Origin: Desulfovibrio cuneatus DSM 11391
GTDB lineage: Bacteria; Desulfobacterota; Desulfovibrionia; Desulfovibrionales; Desulfovibrionaceae
Assembly (NCBI RefSeq): GCF_000430005.1
Contig: NZ_AUCY01000032.1
Coordinates: forward strand, 1 to 37,341
DNA: 37,341 bases
Direction of reading: 5' to 3'
A program made the position numbers and the translations under genes. The notes under the pieces were generated by a model. The model was given only the letters and a program-made list of their open reading frames with translations, searched no databases and had not been told where the DNA came from. This document shows, in pieces, positions 1 through 37,341 of this stretch; within the stretch, counting starts at the first letter, position 1; each line of letters opens with the position of its first letter.

Positions 1-233
1 CAGGCTAAGGTAAAACCCGTGGGGCCTGCTTCATAAACCAAAAGGTCGATAGTTTCTGCGAAACGCAGAATGGCCGTAAAAGTAGCTTTGGCATCGGCTG
101 GGCAGACAAAGCTTTTGCTCAGCCCGTCAGAACGCAACACTGTAACAGCATTGGTGTTTTTATGTGCATCAATGCCCACAACACATGAAGTTCCCTCTTG
201 CGCCTTACCGATGATTTTTGCTACCTTATTCAT
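1..233 (-). CDS. IS110 family transposase, N-terminal part (runs off the left edge)
   Basis: Reading leftwards from an ATG at 233 gives 77 residues before the window ends. The motif VGIDAHK (Asp22) followed by VYEAGPTGF (Glu68) is the start of the DEDD RuvC-like nuclease domain of IS110-family recombinases, which move by a serine/DEDD chemistry unlike DDE transposases. A good ribosome site, AAGGAG, lies just upstream of the ATG on the minus strand. The serine-containing C-terminal domain is outside the window, so completeness cannot be judged. The plus-strand open frame covering the same bases is a shadow: it has no family resemblance and no ribosome site. The family call is firm; the subgroup (IS110 versus IS1111) is not established. 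Confidence 0.88.
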   Translation of the reverse strand, partial: MNKVAKIIGKAQEGTSCVVGIDAHKNTNAVTVLRSDGLSKSFVCPADAKATFTAILRFAETIDLLVYEAGPTGFTLA

Positions 234-239
234 GTTGGT

Positions 240-420
240 CTCCTTCGCCACGAAGAGCAGTTATTGCTGCGTTAGTAACACTGTTGGTATATTGCACCAA
301 CTTGTGGGTGGGAGGCCAACATTTTATTTGATGCGCCCTGTTGGCCAGTGTGGGACGGTGAGCAAAAAAGATAGTTTCCCCATGCCCCATTTAGGAGCAA
401 CGTGGTGCTGTGTCAAGTGC
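240..420 (-). ncRNA. Candidate IS110 non-coding end / bridge RNA region
   Basis: No gene is credible between the transposase start and about 543. IS110 elements are known to carry a structured guide (bridge) RNA in the non-coding end upstream of the recombinase. Visible here are small hairpins CTTCG/CGAAG (243-255, touching the transposase ribosome site), TTGGT/ACCAA (284-300), GGCCAAC/GTTGGCC with a 19-nt loop (314-346), and AGCA/TGCT near 395-410. Large-looped stems are the form expected for target- and donor-binding loops, but I cannot identify the loops, the outer IS boundary or the core dinucleotide by eye. The limits given are approximate. Confidence 0.3.
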
Positions 421-542
421 TTTTCCTGCGCTACACGAGGGGGAGTTTGCCCAGCAAGGGCGAAGCAAGGCAGGTGTATGTTTCTGCGAGGCTGGTTCGT
501 CTGCATTTTTTAAGATGTTTTCCCTTCATGAAGGGGTATTTA

Positions 543-593
543 AAAAATGCACGCTGGCACCATACACGGCAATACGCGGTGCATGGTGCCAGC
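543..593 (-). terminator. Rho-independent terminator behind the terminase small-subunit gene
   Basis: The 11-bp arms GCTGGCACCAT and ATGGTGCCAGC (553-563 and 583-593) enclose about 19 nt. On the minus strand the hairpin is followed by GTGCATTTTTT, an acceptable U-tract. It lies about 50 bases beyond the stop codon at 640. Confidence 0.65.
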
Positions 594-613
594 ATGGTTT
601 GAGAGATTTCAAC

Positions 614-642
614 GTTCAAACGGAATAATCAGTGTTTCCCTA
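614..642 (-). repeat. Dispersed repeat family 1, single end (copy 1)
   Basis: The minus strand reads TAGGGAAACACTGATTATTC and then CGTTTGAAC, matching the left end of the complete element at 27690. The leading TAG is the stop codon of the terminase small-subunit gene and is preceded by C, giving CTAG. No inverted partner is visible to the left. Confidence 0.6.
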
Positions 643-1476
643 GCTGTCGTCATTCTCCTCTTGATGGGGTATGTGGGTGGGCAGAATGGTTTCCAGTTGC
701 CGGGCCAGGTCTTCTGGTAAGGAAAACCCGCAAGGGTCTTCTTTGTCTTGCTGTATGGGGTCCGCCCCAAAAATACCCAGGTGCCTGCCCAGCATTTCCA
801 GGGCCTTCAATTTGGCATGGGTTTTTATGCGTACGGCCCCTTTTCCCGTGCTGGATTCGCTAATCTCTGCTATGGCTGCGGTTTGTTCTTTGGTGAGCTT
901 GCCGGAATGCAACAGTTCAATGCCTTCAGTACTCCAATGGCAAAAATCTGCCATGCTGGCAAAGCCAATGGCGGCAAGTTCACGCAGCACCCGATTTCCC
1001 GTTATTTCTTGCGGGTCTTGCGCGGTGCCAGGGTGGGGCCGGGGGAGGCGCTTTTGGCCTGTGCCCTGTTGTGTTTTAGCCGGTTTTTTTTGTGAAGCTA
1101 TTTTGGCTGGTTTCACTGCGTTTGCTTGTTGTATGCTCTCGGAATTGCAGGGGGAAAGGGGTGTTTCTTTGGTAAGGTTCTCCTTGTGTGTTTCTGCTGC
1201 ACATACTTCTGCCTTAGCCCGGTGTAGCAATGCCTGTACCCCTGCCAGGGTGAGCAGTTTTGTGCCTGTGTGCGGTGCGCGCTGTGCAGCATACCCGGCC
1301 AGCAGGGCTGCCTGGGTGGGGTTGTGGCAGGCAAGGTAATGCTTTGCAAAGGCCTGTTGTTTTAACGTTGCCCTGGGCTGTGGACTTGGTGGTGATGCCC
1401 CGCCTTCAGGCACATTGGTGCGGCGGGTTGCCGGTTGTGGTGGTTTGTTACTGGTTTTGCTTTGTTTTTCACTCAT
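640..1476 (-). CDS. Phage terminase small subunit (orphan)
   Basis: A 278-residue protein. Residues about 36-82 (LKQQAFAKHYLAC, NPTQAALLAGY, then the 'LLTLAGVQALL' helix) form the helix-turn-helix DNA-recognition domain of the Terminase_2 family, which recognises the packaging site. Residues about 158-240 (TGNRVLRELAAIGFAS up to KLKALEMLGRHLGIF) match the conserved C-terminal half that oligomerises and contacts the large subunit. Between them lies a low-complexity Lys/Pro/Gln/Thr linker of about 70 residues, longer than usual. The start is supported by AAGGAGG upstream of ATG 1476. No large terminase, portal or capsid gene is nearby, so this is either a prophage remnant or a domesticated gene. 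It sits beside an IS110 element. Its stop codon lies inside a dispersed repeat. Confidence 0.8.
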   Translation of the reverse strand: MSEKQSKTSNKPPQPATRRTNVPEGGASPPSPQPRATLKQQAFAKHYLACHNPTQAALLAGYAAQRAPHTGTKLLTLAGVQALLHRAKAEVCAAETHKENLTKETPLSPCNSESIQQANAVKPAKIASQKKPAKTQQGTGQKRLPRPHPGTAQDPQEITGNRVLRELAAIGFASMADFCHWSTEGIELLHSGKLTKEQTAAIAEISESSTGKGAVRIKTHAKLKALEMLGRHLGIFGADPIQQDKEDPCGFSLPEDLARQLETILPTHIPHQEENDDS

Positions 1477-1754
1477 GGGCCTCCTTTATGGCACATAGTG
1501 CCATGGTAAGAATGATGTGGTTTGCTGGTGGCAAAGGCGCAGAAACCTCCAGCGTGTACAGCATGTAGCACATTGTTTTTGCCCCGGTGCGCTTACACGG
1601 GCTGGTAATGGGGTGAGGAGCATGGCAGAACCCCACGGGGAAGCTATGGAACAAGGGGGAAGCGGGCAGTAATTTGCAAGCATTGTCTGATTGTTCTGGT
1701 ACACATCTTGGTATTTACTTTACTCTTGTGCCATGTTTGCCTATAACAGGGTGG

Positions 1755-2378
1755 ATGCACACCAATACTTATAATACCCACCCACGCCATGCGGCGCATT
1801 CTGCGCGTTTAAGTAAGGAAGCTATTAACGAACTTCCGCTGTATGCCTATGAAGGCGCTGTAACGCTTGTGCGCACCGAAGAAGAAATGGAACTTGCAGC
1901 AAAAGCCCTTGCCGGGGAAACTGTTCTTGGGTTTGACACTGAAACTAAACCAAGTTTTTCCAAAGGCAAGACGTACCTGCCTTCGCTTTTGCAACTGGCA
2001 GGGGAGCAGGGTGTGTTTCTTTTCCATATGGGTGTGCAGCCATTAAGCCCTGCGGTTTGGAAGCTTTTGGAAGCTCCGGATATTGTCAAGGTTGGGGTTG
2101 CCGTGCATGACGACCTGTTGGCATTGAAAAAAGTATTTCCCTTTACCCCGCACGCTGTGTACGACCTTTCCACCCTGGCCAAAAAAAAGGGTATCCAGGA
2201 ACAGGGGTTGCGCGGGCTTGCGGCCCGTGTGCTTGGGCTTCGTATTTCAAAAGGAGAACGTTGCTCCAATTGGGCGAAAAAAGATCTTTCCTCCCGGCAA
2301 ATTCGCTATGCTGCAACAGATGCCTGGATAAGCCGCGCCGTTTTTATTGGGCTTTCTGCCCATTGTGTAAGCGAATAG
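1755..2378 (+). CDS. 3'-5' exonuclease, RNase D / DnaQ-like fold
   Basis: A 207-residue protein from the ATG at 1755; the frame is open further upstream, but those 27 codons resemble nothing. Exo I is the sequence GFDTET (Asp61, Glu63). Exo II is around GVAVHDDLLALKK. Exo III is YAATDAW near the C-terminus. Together these give the DEDDy set of metal-binding acids plus the tyrosine. It lacks the HRDC domain of full RNase D and is the size of the stand-alone '3'-5' exonuclease domain-containing' proteins that trim RNA or DNA ends. The following GT9 gene starts 30 bases downstream on the same strand, so the two are probably co-transcribed, although a functional link is not evident. The start choice is moderately uncertain because the upstream site (AGGG) is weak. 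Confidence 0.82.
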   Translation: MHTNTYNTHPRHAAHSARLSKEAINELPLYAYEGAVTLVRTEEEMELAAKALAGETVLGFDTETKPSFSKGKTYLPSLLQLAGEQGVFLFHMGVQPLSPAVWKLLEAPDIVKVGVAVHDDLLALKKVFPFTPHAVYDLSTLAKKKGIQEQGLRGLAARVLGLRISKGERCSNWAKKDLSSRQIRYAATDAWISRAVFIGLSAHCVSE

Positions 2379-2408
2379 CCTGTGCTTCTTTAATTGTATA
2401 GAGGTGCC

Positions 2409-4082
2409 ATGAATACATTGCTCATTAGCCTTACACGGTTTGGAGACTTGCTGCAAAGTCAGGCAGCCGTAAGAGAGCTGGCAGCCAATGGTGGGCGTGT
2501 TGGTGTTGTGTGTCTTGAAAATTTTGCCCCGGCTGTGCAGCTGCTTGAGGGCGTGGACGTGGTCTTCCCTTTGCCTTCTTCCGGGTTGCTGGCTGCGCTG
2601 CATGCCCCGGCCAGTTCCAGCCCTGCAACAGGTGCCCTGTGCCCTGGCTGGATGCACGCCCTTGGTGGTTTGGCCCAGTGGCGCAACGCTGTGCTGCAAG
2701 ATTTCCCCCCGGATTATGTGTGCAACCTTACCCCCACACTTTCTGCCAGAATTCTTAGCCTGTTCCTGGCAGGGGATGCTCCTATTACCGGGTTTGGCCT
2801 TGATGCCCAAGGCTTCAGCGTCAACAGTTCATTGTGGGTTTCTTTTTTACAAGGAGCTTCCCAGGTGCGGGGGGTGAGTCCTTTTAATGTAGTGGATGTT
2901 TTTCGTCGTGTTGCTGCCCCAGCGTGTACAGCGCAAGTTCCTATATCTTTTCCCCTGCCGGAAGGCACGACTGGGTTGTGTGGCAATGCCCGCTTGCGTG
3001 CCCCCCAAGGTGCTATGCACGCTGCTGCACTTGACGGCATGCGCCAGGAAGCCCCACAGGAAGCCAAGGGCTTTGTTGGCATGCAACTGGGGGCAAGCGA
3101 CAATAAACGCCGCTGGCCTGTTGCGTATTTTGTAGAAGCTGGCCAGGCATTATGGGATACGCATAAACTTTGCCCTGTACTACTTGGCAGTGCTTCGGAG
3201 CTGGAACTGGCAGAGCGGTATATTGCCCAGGCCACACACCCTGTGGTTTCCCGCTGCGGCAAAACATCGTTGCTTGAACTTGCCAGCCTTGTGCAGGGGC
3301 TCAATGTACTTATTACCAACGACACAGGCACCATGCACCTTGCCGCGGGGCTTGGGGTGCCCCTTGTAAGTATTTTTCTTGCCACGGCACAGCCTTTTGA
3401 CACTGGCCCATACAGCGTGGGTAGTGTGTGCCTTGAGCCGGGCTTGCCATGCCACCCCTGTGCCTTTGGCTCTGCCTGCCCCAGGAACAATGAATGCAGG
3501 TACAGCATTTCCCCTGCCCTGGTTGCCCGGTATGCCCACGCACTGTTCAAAGAACAGCCACTGGCCCCTGGGGCGTGCCCTGAAGCAGTGCTTGCCGGTA
3601 CACGGGTGTGGTTGAGCGAGTTTGACACCACGGGCGAAATTTCCCTTGCTTCCCTTTCCGGACACCAGCAGGAAGACAGGAGTGTCTGGCTATTTTTGCT
3701 GCGGGAATTGCTGCGCCAGTTTCTTGACAGGCAGCGCACCGTTCCATTTGTTTTGCAAACCAGCCACCTGCGGTTTTGTTGTTCCCCAGACATGCGGCAA
3801 AAATTGCAGGGTGAACTGGCCCGCCTTTGCGGTACGCTTGAACTGATGCAACAGCAGGGCAGGCTATTGCTTGTGCGGCGGCTTGAGCATGTACAGAAAA
3901 AGTTTCTGGCTGGGTGGGAATCTGTTTTTTCCTTGCTGCGGGCAAGCCCGTATTTTGCCGCCCTTGCCTTTGTGTGGCAGGAAGAAACCCAGGCAGAAGG
4001 GCAAAGCATGCCCGATGTGCTGGAAGTTATGGGGCAGTTTCAGTCTTTATTTGTAAATCTTGCTGCTTTTATTGCTGTATAA
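2409..4082 (+). CDS. Glycosyltransferase family 9 (heptosyltransferase-like) with C-terminal extension
   Basis: A 557-residue protein from ATG 2409, six bases after GAGGTG. The N-terminus LLISLTRFGDLLQSQAAVRE is the first Rossmann motif of ADP-heptose:LPS heptosyltransferases. The second domain shows MQLGASDNKRRWP (nucleotide-sugar phosphate site), then PVLLGSASELELAE, and the family signature NDTGTMHLAAGLGVPLVSIF. Cysteines cluster just after it (PGLPCHPCAFGSACPRNNEC). Standard members end near 350 residues; this protein continues for about 180 residues of mostly helical sequence with no recognised domain. The expected role is adding a sugar to lipopolysaccharide core or another envelope glycan at the inner face of the inner membrane. 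No other LPS core genes are adjacent, so the acceptor is unknown. Confidence 0.82.
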   Translation: MNTLLISLTRFGDLLQSQAAVRELAANGGRVGVVCLENFAPAVQLLEGVDVVFPLPSSGLLAALHAPASSSPATGALCPGWMHALGGLAQWRNAVLQDFPPDYVCNLTPTLSARILSLFLAGDAPITGFGLDAQGFSVNSSLWVSFLQGASQVRGVSPFNVVDVFRRVAAPACTAQVPISFPLPEGTTGLCGNARLRAPQGAMHAAALDGMRQEAPQEAKGFVGMQLGASDNKRRWPVAYFVEAGQALWDTHKLCPVLLGSASELELAERYIAQATHPVVSRCGKTSLLELASLVQGLNVLITNDTGTMHLAAGLGVPLVSIFLATAQPFDTGPYSVGSVCLEPGLPCHPCAFGSACPRNNECRYSISPALVARYAHALFKEQPLAPGACPEAVLAGTRVWLSEFDTTGEISLASLSGHQQEDRSVWLFLLRELLRQFLDRQRTVPFVLQTSHLRFCCSPDMRQKLQGELARLCGTLELMQQQGRLLLVRRLEHVQKKFLAGWESVFSLLRASPYFAALAFVWQEETQAEGQSMPDVLEVMGQFQSLFVNLAAFIAV

Positions 4083-4236
4083 GGTTCAGGGCGGATCTTG
4101 TTATAGATGGCTGGTACAACTTTTCTGCCATATCTGGCGTATACGTTTATGCGGTAATGTTTGGCCTCAATTTTGCATATTGAAAGCATCATGTGCATAA
4201 ATTACCTCGTTACACTGAGGAAAAAGGAGACCAGCA

Positions 4237-4842
4237 ATGATTATTATCGATGGACGTGAGAGTTCTGTTTCTACAGCCAACATGGCAAGCCTGGAAGAAG
4301 TTCTTACTAAGGTTATTGAAGCTGAGGCACTGGATACCCGCATTATTACGGATGTTTTCGTAAATAATGAGGCTTTTTCCGAGCTGTACCCCCACCAGGC
4401 GGAAGATATTGAAGCTGCCGACATTCACCGCCTTGAGCTGTGCACCGTCTCTGTGGAAGAAATGGCTTCCAACGTGGTGGTAGAGCTGCCTAAGGTTATT
4501 GACCTGATGAGCGCTGGCAGCCGCAAAATTGCTGAACTGCTGCGCCGTGCAGAGCTGGCAGAAGGCCTGGAAATGCTGCAAGACCTGATAAACATGAACC
4601 GCGATTTTCTTGCCACCGTGCAGGTGCTTCGCTTCCGTTTTGCATCACAAGCCTCCCCGCAGTTGGACCGCCTTGGCGACAGCATTGGCGACCTTTTGGG
4701 CGAAATTGCTGAAGTTATGGGGAATGAAGACTGGGTGCTTGTGGCTGACTTGCTGGAATATGAATTTATTCCTGCCTGTGAAGGCTGGCGCGAAGTTATT
4801 CTTTCCCTGGCAGGCGACGTGGCTGCTGAACAGGTGGCATAA
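4237..4842 (+). CDS. Unrecognised acidic, mostly helical protein, 201 aa
   Basis: I do not recognise this family. The protein is acidic and rich in Leu, Glu and Ala, with long predicted helices, no signal peptide, no membrane segment and no cysteine pairs. The phrase LPKVIDLMSAGSRKIAELLR followed by a run of amphipathic helices suggests a soluble coiled-coil or helical-bundle protein. Codon use looks like that of its neighbours. The ribosome site AAGGAG lies 8 bases before the ATG. It is followed after two bases by the next small gene, so the two form a translationally linked pair. Such pairs of small helical proteins are often chaperones or structural partners, but nothing here fixes a pathway. 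Confidence 0.72.
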   Translation: MIIIDGRESSVSTANMASLEEVLTKVIEAEALDTRIITDVFVNNEAFSELYPHQAEDIEAADIHRLELCTVSVEEMASNVVVELPKVIDLMSAGSRKIAELLRRAELAEGLEMLQDLINMNRDFLATVQVLRFRFASQASPQLDRLGDSIGDLLGEIAEVMGNEDWVLVADLLEYEFIPACEGWREVILSLAGDVAAEQVA

Positions 4843-4844
4843 CC

Positions 4845-5192
4845 ATGGATGCATGCTCGCGTTTGCTTGATGAAGCTTACCTGCTGCTAGACCTTGAAGA
4901 AAAGGCAATAGAGCAGGAAGAAGAAGAACAGGTGGCATTTTTTGCTGAAATTCGCCAGCAGGTGTTGGGTGAAGTATGGGCAAACCGTGCAGCCAGCGAC
5001 CCGGCAGATTTGGAACGCCATCTTGGTTCCATACTGGATAGGACTGCTGCAATTGCTGTTCATCTGCAAGCATGGCACGGGCGTATGCGCGAAGGTTTGC
5101 AAAAAAGTAAAGCCTATAATAAATTTGCGGCTGGTTCCCGGTATGATTCCCACAAAATGGCAAAGCAGTTCTATCACTTTGCCCAAGCGTAA
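4845..5192 (+). CDS. Unrecognised small helical protein, 115 aa (partner of the preceding gene)
   Basis: The start codon lies two bases after the stop of the preceding gene, implying co-translation. The protein is almost entirely helical, with a Glu-rich stretch (EEKAIEQEEEEQ) and a basic, aromatic C-terminus (KSKAYNKFAAGSRYDSHKMA). Its size, helix content and acidic start resemble small export chaperones such as the FliT/FlgN type, but I see no diagnostic motif and no flagellar genes in the window, so this is only an analogy. A clear terminator follows at 5271. Confidence 0.7.
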   Translation: MDACSRLLDEAYLLLDLEEKAIEQEEEEQVAFFAEIRQQVLGEVWANRAASDPADLERHLGSILDRTAAIAVHLQAWHGRMREGLQKSKAYNKFAAGSRYDSHKMAKQFYHFAQA

Positions 5193-5270
5193 CATGCTTT
5201 TTTTGATGAAAAAGAAGTTAACGTGACGCAGCAATCATAAGCGGAATTTTTTCGCAGTGCAGGCGCATGA

Positions 5271-5300
5271 AACAGCCAGGGGTTTTCCCCTGGCTGTTTT
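5271..5300 (+). terminator. Rho-independent terminator of the two-gene unit
   Basis: A perfect 12-bp stem, AACAGCCAGGGG / CCCCTGGCTGTT, with a TTTT loop and further T residues. It lies about 80 bases after the stop at 5192. Confidence 0.85.
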
Positions 5301-5728
5301 GCGTTGGAAGCATTTGCCACATTACATGATGTTTGTAGAAGGTGCGATGTGAAGTGCAGCAAGAGGCAGCCAGTGGTTAGCCAACGCTAAGCAGTAAGGC
5401 AAAGTGGGTAGCATTCAGGCCATGGCATGTGGGGTAGGGCGCATGTGCCAGCACGGGGCAATGGTGCTTGCTTAATGAGAAAAGGGCAATGTTTGTAGCA
5501 ACAGTTGTTACAATAAACGCACACCCCGGTATGGTTCCATACCGGGGTGTGCGCGCAAGTAAAATGAAGCAGGGAGGAAGCTGGGGCAGATGCTCAGCCA
5601 TTCATGGAGCAATTGACAAATGAAATGAGCGTATTGCGCGACTGTTTCACGTGTTGCATGCTCTGTACGGAAGGCTTTGTTACCCTACTTCTTCACGAAG
5701 CTTGAGGGAAGAAAGGGAAGTAATGCAG
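5301..5728. other. Non-coding stretch between convergent genes
   Basis: No credible gene is seen. The minus-strand frame at 5377-5601 has no ribosome site and runs straight through a strong hairpin. The region holds the hairpin at 5518-5553 and otherwise unremarkable sequence. Confidence 0.5.
5518..5553 (-). terminator. Perfect 17-bp hairpin, probable terminator for the barrel gene
   Basis: Arms 5518-5534 and 5537-5553 are exact reverse complements, with only TT between them, so the real loop must open further. The minus strand continues with TTTATTG, giving a short U-tract in the direction of the outer-membrane gene that ends at 5754, about 200 bases upstream. On the plus strand there is no T run. 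Confidence 0.55.
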
Positions 5729-5756
5729 TTAAATGGAATCAACCTGCGTTTCCCTA
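5729..5756 (-). repeat. Dispersed repeat family 1, single end (copy 2)
   Basis: The minus strand reads TAGGGAAACGCAGGTTGATT and then CCATTTAAC. TAG is the stop codon of the barrel gene, preceded by T, giving TTAG. It matches the family best over the first 10-12 bases, then diverges by a small insertion. Confidence 0.5.
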
Positions 5757-6284
5757 AAAATTGAGGCCATACGAAACGCCATACGTGTCAAAGGCGTCGT
5801 CGTTGGTGGTAATGCCCCAGGTGGAATGGGTTGTGTATTCCCCTTGAACGCGGTGCTGCATACTTTCACCAAACTGCACGCCAGCCATGCCTTTGGTTCT
5901 GAATACAGCGTTGCTGCCCATTTTCCACTGGTCAAAGTTTCTTTCCGTGATTACTGCGCCGCCAAGAGAACCGCCAAGGTAAGGGCGGAAGGCGCTTTGG
6001 CTGGTGAACAGGCTCAGGCGGACACCAGGCGCAAGGAATGCGCCGTATACGTCTTTGCTGCTGCGAATGCTCCACCAGGAGGCACCAATTTCTGCTGTGG
6101 GGGCTATTTCACCCAGTTCGCCACTCACCCACGGGTTGTACACCTGTTCGGCAAACACGGTGAAGGCCGAAGAGCTGTGGTCACCAAATGCGGCACTACC
6201 GCCAACAGCAGTGCCTGCGGCGTGTGCTGTGCCAGACATGCACACCAGCAGGAGGAAGGTCGTGAGCAGGATGTTTTTTTTCAT
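5754..6284 (-). CDS. Outer-membrane beta-barrel protein, lipid A deacylase (PagL)-like
   Basis: A 176-residue protein with a clean Sec signal peptide (MKKNILLTTFLLLVCMSGTAHA) and alternating hydrophobic strands ending in the barrel-type C-terminus GVSYGLNF. The last third (Y, then THSTWGI, then D two turns before YGVSYG) resembles the active-site strand of PagL 3-O-deacylases, which carry His-x-Ser there. Here His directly precedes Ser, so the catalytic His would be displaced by one residue; the protein may be an inactive relative or simply another small barrel. If active, it would remove an acyl chain from lipid A in the outer leaflet. GAGAGGG lies upstream of the ATG. It is divergent from rplM and stands alone. 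Confidence 0.6.
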   Translation of the reverse strand: MKKNILLTTFLLLVCMSGTAHAAGTAVGGSAAFGDHSSSAFTVFAEQVYNPWVSGELGEIAPTAEIGASWWSIRSSKDVYGAFLAPGVRLSLFTSQSAFRPYLGGSLGGAVITERNFDQWKMGSNAVFRTKGMAGVQFGESMQHRVQGEYTTHSTWGITTNDDAFDTYGVSYGLNF

Positions 6285-6327
6285 AATTCCCTCTCGTTGT
6301 TGTAAGGAAGCTCGTATGCAGTGTTTC

Positions 6328-6357
6328 CTTATATAAGGCTATTCTTATCCGTTACAA
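6328..6357 (-). promoter_or_regulatory. Possible sigma-70 promoter of the barrel gene
   Basis: On the minus strand TTGTAA (6357-6352) and TATAAG (6333-6328) are separated by 18 bases, about 45 bases before the start codon. The -10 lies within a short palindrome, CCTTATATAAGG. This is sequence match only. Confidence 0.35.
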
Positions 6358-6368
6358 AGCAGTGATGC

Positions 6369-6406
6369 GAAAGGCCACAGGCATTTGTGCGTGCGGCCTT
6401 TTTGCG
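6369..6406 (+). other. Hairpin with T-tract upstream of rplM
   Basis: AAAGGCC and GGCCTTTTT flank about 20 bases, followed by further T runs. It looks like a plus-strand terminator, but no plus-strand gene precedes it. It may insulate rplM from upstream transcription or end a small transcript. Confidence 0.35.
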
Positions 6407-6512
6407 TGCTTTTTTTTCATACGGCTGAACATTACGTTTTTTTTTAGACTATGTCCAGAGTTTATCATGAAATTCTCTAGGAAAAATATTTAACAGAAAA
6501 ACAAAAACATGC

Positions 6513-6541
6513 TTGACATGAGCAAGGGAACAGCTTAGATA
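6513..6541 (+). promoter_or_regulatory. Sigma-70 promoter of rplM-rpsI
   Basis: TTGACA (6513-6518) and TAGATA (6536-6541) are separated by exactly 17 bases. This puts the start of transcription about 30 bases before the rplM start codon and 15 before its ribosome site. Confidence 0.7.
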
Positions 6542-6578
6542 TTTCCTCTTTCGAGCCGTGATAAGGAGCTGTCATTCT

Positions 6579-7010
6579 ATGAAAACGTTCTCGCCAACAC
6601 CCAAAGATATCAACCGTGAATGGTTTGTGGTTGACGCTACGGACAAAGTGTTGGGCCGCCTTGCAGCCCAAATAGCCCACCGCCTTCGCGGGAAGCATAA
6701 GCCGGAGTTCGCTCCGCACATGGACAATGGCGATTTCATCGTTGTGGTGAATTGTACAAAAATCCGCGTGACCGGAACAAAGCTGGCCGACAAGAAGTAC
6801 TACCGCCATAGCGGGCACCCTGGGGGCCTTAAAGAGGTTACCCTGCAAACCCTTATGGATACCAAGCCGCACTTGGCACTTATGCATGCTGTAAAAGGCA
6901 TGTTGCCCAAGAATCGTCTTGGTCGCGCCATGCTGACAAAGCTGCGTATTTACCCCGGTGCGGAACATCCGCACGAGGCGCAGACCCCACAACCTTTGTC
7001 CGTTTTGTAA
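6579..7010 (+). CDS. rplM: 50S ribosomal protein L13
   Basis: A 143-residue protein, the usual length. The N-terminus [20 protein letters not shown] and the internal signature [14 protein letters not shown] are typical of bacterial L13, a primary 23S rRNA-binding protein of the large subunit. An in-frame upstream ATG exists at 6558, but AAGGAG at 6563-6568 fixes the start at 6579. The gene is followed after 21 bases by rpsI, the standard two-gene operon. It is driven by a near-consensus promoter at 6513. Bacterial L13 operons are often autoregulated through their leader; the leader here is only about 30 nt, too short for an elaborate structure. Confidence 0.98.
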
Positions 7011-7031
7011 CGGCAAAGAATGGAGAGTTGT

Positions 7032-7424
7032 ATGTCCACAGATTTTAATTATGGTACCGGCCGCCGCAAGAACGCCACTGCGCGTACTCGGTTGTACGCT
7101 GGCAGCGGTCAGATTCTTGTAAACGGTCGCTCGTTCGAGTCCTATTTCCCACGCAAGTCGTTGCAAATGATCATTCGCCAGCCGCTGGTGCTTACACGCC
7201 TGTTGGACAAGTTCGACATTAAGGTGAATGTTCAGGGTGGCGGTGTGTCTGGTCAAGCTGAAGCTGTGCGCCACGGTATTTCCCGTGCACTGCTTCAGGT
7301 AGATGTTGGCCTGCGCGGCCAATTGAAAAAGGCCGGCTTCCTTACCCGTGATGCTCGGCAGAAAGAACGTAAAAAGTATGGTCTGCGCGCCGCTCGTGCA
7401 CGCTTCCAATACTCCAAGCGTTAA
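7032..7424 (+). CDS. rpsI: 30S ribosomal protein S9
   Basis: A 130-residue protein, the usual length. It has the S9 core ([35 protein letters not shown]) and the basic tail ending in FQYSKR, whose terminal Arg contacts P-site tRNA in S9 proteins. An upstream in-frame ATG at 7020 is less likely because GGAGA at 7021-7026 fits the ATG at 7032. It is co-transcribed with rplM and ends at a clear terminator. Confidence 0.98.
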
Positions 7425-7438
7425 TTCCGTCTTTTGGC

Positions 7439-7470
7439 AAAAAAGGGGTGGCATGTGTCACCCCTTTTTT
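7439..7470 (+). terminator. Terminator of rplM-rpsI
   Basis: AAAAAAGGGGTG / CACCCCTTTTTT with an 8-nt loop, beginning 15 bases after the rpsI stop. Confidence 0.9.
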
Positions 7471-7532
7471 CGTTTAGTGGTTTTAGGGTGAGAATGTTTT
7501 TGTTTTGCAGCGGAAAATGGCCACGAAGCTAA

Positions 7533-7556
7533 GCGGAATAAATCAACGTTTCCCTA
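7533..7556 (-). repeat. Dispersed repeat family 1, single end (copy 3)
   Basis: The minus strand reads TTAG then GGAAACGTTGATTTATTCCG, one of the closest matches to the complete element. It lies between rpsI and the lipoprotein gene and does not touch a stop codon. Confidence 0.65.
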
Positions 7557-7617
7557 AAGCTTTTGCTCCTGTCGCCGATAGGTAGGTATGTACGCCGAAG
7601 GCGGGAGGATAAATACA

Positions 7618-7857
7618 ATGAATATAAAAACAGTGACCCTGGTTTGCTTGGTAATGGCATTTGCGTGCGGCTGCACGAACATGAACCGCACTCAGCAAGG
7701 CTTTTTAAGTGGTGCTGCCGTGGGCGCTCTTGCCGGAGCAGGCCTTGCCGCTGCGGCCAGCGGTAGTGGTACCACTGGCGCTCTTATTGGTGGTGGCGCT
7801 GGTGCTGCCCTTGGCGCTGCCTACGGTGCAGGCTGGGTCGATCCTTCCAGCTTCTAG
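7618..7857 (+). CDS. Small glycine-zipper lipoprotein
   Basis: A 79-residue protein. The signal peptide MNIKTVTLVCLVMAFACGC ends in a lipobox-like ACGC, so the mature protein probably starts at a lipidated cysteine. The rest is a glycine-zipper region (SGAAVGALAGAG, then LIGGGAGAALGAAYG) as in YMGG/OsmB/SlyB-type envelope proteins, which span or pack against membranes. GGGAGGA precedes ATG 7618; the longer in-frame start at 7588 lacks a site. It stands alone between rpsI and the convergent pssA. Its stop codon TAG is the first three bases of a dispersed repeat (family 2). The precise function of such proteins is usually unknown; envelope integrity is the common theme. Confidence 0.75.
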   Translation: MNIKTVTLVCLVMAFACGCTNMNRTQQGFLSGAAVGALAGAGLAAAASGSGTTGALIGGGAGAALGAAYGAGWVDPSSF

Positions 7858-7873
7858 AGCAATTTCACTTTGA
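7854..7873 (+). repeat. Dispersed repeat family 2, copy A
   Basis: CTAG followed by AGCAATTTCACTTTGA. The same string occurs on the minus strand at 18685-18666. The TAG is the stop codon of the lipoprotein gene. Confidence 0.55.
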
Positions 7874-8004
7874 GAATCTCCTTTCTTAAGGTGAATGCCC
7901 CGCTTGCTTCGGTGCGTAATACCCCCATGGCGTTATGTTTGCCAGCCAGAACTATTGTCCGGGCTGTGCGCCTTGTTGCCTAAGGGCTATGCCTGGAAAA
8001 CTGT

Positions 8005-8050
8005 ACGACAAAACCCCCATGACCTGCGAAGGACATGGGGGTTTTGTCGT
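8005..8050. terminator. Bidirectional terminator between the lipoprotein gene and pssA
   Basis: Perfect 17-bp arms ACGACAAAACCCCCATG / CATGGGGGTTTTGTCGT with a 12-nt loop, placed between two convergent genes. T runs on both strands are partly inside the stem. Confidence 0.75.
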
Positions 8051-8085
8051 GTTTCTTTATTGGCCCGCCAGCGCGGCTTGGTGCG

Positions 8086-8889
8086 CTATTGCTGTGTGTA
8101 GGTATCTTCAGAGGTGGGGTGGGGTTTCTTTTCAGACTGGCCTGTAGTGTTCAGGCGGTTTTCCATTTTAGCCATACGCGGGAAAATAATGTACGTGTAC
8201 ACAAGGCCAGACGTAATGTACCCCAGCATGGTGAGGTAACCATAAAAAATGGGGTCTGAAACCACAAGGGCAAACAGAATAATAACGCCCACCATGGTTT
8301 TAAACGGCTTTGCCTTGATGAACCCCAGTTCCTTGAACGATGCGTAGCGAATGTTGCTGACCATAAGTACAGCCAGCAGGCAGGTAAACAGCAGGCAAAA
8401 TACCGGAAACGCCCCCATAATACCCTGGGGGATGTTGGGCACAAACAGCACAGTAAGGGCCAGGCAGCAGCCTGCCGCAGGGGTGGGCAGGCCTACAAAA
8501 AAGCGCTTGCTTAACACAGCGGTGGTTACGTTGAAGCGGGCAAGGCGCAGGGCCGCGCACACGGTAAATAAAAAGGCAACGGCTACCCCGGCCTTGTGAA
8601 AGGTGTGCAATTGGTACTGGTACAGCATAAATGCCGGGGTAAGGCCAAAGGCCACAAGGTCGGCCAGTGAATCGTACTGAACGCCAAACTCGCTGGCTGT
8701 ATTGGTTAGCCGGGCTACCTTGCCGTCCAGTCCGTCCATAAGGGCACTAAAGAGTATGGCTAAGGCACACCCTTCAAAGTTGCCCTGGGCGGCCATAAGC
8801 ACCCCCCAAAAGCCGGCGAACAGGCTGGCTGTGGTGAACAGGTTGGGTAAAATATACACACCTTTGTGGTGAGGAAGCGGACGTTCCAT
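8086..8889 (-). CDS. pssA: CDP-diacylglycerol--serine O-phosphatidyltransferase
   Basis: A 267-residue polytopic inner-membrane protein. The CDP-alcohol phosphotransferase signature is complete: D55-G56, A59-R60, G69, D73 and D77 in the stretch MDGLDGKVARL...GVQYDSLAD. It joins CDP-diacylglycerol and serine to make phosphatidylserine. Several further membrane segments follow and the C-terminus is polar. The start at 8889 is chosen because GGAG precedes it by 7 bases; a longer frame reaches 8949 without a site. psd lies 160 bases upstream on the same strand, so the two enzymes of phosphatidylethanolamine synthesis are adjacent, in the order psd then pssA. Confidence 0.95.
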   Translation of the reverse strand: MERPLPHHKGVYILPNLFTTASLFAGFWGVLMAAQGNFEGCALAILFSALMDGLDGKVARLTNTASEFGVQYDSLADLVAFGLTPAFMLYQYQLHTFHKAGVAVAFLFTVCAALRLARFNVTTAVLSKRFFVGLPTPAAGCCLALTVLFVPNIPQGIMGAFPVFCLLFTCLLAVLMVSNIRYASFKELGFIKAKPFKTMVGVIILFALVVSDPIFYGYLTMLGYITSGLVYTYIIFPRMAKMENRLNTTGQSEKKPHPTSEDTYTQQ

Positions 8890-9048
8890 TGTTGGCTCCA
8901 GGGTAACGTTTTGCCTGCATGGGGCGTGTTTACTTATACAAGTGAACATTCCATAATGTGTGCAGGTTGTACAACAGCGAAGTCGTTGGGAACAGGAAGA
9001 AAGCTTTGTACTTCAGTCTATTGTTCTGTATTCAGAGTTCCGGAAAAA

Positions 9049-9708
9049 TTACTCGTCCGTGCCGTTCTGGTCTTTGCGGGCAATAATGGTTTGCCCGGCA
9101 AAAATATTCTGGCCAATGGTCACGCTGGGGGTATAGCCTTCGGGCAGGTACATATCCACACGTGAACCAAACTTGATCATGCCATAGCGTGCCCCCCGCT
9201 CCAGCTCTTGGCCAATGGCAGTGCGGCACACAATGCGGCGGGCAATAAGCCCGGCAATTTGTACCATGCTCCACAGTTTTCCTTCTTCATCGCGCAACTG
9301 GTACGCACAGCGTTCATTTTCCGTAGCGCTTTTGTCAAAGGCTGCATTCAGGTACAGGCCAGGGTGGTAGGCAATGTTTGTAACCGTGCAGCGCACAGGG
9401 CTTCTGTTCACATGCACACTAAAAACATTCATGAAAATAGCAATATAGGTACGTGTTTCCCCGGTGAATGGGTCTGCCTTTGTGGTTATGGTAATCACCT
9501 TGCCGTCTGCAGGGCTAATTGCGCAGTGGGGTTCCTGTGGGGTTACCCGTTCCGGGTCGCGGAAAAAGTGGCAGGAAAAAAACGCCAGGCCAAAGGCCAG
9601 CAAGGCCGGAAACCACCACCCAAGGGCTGCAAAAACCAGAGCCGCCAAAGAAGAAAGACCAATGCTGGGAATGCCTTCGGGGGTAATGCCACACGTGGGC
9701 TTATACAT
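9049..9708 (-). CDS. psd: Phosphatidylserine decarboxylase, short type
   Basis: A 219-residue protein of the short (archaeal-type, PSD-A) class, with two hydrophobic segments at residues about 16-48 that anchor it in the inner membrane. [12 protein letters not shown] is the conserved His region. KFGSRVD carries the Gly181-Ser182 self-cleavage site that yields the pyruvoyl cofactor, so the proenzyme splits into a large beta chain and a small alpha chain of about 38 residues. It converts phosphatidylserine, made by the adjacent PssA, to phosphatidylethanolamine. CAGGTG precedes the ATG. A 160-base gap with no gene separates it from pssA. Confidence 0.95.
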
Positions 9709-10176
9709 AATTGCACCTGTTTGTTATGTTGTCTTGAAAAGGGGTGAACCCGGCCCGAACAAAAGGGCTGATGGCACCCGGCAACCTCATACTGTCTATA
9801 ATACCCTTTTATGGTAGGAAAAAAAACCCTTTTTTCAGGCAGGTTTCGCGGGCAGGGCATACTGCACGAAAAACCGCACAGCGGGGGGGACGGGTAGGCG
9901 CTTCGTGTTCAAATATGACAGTTTTTACGCGGAGAGCCGCTCATGGTGGTTCAGCCGCATTACTCCTGCGCAACCTTCAGTTTTGAGCGCTTGCTTGCGC
10001 CGAATCCGCAATACCGGCTCAAGCAAGAGGGATGCTTGAAGGGGTATTACACGGTTTCCTCGTTGGCTTCAATAACGGAAAAGTGGCAAATAGCAAGGGA
10101 AAGCTTGACATTCACTCCAAAATGAGTAAGTAACAACCATGCGGCAGCCGCCGCGTTACCGCATTCCGGAGGTTCC
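9709..10176. other. Non-coding region between divergent psd and infA
   Basis: It should hold both promoters. A small plus-strand frame at 9943-10125 has no ribosome site and no recognisable content. An 8-bp stem CTTGCTTG / CAAGCAAG spans 9990-10027. Confidence 0.4.
10105..10133 (+). promoter_or_regulatory. Possible infA promoter
   Basis: A perfect TTGACA at 10105-10110, but the -10 about 17 bases downstream (AAGTAA) is poor. Its position 70 bases before infA is reasonable. This is sequence match only. Confidence 0.3.
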
Positions 10177-10395
10177 ATGGCTAAAGAAGAAGCGCTTGAG
10201 ATTGACGGTGTTGTGCAGGAAGCCCTGCCAAACGCCATGTTTAAGGTAGAACTTGAAAACGGGCATACCATGCTGGCACATATTTCCGGGAAAATGCGTA
10301 AATTTTATATTCGCATTCTGCCGGGCGATAGAGTGAAGGTAGAGCTTTCCCCCTATGACCTGACACGTGGGCGTATTACCTATCGTATGAAATAG
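10177..10395 (+). CDS. infA: Translation initiation factor IF-1
   Basis: A 72-residue protein, exactly the family length: a single OB-fold S1-like domain beginning [20 protein letters not shown], with the conserved [16 protein letters not shown] and ending [11 protein letters not shown]-1 binds the A site of the 30S subunit during initiation. A strong GGAGG lies upstream of the ATG. It is monocistronic, with its own terminator at 10419, and is not in a ribosomal protein operon here. Confidence 0.98.
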
Positions 10396-10418
10396 AAAAG
10401 CGAATTTTTGTTTTGCTG

Positions 10419-10443
10419 AAAGCCACGTGCCAGTGGCTTTTTT
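10419..10443 (+). terminator. Terminator of infA
   Basis: AAAGCCAC / GTGGCTTT with a 6-nt loop and following T residues, 24 bases after the stop. Confidence 0.8.
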
Positions 10444-10592
10444 CATTTGTGCCGGGTGCATTCTTGGGCTGCTTTCCTGTAATGCGTATTCCGGCAGGCG
10501 TAGTAATGGCTCAGTGCGGTATGCCGCAGTGGTGCCCCCTCGTATTTTCTGCTTATTATCCCTTCTTTTCAGCACATATGTAAGGAATACCT

Positions 10593-11798
10593 ATGAATGT
10601 ATGGGGCATTGTTCTTGCCGCAGGCAGTGGCAGCCGCTTTGCAGCGGCTGGATTTGATGTTGCCAAACAGTTTATCCCCTATGAAGGTGTACCGCTTTTT
10701 TGGCGTTCAGTACAAACCCTGGCACGGGTACCGCACATACGCGGGTGCGTGGTGGTGTTGCCCCCTGGCAACAATGCCAATGCCCTGCCTACCGCGTATG
10801 CCTTGCTTGAAGAATGCATGCAGCTTGCCCCGGTAGGGGTGCCTGTGGTGGCAACTCTTGGGGGTGCACGGCGGCAGGATTCTGTTCGCCTTGGGTTGCA
10901 GCACATTGGCGCAGGGTGTGAATCAGTGCTTGTGCATGATGCTGCGCGTCCTTTTTTCACTGCCAGCCTGTGCAGCCGTATTATTGCGGCCCTGGAGCAG
11001 GGGCAAGAGGCTGTTGTGCCAGGGGTTCCCCTGGCAGACACCATTAAGGTGGTGAATGCTACAGGGTCTGTGCAGCATACGCCACAGCGCGAAACACTGC
11101 GTGCTGTGCAAACGCCGCAAGGGTTCCACATGCCGCTTTTGGCCCGTGCCCATGCCCTGGCAGAACAGGAAAACTGGCAGGTTACTGACGATGCCTCCCT
11201 TGTGGAGCGCATGGGTGAAGCTGTTTGGATTGTCCCAGGAGAAGCCATGAACCAGAAAATTACCACAGCCCAAGACAGTGACTTGTTGCAGCCCGTAACC
11301 CCCAGGCAAACCCTGGTGCCATGCACGGGGTTTGGCTATGATGTACACCGGTATGGAGGGGAGCGTCCGTTCATTCTTGGGGGGGTGCCCATTGCTACCA
11401 ACATTACCATTGCAGCACATTCAGATGGCGACACCTTACTGCATGCCCTTATTGATGCCCTGCTGGGCTGTATTGGCGGGGGTGATATTGGCACTTTGTT
11501 TCCCGACAATGATCCGGCCTATGCTGGTATTTCCAGCGGCTTGCTGCTGGCAGAAGTGCTGGAACGCACCCGCAGGGCAGGGCTGGTGCTGTACCATGTA
11601 GATATGACCATAGTGGCGCAAACACCCAAAATTGCCCCCCACCGTGAAGCCATAGCCCGCAACGTGGCAAAACTGCTGGAACTGCCTGCGACGTTTGTAA
11701 ACGTTAAGGCAACCACTGAAGAAAAACTCGGCTTCACAGGCGATAAAAAAGGACTGAAGGCCATTGCTGTGGTAACCGCGGCACGGCCTGCTTTATAA
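10593..11798 (+). CDS. ispDF: Bifunctional IspD/IspF, MEP isoprenoid pathway
   Basis: A 401-residue fusion. Residues 1-230 are IspD (CTP-binding loop LAAGSGSRF, later VHDAARP and VQTPQGF), which couples methylerythritol phosphate to CMP. Residues about 246-401 are IspF (GYDVHRY with metal ligands Asp250 and His252, then AAHSDGDTLLHALIDALLG and the C-terminal KATTEEKLGFTG), which cyclises the later intermediate to MEcPP. The two steps are not consecutive; IspE acts between them, and fusion of D with F is common in proteobacteria of this kind. AAGGAA precedes the ATG. It is a single gene, followed by a non-coding, hairpin-rich region. Confidence 0.96.
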   Translation: MNVWGIVLAAGSGSRFAAAGFDVAKQFIPYEGVPLFWRSVQTLARVPHIRGCVVVLPPGNNANALPTAYALLEECMQLAPVGVPVVATLGGARRQDSVRLGLQHIGAGCESVLVHDAARPFFTASLCSRIIAALEQGQEAVVPGVPLADTIKVVNATGSVQHTPQRETLRAVQTPQGFHMPLLARAHALAEQENWQVTDDASLVERMGEAVWIVPGEAMNQKITTAQDSDLLQPVTPRQTLVPCTGFGYDVHRYGGERPFILGGVPIATNITIAAHSDGDTLLHALIDALLGCIGGGDIGTLFPDNDPAYAGISSGLLLAEVLERTRRAGLVLYHVDMTIVAQTPKIAPHREAIARNVAKLLELPATFVNVKATTEEKLGFTGDKKGLKAIAVVTAARPAL

Positions 11799-12167
11799 AT
11801 GGAGACCATTGTACAATTATAATTGTTGCACTTTACTTGGTGAGGTTCTGCCTCCCCAAACTCATCACTTTCTCCACTCGGGCTTCGTAGAGATGTACGG
11901 GCAGCATAGCTGCCCGTACCCGTCGCTCTCGCTCCACGGCTCGCTCTTGCTCCACGGCTCGCTCCGCTCGCGACTGCCGTCAGTTCTAGGGACATGATAT
12001 CCTTGGAACCCGCATCAGCGTTCAGTTTTTCGCTGTGTGAAAAGCTGAACGCAAATGGGGGTCAAGGGACGTCACGTCCCTTGCAGGGGGTGTGGGGGAC
12101 AGGGTCCCCTAATAAAAGTCAAACTGTACCAAGTGGGTTATAGTTTTACATTGGGACTATACAAAAA
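11799..12167. repeat. Hairpin-rich non-coding region behind ispDF
   Basis: There is no gene. In order: a 14-bp perfect palindrome ACAATTATAATTGT (11813-11826); an 11-bp stem GTACGGGCAGC with ATA loop (11895-11919); two near-tandem CTCCACGGCTCGCTC units (about 11933-11966); a 13-bp stem GCGTTCAG...CTGAACGC (12018-12052); CAAGGGACGT-C-ACGTCCCTTG (12063-12083); and GGGGAC/GTCCCC (about 12106-12120). The last two resemble intergenic repeats I associate with genomes of this group, but I see only one copy here. Confidence 0.55.
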
Positions 12168-12192
12168 ACAGCCTGCACGTTGTGCAGGCTGT
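12168..12192 (-). terminator. Second hairpin behind the RRM gene
   Basis: ACAGCCTGCAC / GTGCAGGCTGT, followed on the minus strand by TTTTTTGT. It is a tandem back-up to the terminator at 12226. Confidence 0.6.
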
Positions 12193-12225
12193 GGGCATAA
12201 AAGCAGTAGTGGATAATGAGAAGGC

Positions 12226-12253
12226 AAAAAAAAAACGCCCTTGCAGGGCGTTT
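12226..12253 (-). terminator. Terminator of the RRM gene
   Basis: The minus strand reads AACGCCC, TGCAA, GGGCGTT and then a run of eight more T residues, 12 bases after the stop codon. Confidence 0.85.
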
Positions 12254-12264
12254 AACGTGGTGTT

Positions 12265-12531
12265 TTAGTAGCGCGGTTGACGCGGTGCTCTGGGCTGCGC
12301 TTCGTTAACGCGCAGGGTGCGACCACCGAAGTTGCAACCATTAAGCGCCTCTACGGCAACAGGTGCATCAGCATCGTCCATTTCCACAAAGCCAAAGCCC
12401 CGTGCACGGCCGGTTTCGCGGTCGCTCACGAGTTTTACGGAGCACACATTGCCGTGGTTAGCGAATAAGCTGCGTACTTCATCTTCCGTTGCCGACCAGG
12501 GCAGGTTGCCCACATAAAGAGACTTAGTCAT
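12265..12531 (-). CDS. Small RNA-binding protein with one RRM domain
   Basis: An 88-residue protein. RNP2 is LYVGNL (residues 5-10) and RNP1 is RGFGFVEM (44-51), both with the aromatic residues that stack on RNA bases. The C-terminus is short and Arg/Pro-rich (APRQPRY). Such single-RRM proteins occur in cyanobacteria and many deltaproteobacteria-like lineages and are thought to act on structured mRNAs, often in cold or stress conditions; the target here is unknown. GAGG lies upstream of the ATG within an A/T-rich leader. It is separated from the upstream zinc-ribbon gene by about 200 bases and ends at two tandem terminators. Confidence 0.93.
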   Translation of the reverse strand: MTKSLYVGNLPWSATEDEVRSLFANHGNVCSVKLVSDRETGRARGFGFVEMDDADAPVAVEALNGCNFGGRTLRVNEAQPRAPRQPRY

Positions 12532-12733
12532 TCAAAAAACCTCACAAAAAAAACAATGCCACTTCGCGCTATACTCCCACAACCGCCTGTGGTTCTTGCG
12601 CGCTTCCTGAATAAAAGCCTTGCCTTATACTTTTCGCTGCGTCAATAGAAAAAAGAGCATGTTTTTATGATTTTAGCGGTACTTTAAAATAAGTGGTTAA
12701 TATCAGTGAAATAAAAAAGAGGCAGGATTATTC

Positions 12734-13240
12734 TTATTCATGCGCTCTTTTTAACACTTTTACCCCTTCCTGGAACAATACTTCCATTTTATCTGGGCGT
12801 ATAACGCCAATAACCACGCCTCTGCCAAACGTTGGGTGGTCAACAAAATCGTCCTTCTGGAAAGGGGTTTTCATGCTATAGGCTTGTGGGCTTAGGGCGC
12901 TCAGGCGTACCATGGCTTCCTGCCAGGCACTTTCGTTTTTTTGCAGGGCTGCTTTTTGGCGGGAAGCGGCAGTGGTTCTGGTTCCTTTGGTGGCTTTGGG
13001 GGCACCCAGTTCCTTGGCTGCTTCGCGTGTTTGCCCGGCTTTTACAACGCGCATGCTGGGGCTTTGCTTTTTGGGTGCGGCGGCTTCACCACTGCCCCAA
13101 TATTTATGTACACTGCCGCAGGCTTTGCATTCAACCTTTGCAATTTCTCCTTCAAGTACCAGCATAACAACATGGCCGGTAACGTCATTGCAGCGGCGGC
13201 ATTTGGCAGTAATATAATCTCCCGGACGAGGGATAGCCAT
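12734..13240 (-). CDS. Unrecognised zinc-ribbon protein with a C-terminal SH3-like module
   Basis: A 168-residue protein. The N-terminus has two CxxC knuckles, CRRC (about 14-17) and CKAC (about 38-41), forming a zinc ribbon. The middle, about 50-115, is basic and Ala/Lys-rich. The C-terminal 50 residues (FQKDDFVDHPTFGRGVVIGV, then KMEVLFQEGVKVL) resemble the small barrel found at the end of UvrD/PcrA-type helicases and RNA polymerase-associated proteins. The combination suggests binding to nucleic acid or the transcription machinery, but no function is established from sequence. GGAG precedes the ATG. It starts 14 bases after cobU ends, so it is in the same operon as cobU and the anchored protein upstream. 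Confidence 0.75.
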   Translation of the reverse strand: MAIPRPGDYITAKCRRCNDVTGHVVMLVLEGEIAKVECKACGSVHKYWGSGEAAAPKKQSPSMRVVKAGQTREAAKELGAPKATKGTRTTAASRQKAALQKNESAWQEAMVRLSALSPQAYSMKTPFQKDDFVDHPTFGRGVVIGVIRPDKMEVLFQEGVKVLKRAHE

Positions 13241-13254
13241 ATAATAATTCTCCG

Positions 13255-13836
13255 TTAAACAGGGGTAAAACTGGAAGGCACAAAACCTTTAAGTATAGCA
13301 GGAATGCCGCTCACCATGAACACAACGGTATTGGCGGCATGGGCAACACATTGGTTGGCTATGCCGGCAAAATCTCTAAAATCTCTTCCCGCAGAACTGG
13401 CCGGGGTTACCCCAAGGCCCACTTCACCACTTACCACCACCACAGGGCAGGGCAGGGCTGCTAGCCCGCGTACCAGGGCTAAGGTGTGTTGTTCCGCCTG
13501 GGCGGGGGTGGCGCCTTCTTCCAAGCAGGCCGAGGCCCACAATGTCAGACAATCCAGCAGTATAACGTCAAAATTTTTCCCTGCCAAGGACAAAGTTGCA
13601 GGCAATGCCGTGGCGTTACCCCTTCCCATTTCATGGGTTTGCCATGCAGCACCGCGCGAGTTTTGATGCAGCGCAATGCGTTGGTGCATGTGAGTATCTT
13701 CCGGGTAGGCAGTGGCTATGAAAAGGCGTTGATTCCCCAGGTGTTCAGCCAGGCGCTGGGCAAAGGCACTTTTCCCGCTACGGCAGCCCCCTGTAACAAA
13801 GTACAGGGGCACATCATGTGCGTGGGGGGCGCTCAT
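13255..13836 (-). CDS. cobU: Adenosylcobinamide kinase / guanylyltransferase
   Basis: A 193-residue protein. The P-loop GGCRSGKS is at residues 16-23. FIATAYPEDTHMHQRIALHQ is the conserved region following it. EVGLGVTP is the CobU/CobP signature in the second half. It phosphorylates adenosylcobinamide and then adds GMP, activating it for nucleotide-loop assembly of vitamin B12. Its ATG overlaps the stop of the upstream gene (ATGA), so translation is coupled. No other cobalamin gene is in the window and no cobalamin riboswitch is visible upstream. Finding cobU between an anchored unknown protein and a zinc-ribbon protein may be chance operon membership. Confidence 0.94.
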   Translation of the reverse strand: MSAPHAHDVPLYFVTGGCRSGKSAFAQRLAEHLGNQRLFIATAYPEDTHMHQRIALHQNSRGAAWQTHEMGRGNATALPATLSLAGKNFDVILLDCLTLWASACLEEGATPAQAEQHTLALVRGLAALPCPVVVVSGEVGLGVTPASSAGRDFRDFAGIANQCVAHAANTVVFMVSGIPAILKGFVPSSFTPV

Positions 13837-15230
13837 TGTGCGGCAGAAGGGGGGGCAGCGGGGGCAGGGGAAGCTGCGGGGGCCTCTTCATCGGAAAGGG
13901 CAGCTTCTTCCTTTTGCAGGGGGAATTCTTGTGGGGGTGCAGAATGTGTGCTTTGCTCAAGTGCGGCTGTAGCCAGGGTGCGTTCTGCTTCTTCCAGGTG
14001 GGTTGCCACGTTTAGTATAATGGCAGCGCTTTCTTCCACCGCAGGAATGTTGTGTTCCCCCCGCCGGGCAAGCCATTTGGCAATGGCCACCAGTTCGTCC
14101 GCTTCCAGTCCCCGTGTTTCCCCGCGCATGCGCATGGCCGAGGCAACATCAGCTCTTGCCTGTTCCCCGCGGACAGAGGCTTCAAGGTAGGTATTGGCAA
14201 GGGCAGAAAGGGTGCGGGTGGGCAGGTCTTGGGTGCTGCCTTCGCGGTAGCTGGCGTTGGCTTGCATGGCTGTTTGCCAGGTGTTTTCCACATGGGCAAG
14301 CAATTGGGGCATATTGGGGGTGCGGGCATAACCGGCAATAGCCCCGGCAATGCCCCGAAACTTGCTGGCATAAATGCCAAACATTTCTGCCTGCTGGGAT
14401 TTTGTCAGGCGGAGGCTGTTTTTTTCTGTATTGGCAGCGGTGCTGCGCAGTACCTGCATAAAGGCAGCCCTGTTGCTGGTGTAAATTTCACGCAGCATGG
14501 AAGGCATGAAGGCGTAAGCAAACAGTTGTGCCCTGCCCTGGGAAGGGTTTTCACGTTGCACCCCAAGGCCGGGCAACTGCACTCCAAAGTAGCTGTTGGC
14601 ACTGCGTACCGAAAAGGTGGAAATGCCGGAGTACATTGCGTTGGGGTGGCTGCCTTGGGGCCAGTAATTGTTTACCAGATACTGGGCAACGGCCTGGAAA
14701 AAGGCTTGGGTAATGATGCGGTCTTGCCCTTTGGGGCTGCTTTCTTCAGCAGGCAGGGCGGCATTGAGCGGAACGGCAATGCCCCGCACCTCTTTGCCAC
14801 GAACTGGCTTTGCCTGGCTGTATTCCAGCAGTCCTTCCGTTTGGGGGTCTTCGGTATTGGGCTGGTTTGCAAGCTCATGCCCAGCGCCTTCGGCGTGGCT
14901 TGTGGCGTTTTGGGTGTTTTCAGGCTGGCCAGTTGTGCTTTGGCCTGCCAGTGGCTGTGCAGCAGAATTGTTTTGCTGGAGAGTATTTGCAGTGCCAGGG
15001 GGTGTTGCCCCTAATGGGGCCGTACCTGTGCCCTGGGAAGAGGCTGTGGGCTGCTGGGCCGCTGGGTTGAGTGCGGAGGAAGGTGAGGGTTTGGAGCTAC
15101 TGAAAATTCCGGCAAGCCAGGCGGGCTGGCCGGTTACAGAGACATATATTCCCCCCCCAATGACCAAAATTGCCACTAAAAGTGCAGCAACAGTAGGGGA
15201 GAATGACGATTTTTGTGCTTGTTGTTTCAT
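13833..15230 (-). CDS. Unrecognised membrane-anchored protein, 465 aa
   Basis: I do not recognise the family. A cytoplasmic start (MKQQAQKSSFSPT) leads to one transmembrane helix at about 14-33 with no cleavage site, then a low-complexity Ala/Gln/Thr/Pro/Ser linker to about residue 115, a folded region at about 130-430 rich in helices, and an Ala/Pro/Glu tail. This is the layout of a periplasmic domain tethered to the inner membrane. Phrases such as NSYFGVQLPGLGVQRENPSQ and AQLFAYAFMPSMLREIY suggest a conserved globular core. It is the first gene of a three-gene unit with cobU (ATGA overlap) and the zinc-ribbon gene. The codon pattern matches its neighbours. Confidence 0.75.
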   Translation of the reverse strand: MKQQAQKSSFSPTVAALLVAILVIGGGIYVSVTGQPAWLAGIFSSSKPSPSSALNPAAQQPTASSQGTGTAPLGATPPGTANTLQQNNSAAQPLAGQSTTGQPENTQNATSHAEGAGHELANQPNTEDPQTEGLLEYSQAKPVRGKEVRGIAVPLNAALPAEESSPKGQDRIITQAFFQAVAQYLVNNYWPQGSHPNAMYSGISTFSVRSANSYFGVQLPGLGVQRENPSQGRAQLFAYAFMPSMLREIYTSNRAAFMQVLRSTAANTEKNSLRLTKSQQAEMFGIYASKFRGIAGAIAGYARTPNMPQLLAHVENTWQTAMQANASYREGSTQDLPTRTLSALANTYLEASVRGEQARADVASAMRMRGETRGLEADELVAIAKWLARRGEHNIPAVEESAAIILNVATHLEEAERTLATAALEQSTHSAPPQEFPLQKEEAALSDEEAPAASPAPAAPPSAAQ

Positions 15231-15420
15231 ACTTGTTCCACGAAAAAATGTGACAGTGCCACACGGTATTTTTGTATGCTACTCGAACATGAAAACTATT
15301 TCAAGAAATGACTGTGGACTTTCTCGTAAATGGCTTGAAAAAAAATGAACCGCTTGTGTTTTTACATGAGGTTCGCTAGTGTCTTCATGGTTGGCATTGT
15401 TGCCAAAAGTAGTGTGGCAC

Positions 15421-15456
15421 TTAGGAAATTCTGGTTTATTTCGTTTGGCTGCGTTG
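15421..15456 (+). repeat. Dispersed repeat family 1, degenerate single end (copy 4)
   Basis: TTAG GAAATTCTGGTTTATTTC and then GTTTGGCTGCGTTG aligns over about 35 bases with the start of the complete element at 27690, including the inner GTTTGGCTGCGTTG. It lies in the leader of the EamA transporter gene. Confidence 0.6.
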
Positions 15457-15586
15457 GTGGAATGGTAGTTGCTCCGTGGGTTCCTCAACCAGAATAACAG
15501 AAACGATATCTTGTAGCATTCTCCCACAATGGGAAACAGGCGCAAGGGTCGTGCAACCAACGGGGAAGCCCGGTAACGAGGTCCGT

Positions 15587-16471
15587 GTGCAGCGCTATTT
15601 GGGTATTTTTTATATAGTTGCGGCAGCTTTTTTGTGGGCCTTTATTGGCCCTTTTTCACGTTATTGCCTGCAAAGTGGCATCAGCCCAGCAGAAATTGCC
15701 TTTTGGCGGGTCACTTTTGCGGCTATTCTCTTTTTAACCCATGCATGGTTTCAAGGGTGGCAGTTTGTGCGTTCCCGTAGTGATGCCATGGGTTTTTTGC
15801 TCTTTGGCGGGCTGGGCATTGGTGGGCTTTTTGCCCTGGTCTTTAACGTTGTGGAGCAAGGCGGTGCTGCGCTGGCTTCTGTTATGTTATACACAGCTCC
15901 CGCCTGGGTGGCACTTTTTTCCCATGTTTTTTTTCATGAACCGCTGACCCGCCGGAAAATACTGGCTGTGGGGTTGTGTTTGGTGGGGGTGGTGGGCATC
16001 AGCTTTTCCGGTGGGGGAACAGGGCAGGGCTTCAGCCCCCTGGTGGTGGGCATGGGGCTGGTTACCGGTATTTTGTATGCCTCACACTATGTGTTCACTA
16101 AAAACTTTCTGGCGCGCTATTCCCCCATGATGCTTTATGGCCAAGCCATGGCGGTGGCAGCTATTTGCCTGTTGCCCTTTGTGACTTTTAGCCACAAAAC
16201 CCCTAGCGACTGGTTTTTCCTGCTGGCGTTGGGCTTTTTTTGTTCGTACTTAGGGTATTTTGTCTATTGCCTTGGCATTGAGCGTATGCAGCCTACCAAA
16301 GCAGCCATTCTGGCAACACTGGAGCCTTGTTTTGCCACCTTTGTGGCTTGGTGGTGGTGGGGGGAATTGTTCACCCCACTGGGCTGGGCTGGGGCCGGGC
16401 TTGTGCTTGCCGCCGTGCTTGTGCAGATAAAGCCTGACCCCGCTAGTGGGGCAAGCGGGAAGAAAGACTGA
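15587..16471 (+). CDS. EamA/DMT family transporter
   Basis: A 294-residue protein with about ten membrane segments in two EamA repeats (first from YLGIFYIVAAAFLWAFIGPF, second from LVVGMGLVTGILYASHYV), typical of drug/metabolite exporters of the RhaT/YdcZ superfamily. The conserved end of each repeat is visible (ALASVMLYTAPAWVALFS and KAAILATLEPCFATFVAWWW). The frame is open back to 15476, but the extra 37 residues are polar and unlike the family; GAGG at 15578-15581 five bases before a GTG at 15587 marks the likely start. The substrate cannot be told from sequence; amino acids or other small metabolites are usual. It is a single gene, ending at a 21-bp hairpin. Confidence 0.87.
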   Translation: MQRYLGIFYIVAAAFLWAFIGPFSRYCLQSGISPAEIAFWRVTFAAILFLTHAWFQGWQFVRSRSDAMGFLLFGGLGIGGLFALVFNVVEQGGAALASVMLYTAPAWVALFSHVFFHEPLTRRKILAVGLCLVGVVGISFSGGGTGQGFSPLVVGMGLVTGILYASHYVFTKNFLARYSPMMLYGQAMAVAAICLLPFVTFSHKTPSDWFFLLALGFFCSYLGYFVYCLGIERMQPTKAAILATLEPCFATFVAWWWWGELFTPLGWAGAGLVLAAVLVQIKPDPASGASGKKD

Positions 16472-16503
16472 TAGGTGGCTAGTATCCTATTCAATATAAA
16501 CAT

Positions 16504-16551
16504 AAAATACACAGCGGGTGGCCTCATGTAAGGCCACCCGCTGTGTATTTT
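16504..16551. terminator. Bidirectional terminator, perfect 21-bp stem
   Basis: Arms 16504-16524 and 16531-16551 are exact reverse complements with a 6-nt loop and A/T tracts on both sides. It sits between the convergent EamA and GGDEF genes and can serve both. Confidence 0.9.
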
Positions 16552-16639
16552 TGTCAATTGCATGACTGCTGGCGTAATGTGCTTGTCATAATTATGACGT
16601 ATGGAAGTGGAATGCTGTTTTCTTCTCGTCAATACAAAA

Positions 16640-16657
16640 CAAATCAGCGTTTCCTTA
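16640..16657 (-). repeat. Dispersed repeat family 1, short end (copy 5)
   Basis: The minus strand reads TTAAGGAAACGCTGATTTG. TAA is the stop codon of the diguanylate cyclase gene. It matches the complete element over about 15 bases. Confidence 0.5.
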
Positions 16658-18127
16658 AGCCAGCTTGCGCATTTTTTGCGGCGCTGTCCCTTCCGTTCTG
16701 TTGCGCCCTTTTTTCTTGGCCATGTACAAGGCTACGTCTGCTTCCTGGATAAGTGATTCCTTGGAGTGTGGGGTTTCTTTATCCAGGGAGGCAACCCCAA
16801 GGCTTGCGTGTACGGAAAACGGCCCTTGGCTGGAAGTAAAAGAGTGGGCCGCAATGGCCTTGCGCAAGCGTTCGGCAAAGGCAAAGGCTTTGTTGAATTC
16901 CGTGTGGGGCAGCAGCAAAATGAATTCTTCGCCGCCATAGCGTGCACAATAGTCTGTGCTGCGTATGGAATTGGCCAGAATGGCTCCAACTTCGCGCAGC
17001 ACGGTGTCACCCACCATATGCCCGTGGGTGTCATTTACCTGCTTGAAGTGGTCAAGGTCGGCAATAATCACGGAAAGAGGTTGTTCATAGCGTGTAAAGC
17101 GCTCAAATTCTTCTTCCAGCCTGCCTTCAAGGTGACGGCGTGAATGCACCCCGGTAAGGGCGTCAAAATCTGCTTGCAGTTGCATCATGCGGAACCTGCG
17201 GGCGTTGTTCAGGCTTAATGCCAGGTGCCGCATGGCGGAATCCAGCGCCGCAATTTGGTCTCGACCAAGGTTTTTGTGCATGTCTGTGAGCAGTACAAGT
17301 ACCCCAAGTTGCTCGCTTCCTACCAGAATGGGCAGGCACAGCAGGTTTCCTGCATCCGGGAGCAAGTTCTGGTCTTCGTCGGGCTGCTCAGGGAAGCAAA
17401 GGTGGGTGGTTTCTTCCACTCGCAATCTGCCTTCCATGCGTGGCCGTACATGGTCCAGAAGCAATGCCCGCCATTTGTTGAAGGCGGTACTTTTTTGAGG
17501 CGCGTTAACGTACAGGGAAACAGATGTGCCCATAGGGCCGCCAGGCTGCCACAAAGCCGCGTGCATGCCTTTAACCGGCAACAGTAACCCCATGGAACTA
17601 TATACTTTTTGTAAAATAGCGTCCATTTGCAGGTTGTCTGTTGTGCTGGTAAAAAAGCTTACCAGAAAAGACAGCAAGTCGTTTTTACGCTGCAACAGTT
17701 CTCGTTCAAGCATAATTTCACGGGTCATGCACAGCATGTCGTGGTGAATGCTGTGTACTTCCACTGCCCGCATAAGCACGCCACGCAAGCGTTTTTTGGT
17801 AAAGGGCGGGCGCACAATTTCAGCAATGCCCAGGTCCGTGGCTTCTTCAAAGTCTTTTATGGAATAATGCTTGTCTAAAAGCAGCACCTTGGGAATAAGT
17901 TCCAGGTGGCGTGTGCTGGTGCTTGGCAAGGCTTGCAGTGCATGCAATGAAGCAGAGGAAAGCCATAGAATACACGGGGTGTCGTGTTCCATGTCTGCCA
18001 TGGTAGGAAGGGTGTCTTCCTTCCAGAAGCGAACGGCGGTTTCTTGCTCCAGCCCGTTGCTGATCTGGCGTTGCTGTTCTTCTGTAAGGCCAAATGCCCA
18101 CGTGGTGGGTAAGGTCTGTTCTTTCAT
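16655..18127 (-). CDS. Diguanylate cyclase: receiver-like + GAF-like + GGDEF
   Basis: About 490 residues. Residues 1-130 resemble a response-regulator receiver (KVLLLDKHYSIKDFEEATD...VRPPFTKKRLRGVL), but the usual phospho-acceptor position reads ILWLSSAS with no Asp, so it is probably a pseudo-receiver. About 150-310 looks like a GAF sensor (LLPVKGMHAALW, LCLPILVGSEQLGVLVLL). The GGDEF domain (from DFDALTGVHSRRHLEGRL) has an intact active site, RYGGEEF, and an inhibitory RxxD site (RSTD) five residues before it, so c-di-GMP synthesis with product feedback is expected. Three nearby ATGs exist; the third (18127) has the best spacing from GAGGA. It is a soluble protein in a single gene, with a two-hairpin repeat element just upstream. 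Confidence 0.9.
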   Translation of the reverse strand: MKEQTLPTTWAFGLTEEQQRQISNGLEQETAVRFWKEDTLPTMADMEHDTPCILWLSSASLHALQALPSTSTRHLELIPKVLLLDKHYSIKDFEEATDLGIAEIVRPPFTKKRLRGVLMRAVEVHSIHHDMLCMTREIMLERELLQRKNDLLSFLVSFFTSTTDNLQMDAILQKVYSSMGLLLPVKGMHAALWQPGGPMGTSVSLYVNAPQKSTAFNKWRALLLDHVRPRMEGRLRVEETTHLCFPEQPDEDQNLLPDAGNLLCLPILVGSEQLGVLVLLTDMHKNLGRDQIAALDSAMRHLALSLNNARRFRMMQLQADFDALTGVHSRRHLEGRLEEEFERFTRYEQPLSVIIADLDHFKQVNDTHGHMVGDTVLREVGAILANSIRSTDYCARYGGEEFILLLPHTEFNKAFAFAERLRKAIAAHSFTSSQGPFSVHASLGVASLDKETPHSKESLIQEADVALYMAKKKGRNRTEGTAPQKMRKLA

Positions 18128-18182
18128 AGTCATCATTCCTCAGTAAAGACCATTGCAAAACTATGCTGTACGGCTACAAAGC

Positions 18183-18320
18183 CGGATAGCATTGGGGCGA
18201 TTTTGCTTACAAAATTCCCCGCGTAGCGTGTTGTTTGCCTTTATAATCACTTCTTTTTGTCCTCTCTTTTAAGGTAATGCTTGGCAGAGAACAAAAAGAT
18301 AACCAGACAGTATTGATGAA
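18183..18320 (+). repeat. Two-hairpin intergenic element, copy 1
   Basis: It aligns along its whole length with 23900-24038. The first hairpin is GGGGCGATTTTG CTTA CAAAATTCCCC (18194-18220). The second is CTTTTTGTCCTCT ... AGAGAACAAAAAG (about 18253-18299). The sequence has diverged between copies while both stems remain pairable. The functional strand is unknown. Confidence 0.65.
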
Positions 18321-18665
18321 AGCCGCCCCAGGGCCGTAGTAGGAAAAAATGGTCAGAAGGGCGTGTGTCGATTTCTTTATGCAAATTATGCGCCAAGTTA
18401 TAAGTTTGTGTTGTTTATGTTGCGAATGCGGCTTCGGGGGTGGTTGTTGGGTCAAAATTTCCTCGTAATGGCAAGCTGTTGCCTGGCTATTATTAAGGGT
18501 GAAGAGTTCCTTTTGTATTGATGGCAGAAGTGCCGGGAGGAAAATGGGGCTGTGCCTTGCTGGACAGTGCGCCGGGAATAGCGTAAAATTGTCTTGCTTT
18601 TACTGGTGACTCCCACCTTAAACGACACGCTTCTCGGGTGTCCGCGTTGCGTCCACCAAGCAATT

Positions 18666-18685
18666 TCAAAGTGAAATTGCTCTAA
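18666..18685 (-). repeat. Dispersed repeat family 2, copy B
   Basis: The minus strand reads TTAG AGCAATTTCACTTTGA and continues AATTGC, making a short palindrome (GCAATTTC / GAAATTGC). It ends 18 bases before the birA start. Confidence 0.55.
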
Positions 18686-18702
18686 CACTTTGGAATGCCT
18701 GA

Positions 18703-19752
18703 ATGACATGTGCCTCTTGCCCTTCATCTGCTTCTTTGTGTGAACCTCCTGCGGAGCCTTCCGTTGCTTCGTGTTGCCTTATTGCTCTTTCCCGGGGGCT
18801 TCCTCCCTTTGCTGAACCGCTTGTGTGTGCCGATATGCGCGGCCCCCTTTCGCTTTTTGGCGAAGTCAGCATTTTGCCAAAACCCATCGGCTACTGGAAA
18901 AACCCTGGGTTTTCCACGCTGGAAGCGTTTGAGCGCCAAGCCCTTGCAGGGGCATTGCTACTGTGCGACTCCAGTTCCCGCGTTAATGCGCAGGAATGCC
19001 GCCTGCTTCCGGCAACGCTGTATTTGGCAGGGGCTGTTTCTTCTACCTTTGATGTTGCGTGGCGCTTGCATGCGTTGGGCCAAATGCCGCCTTGGGGCGG
19101 GGTGCTGGCTTCCTGCCAGCGTGAAGGCCGTGGGCAGGTGCGCAGGGCGTGGCATTCCCCTTTGGGGAACCTGTTTGTTACGTTTCGTTTGCCGGAATCC
19201 CCCCTGTTTCGCACACAAGCCGCAGCCGTACTTGTGGGGGCAATTCTTGCCCAGGGGCTATGCCGCCTTGGGTACAGCGCTGGCATGAAGTGGCCCAACG
19301 ACCTGCTTTCCCTTGAGGGAAAAAAGGTGGGCGGTATTTTGCTGGAAGAACGAGGCGGTGTGCTCATGGTGGGCATGGGGCTGAACCTTATGGAAGCACC
19401 GCCCCCCGCTGCAATGCGCGCCGAGCATGCCTGCCCCGCAGGGGTGCTGCTGCCGGATGACGATGAAAAGCATTCTCTTGCTGCACCGTTTCCGTTGTGG
19501 GTGGACCTTGTGCGTGAATGTATGGATATTTTTGCCGCCCAGTATGCAGGTGCCACCCTGGAACAGGCCATTGCCCTGGCCCAGGAACAACTTGTGTGGC
19601 GCTCACAGCCTGTGGAACTTGTGGAAGAAGGGGAGGGCGTAGTGCAAGGCATCTGCCTGGGGCTAGGGCCGCAGGGGGGGGTGCTGGTACGCACCGCTGC
19701 GGGTGAGGTGTGCGAACATACCTGCGGGCAGTTGCGCCTGCGTAAGGGCTAG
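18703..19752 (+). CDS. birA: Biotin--[acetyl-CoA-carboxylase] ligase (no HTH domain)
   Basis: About 349 residues. The catalytic core has SCQREGRGQVRRAWHSPLGN (biotinyl-AMP loop; the common form is GRGRxGRxW, here GRGQVRRAW), KWPNDLL and GKKVGGILLEE (biotin and ATP pocket), followed by the small C-terminal SH3-like domain. There is no N-terminal winged helix, so it is a ligase only and not a repressor. About 100 residues precede the core and are of unclear nature. The start is uncertain: only GGAA lies before ATG 18703, next to a dispersed repeat, and a later start is possible. It lies directly upstream of pyruvate carboxylase, its obvious substrate. Confidence 0.88.
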   Translation: MTCASCPSSASLCEPPAEPSVASCCLIALSRGLPPFAEPLVCADMRGPLSLFGEVSILPKPIGYWKNPGFSTLEAFERQALAGALLLCDSSSRVNAQECRLLPATLYLAGAVSSTFDVAWRLHALGQMPPWGGVLASCQREGRGQVRRAWHSPLGNLFVTFRLPESPLFRTQAAAVLVGAILAQGLCRLGYSAGMKWPNDLLSLEGKKVGGILLEERGGVLMVGMGLNLMEAPPPAAMRAEHACPAGVLLPDDDEKHSLAAPFPLWVDLVRECMDIFAAQYAGATLEQAIALAQEQLVWRSQPVELVEEGEGVVQGICLGLGPQGGVLVRTAAGEVCEHTCGQLRLRKG

Positions 19753-19990
19753 TTGAAGGCACCATTTTTTTGTGTATTTACACTGATATGTGCGGGTTGC
19801 CCGTAACAGGCACCCCTTGTGCTTTCTTGCTATTTGGCTTACGAAAAAAAGTCGAGTGTGTATACGTGCCATGTGCAAGGCATGGTGCCACTCCGGAAGC
19901 AATTCCCCGGCATAAAAGAGCGGCGCTGTGCGCACAAGCCGGACATAAACATAAGAACCGTTTGCGGCACGGTGAGGAGAGCGAAAGACC

Positions 19991-22900
19991 ATGGGTATTT
20001 TGACGTTTGACCAAGTTGTGAAACAATTAAAAGGCAAGGCCATTCTTGTTGCCAACCGGGGTATTCCTGCGCGGCGTATTTGCCGTTCTGTGCGGGAACG
20101 GTTTGATGCCACTGCCGTGTTAACTGCCACCGACGTGGACAAAGCCTCTCCGGCTGCCGCTGCCGCACAAGAATTGTTGCTGCTTGGGGCGGACGCCCGC
20201 GCCTACCTTGATATAGAGCGCATCATTACCCTTGCCAAACGGCGTGGTATTGCTGCCATTCACCCCGGCTGGGGCTTTGCTTCGGAAGACGAAGCCTTCC
20301 CCCGCCTGTGCGCTGAAGCAGGCATGATTTTTATTGGCTCCACTGCAGAAGCCATGAACCTTTTGGGCAACAAGGTGCAAGTGCGCGGGCTTGCTAAAAA
20401 ACTGGGCATTCCTGTTGTGCCGGGTTCAGATGGGGCAGTGGACGTGCCAAAAGCCCGCGAAGCGGCACAGCAAATTGGTTTCCCAATAATGCTGAAGGCC
20501 GAAGGCGGCGGCGGTGGTCGTGGTATTTTTGAGGTGCATAATGAAAAAGACCTTGAAGATGCGTTTTTTAAAGCGTCCACCATGGCCCAGGCTTCTTTTG
20601 GCAACCCCCGCGTGTATGTGGAAAAATTCCTGCAGCGTGTACGGCACATTGAAATTCAGGTTATTGCCGACACTTACGGCAATGCCTTTGCCTTTGATGA
20701 ACGCGACTGTTCCGTACAGCGGAACAACCAGAAGCTGATTGAAATTACCCCCTCCCCCTGGAAGGGGATGACAGAAAAACTGCGGACAGAACTGAAGGAA
20801 TATTCCCTGGCCCTTGTGAAGGCCGTGGGCTACCATTCCCTGTGTACCGTGGAATTTTTGATTACCGAAGACGGCACACCCTATCTGATTGAAGTAAACA
20901 CCCGCTTGCAGGTGGAGCACGGTATTACCGAATGCCGCTACGGCATTGACCTTGTGGAAGAGCAGATTGCCGTTGCTTTTGGCAGCAGGCTGCGCTTTAC
21001 GGAAGAAAATACCCGGCCCAACCATGCCGCCATGCAGGTGCGCATTAACTGCGAAGACCCGCAGAAAAACTTTTCCCCCAACGCAGGGCTCATCACCCGC
21101 TACGTTTCCCCGGGTGGCCCCGGTGTGCGGCTTGATTCCAACGTAAGCGCCGGGTATGAGTTTCCTTCCAACTACGACTCCGCCGCAGCACTGCTTATTA
21201 CCTATGGGCAAGATTGGCCCAAGGTGCTGGGCATTATGGAACGGGCCCTGGATGAATACATTATTGGCGGGGTCAAAACCACGCTGCCCTTCCACAAGCA
21301 GGTTATAGCCCACCCCCTGTTCCGCCAGGGAGAATGCGACACCCGGTTTATTAATGCCAACCCGGAACTGATGGATTATTCCGATGTGGCGGCAGAATCG
21401 GAGCGCACAGCCCGCCTTGTGGCGGAAATTTCCGCACGTGGCTATAACCCCTTTGTGCAGCTTGGTGAATACCGTTCCAGCACCACCCCGCGCGTGCCCC
21501 AGTTCGACCTGGTGCTGCCGGAGGTGAGCCAAACGGCACGCCGCATGCCATCACCTTATCCGCGCAAAGACAAGAAAGCATTGCTGGAGTATGTGCGTGA
21601 ATCTGGCTATGTGCACTTTTGCGACACCACCTGCCGCGACACCACCCAATCCAACAGCGGCAACCGTTTTCGCCTTGCGGAAGACAGGATAATTGCCCCG
21701 TACCTGGATAACTGCAACTTCTTCTCCCTGGAAAATGGCGGTGGGGCTCATTTCCACGTTGCCATGATGGCCAATATGACCAACCCCTTTGCGGAAGCTC
21801 GGGAATGGAATGCCCTGGCCCCAAAAACCATGAAGCAGATTCTTATTCGCTCCACCAACGTGTTGGGGTACAAGCCCCAGCCCAAAAACCTCATGCGGGT
21901 TATGGCGGAGAAAATTTGCGAAGAATACCACGTTATCCGCTGTTTCGACTTTTTGAACCATGTGGAAAACATGCGGCCCTTTGCTGAAGTGGCCCTGAAC
22001 ACCGAAGGGGTGCTGTTTGAACCTGCCATTTCCCTTACCTACGGGCGTGGGTTCAGCATTGAACATTATATGGACGTTATCAACGCCATAGTGGAACAGA
22101 ACGCCAGTCTGCTTGGGGTTTCCCCGCAGGAAGCCACACGCCTGTTTGTGCTAGGCCTGAAGGACATGGCAGGCAACTGCCCACCCCGGTTCATGTTCGA
22201 TTTTGTCAGCACCATTCGTAAAACATGGCCGGAGCTTACCTTGCATTACCACAGGCACTACACGGATGGCCTGTTCGTGCCTGCTTTGGGGGCTGCTGCC
22301 AAGGCTGGCGTGCATATTGTGGATACCACCCTCGGGGCTGCCATGCGCTGGTATGGCCAGGGTGAAGTGCTTTCCACTGCCGCCTATTTGCAGGATGAAC
22401 TGGGCATAAAGAACAACTTGAACAAAAAAATGATCCGCGATGCCAACTTTGTGCTGAAGCAGCTCATGCCCCATTACGACCGCTACACCGCCCCGTACTT
22501 CCAGGGTGTGGATTATGACGTTATGGAGCACGGCATGCCTGGTGGGGCCACCTCTTCTTCCCAGGAAGGCGCCCTGAAGCAGGGGTACATTCACCTGCTG
22601 CCCTACATGCTGCGCTTTTTGGCAGGCACCCGGCAGGTGGTGCTGTACCATGACGTTACCCCAGGCTCCCAAATTACCTGGAACACCGCCTTTTTGGCCG
22701 TGACCAGCGCCTATAAGCGCGGCGGGGAAAATGAGGTGCAGTACTTGCTTGAAGTGCTTGAAAACGTCACTCGCGTGCCGGAAGCAGACCTCAGCCCGGA
22801 AATGAAAGAGGCCCGTTTGGGTCTTTACCAGGACAGTAACGACGCTTTCCGCAACCTGTTGCTGGGGCGTTTTGGCAAACTGCCCATGGGCTTCCCGGCA

Positions 22901-23692
22901 GACTGGGTGTACCAAAGTGCTTTTGGGGCTGAATGGAAGCGAGCCATTGAGCAGCGCACCATACTCTCCCCTCTGGATTCTTTGCACGATGTGGACTTTG
23001 AGACGGAACGCAAATCCCTTACAGAGCAAATACACAGGGAACCAACGGAAGATGAGTTCCTGATGTACCTGAACCACCCGGCAGATGCCATTAAAACCAT
23101 TGAATTCCGCAGAAAGTATGGCAACCCCAACAACCTGCCGGTGCATGTGTGGTTTGAAGGGCTTATGCCTGCCCAAGACCTGCAATTTACCGACGCCAGT
23201 GGCAAACCCCACCAGTTGACCATTCTGAACATTGGGGAAGTAGATAAAAACGGTGTTTCCGTGGTGCGCTATGTGCTGGACTCCGAATTCCTCAGTTGTG
23301 AAGTGCAGGTGGCCAAGCCGGTTGCAACGGGCAATGTGGGGGGCACCAAGGCAGACCCCAGCAATGAATACCACGTGGCTGCGCCCAGCAATGGTGACTT
23401 GTGGGTTATGTATGTGCACCCCGGCGATCTGGTGCAAAAGGGTGAGGAACTCTTTAACATTTCCATCATGAAGCAGGAAAAGGCCGTGTGCGCCCCATGC
23501 AATGCCGTGGTAAAACGGGTGCTGAAAACCGCCGACTACCGCCACAGCAAGCAAATGATGCCTGTGCGCGAAGGTGATTTGATTGTAGAACTTGGCCCAG
23601 TGCCCCGCCTGTGTGAAAATGAAGCATGCCGCAAGCCGTTGCCGGAAGATGCCTTTGTTTTCTGCCCTTATTGCGGGAACAAGGCCGGCTGA
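19991..23692 (+). CDS. pyc: Pyruvate carboxylase, single chain, divergent form
   Basis: 1233 residues. Biotin carboxylase comes first (LVANRGIPARRICRSVRE, ATP-grasp loop KAEGGGGGRGIFEVHNEKDL, EVNTRLQVEHGITE), then the carboxyltransferase barrel from about 540 (HFCDTTCRDTTQSN; the family norm is DTTFRDAHQS) with the conserved Lys region LKDMAG at about 723, then the biotin carrier domain near the end. The biotinylated Lys is Lys1161 in ISIMKQEKA, where most carriers have AMKM. Beyond it is an extra C-terminal zinc ribbon (Cys1208, 1213, 1225, 1228). It carboxylates pyruvate to oxaloacetate. It sits between birA and ppsA. The start has only modest ribosome-site support (GAGAGCG) but agrees with the family N-terminus. 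Confidence 0.94.
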   Translation: MGILTFDQVVKQLKGKAILVANRGIPARRICRSVRERFDATAVLTATDVDKASPAAAAAQELLLLGADARAYLDIERIITLAKRRGIAAIHPGWGFASEDEAFPRLCAEAGMIFIGSTAEAMNLLGNKVQVRGLAKKLGIPVVPGSDGAVDVPKAREAAQQIGFPIMLKAEGGGGGRGIFEVHNEKDLEDAFFKASTMAQASFGNPRVYVEKFLQRVRHIEIQVIADTYGNAFAFDERDCSVQRNNQKLIEITPSPWKGMTEKLRTELKEYSLALVKAVGYHSLCTVEFLITEDGTPYLIEVNTRLQVEHGITECRYGIDLVEEQIAVAFGSRLRFTEENTRPNHAAMQVRINCEDPQKNFSPNAGLITRYVSPGGPGVRLDSNVSAGYEFPSNYDSAAALLITYGQDWPKVLGIMERALDEYIIGGVKTTLPFHKQVIAHPLFRQGECDTRFINANPELMDYSDVAAESERTARLVAEISARGYNPFVQLGEYRSSTTPRVPQFDLVLPEVSQTARRMPSPYPRKDKKALLEYVRESGYVHFCDTTCRDTTQSNSGNRFRLAEDRIIAPYLDNCNFFSLENGGGAHFHVAMMANMTNPFAEAREWNALAPKTMKQILIRSTNVLGYKPQPKNLMRVMAEKICEEYHVIRCFDFLNHVENMRPFAEVALNTEGVLFEPAISLTYGRGFSIEHYMDVINAIVEQNASLLGVSPQEATRLFVLGLKDMAGNCPPRFMFDFVSTIRKTWPELTLHYHRHYTDGLFVPALGAAAKAGVHIVDTTLGAAMRWYGQGEVLSTAAYLQDELGIKNNLNKKMIRDANFVLKQLMPHYDRYTAPYFQGVDYDVMEHGMPGGATSSSQEGALKQGYIHLLPYMLRFLAGTRQVVLYHDVTPGSQITWNTAFLAVTSAYKRGGENEVQYLLEVLENVTRVPEADLSPEMKEARLGLYQDSNDAFRNLLLGRFGKLPMGFPADWVYQSAFGAEWKRAIEQRTILSPLDSLHDVDFETERKSLTEQIHREPTEDEFLMYLNHPADAIKTIEFRRKYGNPNNLPVHVWFEGLMPAQDLQFTDASGKPHQLTILNIGEVDKNGVSVVRYVLDSEFLSCEVQVAKPVATGNVGGTKADPSNEYHVAAPSNGDLWVMYVHPGDLVQKGEELFNISIMKQEKAVCAPCNAVVKRVLKTADYRHSKQMMPVREGDLIVELGPVPRLCENEACRKPLPEDAFVFCPYCGNKAG

Positions 23693-24105
23693 TAACCCCT
23701 TGCGTTTCGGTGTTTCGCAGCTTTTATTGCGGCGTAACACCGAAACATTCCTCTGGCTTGGTGCCTGTGGCATGGCCAGCCTTCTTTTTTTGCAGCCCTG
23801 TGTAGTAATAAGGGGCAGGCCGTTTTTTCAGCAGTGCATGTACTTGCATTGACGTTACTGAAAATACTCTATAAGCTGACAAAAATATCCGGTTAAAAGT
23901 CGGGTAGCTTTGGGCGATTTTGCTTGCAAAATTGCCTCGCATAACGTGTCTTTTGTCTTTAGAATCACCTCTTTTTGTCTCTTATTTTGGTCTGGCGTTT
24001 GCCTGAGAACAAAAAAAGAGCCAGATAGTTTTGATAAGTTGAAGTGGATGTTCCTATTTTTCCCACGAACTGATTTTCCCATCTCGCATTGAGAGGAGAG
24101 ACGCA
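23693..24105. other. Non-coding region between pyc and ppsA
   Basis: An 11-bp stem GTTTCGGTGTT / AACACCGAAAC (23704-23746) lies just after pyc, without a T-tract; it could slow or stabilise transcript ends. Further on is copy 2 of the two-hairpin element. No gene is credible. Confidence 0.5.
23900..24038 (+). repeat. Two-hairpin intergenic element, copy 2
   Basis: Same order and orientation as 18183-18320. The first hairpin is GGCGATTTTG CTTG CAAAATTGCC (about 23912-23935). The second is CTCTTTTTGTCTC ... GAGAACAAAAAAAGAG (about 23970-24020). It ends 67 bases before the ppsA start codon, so it would lie in the ppsA leader if transcription starts upstream of it. Confidence 0.65.
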
Positions 24106-27100
24106 ATGGCGAAGCCTTCGCAGGAAAAGCCCAAATCGAAGAATGAAAAGCATGAACCGGATTTAGCAAAGCTGCGGCAGTTGCTTATTCTGAACGGGGC
24201 GGAAATTTCTGCCATTGGTGAAGAAGCAGAATTGCTGGTGGGTGGTAAAAACTACAATACAGCGATTATCAGCCAGGTGCCTGGCATTAAAACCCCCCAG
24301 TTCAGGGCTGTTTCTGCCCATGCCTTCCATAAATTACTGGATGAAAGCAAAATAAACGCTTCACTCACCCGTTCCATTGTGGACAGGGAGTATAAGCGGG
24401 TGGACTGGACTGACCCGGAAATTAGTGGTGACCCGGAATTTTTGCAAAAATTTGTTCGGGGCATTGGTAAGCAGATAAAAGCGGAAGCATTGGCCGCAGA
24501 AGAAGGCAAAGGCCTTGTAAAGTTGCGTTCCTTCATCAACAACGTTGTGGAAGGGTTTGCCACCTCGCCTGAAGGCATTGACCAACTGCGCAAGCGTTCC
24601 GTGCTGGTGCAGGCGGGTATTTTGGCCGCAGAATTGCCACATGAAGTGGCAGATGCTGTGCGCCAGGGCTACCAAGCCATTTGTGATGAAGCCGGGGAAG
24701 AAGATGTGCCTGTGGCTGTGCGTTCTTCCGCCGCCGGGGAAGATTCCCGCAAAAAGGCGTTTGCTGGCTTGCAGGACACCTACCTGAACATGCGCGGGCC
24801 TGAAAAAGTGGTGCAAGCCTACCATTGGGACTGTGCTTCTGCTTACAACCTGCGCTCCATGACCTACCGCCGTGAAGCCATTCTGGACGCCATTAGCCTT
24901 GCCGAAGAAACTGGCGACGACAACATTGCCATTCTTGCCAAGCAGGAATGGGCCATTGAAAATACCTCTCTTTCCGTATGTCTTATGCGCATGATCAACC
25001 CGGTTATTTCCGGCACTGCTTTTGCGGCAGATACAGCCACAGGCTGCCGGGGCACTGTGCGTAACGACCTGGTTTCCATTGACGCAAGCTATGGCCTGGG
25101 TGAGGCCGTGGTGGGTGGTATGGTAACGCCGGATAAATACTATGTGTTTACCCGCGACGATAACCGCCAGGTGGTTATTCGCCAAATGGGTTGTAAAGAC
25201 AAAAAAATTATTTATGACGAAGCAGGCGGCACACGCCATGCCCCAGTGCCGGAGCATGAAATATACCGCTGGGCGCTTTCCATGGCCCATGCCGAATCCG
25301 TAGCCAAGGGTGTGCGCTCTATAAGCAATACCTATGGCGGCATCATTACCGACTCAGAATTTTGCATAGACGTGAATGATGAGTTGTGGTTTGTACAGGC
25401 CAGGCCTGAAACGCGCTGGAACGAAGAATTTGAATTGCACCCCGACACCATTTTCATGCGCCGCAAGGAAGTGGACCCCGCTGCTGCTGCCCGTGCTGAA
25501 CTGCTGCTGGAAGGCAATGGCGCTTCCCGCGGGGCAGGGCAGGGCCGGGTAAAGTTCCTGCGTTCCGCCCTGGAACTGAACAAAATCAGCAAGGGTGAAA
25601 TTCTGGCTGCCGAACGTACCGACCCGGACATGGTGCCGGGCATGCGCGTGGCTTCCGCCATTTTGGCAGACGTGGGTGGCGACACCTCCCATGCGGCCAT
25701 CACCTCCCGCGAGCTGGGCATTCCTGCCGTTATTGGCATTCAGCGGGTTGAAGCCCTGCGCGCCCTGGATGGCCAGGACGTGACAGTGGACGGTACCACC
25801 GGCCGCGTGTACCGTGGCATTTTGCCCCTGCGTGATGTAGGCGGTGAAATGGACCTTTCCAAGTTGCCTGTCACTAAAACCAAAGTTGGTCTTATTCTGG
25901 CAGACGTGGCCCAGGCCATGTTCCTTTCCCGCCTGCGCAATGTGCCCGACTTTGAAGTGGGCCTGTTGCGGGCGGAATTCCTGCTGGGCAACATCGGGGT
26001 GCATCCCCTGGCTCTGGAAGCGTACGATAATGGTGAGCTTGAGCACGTTATTCAGACCCACTTGAAGGTGCTGGACAGTAAACTGACCAAAACCGTGCGT
26101 ACCCAGCTTAACGCTGGCCTGGTGTTCATGAACTTGCGCCTGCGTGAATACGTGGGCCATTTGACGGGCATTACCCCGGAACTGAACGCCCTGAACGAAC
26201 GCGAAGGCATGGGCACAGAAGAAGAAGTGCTGGCCCTGCGCCGCCAAAGCCGCGACCTGGAACGCAAGCTGGATGAGTATATTGATAACGCATCCCGCCG
26301 CCTTGATTTGATTAAGACCTCTGTGGACCTTGAAGCCCACGTGCGTTACATGATGGGCTTTGAAGATGAGTTGGCCCTGCTTGTGGGGAACGATTCTGAA
26401 GTGGTGCGTCGCCGCAGTGAAATTGCTTCCCAGGTTGCTTCCATTGCTGCCAAAGCGGCAAACATCCCGTATGTTCAAGAAACACTTGAAGAAATCAAGG
26501 AAGTTCGGGCAGACGTGGGCCACCGTACAGGCCTTTTGGTGGAACTGGAAGAAGTGCGCACCATTCCCGATAAAATCAAGGTGCTTATCCAGTCAAAAGG
26601 GTACCGTTCCGGGCGGGAACATTATGTGCAAACCCTCGCTCAGGGCCTTGCCTTGTTTGCCATGGCCTTCTATGGCAAAAACATTATTTACCGCACCACA
26701 GACTTCAAATCCAACGAATATCACAACTTGCTGGGTGGCCTTTTGTTTGAACAAACAGAAGATAACCCCATGCTGGGGTGGCGTGGTGTTTCCCGCAACC
26801 TGCACGACTGGGAAATTGAAGCCTTTAAAATGGCCCGTGGCGTGTACGGCGGCAGCAACCTGCAAATGATGTTGCCTTTTGTGCGCACCATTGAAGAAGC
26901 CCGCAGCATGCGCTGCTACCTTGAACAGGTGCACAAGCTGAAAAGCGGTCAGGACGGCTTGAAAATTATTCAAATGTCCGAACTGCCCAGCAACGCCATT
27001 CTTGCCAAGCAGTTTTTGGAAGAGTTTGACGGCTTCTCCATTGGTTCCAACGACATGACCCAGATGGTGCTGGCAACAGATCGTGACAACGCCCGCCTTT

Positions 27101-27687
27101 CCCATATTTATGATGAGGAAGACCCAGCGGTTGTGTGGGCTATTCTGGTCACCATTTTCACGGGCCAGAAGTTTGGTAAAAAAGTAGGCTTCTGCGGGCA
27201 GGGTGTTTCCAACAGCCTTGTTATTCGCGGGCTGGTGGCCATTGCAGGTATTGCTTCTGCTTCTGTTGTGCCAGACACTTACTACCAAACCAAGTTTGAC
27301 ATGGCTGCCGTGGAAGCGGAAAATATTCCTCCTTCCGGCCTTGGGGACTGGCTGCGAGGCCAGCATGAAAACAACTTGCAAGCCCTGCTGGTTGACCAGG
27401 GGTATGACCATATTCTGAAAAAATATGCCCAACCTGCTGAATTGAAGGAATGGTATGAAGGGGAGCTGCGCCGCCTGCAAGAGCAATTGCGCGAAAACCT
27501 GGATTCCGGCAATGAAAAGTTCTACCGTCAAGAAGTGGAACGCTTCCGCCGCACCTTCCACAAGCCTGTTGTGTATGCTAATTGGGACTGGAATAGCCTT
27601 GTGAATGACGCCCTGCACCAATCCGGCTTTGCCTCGTTTGAAGAACAGGCTGATGCTCTTGCGGTGCAGCGCAGTAAGGTCTGGTAG
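24106..27687 (+). CDS. ppsA: Phosphoenolpyruvate synthase-like enzyme, enlarged (1193 aa)
   Basis: An N-terminal ATP-grasp domain (VPVAVRSSAAGEDSRKKAFAG, later YGLGEAVVGGMVTPDKY and FVQARPET), a phosphohistidine domain with VGGDTSHAAITSRELGIP (His at about 528), and a C-terminal PEP/pyruvate barrel (FSIGSNDMTQMVLATDRD, then GFCGQGVSN with the catalytic Cys at about 1030). Standard PpsA is about 790 residues; this one has about 100 extra at the start and about 300 between the His domain and the barrel, with a helical stretch (about 690-820). It converts pyruvate and ATP to PEP, AMP and phosphate. With pyc it makes the two anaplerotic products of pyruvate. GAGAGGAGA precedes the ATG. Whether the insert regulates the enzyme is unknown. 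Confidence 0.9.
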   Translation: MAKPSQEKPKSKNEKHEPDLAKLRQLLILNGAEISAIGEEAELLVGGKNYNTAIISQVPGIKTPQFRAVSAHAFHKLLDESKINASLTRSIVDREYKRVDWTDPEISGDPEFLQKFVRGIGKQIKAEALAAEEGKGLVKLRSFINNVVEGFATSPEGIDQLRKRSVLVQAGILAAELPHEVADAVRQGYQAICDEAGEEDVPVAVRSSAAGEDSRKKAFAGLQDTYLNMRGPEKVVQAYHWDCASAYNLRSMTYRREAILDAISLAEETGDDNIAILAKQEWAIENTSLSVCLMRMINPVISGTAFAADTATGCRGTVRNDLVSIDASYGLGEAVVGGMVTPDKYYVFTRDDNRQVVIRQMGCKDKKIIYDEAGGTRHAPVPEHEIYRWALSMAHAESVAKGVRSISNTYGGIITDSEFCIDVNDELWFVQARPETRWNEEFELHPDTIFMRRKEVDPAAAARAELLLEGNGASRGAGQGRVKFLRSALELNKISKGEILAAERTDPDMVPGMRVASAILADVGGDTSHAAITSRELGIPAVIGIQRVEALRALDGQDVTVDGTTGRVYRGILPLRDVGGEMDLSKLPVTKTKVGLILADVAQAMFLSRLRNVPDFEVGLLRAEFLLGNIGVHPLALEAYDNGELEHVIQTHLKVLDSKLTKTVRTQLNAGLVFMNLRLREYVGHLTGITPELNALNEREGMGTEEEVLALRRQSRDLERKLDEYIDNASRRLDLIKTSVDLEAHVRYMMGFEDELALLVGNDSEVVRRRSEIASQVASIAAKAANIPYVQETLEEIKEVRADVGHRTGLLVELEEVRTIPDKIKVLIQSKGYRSGREHYVQTLAQGLALFAMAFYGKNIIYRTTDFKSNEYHNLLGGLLFEQTEDNPMLGWRGVSRNLHDWEIEAFKMARGVYGGSNLQMMLPFVRTIEEARSMRCYLEQVHKLKSGQDGLKIIQMSELPSNAILAKQFLEEFDGFSIGSNDMTQMVLATDRDNARLSHIYDEEDPAVVWAILVTIFTGQKFGKKVGFCGQGVSNSLVIRGLVAIAGIASASVVPDTYYQTKFDMAAVEAENIPPSGLGDWLRGQHENNLQALLVDQGYDHILKKYAQPAELKEWYEGELRRLQEQLRENLDSGNEKFYRQEVERFRRTFHKPVVYANWDWNSLVNDALHQSGFASFEEQADALAVQRSKVW

Positions 27688-27689
27688 CA

Positions 27690-27820
27690 TAGGGAAACGC
27701 TGATTTATTCCGTTTGGCTGCGTTGCTCGCTTTTTTTGAGGCGGGGCAGGACCAAAGAGTCCAGCACCCACCTCAAAAAAAACTCATGCCTTGCCAAACG
27801 AAAAACTGAGCGTTTCCCCA
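27690..27820. repeat. Complete family 1 element: MITE-like 131-bp long hairpin
   Basis: The left arm GGGAAACGCTGATTTATTCC + GTTTGGC (27692-27718) and right arm GCCAAACGAAAAACTGAG + CGTTTCCCC (27793-27819) are imperfect inverted repeats of about 27 bp. Inside, TTTTTTTGAGG / CCTCAAAAAAA forms a second stem with a GGACCAAAGAGTCC hairpin at the tip. No coding capacity. It begins three bases after the ppsA stop and could also act as its terminator. Confidence 0.7.
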
Positions 27821-28055
27821 AATCCTCTTAACCAGTGCTTCCATAGTTTCCAAGGATGTATTCCTTCTACATCGCCGTGTTTCCTGCCAGGAAGCACGGC
27901 GGTTCTGTATGCATTGCCAGGGTAAGCCTGCGCGTGTTCTTGACAACTTGGGGCATGGCTGACAAAACAAACGCACTGTTTGCTTGGCATCTAGCACCGG
28001 CCTCATTTCCCTGTACCAACGATTTTACTAGCCTCTTGGGCTCACGTTTACTCTT
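27821..28055. other. Non-coding leader region before the LTA-synthase-family gene
   Basis: It holds a near-perfect 14-bp hairpin at 27873-27901 (CGCCGTG...CACGGCG) with almost no loop. No gene is seen. Confidence 0.4.
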
Positions 28056-30044
28056 ATGTCTACGCAGAAACACTATTCCCCCCTGGTTGTTTATCTTGCC
28101 TGCTTAAGCTACACCTTGCTGGTCTTCTTTTTATTTCGCATGGTGTTTGCTGTTATGGCGGCGAACAACTTAGCTGGTGCAAGCGCTGCAGAATTTTGGC
28201 AAGCCCTGTATCTTGGCTTTCGTTTCGACGCCCGCCTGGCTGCCCTGGTCACGTTGCCCTTGGGGGTTGCCCTGGCTGTGCCTGCCTTGGCCCGGCGCGT
28301 AACATTCCGTCTGGTGTGCCTTGTGTATGCTTTGCCCCTGTTCTTCTTAGTGGTGCTATACGCGGTGGACATGGGTTTTTATGCTTACCTTGGGGGGCGC
28401 CTTGATATTACCATTTGGGACTTGTTGAAAGATTTAACGGTGTCCATGTCCATGGTGTGGCAAAGCTACCCGGTGGTGTGGATTATACTGGGTGAATTTG
28501 CCTGTGCCGCTGCCATTACCTGGGGCTTGGCCCGCTTGGCAGCGCTGCCCCTGGCCCACAGTGCCCGGTGGCAGGTGGGGGCACTCCGCTTTGTGGTTGG
28601 CCTGCTGGTACTTTTTGTGGCTGTGTATGGGCAAATTACCCCCAATATGTTTCCCCTGCGCTGGAGCAATGCCTATTTTTCCCAAAACCAGCATATTGTG
28701 GCTTTGGCGCTGAATCCGGTACATAATTTATATGATACCTTCATACAGGCTTCTGGCAGAAATTACGACCTGGAAAAAGTGCGGGAAGCTTACCCGCGCA
28801 TGGCAGCTTACCTTGGGGTAGATGCCCCCAACCAGGAGACCTTGAGCTTTTCGCGCACAACACCGGGCAGGGGTGAGCGCCCTTTGAATGTGGTTATTAT
28901 TTTTATGGAGTCCCTGGCGTACCCAAAAACCTCTTTTGCACCGGGTGGGGCAAATACCACTCCCTTCATTGCGGCCCTGGCAAAAGAATCTGTACTGTTC
29001 CACAACTATTATGCTAACGCCCGCACCACGGCCAGGGCCGTGTTTTCCGCTGTTACGGGCATTCCGGATGTAAGCGAAAAAAGCACCGCTTCACGCAATC
29101 CGTTGGCAGCAAACCAGTTTTTGCTCATGAATGAGTTTGTAGGGTACGATAAATACTACATGCTTGGGGGCAGTGCCAACTGGGCAAATATCCGGGCCGT
29201 ATTCCAGCGCAATGTGTGCAGTTTGCAAGTGCTGGAAGAGTATAGCTGGAAAGCACCCAATGTGGATGTGTGGGGCATTTCCGATTTTGCCCTGCTTATC
29301 GAAGCGCATGCCACCCTGGCAGCCCGCGACCAAAGCACTCCCTTTGTGGCTGTTATCCAAACAGCGGGTTTTCACAGGCCCTACACAATTCCCCCCACCC
29401 CAGGGTTTGTCTTGCAGGAACTGCCCAAAGAACAGCTTGATTTATATGGCTTTGAAGACCAGCGGGAATATAATTCCTTGCGCTTTTCCGACTTTGCCCT
29501 GGGTGAATTCATGCGCCTTGCCCGGCAAAGCCCGTATTATGAGAACACCGTGTTTTTCATATTTGGTGACCACGGAATTACGGACAATGGCAGGAATATG
29601 CCTGCCGGATATTCGGCCGCTTACCTTGCCCCTTGGCATGTTCCCTTACTGGTGCATGCTTCCCCTGCGCTGGGGCTGTTAACGCCGGGCAACAGGCACG
29701 ATGCTGCCAGCCATGTGGATATTTTTGCTACCGCAGCTTCCCTGGCGGGCATTGGGTTTGAAAACCGCACCCTGGGCCGTAACCTGTTTGACAAGCGTTT
29801 CGATGCAGACCGGATGGCCTTTATTGGGGGGAAAAGCAACGTTCCTTTGCGGGTAGTGCAGGGGCAGTATGGCTACTTCAAGTCTTCGGGGGGAGACGAA
29901 CACCTGTACCGCCTGGACGACACTACAGGTAAAGATTTGGCCGTTGCCATGCCAGAATTGCTGGCAGTATTGCGGCAGCGGGCAGAAGACTATGTGCAAA
30001 CGGCCCGTTATATGTTGTATAACAACCCGCAAAAAGAACAATAA
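28056..30044 (+). CDS. LTA synthase family phosphoglycerol/phosphoethanolamine-type transferase
   Basis: 662 residues. Residues 1-200 carry about five membrane helices (LVVYLACLSYTLLVFFLF onwards). The rest is a periplasmic sulfatase-fold domain: VVIIFMES (metal-binding Glu), YANARTTARAVFSAVTG (nucleophile Thr), and FIFGDHG (metal-binding Asp-His). This matches the LtaS/OpgB superfamily, which moves a phosphoglycerol or similar group from a phospholipid to a glycan or polymer on the outside of the inner membrane. In a Gram-negative cell, decoration of periplasmic glucan or LPS is more likely than lipoteichoic acid. No clear ribosome site precedes ATG 28056. A glycosyltransferase gene follows after 28 bases, supporting a joint role on an envelope glycan. 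Confidence 0.88.
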   Translation: MSTQKHYSPLVVYLACLSYTLLVFFLFRMVFAVMAANNLAGASAAEFWQALYLGFRFDARLAALVTLPLGVALAVPALARRVTFRLVCLVYALPLFFLVVLYAVDMGFYAYLGGRLDITIWDLLKDLTVSMSMVWQSYPVVWIILGEFACAAAITWGLARLAALPLAHSARWQVGALRFVVGLLVLFVAVYGQITPNMFPLRWSNAYFSQNQHIVALALNPVHNLYDTFIQASGRNYDLEKVREAYPRMAAYLGVDAPNQETLSFSRTTPGRGERPLNVVIIFMESLAYPKTSFAPGGANTTPFIAALAKESVLFHNYYANARTTARAVFSAVTGIPDVSEKSTASRNPLAANQFLLMNEFVGYDKYYMLGGSANWANIRAVFQRNVCSLQVLEEYSWKAPNVDVWGISDFALLIEAHATLAARDQSTPFVAVIQTAGFHRPYTIPPTPGFVLQELPKEQLDLYGFEDQREYNSLRFSDFALGEFMRLARQSPYYENTVFFIFGDHGITDNGRNMPAGYSAAYLAPWHVPLLVHASPALGLLTPGNRHDAASHVDIFATAASLAGIGFENRTLGRNLFDKRFDADRMAFIGGKSNVPLRVVQGQYGYFKSSGGDEHLYRLDDTTGKDLAVAMPELLAVLRQRAEDYVQTARYMLYNNPQKEQ

Positions 30045-30072
30045 TTCTCTATTCTCACCTTGGGGGCCTTTT

Positions 30073-30813
30073 GTGATTCGATTGTGTGCCTGCATATTGC
30101 ACTATGGTGAGCCAGAACTGACAGCCCGGCTGCACACCCACCTGCACAAGGCAGAACCGGAGCGGGCACAGGACGTGCTGGTGCTGGATAACGCTGCCCC
30201 CCATGCCTATGCCCCGGCCTGGCACCGTTTGGATGCAAACAGATACTGGGCAGGGGCTTTTGCCTGGTTTTTGGCCCAGGCCGAAGCCCTTGGGTATACT
30301 CACGTCTGGTTTTGCAATAACGACATACAGCTTCTTTCCGCCGGGCCGTATCTGAAACGCCTTGAGGCACGCCTTGCCCGGCTGGAGAAGCAGGGCAGGG
30401 TGGGGGCTCTTTCCCCAGCTTTGGAACACAACCCCTACCACCGGCACACGCAGCAGCAACCCGGCGGGGGCTGCCGCCCTGTGCCCTACCTGGACGGTGT
30501 TGCCCCGGTGGTGAGCGTGCAGGCCGTTGCCGCTGTGGGGGGGCTGGATTGTGAAGACAATCAATATGGCTATGGGGTTGACGTGTGGCTTTCCTTGCGC
30601 TTGCAGCAAGCTGGGTGGCAAGTCCTGGTGGACGATGGTATGCTTATGCGGCACCGCTACCACACTACGGCCAACGCAGTCACAGGTTTTATGCAAACAG
30701 CAGCCAAAGCGGAAGAAGCCTTTATGCAAAAACGCCTTGGCCCCCAGTGGCGTGAGCATATGCAACAATTGCAGCAGGGGTGGCAGCAACCCAGCGGACA
30801 AACTGTGGAGTAG
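30073..30813 (+). CDS. Glycosyltransferase, family 2-like
   Basis: 246 residues from a GTG at 30073, preceded by a G-rich stretch (TGGGGG); the longer open frame back to 29869 overlaps the previous gene and is not used. The start IRLCACILHYGEPELTARLH and the metal site region HVWFCNNDIQLL (in the place of the DxD motif) are of the GT-A fold. The later GGLDCEDNQYGYGVDVWLSLRLQQAGW is the acceptor-side motif of GT2 enzymes such as rhamnosyltransferases. A C-terminal helix rich in Gln completes it. It is soluble or peripheral, probably acting at the inner face of the membrane. Its closeness to the LTA-synthase-family gene suggests that both modify the same glycan; the sugar is unknown. Confidence 0.8.
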   Translation: MIRLCACILHYGEPELTARLHTHLHKAEPERAQDVLVLDNAAPHAYAPAWHRLDANRYWAGAFAWFLAQAEALGYTHVWFCNNDIQLLSAGPYLKRLEARLARLEKQGRVGALSPALEHNPYHRHTQQQPGGGCRPVPYLDGVAPVVSVQAVAAVGGLDCEDNQYGYGVDVWLSLRLQQAGWQVLVDDGMLMRHRYHTTANAVTGFMQTAAKAEEAFMQKRLGPQWREHMQQLQQGWQQPSGQTVE

Positions 30814-30851
30814 CTTTCTTCATTGCTGTGTGTTTTTGTACCGCTTTTCGC

Positions 30852-30879
30852 ATAGCCTGTAATGGGCTATTGCTTTTTT
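30852..30879 (+). terminator. Weak terminator behind the glycosyltransferase gene
   Basis: A 6-bp stem ATAGCC / GGCTAT followed by TGCTTTTTT. Confidence 0.5.
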
Positions 30880-30992
30880 AGAAAAGTAATAGTAACCTTA
30901 GATTAATAGTTTTTATTCCTAATTATGTACATGTTACCTCCCCCCCGGCACTCGTTGCCGTTGGCTCTATCTTTAACCAAACGAGGAATGCC

Positions 30993-31706
30993 ATGAATAC
31001 TCCAAAAACTTCCAGCCTTGCCGGGCTTAATCGGCGTGAATTTCTTGCGGCTGCTTCCAGCGCTGCCGTGCTTCTTTCCATGGGTGGCTTGGGCAATGTT
31101 GCCTTTGCCGCAACGCCCTTTGCCTTGCCTGCCCTTCCCTATGCAGAAAATGCCCTGGAACCTGTTGTTTCTGCCAAAACCATCAGCTTTCACTATGGCA
31201 AGCACCATAAAGGGTATGTAGACAACCTGAACAAGCTGGTGGCTGGTACTGAGTTTGCGGACATGCCCCTGGAAAAAATTATTGCCGAAACAGCAGGCAA
31301 GGCCGAAAAGGTGGGCATTTTTAATAATGCAGCCCAAACCTGGAACCATACTTTTTATTGGAACAGCCTGACCCCCAATGGGGGTGGCACACCACCAGCA
31401 GCGTTAAAAAAACGTATTGATGCCTCGTTTGGCGATGTGGAAGCCTGCAAAAAGGAACTGGCCGCAGCTGCCATGGGACGTTTTGCCAGTGGCTGGGCAT
31501 GGCTGGTGAAAGATGGCGATAAACTGAAAATTGTGAATACCATGAATGCCGATACCCCCATTACCACCGGGCTGAAACCCCTGCTTACCATTGACGTGTG
31601 GGAGCATGCCTATTACCTGGATTACCAGAACCGCCGCGCCGACTATGTAACCGGGGTGCTGGATAAACTGGTGAACTGGGAGTTTGCAGCCAAAAACCTT
31701 GGGTAA
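30993..31706 (+). CDS. sodB: Iron superoxide dismutase, TAT-exported
   Basis: 237 residues. The first 40 are a twin-arginine signal ([13 protein letters not shown], hydrophobic stretch, then VAFA cleavage region), so the enzyme works in the periplasm after folding with its metal. The mature part is a standard Fe/Mn SOD. Metal ligands are His67 (HYGKHH), His119 (WNHTFYW), Asp201 and His205 (DVWEHAYY). It converts superoxide to oxygen and peroxide, useful for an anaerobe whose periplasmic hydrogenases and cytochromes meet oxygen. An earlier ATG is out of frame; GAGGA lies seven bases before ATG 30993. It is a single gene with a strong terminator at 31785. Confidence 0.95.
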
Positions 31707-31735
31707 TTTTTCCTCTGGGAATCACTGGTTATAGG

Positions 31736-31747
31736 GCGTTTCCTTAA
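31736..31747 (-). repeat. Possible short family 1 end
   Basis: The minus strand reads TTAAGGAAACGC, identical to the first 12 bases of copy 5. It is too short to be sure it is not chance. Confidence 0.3.
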
Positions 31748-31784
31748 CCACATCACCAGGTATTTCTGGAAATGTTCATTGCAG

Positions 31785-31825
31785 GTAACTCCGGGGGGCA
31801 CTGTCACCCCTGGAGTTACTTTTTT
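31785..31825 (+). terminator. Terminator of the superoxide dismutase gene
   Basis: GTAACTCC and GGAGTTAC arms extended by a G/C stretch, then TTTTTT, about 80 bases after the stop. Confidence 0.85.
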
Positions 31826-31841
31826 GCATGTGGGGAAATTC

Positions 31842-31870
31842 TTGTCGTCGTGTAGTAAATGCGCTAGATA
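31842..31870 (+). promoter_or_regulatory. Probable sigma-70 promoter of the TRAP operon
   Basis: TTGTCG (31842-31847) and TAGATA (31865-31870) are 17 bases apart, about 75 bases before the dctP start. The -10 is the same as in the rplM promoter. Downstream, two GTGAACA repeats (around 31905-31918) could be an operator. Confidence 0.5.
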
Positions 31871-31944
31871 AACGCTACGGGCGCGTTTTTTCAAGCGCCT
31901 GAGTGTGAACACGTGAACAAGTTTAGCTTTGGCAAGGAGCCATT

Positions 31945-32931
31945 ATGACCCGTATTTTCCGTCATTGTGCAGTTGCTGCAACACTTTTGTGTCTTCTTGC
32001 ACCGCAAGCCTTTGGGGCAGCCCGTCTTTCCAACCAAATGCCTCCCACCCACTTTCTTTCCAAGGCTATGGACTTGTATGCCGAGAAAGTTGCGGAATTT
32101 TCCGGTGGTAAAGAAACGGTGCAGGTGTTCCACTCCGGCCAGCTTTACCAGGACACAACCGTGGTGGAAGCTGTGCAGGATGGCCTTGTGGAACTGGCAT
32201 TGCTGCCTGCCAACAAATGGGCTGGCATGTTCCCTGCCATCGATATTTTTGAAATGCCCTTTGTGTTTAAAGACCAAAATGCCTTGCACCGCTTTTTGGA
32301 TGAAGGCGGGGCCGCGCTGCTGGACGAAGAATTCCAGAAACTCAACGTGAAGGTTATGTTCTGGGCAGACTATGGTGATGTGCATATTTTTAATAACAAG
32401 CGCGCTTTGCTTGCCCCCGAAGATTTCAAAGGGGTAAAAATACGGACATTTGGTAAGGCTTCCACCCAGGCCATTGAAGCCCTTGGTGGCAGCCCCACCA
32501 TGATAAGCTCTGCCGAAATGTACATGGCCCTGCAACGGGGCACTGTGGATGGTGCTGTTACCGGGGTGCCTGCTGCCGTTAGCCGCAAGGTGTATGAAGT
32601 GCAAAAACACATGACCGTGGCAGGCCTGAGCGCCGTGGAATTTGTGCTGCAAGCCAACCTTGACTGGTGGAACAACCTGAGCCCGGAAGCGAAAGAAGCC
32701 CACATGCGGGCCAGCAAAGAAGTGTCTGCATTTATTTCCCGCTCTGTGGCGGAAGAAGAAGCCAAGGCGCTGGAAACGGTAAAAGCGTCAGGGCTGCAAA
32801 TTAGCGTGCCCACGCCGGAACAGCGTAAAGTGTTGCAACAGGCCACAGCCCCTGTGCTGGAAGCCTTTGCCAAAACGAGCGGTGAATCTGGCAAGAAACT
32901 GCTGGAAATTACCGCCAAGGCAAACAAGTAG
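31945..32931 (+). CDS. dctP: TRAP transporter solute-binding protein
   Basis: 328 residues with a Sec signal peptide (cleavage after about residue 24, PQAFGA). The DctP family is clear from HFLSKAMDLYAEKVAEFSGG, VEAVQDGLVELALLPANKW, FEMPFVFKDQNALHRFL and the central GVKIRTFGKASTQAIEALGGSPTMISSAEMYMALQRGTVDG, which includes the conserved Arg that pairs with the substrate carboxylate. It binds an organic acid in the periplasm and delivers it to the DctQM membrane pair encoded next. AAGGAG precedes the ATG. A perfect hairpin between this gene and dctQ probably lets the binding protein be made in excess. The substrate cannot be assigned from sequence. Confidence 0.94.
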   Translation: MTRIFRHCAVAATLLCLLAPQAFGAARLSNQMPPTHFLSKAMDLYAEKVAEFSGGKETVQVFHSGQLYQDTTVVEAVQDGLVELALLPANKWAGMFPAIDIFEMPFVFKDQNALHRFLDEGGAALLDEEFQKLNVKVMFWADYGDVHIFNNKRALLAPEDFKGVKIRTFGKASTQAIEALGGSPTMISSAEMYMALQRGTVDGAVTGVPAAVSRKVYEVQKHMTVAGLSAVEFVLQANLDWWNNLSPEAKEAHMRASKEVSAFISRSVAEEEAKALETVKASGLQISVPTPEQRKVLQQATAPVLEAFAKTSGESGKKLLEITAKANK

Positions 32932-32953
32932 CTGGCAGGTTTTTTTGTCTCTG

Positions 32954-32991
32954 AACGTGTAAGCCCGCTTTTGAACGCGGGCTTACACGTT
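32954..32991 (+). promoter_or_regulatory. Intercistronic hairpin between dctP and dctQ
   Basis: Perfect 15-bp arms AACGTGTAAGCCCGC / GCGGGCTTACACGTT with an 8-nt loop, 22 bases after the dctP stop and just before the dctQ ribosome site. The T-run after it is minimal, so partial termination or 3'-end protection of dctP mRNA is more likely than full termination. Confidence 0.75.
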
Positions 32992-33016
32992 TCCAATAAG
33001 TTTTTTGGAGGAATAC

Positions 33017-33547
33017 GTGGTGTTACATCTGTTCAGGCAATTCAGCGCCCTGGTGCGGCGAATAAACTTGTGCATGGCCTATGCCGCAGGTTTAGGCATT
33101 TTGTGCATGGGGTTCATTCTTTTTTACGAAGTCATTGCCCGCTATGTGCTGGATAGTCCCACAGTGTGGTCACAAGAAGTTTCGCTGTATATTTTCATTT
33201 GGTCCATGCTGGCTTCTGCCGGGTATACCCTTATAGCGGAAAAGCACATTGCCATTGACGTGATAACGGGCAAAATGTCGCCGTTTATGCAGCGGGTGTG
33301 TGTGCTGCTTTCTTCCCTTGCCGGGCTGGCCTTCAGCCTTGTTATTACCTGGCAAGCCTGGGAAATGCTGGAAAAAACCATTCGGTACAACCGCCATTCT
33401 CCCACCCCGCTGAATATTCCTTTGTGGACAGTGCACTCTGCCGTGCTGGTGGGTTTTGGCCTGCTTGCTGTGCAGTATTTGTGCATTATTCTTGAGCGGT
33501 GCGGTGCTGCAGCCCTGCCAAATAGCAAGGGAGGCAAGTTATGCTAA
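33017..33547 (+). CDS. dctQ: TRAP transporter small membrane subunit
   Basis: 176 residues, four membrane helices. The DctQ signature is present: ILCMGFILFYEVIARYVLDSPTVWSQEVSLYIFIWSML, then AEKHIAIDVI, and the last helix VGFGLLAVQYLCIILE. It pairs with the large subunit to form the sodium-coupled transporter. GGAGG at about 33007 points to a GTG start at 33017 or 33020 rather than the TTG at 33005. Its end overlaps the start of dctM by 7 bases, so their translation is coupled. Confidence 0.92.
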   Translation: MVLHLFRQFSALVRRINLCMAYAAGLGILCMGFILFYEVIARYVLDSPTVWSQEVSLYIFIWSMLASAGYTLIAEKHIAIDVITGKMSPFMQRVCVLLSSLAGLAFSLVITWQAWEMLEKTIRYNRHSPTPLNIPLWTVHSAVLVGFGLLAVQYLCIILERCGAAALPNSKGGKLC

Positions 33548-34830
33548 GCTTTTTCCTGATTGTTGTCATATTGCTGGTGCTGCTTGCCCTTGGTGTGCCT
33601 GTGGCGTTTTCCCTTGGGGCGACTTCCCTCATGCTTATCTGGATGTACGACCTGCCCATGCAGGTGGTTGGGCTTACGGTGTTTTCCGCCCTGGAAGGCT
33701 TTGTGCTGCTGGCGGTGCCCCTATATATTCTCATGAGCCAGATTTTGCTTTCCGGCAAGGTAGGCGACAACCTGTTTGATGTGATGAACGTGTGGGTACG
33801 GCATTTTCCTGGCGGGCTGGCCACAGCCACCATTTTGGCCTGTGCCTTTTTTGCGGCCATTACCGGTTCCGGGGCAGCCACTGCTGCCACCATTGGCATG
33901 GTGGCCTTTCCTGCCATGATTTCCCGCGGCTATGAAAGAAGTTTTACCCTTGGCCTGCTGGCTGCCGGGGGCACCCTGGGCATTTTGATTCCGCCCAGCA
34001 TTCCCCTTATTCTGTATGGCTCCATTGTGGAAGAATCCATTGGCAAGCTGTTCATGGCCGGGGTTGTGCCCGGTGTGCTCATGACGCTGGCCTTCATTGC
34101 CTATGCTGTGGTGAAAAGCGTTCGCAGTGGGTTCAAACCACTGCAAAAGGCAAGCTGGCGGGAACGGCTGCACGTTACCCGGCAAAATGCATGGAGCCTG
34201 CTTTTGCCCCTGATTATTCTGGCGGGTATTTACACCGGGGTGTTCACCCCAACCGAAGCTGCGGCCGTAGGGGTGTTTTATAGCCTTGTGGTAACTCTGT
34301 TTATTTACAAAACTCTTACGTTCCGTGATATTCCACTGGTGTGCCTGAAAGCGGTAACCACTTCCTGCATGATTTGCACGATTATTGTGGGCGCTACCCT
34401 TTTTGGTAAGGTCATGACCATGCTCATGATTCCCCAGTTGCTCACGCAAATGGTGGTGGAACACAACCTTTCCATGGGGTGGTTCCTGCTGTGCATTAAC
34501 CTGCTCATGCTGGGCCTTGGCATGATTCTGGAAACAGTGTCCATTATTTTGCTCACCATTCCGCTGCTGTTGCCCATTATGGCCGCCTTGCACATAGACC
34601 CCATATGGTACGCCATTATCCTGACCATAAATATGGAAATGGCCCTTATCACTCCACCTGTGGGGGTGAACCTGTACGTTATTAACGGGTTACAAGCAGA
34701 TGTGAAAATGGAAGAAATTATTCGGGGCGTGTGGCCGTTCATTCTTATCATGGCAGGGGTTCTGGGCCTGATTATGCTGTTCCCTGAACTAAGTACCTGG
34801 CTGCCATCGGTAATGAGCGTGAAGCAGTAA
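33541..34830 (+). CDS. dctM: TRAP transporter large membrane subunit
   Basis: 429 residues, about 12 membrane helices. Conserved blocks are GVPVAFSLGATSL, ITGSGAATAATIGMVAFPAM (the helix-break region that binds sodium), GGTLGILIPPSIPLILYG, and near the end LITPPVGVNLYVINGL. This is the transport domain of the TRAP system. GGGAGG in the end of dctQ serves as its ribosome site. It ends the operon at a strong terminator. Confidence 0.95.
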   Translation: MLSFFLIVVILLVLLALGVPVAFSLGATSLMLIWMYDLPMQVVGLTVFSALEGFVLLAVPLYILMSQILLSGKVGDNLFDVMNVWVRHFPGGLATATILACAFFAAITGSGAATAATIGMVAFPAMISRGYERSFTLGLLAAGGTLGILIPPSIPLILYGSIVEESIGKLFMAGVVPGVLMTLAFIAYAVVKSVRSGFKPLQKASWRERLHVTRQNAWSLLLPLIILAGIYTGVFTPTEAAAVGVFYSLVVTLFIYKTLTFRDIPLVCLKAVTTSCMICTIIVGATLFGKVMTMLMIPQLLTQMVVEHNLSMGWFLLCINLLMLGLGMILETVSIILLTIPLLLPIMAALHIDPIWYAIILTINMEMALITPPVGVNLYVINGLQADVKMEEIIRGVWPFILIMAGVLGLIMLFPELSTWLPSVMSVKQ

Positions 34831-34873
34831 AGGGTGTGGCCTTGAATGAATTGGTTATTCTTTGTTGGTATTG

Positions 34874-34901
34874 GGGGGAGCATTTGCTCCCCCTTTTTTT
34901 T
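34874..34901 (+). terminator. Terminator of the dctPQM operon
   Basis: GGGGGAGC / GCTCCCCC with a 4-nt loop followed by eight T residues. Confidence 0.93.
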
Positions 34902-34956
34902 GCTCCGGGCGGGCATATGGCGGATACTTCTTCCCTCTTTGGGGGTATGCCTGCTT

Positions 34957-35715
34957 CTAGCGCCGCATGAATCCGCCATCCACAATAAGTGTTTCCCCAG
35001 AAATAAAGTCTGACTCCGGCGATGCCAGAAATACCACGGCATTGGCAATGTCTTCCGGCAGGCCTGCACGGCCCAGGGGAATTTGGCGAATAATGCCTTG
35101 GCGTTTTTCCGGGTCAATACCGCACGTCATTTCTGTGTCGGTAAGGGCAGGGGCAATAACGTTGGCCCGAATACCCAGGGGGCCTGCTTCCCGCGCAACC
35201 CCTTTGGTAAAGGCAATAACCCCGGCTTTTGCCGCTGCATAGGCGGCATTGCCCAACAGCCCGCCCCCCAGCAAGCCTGCCACGGAAGCCATGTTGATAA
35301 TTTTACCGTACCCGGCTTGTTTCATATAGGGGAAAGCCGCCTTGCAGGCCAAGAACACGCTGCGCAGGTCTACCTTCATAACAAGGTCCCATTCTTCAAT
35401 GGGAATGTCCCAAAAGGAACTGGTACGCACAATACCCGCGTTGTTCACAAGGGCGGTAATGCCACCGTGGTGGGCCACAAATGCTTCCATCATGCCCGTT
35501 ACGGCCTCAGGGTTGGCAATGTCTGCCACATAGGTGGTGACCTTTCCCCCTAGGGCGGTAATTTCAGCGCACACGGCGTTGGCAACATTAGCGTCCAGGT
35601 CGTTTACCCCCACAGCAAACCCTTTGTGGGCCAGGGCTAGGGCAATGGCCCGGCCAATGCCGCGCCCGGCACCTGTTACCAGGGCTGTTGGTGTACTGTT
35701 TTCGTTATTTTTCAT
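34957..35715 (-). CDS. Short-chain dehydrogenase/reductase, FabG-like
   Basis: 252 residues. The cofactor loop is TGAGRGIG (14-21), with NNAG (91-94), catalytic Ser144, Tyr159 and Lys163. An Asp at the end of the second strand (GVNDLDA, Asp39) favours NAD(H) over NADP(H). It is called FabG-like by general similarity, but the isolated position away from fatty acid genes makes a role as a hydroxy-acid or sugar-acid dehydrogenase more likely. It follows the BASS transporter gene by 70 bases on the same strand and faces the TRAP operon, so it may oxidise or reduce a compound taken up by one of them. GGAGA precedes the ATG. Confidence 0.88.
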   Translation of the reverse strand: MKNNENSTPTALVTGAGRGIGRAIALALAHKGFAVGVNDLDANVANAVCAEITALGGKVTTYVADIANPEAVTGMMEAFVAHHGGITALVNNAGIVRTSSFWDIPIEEWDLVMKVDLRSVFLACKAAFPYMKQAGYGKIINMASVAGLLGGGLLGNAAYAAAKAGVIAFTKGVAREAGPLGIRANVIAPALTDTEMTCGIDPEKRQGIIRQIPLGRAGLPEDIANAVVFLASPESDFISGETLIVDGGFMRR

Positions 35716-35785
35716 GGGTGTTTCTCCGTTGGTGTTGCCGTGTTCACTGTGTCAGTTTGCCAGGAAAAGACGTTTGCAGGCTGCG

Positions 35786-36763
35786 CTATGTGCCCTGTAC
35801 TTTTGCCACTTCATCCGGTTGCGGCAGTTCATAGCTGTTGCCTGTGCGCAGGCGAATAAGCAGGCGGGTGGGGAGCAGCACAAGCACCGTGGGAATGGCA
35901 AAAAAAGCTCCTGGCAGCGCTTCGGTGATGCCAAAAAATTCCATGCCCAAAATCATGGCCATAACCCCGTTGCTTACCCCAATGCCAATGCCCATGGAAA
36001 CCTGCTGGGGCAAGGGCCAGCGCCAGGAAAGAATGGCCCCGCACAAAAAAAACACTAGGCCAGCCAGCAGGGCAGCGGCCATGCCGGGCAATAGCAGGTC
36101 CGGGCTTTGGCGCAGGGTGGGGGAATATTTGGCAAATACAGCCAGGTTGCACAGCCCAAGGGTGGCGGTGTTAATCCAAAACCGCACTGCCATAATTTTA
36201 AGGCACCCTTTGGGGAATACTGCCTGGGCAGCCTGGGCCAGGGCGTAAGGAACAATAAGAAGGGTTGCCATGTCCAGGCTCATGCGTAGTGGGGAAAAAT
36301 GGGCCATGCCCACGGCATCGGTTCCCAAAAAAGGCAGGGCAAGGCTGGTAAGCAGCGGCAGCGTGAAAGGGGAAAGCAGGGAAGTGAACACAATCCCCGT
36401 GAGAGCCAGGGTAAAGTCTGCCCGCATAACCAGGGCAAAAAAGGCGCAAATAACCCCCACAGGGCTGCCAGCCAGTAGCAGGGCACCCAGGGCAAACTTG
36501 GGCATAACCAGAACAAACAGGAAAAAAGTGACGAGGGGAGCAATAAACAGCTTGCCCACACTCATAACCAGCAGGCGGGCGCGCAGGCGCACCACACCGC
36601 GCAGCACTTCCTGGGTGCGCAACCCAAGAAAACTGAGGAATAGCATGAGCATAATGCTTATGCGCGGGTATCCATCCAGCGGCTCTGCCGCCTGTGGCAG
36701 GAAAATACCTGCAATGATACCGCCAAAAGCAACGCTGATAAGGATAAAGTCCCTTAGGCTCAT
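35786..36763 (-). CDS. Bile acid:sodium symporter (BASS) family transporter
   Basis: 325 residues with nine or ten membrane helices. The conserved core is LLAGSPVGVICAFFALVMRADFTLALTGIVFTSLLSPFTLPLL, the helix-break region of SBF-like proteins, with the second half GIGIGVSNGVMAMILGMEFFG matching the other repeat. Bacterial members move various organic anions with sodium; bile acids are rarely the true substrate. AAGGAA lies upstream of the ATG. It is the first gene of a probable two-gene unit with the SDR enzyme. The substrate is unknown. Confidence 0.82.
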   Translation of the reverse strand: MSLRDFILISVAFGGIIAGIFLPQAAEPLDGYPRISIMLMLFLSFLGLRTQEVLRGVVRLRARLLVMSVGKLFIAPLVTFFLFVLVMPKFALGALLLAGSPVGVICAFFALVMRADFTLALTGIVFTSLLSPFTLPLLTSLALPFLGTDAVGMAHFSPLRMSLDMATLLIVPYALAQAAQAVFPKGCLKIMAVRFWINTATLGLCNLAVFAKYSPTLRQSPDLLLPGMAAALLAGLVFFLCGAILSWRWPLPQQVSMGIGIGVSNGVMAMILGMEFFGITEALPGAFFAIPTVLVLLPTRLLIRLRTGNSYELPQPDEVAKVQGT

Positions 36764-36949
36764 GAGAAGTTCCTTAATTGCTTAAATAAGCCTGTGGCAT
36801 GGCATGTGCCTGTGGTGCAGAGCGTTAAACAACACACATACGGGCTCCGGCCCTATGGGTCAAGGGTCGCCTGCTGGGGGCTGGAATGGCATGGCCATAC
36901 TTGTTTAACCAACAGCATACAGGGCGTTTTCTGGGCTTGTCGCGTTTAA
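36764..36949. other. Boundary region between the BASS gene and the IS sequences
   Basis: No gene is convincing. It presumably holds the BASS promoter on the minus strand. The sequence at 36825-36949 continues the frame of the IS3 remnant but no longer resembles a transposase. Confidence 0.4.
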
Positions 36950-37022
36950 TGCGTTTCTTCGGCTTGATGCGTAAGTTCAATTCCAGGTCGCAATAAATGC
37001 GGTAAACTCGCTTGTGATTCGG
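36930..37022 (-). pseudogene. Remnant of an IS3-family transposase orfB (N-terminal part)
   Basis: The minus strand encodes NHKRVYRIYCDLELNLRIKP + KKRIKRDKP, the end of the helix-turn-helix region that precedes the catalytic core in IS3-family OrfB. It lies after, not before, the C-terminal end of the OrfB at 37060, so the order is scrambled. Beyond KRDKP the resemblance is lost; removing one base would give KPENALYAVG and then a stop, suggesting frameshift decay. Confidence 0.65.
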
Positions 37023-37341
37023 TAATCCTCCCCTTTTTAGTAGCTCTAACAAGTAGAGCCTATGCCGCCTGTTTAAGCTTCATTGCAGGGGTGATGCCGC
37101 CAATGCCCATGTTAGGGCGTTCATTATTGTAACTCCAGAGCCACTGCGTTGCAAATTCGCGCATTTCCTCTACAGATTCAAATAGGTATTGATTCAGCCA
37201 ATCATAACGCACAGTTCGGTTATAGCGTTCAACGTAACTGTTTTGCTGCGGTTTCCCTGGCTGGATGTAGCGCAGTCGGATATTCCTTCGCTTAGCCCAG
37301 CGCTGAAGCGCTATGCTAATGTACTCCGGGCCATTGTCACA
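37023..37341 (-). mobile_element. IS3-family insertion sequence, right end (partial, runs off the edge)
   Basis: It contains the end of orfB and about 35 bases after it. The terminal stretch CTAAAAAGGGGAGGATTACC on the minus strand (37042-37023) looks like the outer end of IS3-family elements. The exact boundary and target duplication cannot be confirmed without the other end. Confidence 0.6.
37060..37341 (-). CDS. IS3-family transposase OrfB, C-terminal 93 residues
   Basis: The frame begins at the window edge with CDNGPEYIS, containing the second catalytic Asp, and continues with RLRYIQPGKPQQNSYVERYN, whose Glu is the third member of the DDE triad. The end LWSYNNERPNMGIGGITPAM is the typical integrase-core C-terminus of IS3-family OrfB. 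The first Asp and OrfA are outside the window. The stop TAG is at 37062-37060. It has no start of its own because it is truncated by the window edge. Confidence 0.9.
   Translation of the reverse strand, partial: CDNGPEYISIALQRWAKRRNIRLRYIQPGKPQQNSYVERYNRTVRYDWLNQYLFESVEEMREFATQWLWSYNNERPNMGIGGITPAMKLKQAA

Follow-up and report, generated by a model that had tools for sequence, protein, structure and literature searches.

The pyruvate carboxylase gene pyc of Desulfovibrio cuneatus DSM 11391 lies in a block with birA and ppsA, and two similar sequences able to form hairpins occur close to these genes. Are the hairpins a structured RNA leader that coordinates the pyruvate/PEP genes, or do they belong to a structured mobile repeat? 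A preliminary description had raised both readings. We analyzed the whole 37,341-nucleotide stretch of DNA that holds the locus (the window), together with the rest of the genome and its relatives. In the best explanation, the hairpins belong to a mobile element and not to the pyruvate/PEP genes: the element is almost certainly a ~155-bp nonautonomous transposon (MITE), and there is nothing out of the ordinary about its insertions near birA and ppsA.

Anatomy of the element

At the left end of the element, the terminal inverted repeat CAATGCTGTCCGGCT pairs with a nearby inverted copy to form the 34-nt hairpin I. Hairpin II follows, a palindrome built around ATTTTG/CAAAAT. A conserved link, AGCGTGTCGTTTGC, leads to hairpin III, a CTTTTTGT/ACAAAAAG stem with a long loop, and the right end is the terminal repeat ...AGCCGGACAGTATTG. 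The terminal inverted repeats are ~15 bp long; paired end to end, 80.6% of cells pair, versus 24 to 44% in slid registers.

Copy 1 (155 bp; 18161-18315, forward strand; covariance-model score, 161.8 bits) lies between a divergent GGDEF gene, whose start is 24 to 33 nt away, and birA, whose start is 387 to 519 nt away depending on the start codon chosen. All of its features read on the forward strand: hairpin I at 18161-18194, with the left terminal inverted repeat as its 5' arm (18161-18175); hairpin II at 18195-18220 (GGGCGATTTTG...CAAAATTCCCC); hairpin III at 18253-18298, with arms CTTTTTGT (18253-18260) and ACAAAAAG (18291-18298); and the right terminal inverted repeat at 18301-18315. Copy 2 (154 bp; 23880-24033, forward strand; 134 bits) lies between pyc and ppsA, with the ppsA start 72 nt downstream. 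Its hairpin I (23880-23912; 5' arm and left terminal inverted repeat, 23880-23894) has decayed. Hairpin II (23913-23936), hairpin III (23971-24018; CTTTTTGT/ACAAAAAAAG) and the right terminal inverted repeat (24019-24033) follow on the same strand. Forward-strand target duplications flank this copy, ATAAGCTGA on the left (23871-23879) and ATAAGTTGA on the right (24034-24042), and they agree at 8 of 9 positions.

The preliminary description had aligned 18183-18320 with 23900-24038 end to end in the same orientation. The two stretches are indeed homologous and similarly oriented (78% identity over query positions 16 to 155), but those boundaries were wrong: the copies start 20 to 22 nt earlier and end 5 nt earlier. 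Both hairpins that it named, II and III, are present, but a third, hairpin I at the left end, had been overlooked. Base differences said to preserve pairing within the stems could not be upheld, since the two copies hardly differ in the named stems and thus by themselves give no evidence of compensation; compensatory changes appear only across 26 or 34 copies. Nor do the copies bracket a birA-pyc-ppsA module: only birA and pyc lie between them, because copy 2 sits between pyc and ppsA.

The element is dispersed through the genome

How many copies does this genome carry? A DNA search of the assembly (3.36 Mb, 76 contigs) returned 29 matches including the query, the best nonself match having an E value of 1.8e-58. 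From 26 of the 29 we built a covariance model, which gave 58 rows at an E value of ≤0.1; the best 34 of these are near-full-length copies, 149 to 158 bp long in 33 cases and 133 bp in one. In our reading, the weaker 24 rows are for the most part fragments, isolated hairpins and hairpin I seen from the opposite strand. These 24 were excluded from the 34-copy alignment, 3 of the 29 matches from the 26-copy alignment, 4 of the 29 from the target-duplication statistics and 1 of the 34 copies, which has no right gene, from the start-codon distance test. For 34 randomly placed copies, about two neighbor gaps within 6 kb are expected by chance; hence nothing special attaches to the closeness of copies 1 and 2. 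The element is too short to encode a transposase.

Several other repeats were seen along the way. At G000:C8, two copies (16258-16412 and 16422-16576) lie 9 bp apart, with near-identical right halves and strongly different left halves; either a tandem insertion or a duplication with conversion would produce this pair. Hairpin I stands alone, with the rest of the element absent, at G000:C7:23480-23513, C4:68168-68201 and C56:8667-8701. A further lone hairpin-I palindrome, at 65098-65131 of G000:C11 (locus L161), is nested in a longer palindrome (AGAGCATTTTAACTTTGAAAA ... TTTTCAAAGTTAAAATGCTCT). Isolated sequences resembling an end, at C21, C31 and C2:4144, were set aside as probable chance matches. 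A second dispersed repeat, with the core TAGGGAAACGCTGATTTATTCCGTTTGGCTGCGTTG, occurs in the window at 5727-5758 and 7527-7558 on the reverse strand and at 15424-15456 and 27690-27726 on the forward strand, and also in other contigs of the genome (L150, L155 and L164).

Target duplications and decay

The sequences flanking the copies carry a clear signature of insertion at a single length. At 9 bp, the flanks are 0.76 identical, compared to 0.30 for shuffled pairings (z of 13.1), while the other duplication lengths from 4 to 12 give z values between -1.1 and 2.3 (25 of the 29 matches in each case). At least 5 of the 9 positions match in 26 of the 34 copies. Copy 1 counts against the MITE reading here, since its flanking 9-mers match at just 3 of 9 positions.

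Such direct repeats have been described as fading with time (PMC10969869). Across all 34 copies, the duplication match falls as the element diverges (r of -0.50). In the 26 copies with a recognizable duplication, the divergence implied by the duplication is 0.099 changes per site per copy, against 0.097 for the core, the most conserved quarter of the element, which was chosen after conservation had been seen; because these copies were picked for a recognizable duplication and the core as the best conserved part, the agreement of the two clocks is limited to those 26. For all 34 copies, the duplication identity of 0.68 implies a divergence of 0.18, versus a mean core divergence of ~0.12 by our averaging. 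Insertion followed by neutral decay is the simplest reading of these data. Among the genomes searched, birA proteins within the genus are only 41 to 49% identical in the main matches, too distant for an empty site to be read at the DNA level. Decay of target duplications can serve as a rough neutral clock against which a regulatory-RNA reading is checked.

Hairpins I and II covary by most measures

RNAalifold gave a weak consensus for the 26 copies (-2.57 kcal/mol, 14 pairs) and did not recover the stems of hairpins II and III as such; pairs were therefore counted on a structure that we specified manually. For hairpins I and II together, 84.9% of cells pair, compared to 32 to 47% in slid registers. 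Cells changed on both sides with pairing kept number 48, against 18.7 in shuffled and 18 to 30 in slid alignments. Fifteen pairs show any such two-sided change, versus 11.1 when shuffled (21 of 500 shuffles reach 15) and 11 to 20 when slid. The shuffles behind these counts ignore the kinship of the copies. By most measures, hairpins I and II covary. Hairpin III has one pair changed on both sides, and the end-to-end pairing of the two terminal repeats, good as it is, is without covariation. In the preliminary description, hundreds of copies at random positions and no covariation would have marked a mobile repeat; the outcome is mixed, with tens of copies, not hundreds, and covariation by most measures in two of the hairpins.

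Covariation in hairpins I and II exceeds what a plain MITE needs and so counts against that reading. Does it point to RNA? Selection on an RNA strand should tolerate G.U over A.C. The distinct pair types number 16 G.U versus 12 A.C in one count and 12 versus 9 in the other, neither difference being significant, and neither G.U nor A.C cells exceed the shuffled mean. The palindromes look as if they are held together as palindromes, either because the element needs them while mobile or through copying from one arm to the other. Covarying hairpins in bacterial intergenic repeats, then, need not imply a regulatory RNA.

Genomic settings of the copies

With our own gene caller and refined starts, none of the 34 copies overlaps a called open reading frame (ORF) by more than 40 nt. 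Our cruder first caller, with starts unrefined, had 4 of the 34 touching an ORF, which counts against the MITE reading. Fifteen copies lie between divergent genes, 17 between tandem genes (11 with the gene direction and 6 against it) and 1 between convergent genes; 1 setting was unresolved. Intergenic DNA in the sampled stretches, copies included, amounts to 16.6 kb divergent, 17.5 kb tandem and 3.0 kb convergent. Since it is itself mostly divergent or tandem, the settings of the copies carry no weight.

The preliminary description had suggested examining whether copies favor particular genes. Neighbors at the right end share no theme: the seven right-hand genes checked against Pfam encode a HycI-type protease, an RsmB/F methyltransferase, a TPR protein, a peptide deformylase, an ABC transporter, a cytochrome c assembly protein and one product that was unmatched.

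Might some copies of a MITE family nonetheless have been recruited as 5' leaders, their right end just upstream of the ribosome-binding site and their hairpins affecting downstream translation or mRNA stability? Where the right gene points away from the element, 7 of 26 copies have their right end 9 to 11 nt upstream of the start codon, against an expectation of 1.4 (P = 1.1e-6), and for the left end the count is 0 of 21; the covariation of hairpins I and II would also fit. However, the 9- to 11-nt range was chosen after the data had been seen, so the proximity to start codons is a lead and not an established result; a wider range of 0 to 15 nt gives 7 observed versus 3.0 expected (P = 0.01). 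The start codons also came from our own caller, which awards a Shine-Dalgarno bonus, and under the first caller the count near starts was 6, with a different copy among them. Finally, where a duplication is recognizable (26 copies), decay of the core is no slower than that of the flanking 9-mers, which gives no sign of selection at these sites. We consider recruitment of this kind improbable.

birA-pyc-ppsA is an older gene block

NCBIfam supports the pyruvate carboxylase assignment and gives BirA and PEP synthase as top hits that fall slightly below its curated cutoffs. For comparison we took the best 80 of 96 pyc loci found outside this genome; by title, most come from Desulfovibrionaceae and other former Deltaproteobacteria. 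Among loci with sufficient upstream DNA, birA adjoins pyc in 65 of 67; among those with sufficient downstream DNA, ppsA adjoins pyc in 39 of 64; and 36 loci have both genes beside pyc. The element was found in 0 of the 80 (L046-L125). We conclude that birA-pyc-ppsA is an old gene block and that the element is a later addition in this lineage.

This comparison bears directly on the proposal of a structured, riboswitch-like RNA leader coordinating birA, pyc and ppsA. Hairpins with compensatory changes would suit such a leader, as would the position of copy 2 upstream of the ppsA start. Yet the 34 copies lie next to unrelated genes and in both orientations, they carry 9-bp duplications, their G.U pairs are not preferred over A.C beyond composition, Rfam has no match at gathering cutoffs within the window, and relatives keep birA-pyc-ppsA without the element. 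Hence, the two hairpin copies are most likely not an RNA switch tying the pyruvate genes together, and we give the coordinating leader almost no credence. A false lead on pyruvate/PEP regulation is thereby removed.

Searches in relatives and other collections

We scanned 288 genomes of the family. A sequence pattern for the element hit one of them, its own genome; the covariance model hit two, its own and G296, a member of another genus. The model scan, with strict filters and just 10 candidates scored per genome, may miss weak relatives. The G296 element is 190 bp long and scores 31.4 bits. It shares the ends of the window element as well as hairpins I and II, and the 9-bp duplication around it, TGGTGGTTT, is perfect. 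Used as a DNA query, it matched 4 of the 288 genomes, three of them by only 26 to 60 nt, and found no match in the D. cuneatus genome; its kinship to the window element thus rests on ends and folds. In G297, of the same genus as G296, a 144-bp element ends similarly and is flanked on either side by AAAATAGTG, likewise a perfect 9-bp duplication. When the end pattern was run on 11 chosen genomes, counts were often close to the control, and leads were selected by eye. A DNA search of 39 relatives gave a single 31-nt match, in one of them. The 25-base core had no hit in viral contigs and the 32-base pattern none in the genome_contigs collection; five plasmid records match the window region, none covering the element. 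A Desulfovibrio MITE is absent from the paper titles among the matches listed, which leaves its absence from the literature unproven.

The 190-bp element invites a second look at the folded head. This could be a MITE lineage with one end folded back, in which an inverted duplicate of the left terminal repeat makes a strong hairpin, with a second palindrome after it; the head would have been kept by compensatory change within one genome, would recur in another genus and would be a working part, either as a cruciform signal for the transposase or as an RNA leader. Were it an RNA leader, it would make insertions just upstream of start codons tolerable in the orientation that points the right end at the gene. 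We hold this elaboration to be possible but doubtful.

An IS4-type insertion sequence is the likely mobilizer

Which transposase could move an element that encodes none? Two truncated copies in another genome, G300, carry a transposase tail. Next to a truncated end in G300 lies part of an IS5-type transposase, which was considered as the parent and rejected because its homology ends at the boundary of the shared 191-bp piece; the tail of that shared piece led to an IS4-type element. The 53-residue tail, used as a query, matched 39 of the 288 family genomes, two of which contain at least 23 copies apiece; the D. cuneatus genome gave no match. The same end lies beside the transposase tail in genomes of the same genus (L215 and L217). 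In 5 of 12 examined loci from other Desulfovibrionaceae, paired ends are 1,260 bp apart. These ends (CATTGCTGTCCGGCTAAG, CAGTGCTGTCCGGCTAAG or CAATGTTGTCCGGTTAAG) are near-identical to those of the window element, and the flanks are perfect 9-bp duplications in three of the five and match at 1 of 9 positions in the other two. The encoded transposase has 389 residues, with DDE_Tnp_1 and DUF4372 domains, and contains YKERWQIEIFFREVK, which we take to fit the YREK spacing. At L218, by our reading, ends ~454 bp apart, one with 4 mismatches, have AGTAAATAT on both sides; this is perhaps a deletion form en route to a MITE.

In the D. cuneatus genome, a search by eye for inverted end pairs 500 to 3,000 bp apart with at most 3 mismatches found one, at C25 27530(+)/28237(-) (723 bp), and its 27530(+) member is one terminus of a MITE copy. 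A search for DDE_Tnp_1 in this genome, which is 96% complete, was negative; the partner insertion sequence (IS) is therefore probably gone, and the MITE family is probably stranded. That no IS was found there counts against the MITE reading, and mobilization in this genome is inferred. On sequence grounds, an IS4-family element of other Desulfovibrionaceae is the likely mobilizer. Its transposase, acting in trans, would bind the ends of the element, move it and make a 9-bp staggered cut; the IS would later have been lost, as its absence from the assembly suggests, and the MITE copies would then decay at a roughly neutral pace.

The partner IS, being of DDE type and almost identical at the ends, also bears on a further alternative: that the element is a palindromic repeat of REP/BIME type whose movement depends on a REP-associated tyrosine transposase or a related single-strand mechanism. 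Stand-alone hairpin I at C11:65098, C7:23480, C4:68168 and C56:8667 would be expected of such a repeat; terminal inverted repeats with 9-bp target duplications, and the IS itself, argue against it, and we judge it very improbable. The structured mobile repeat that the preliminary description offered as its other reading is thus borne out by the 34 copies scattered through the genome, by their terminal inverted repeats and 9-bp duplications, and by the matching IS4-family IS of relatives.

Comparison with known insertion sequences and repeats

This work describes a MITE family and its likely IS4-type partner in the Desulfovibrionaceae. It is a known kind of element, the MITE family of an IS4-type insertion sequence, but its folded head is unusual. 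The IS4Sa subgroup, as tabulated in PMC2266710 (Table 1), has CA------T ends, lengths of 1,150 to 1,750 bp, direct repeats of 8 to 10 bp and a YREK motif. The partner IS resembles these elements in its length of 1,260 bp, its start (CATTGCTGT), its 9-bp duplication and its DDE_Tnp_1 transposase, and so it fits the IS4 family, IS4Sa subgroup, an assignment made by ends, length, duplication and motif rather than by a tree. Unlike an IS4Sa IS, the window element has no transposase and shares little with its partner beyond the ends.

MITEAba12 of Acinetobacter (113 bp, with 16-bp terminal repeats and 9-bp duplications) is likewise transposase-less, and its identity to its candidate IS is confined to the ends (PMC6382973). 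It differs in its weak predicted folding and in being attributed to another IS, ISAba12; in the main text of that report, a hairpin is not mentioned (PMC6382973). As described in PMC2229807, the Correia/NEMIS, ERIC and Caulobacter CIR repeats are ~100 to 200 bp long and their transcripts form stem-loops, and the two separate arms and linker of CIR somewhat resemble hairpins I and II. These repeats have other sequences and hosts, and RNA effects are described for ERIC and NEMIS (PMC2229807). In most of them, according to the same account, the 5' end pairs with the 3' end, while the left end of the window element can also pair with an inverted copy inside the element.
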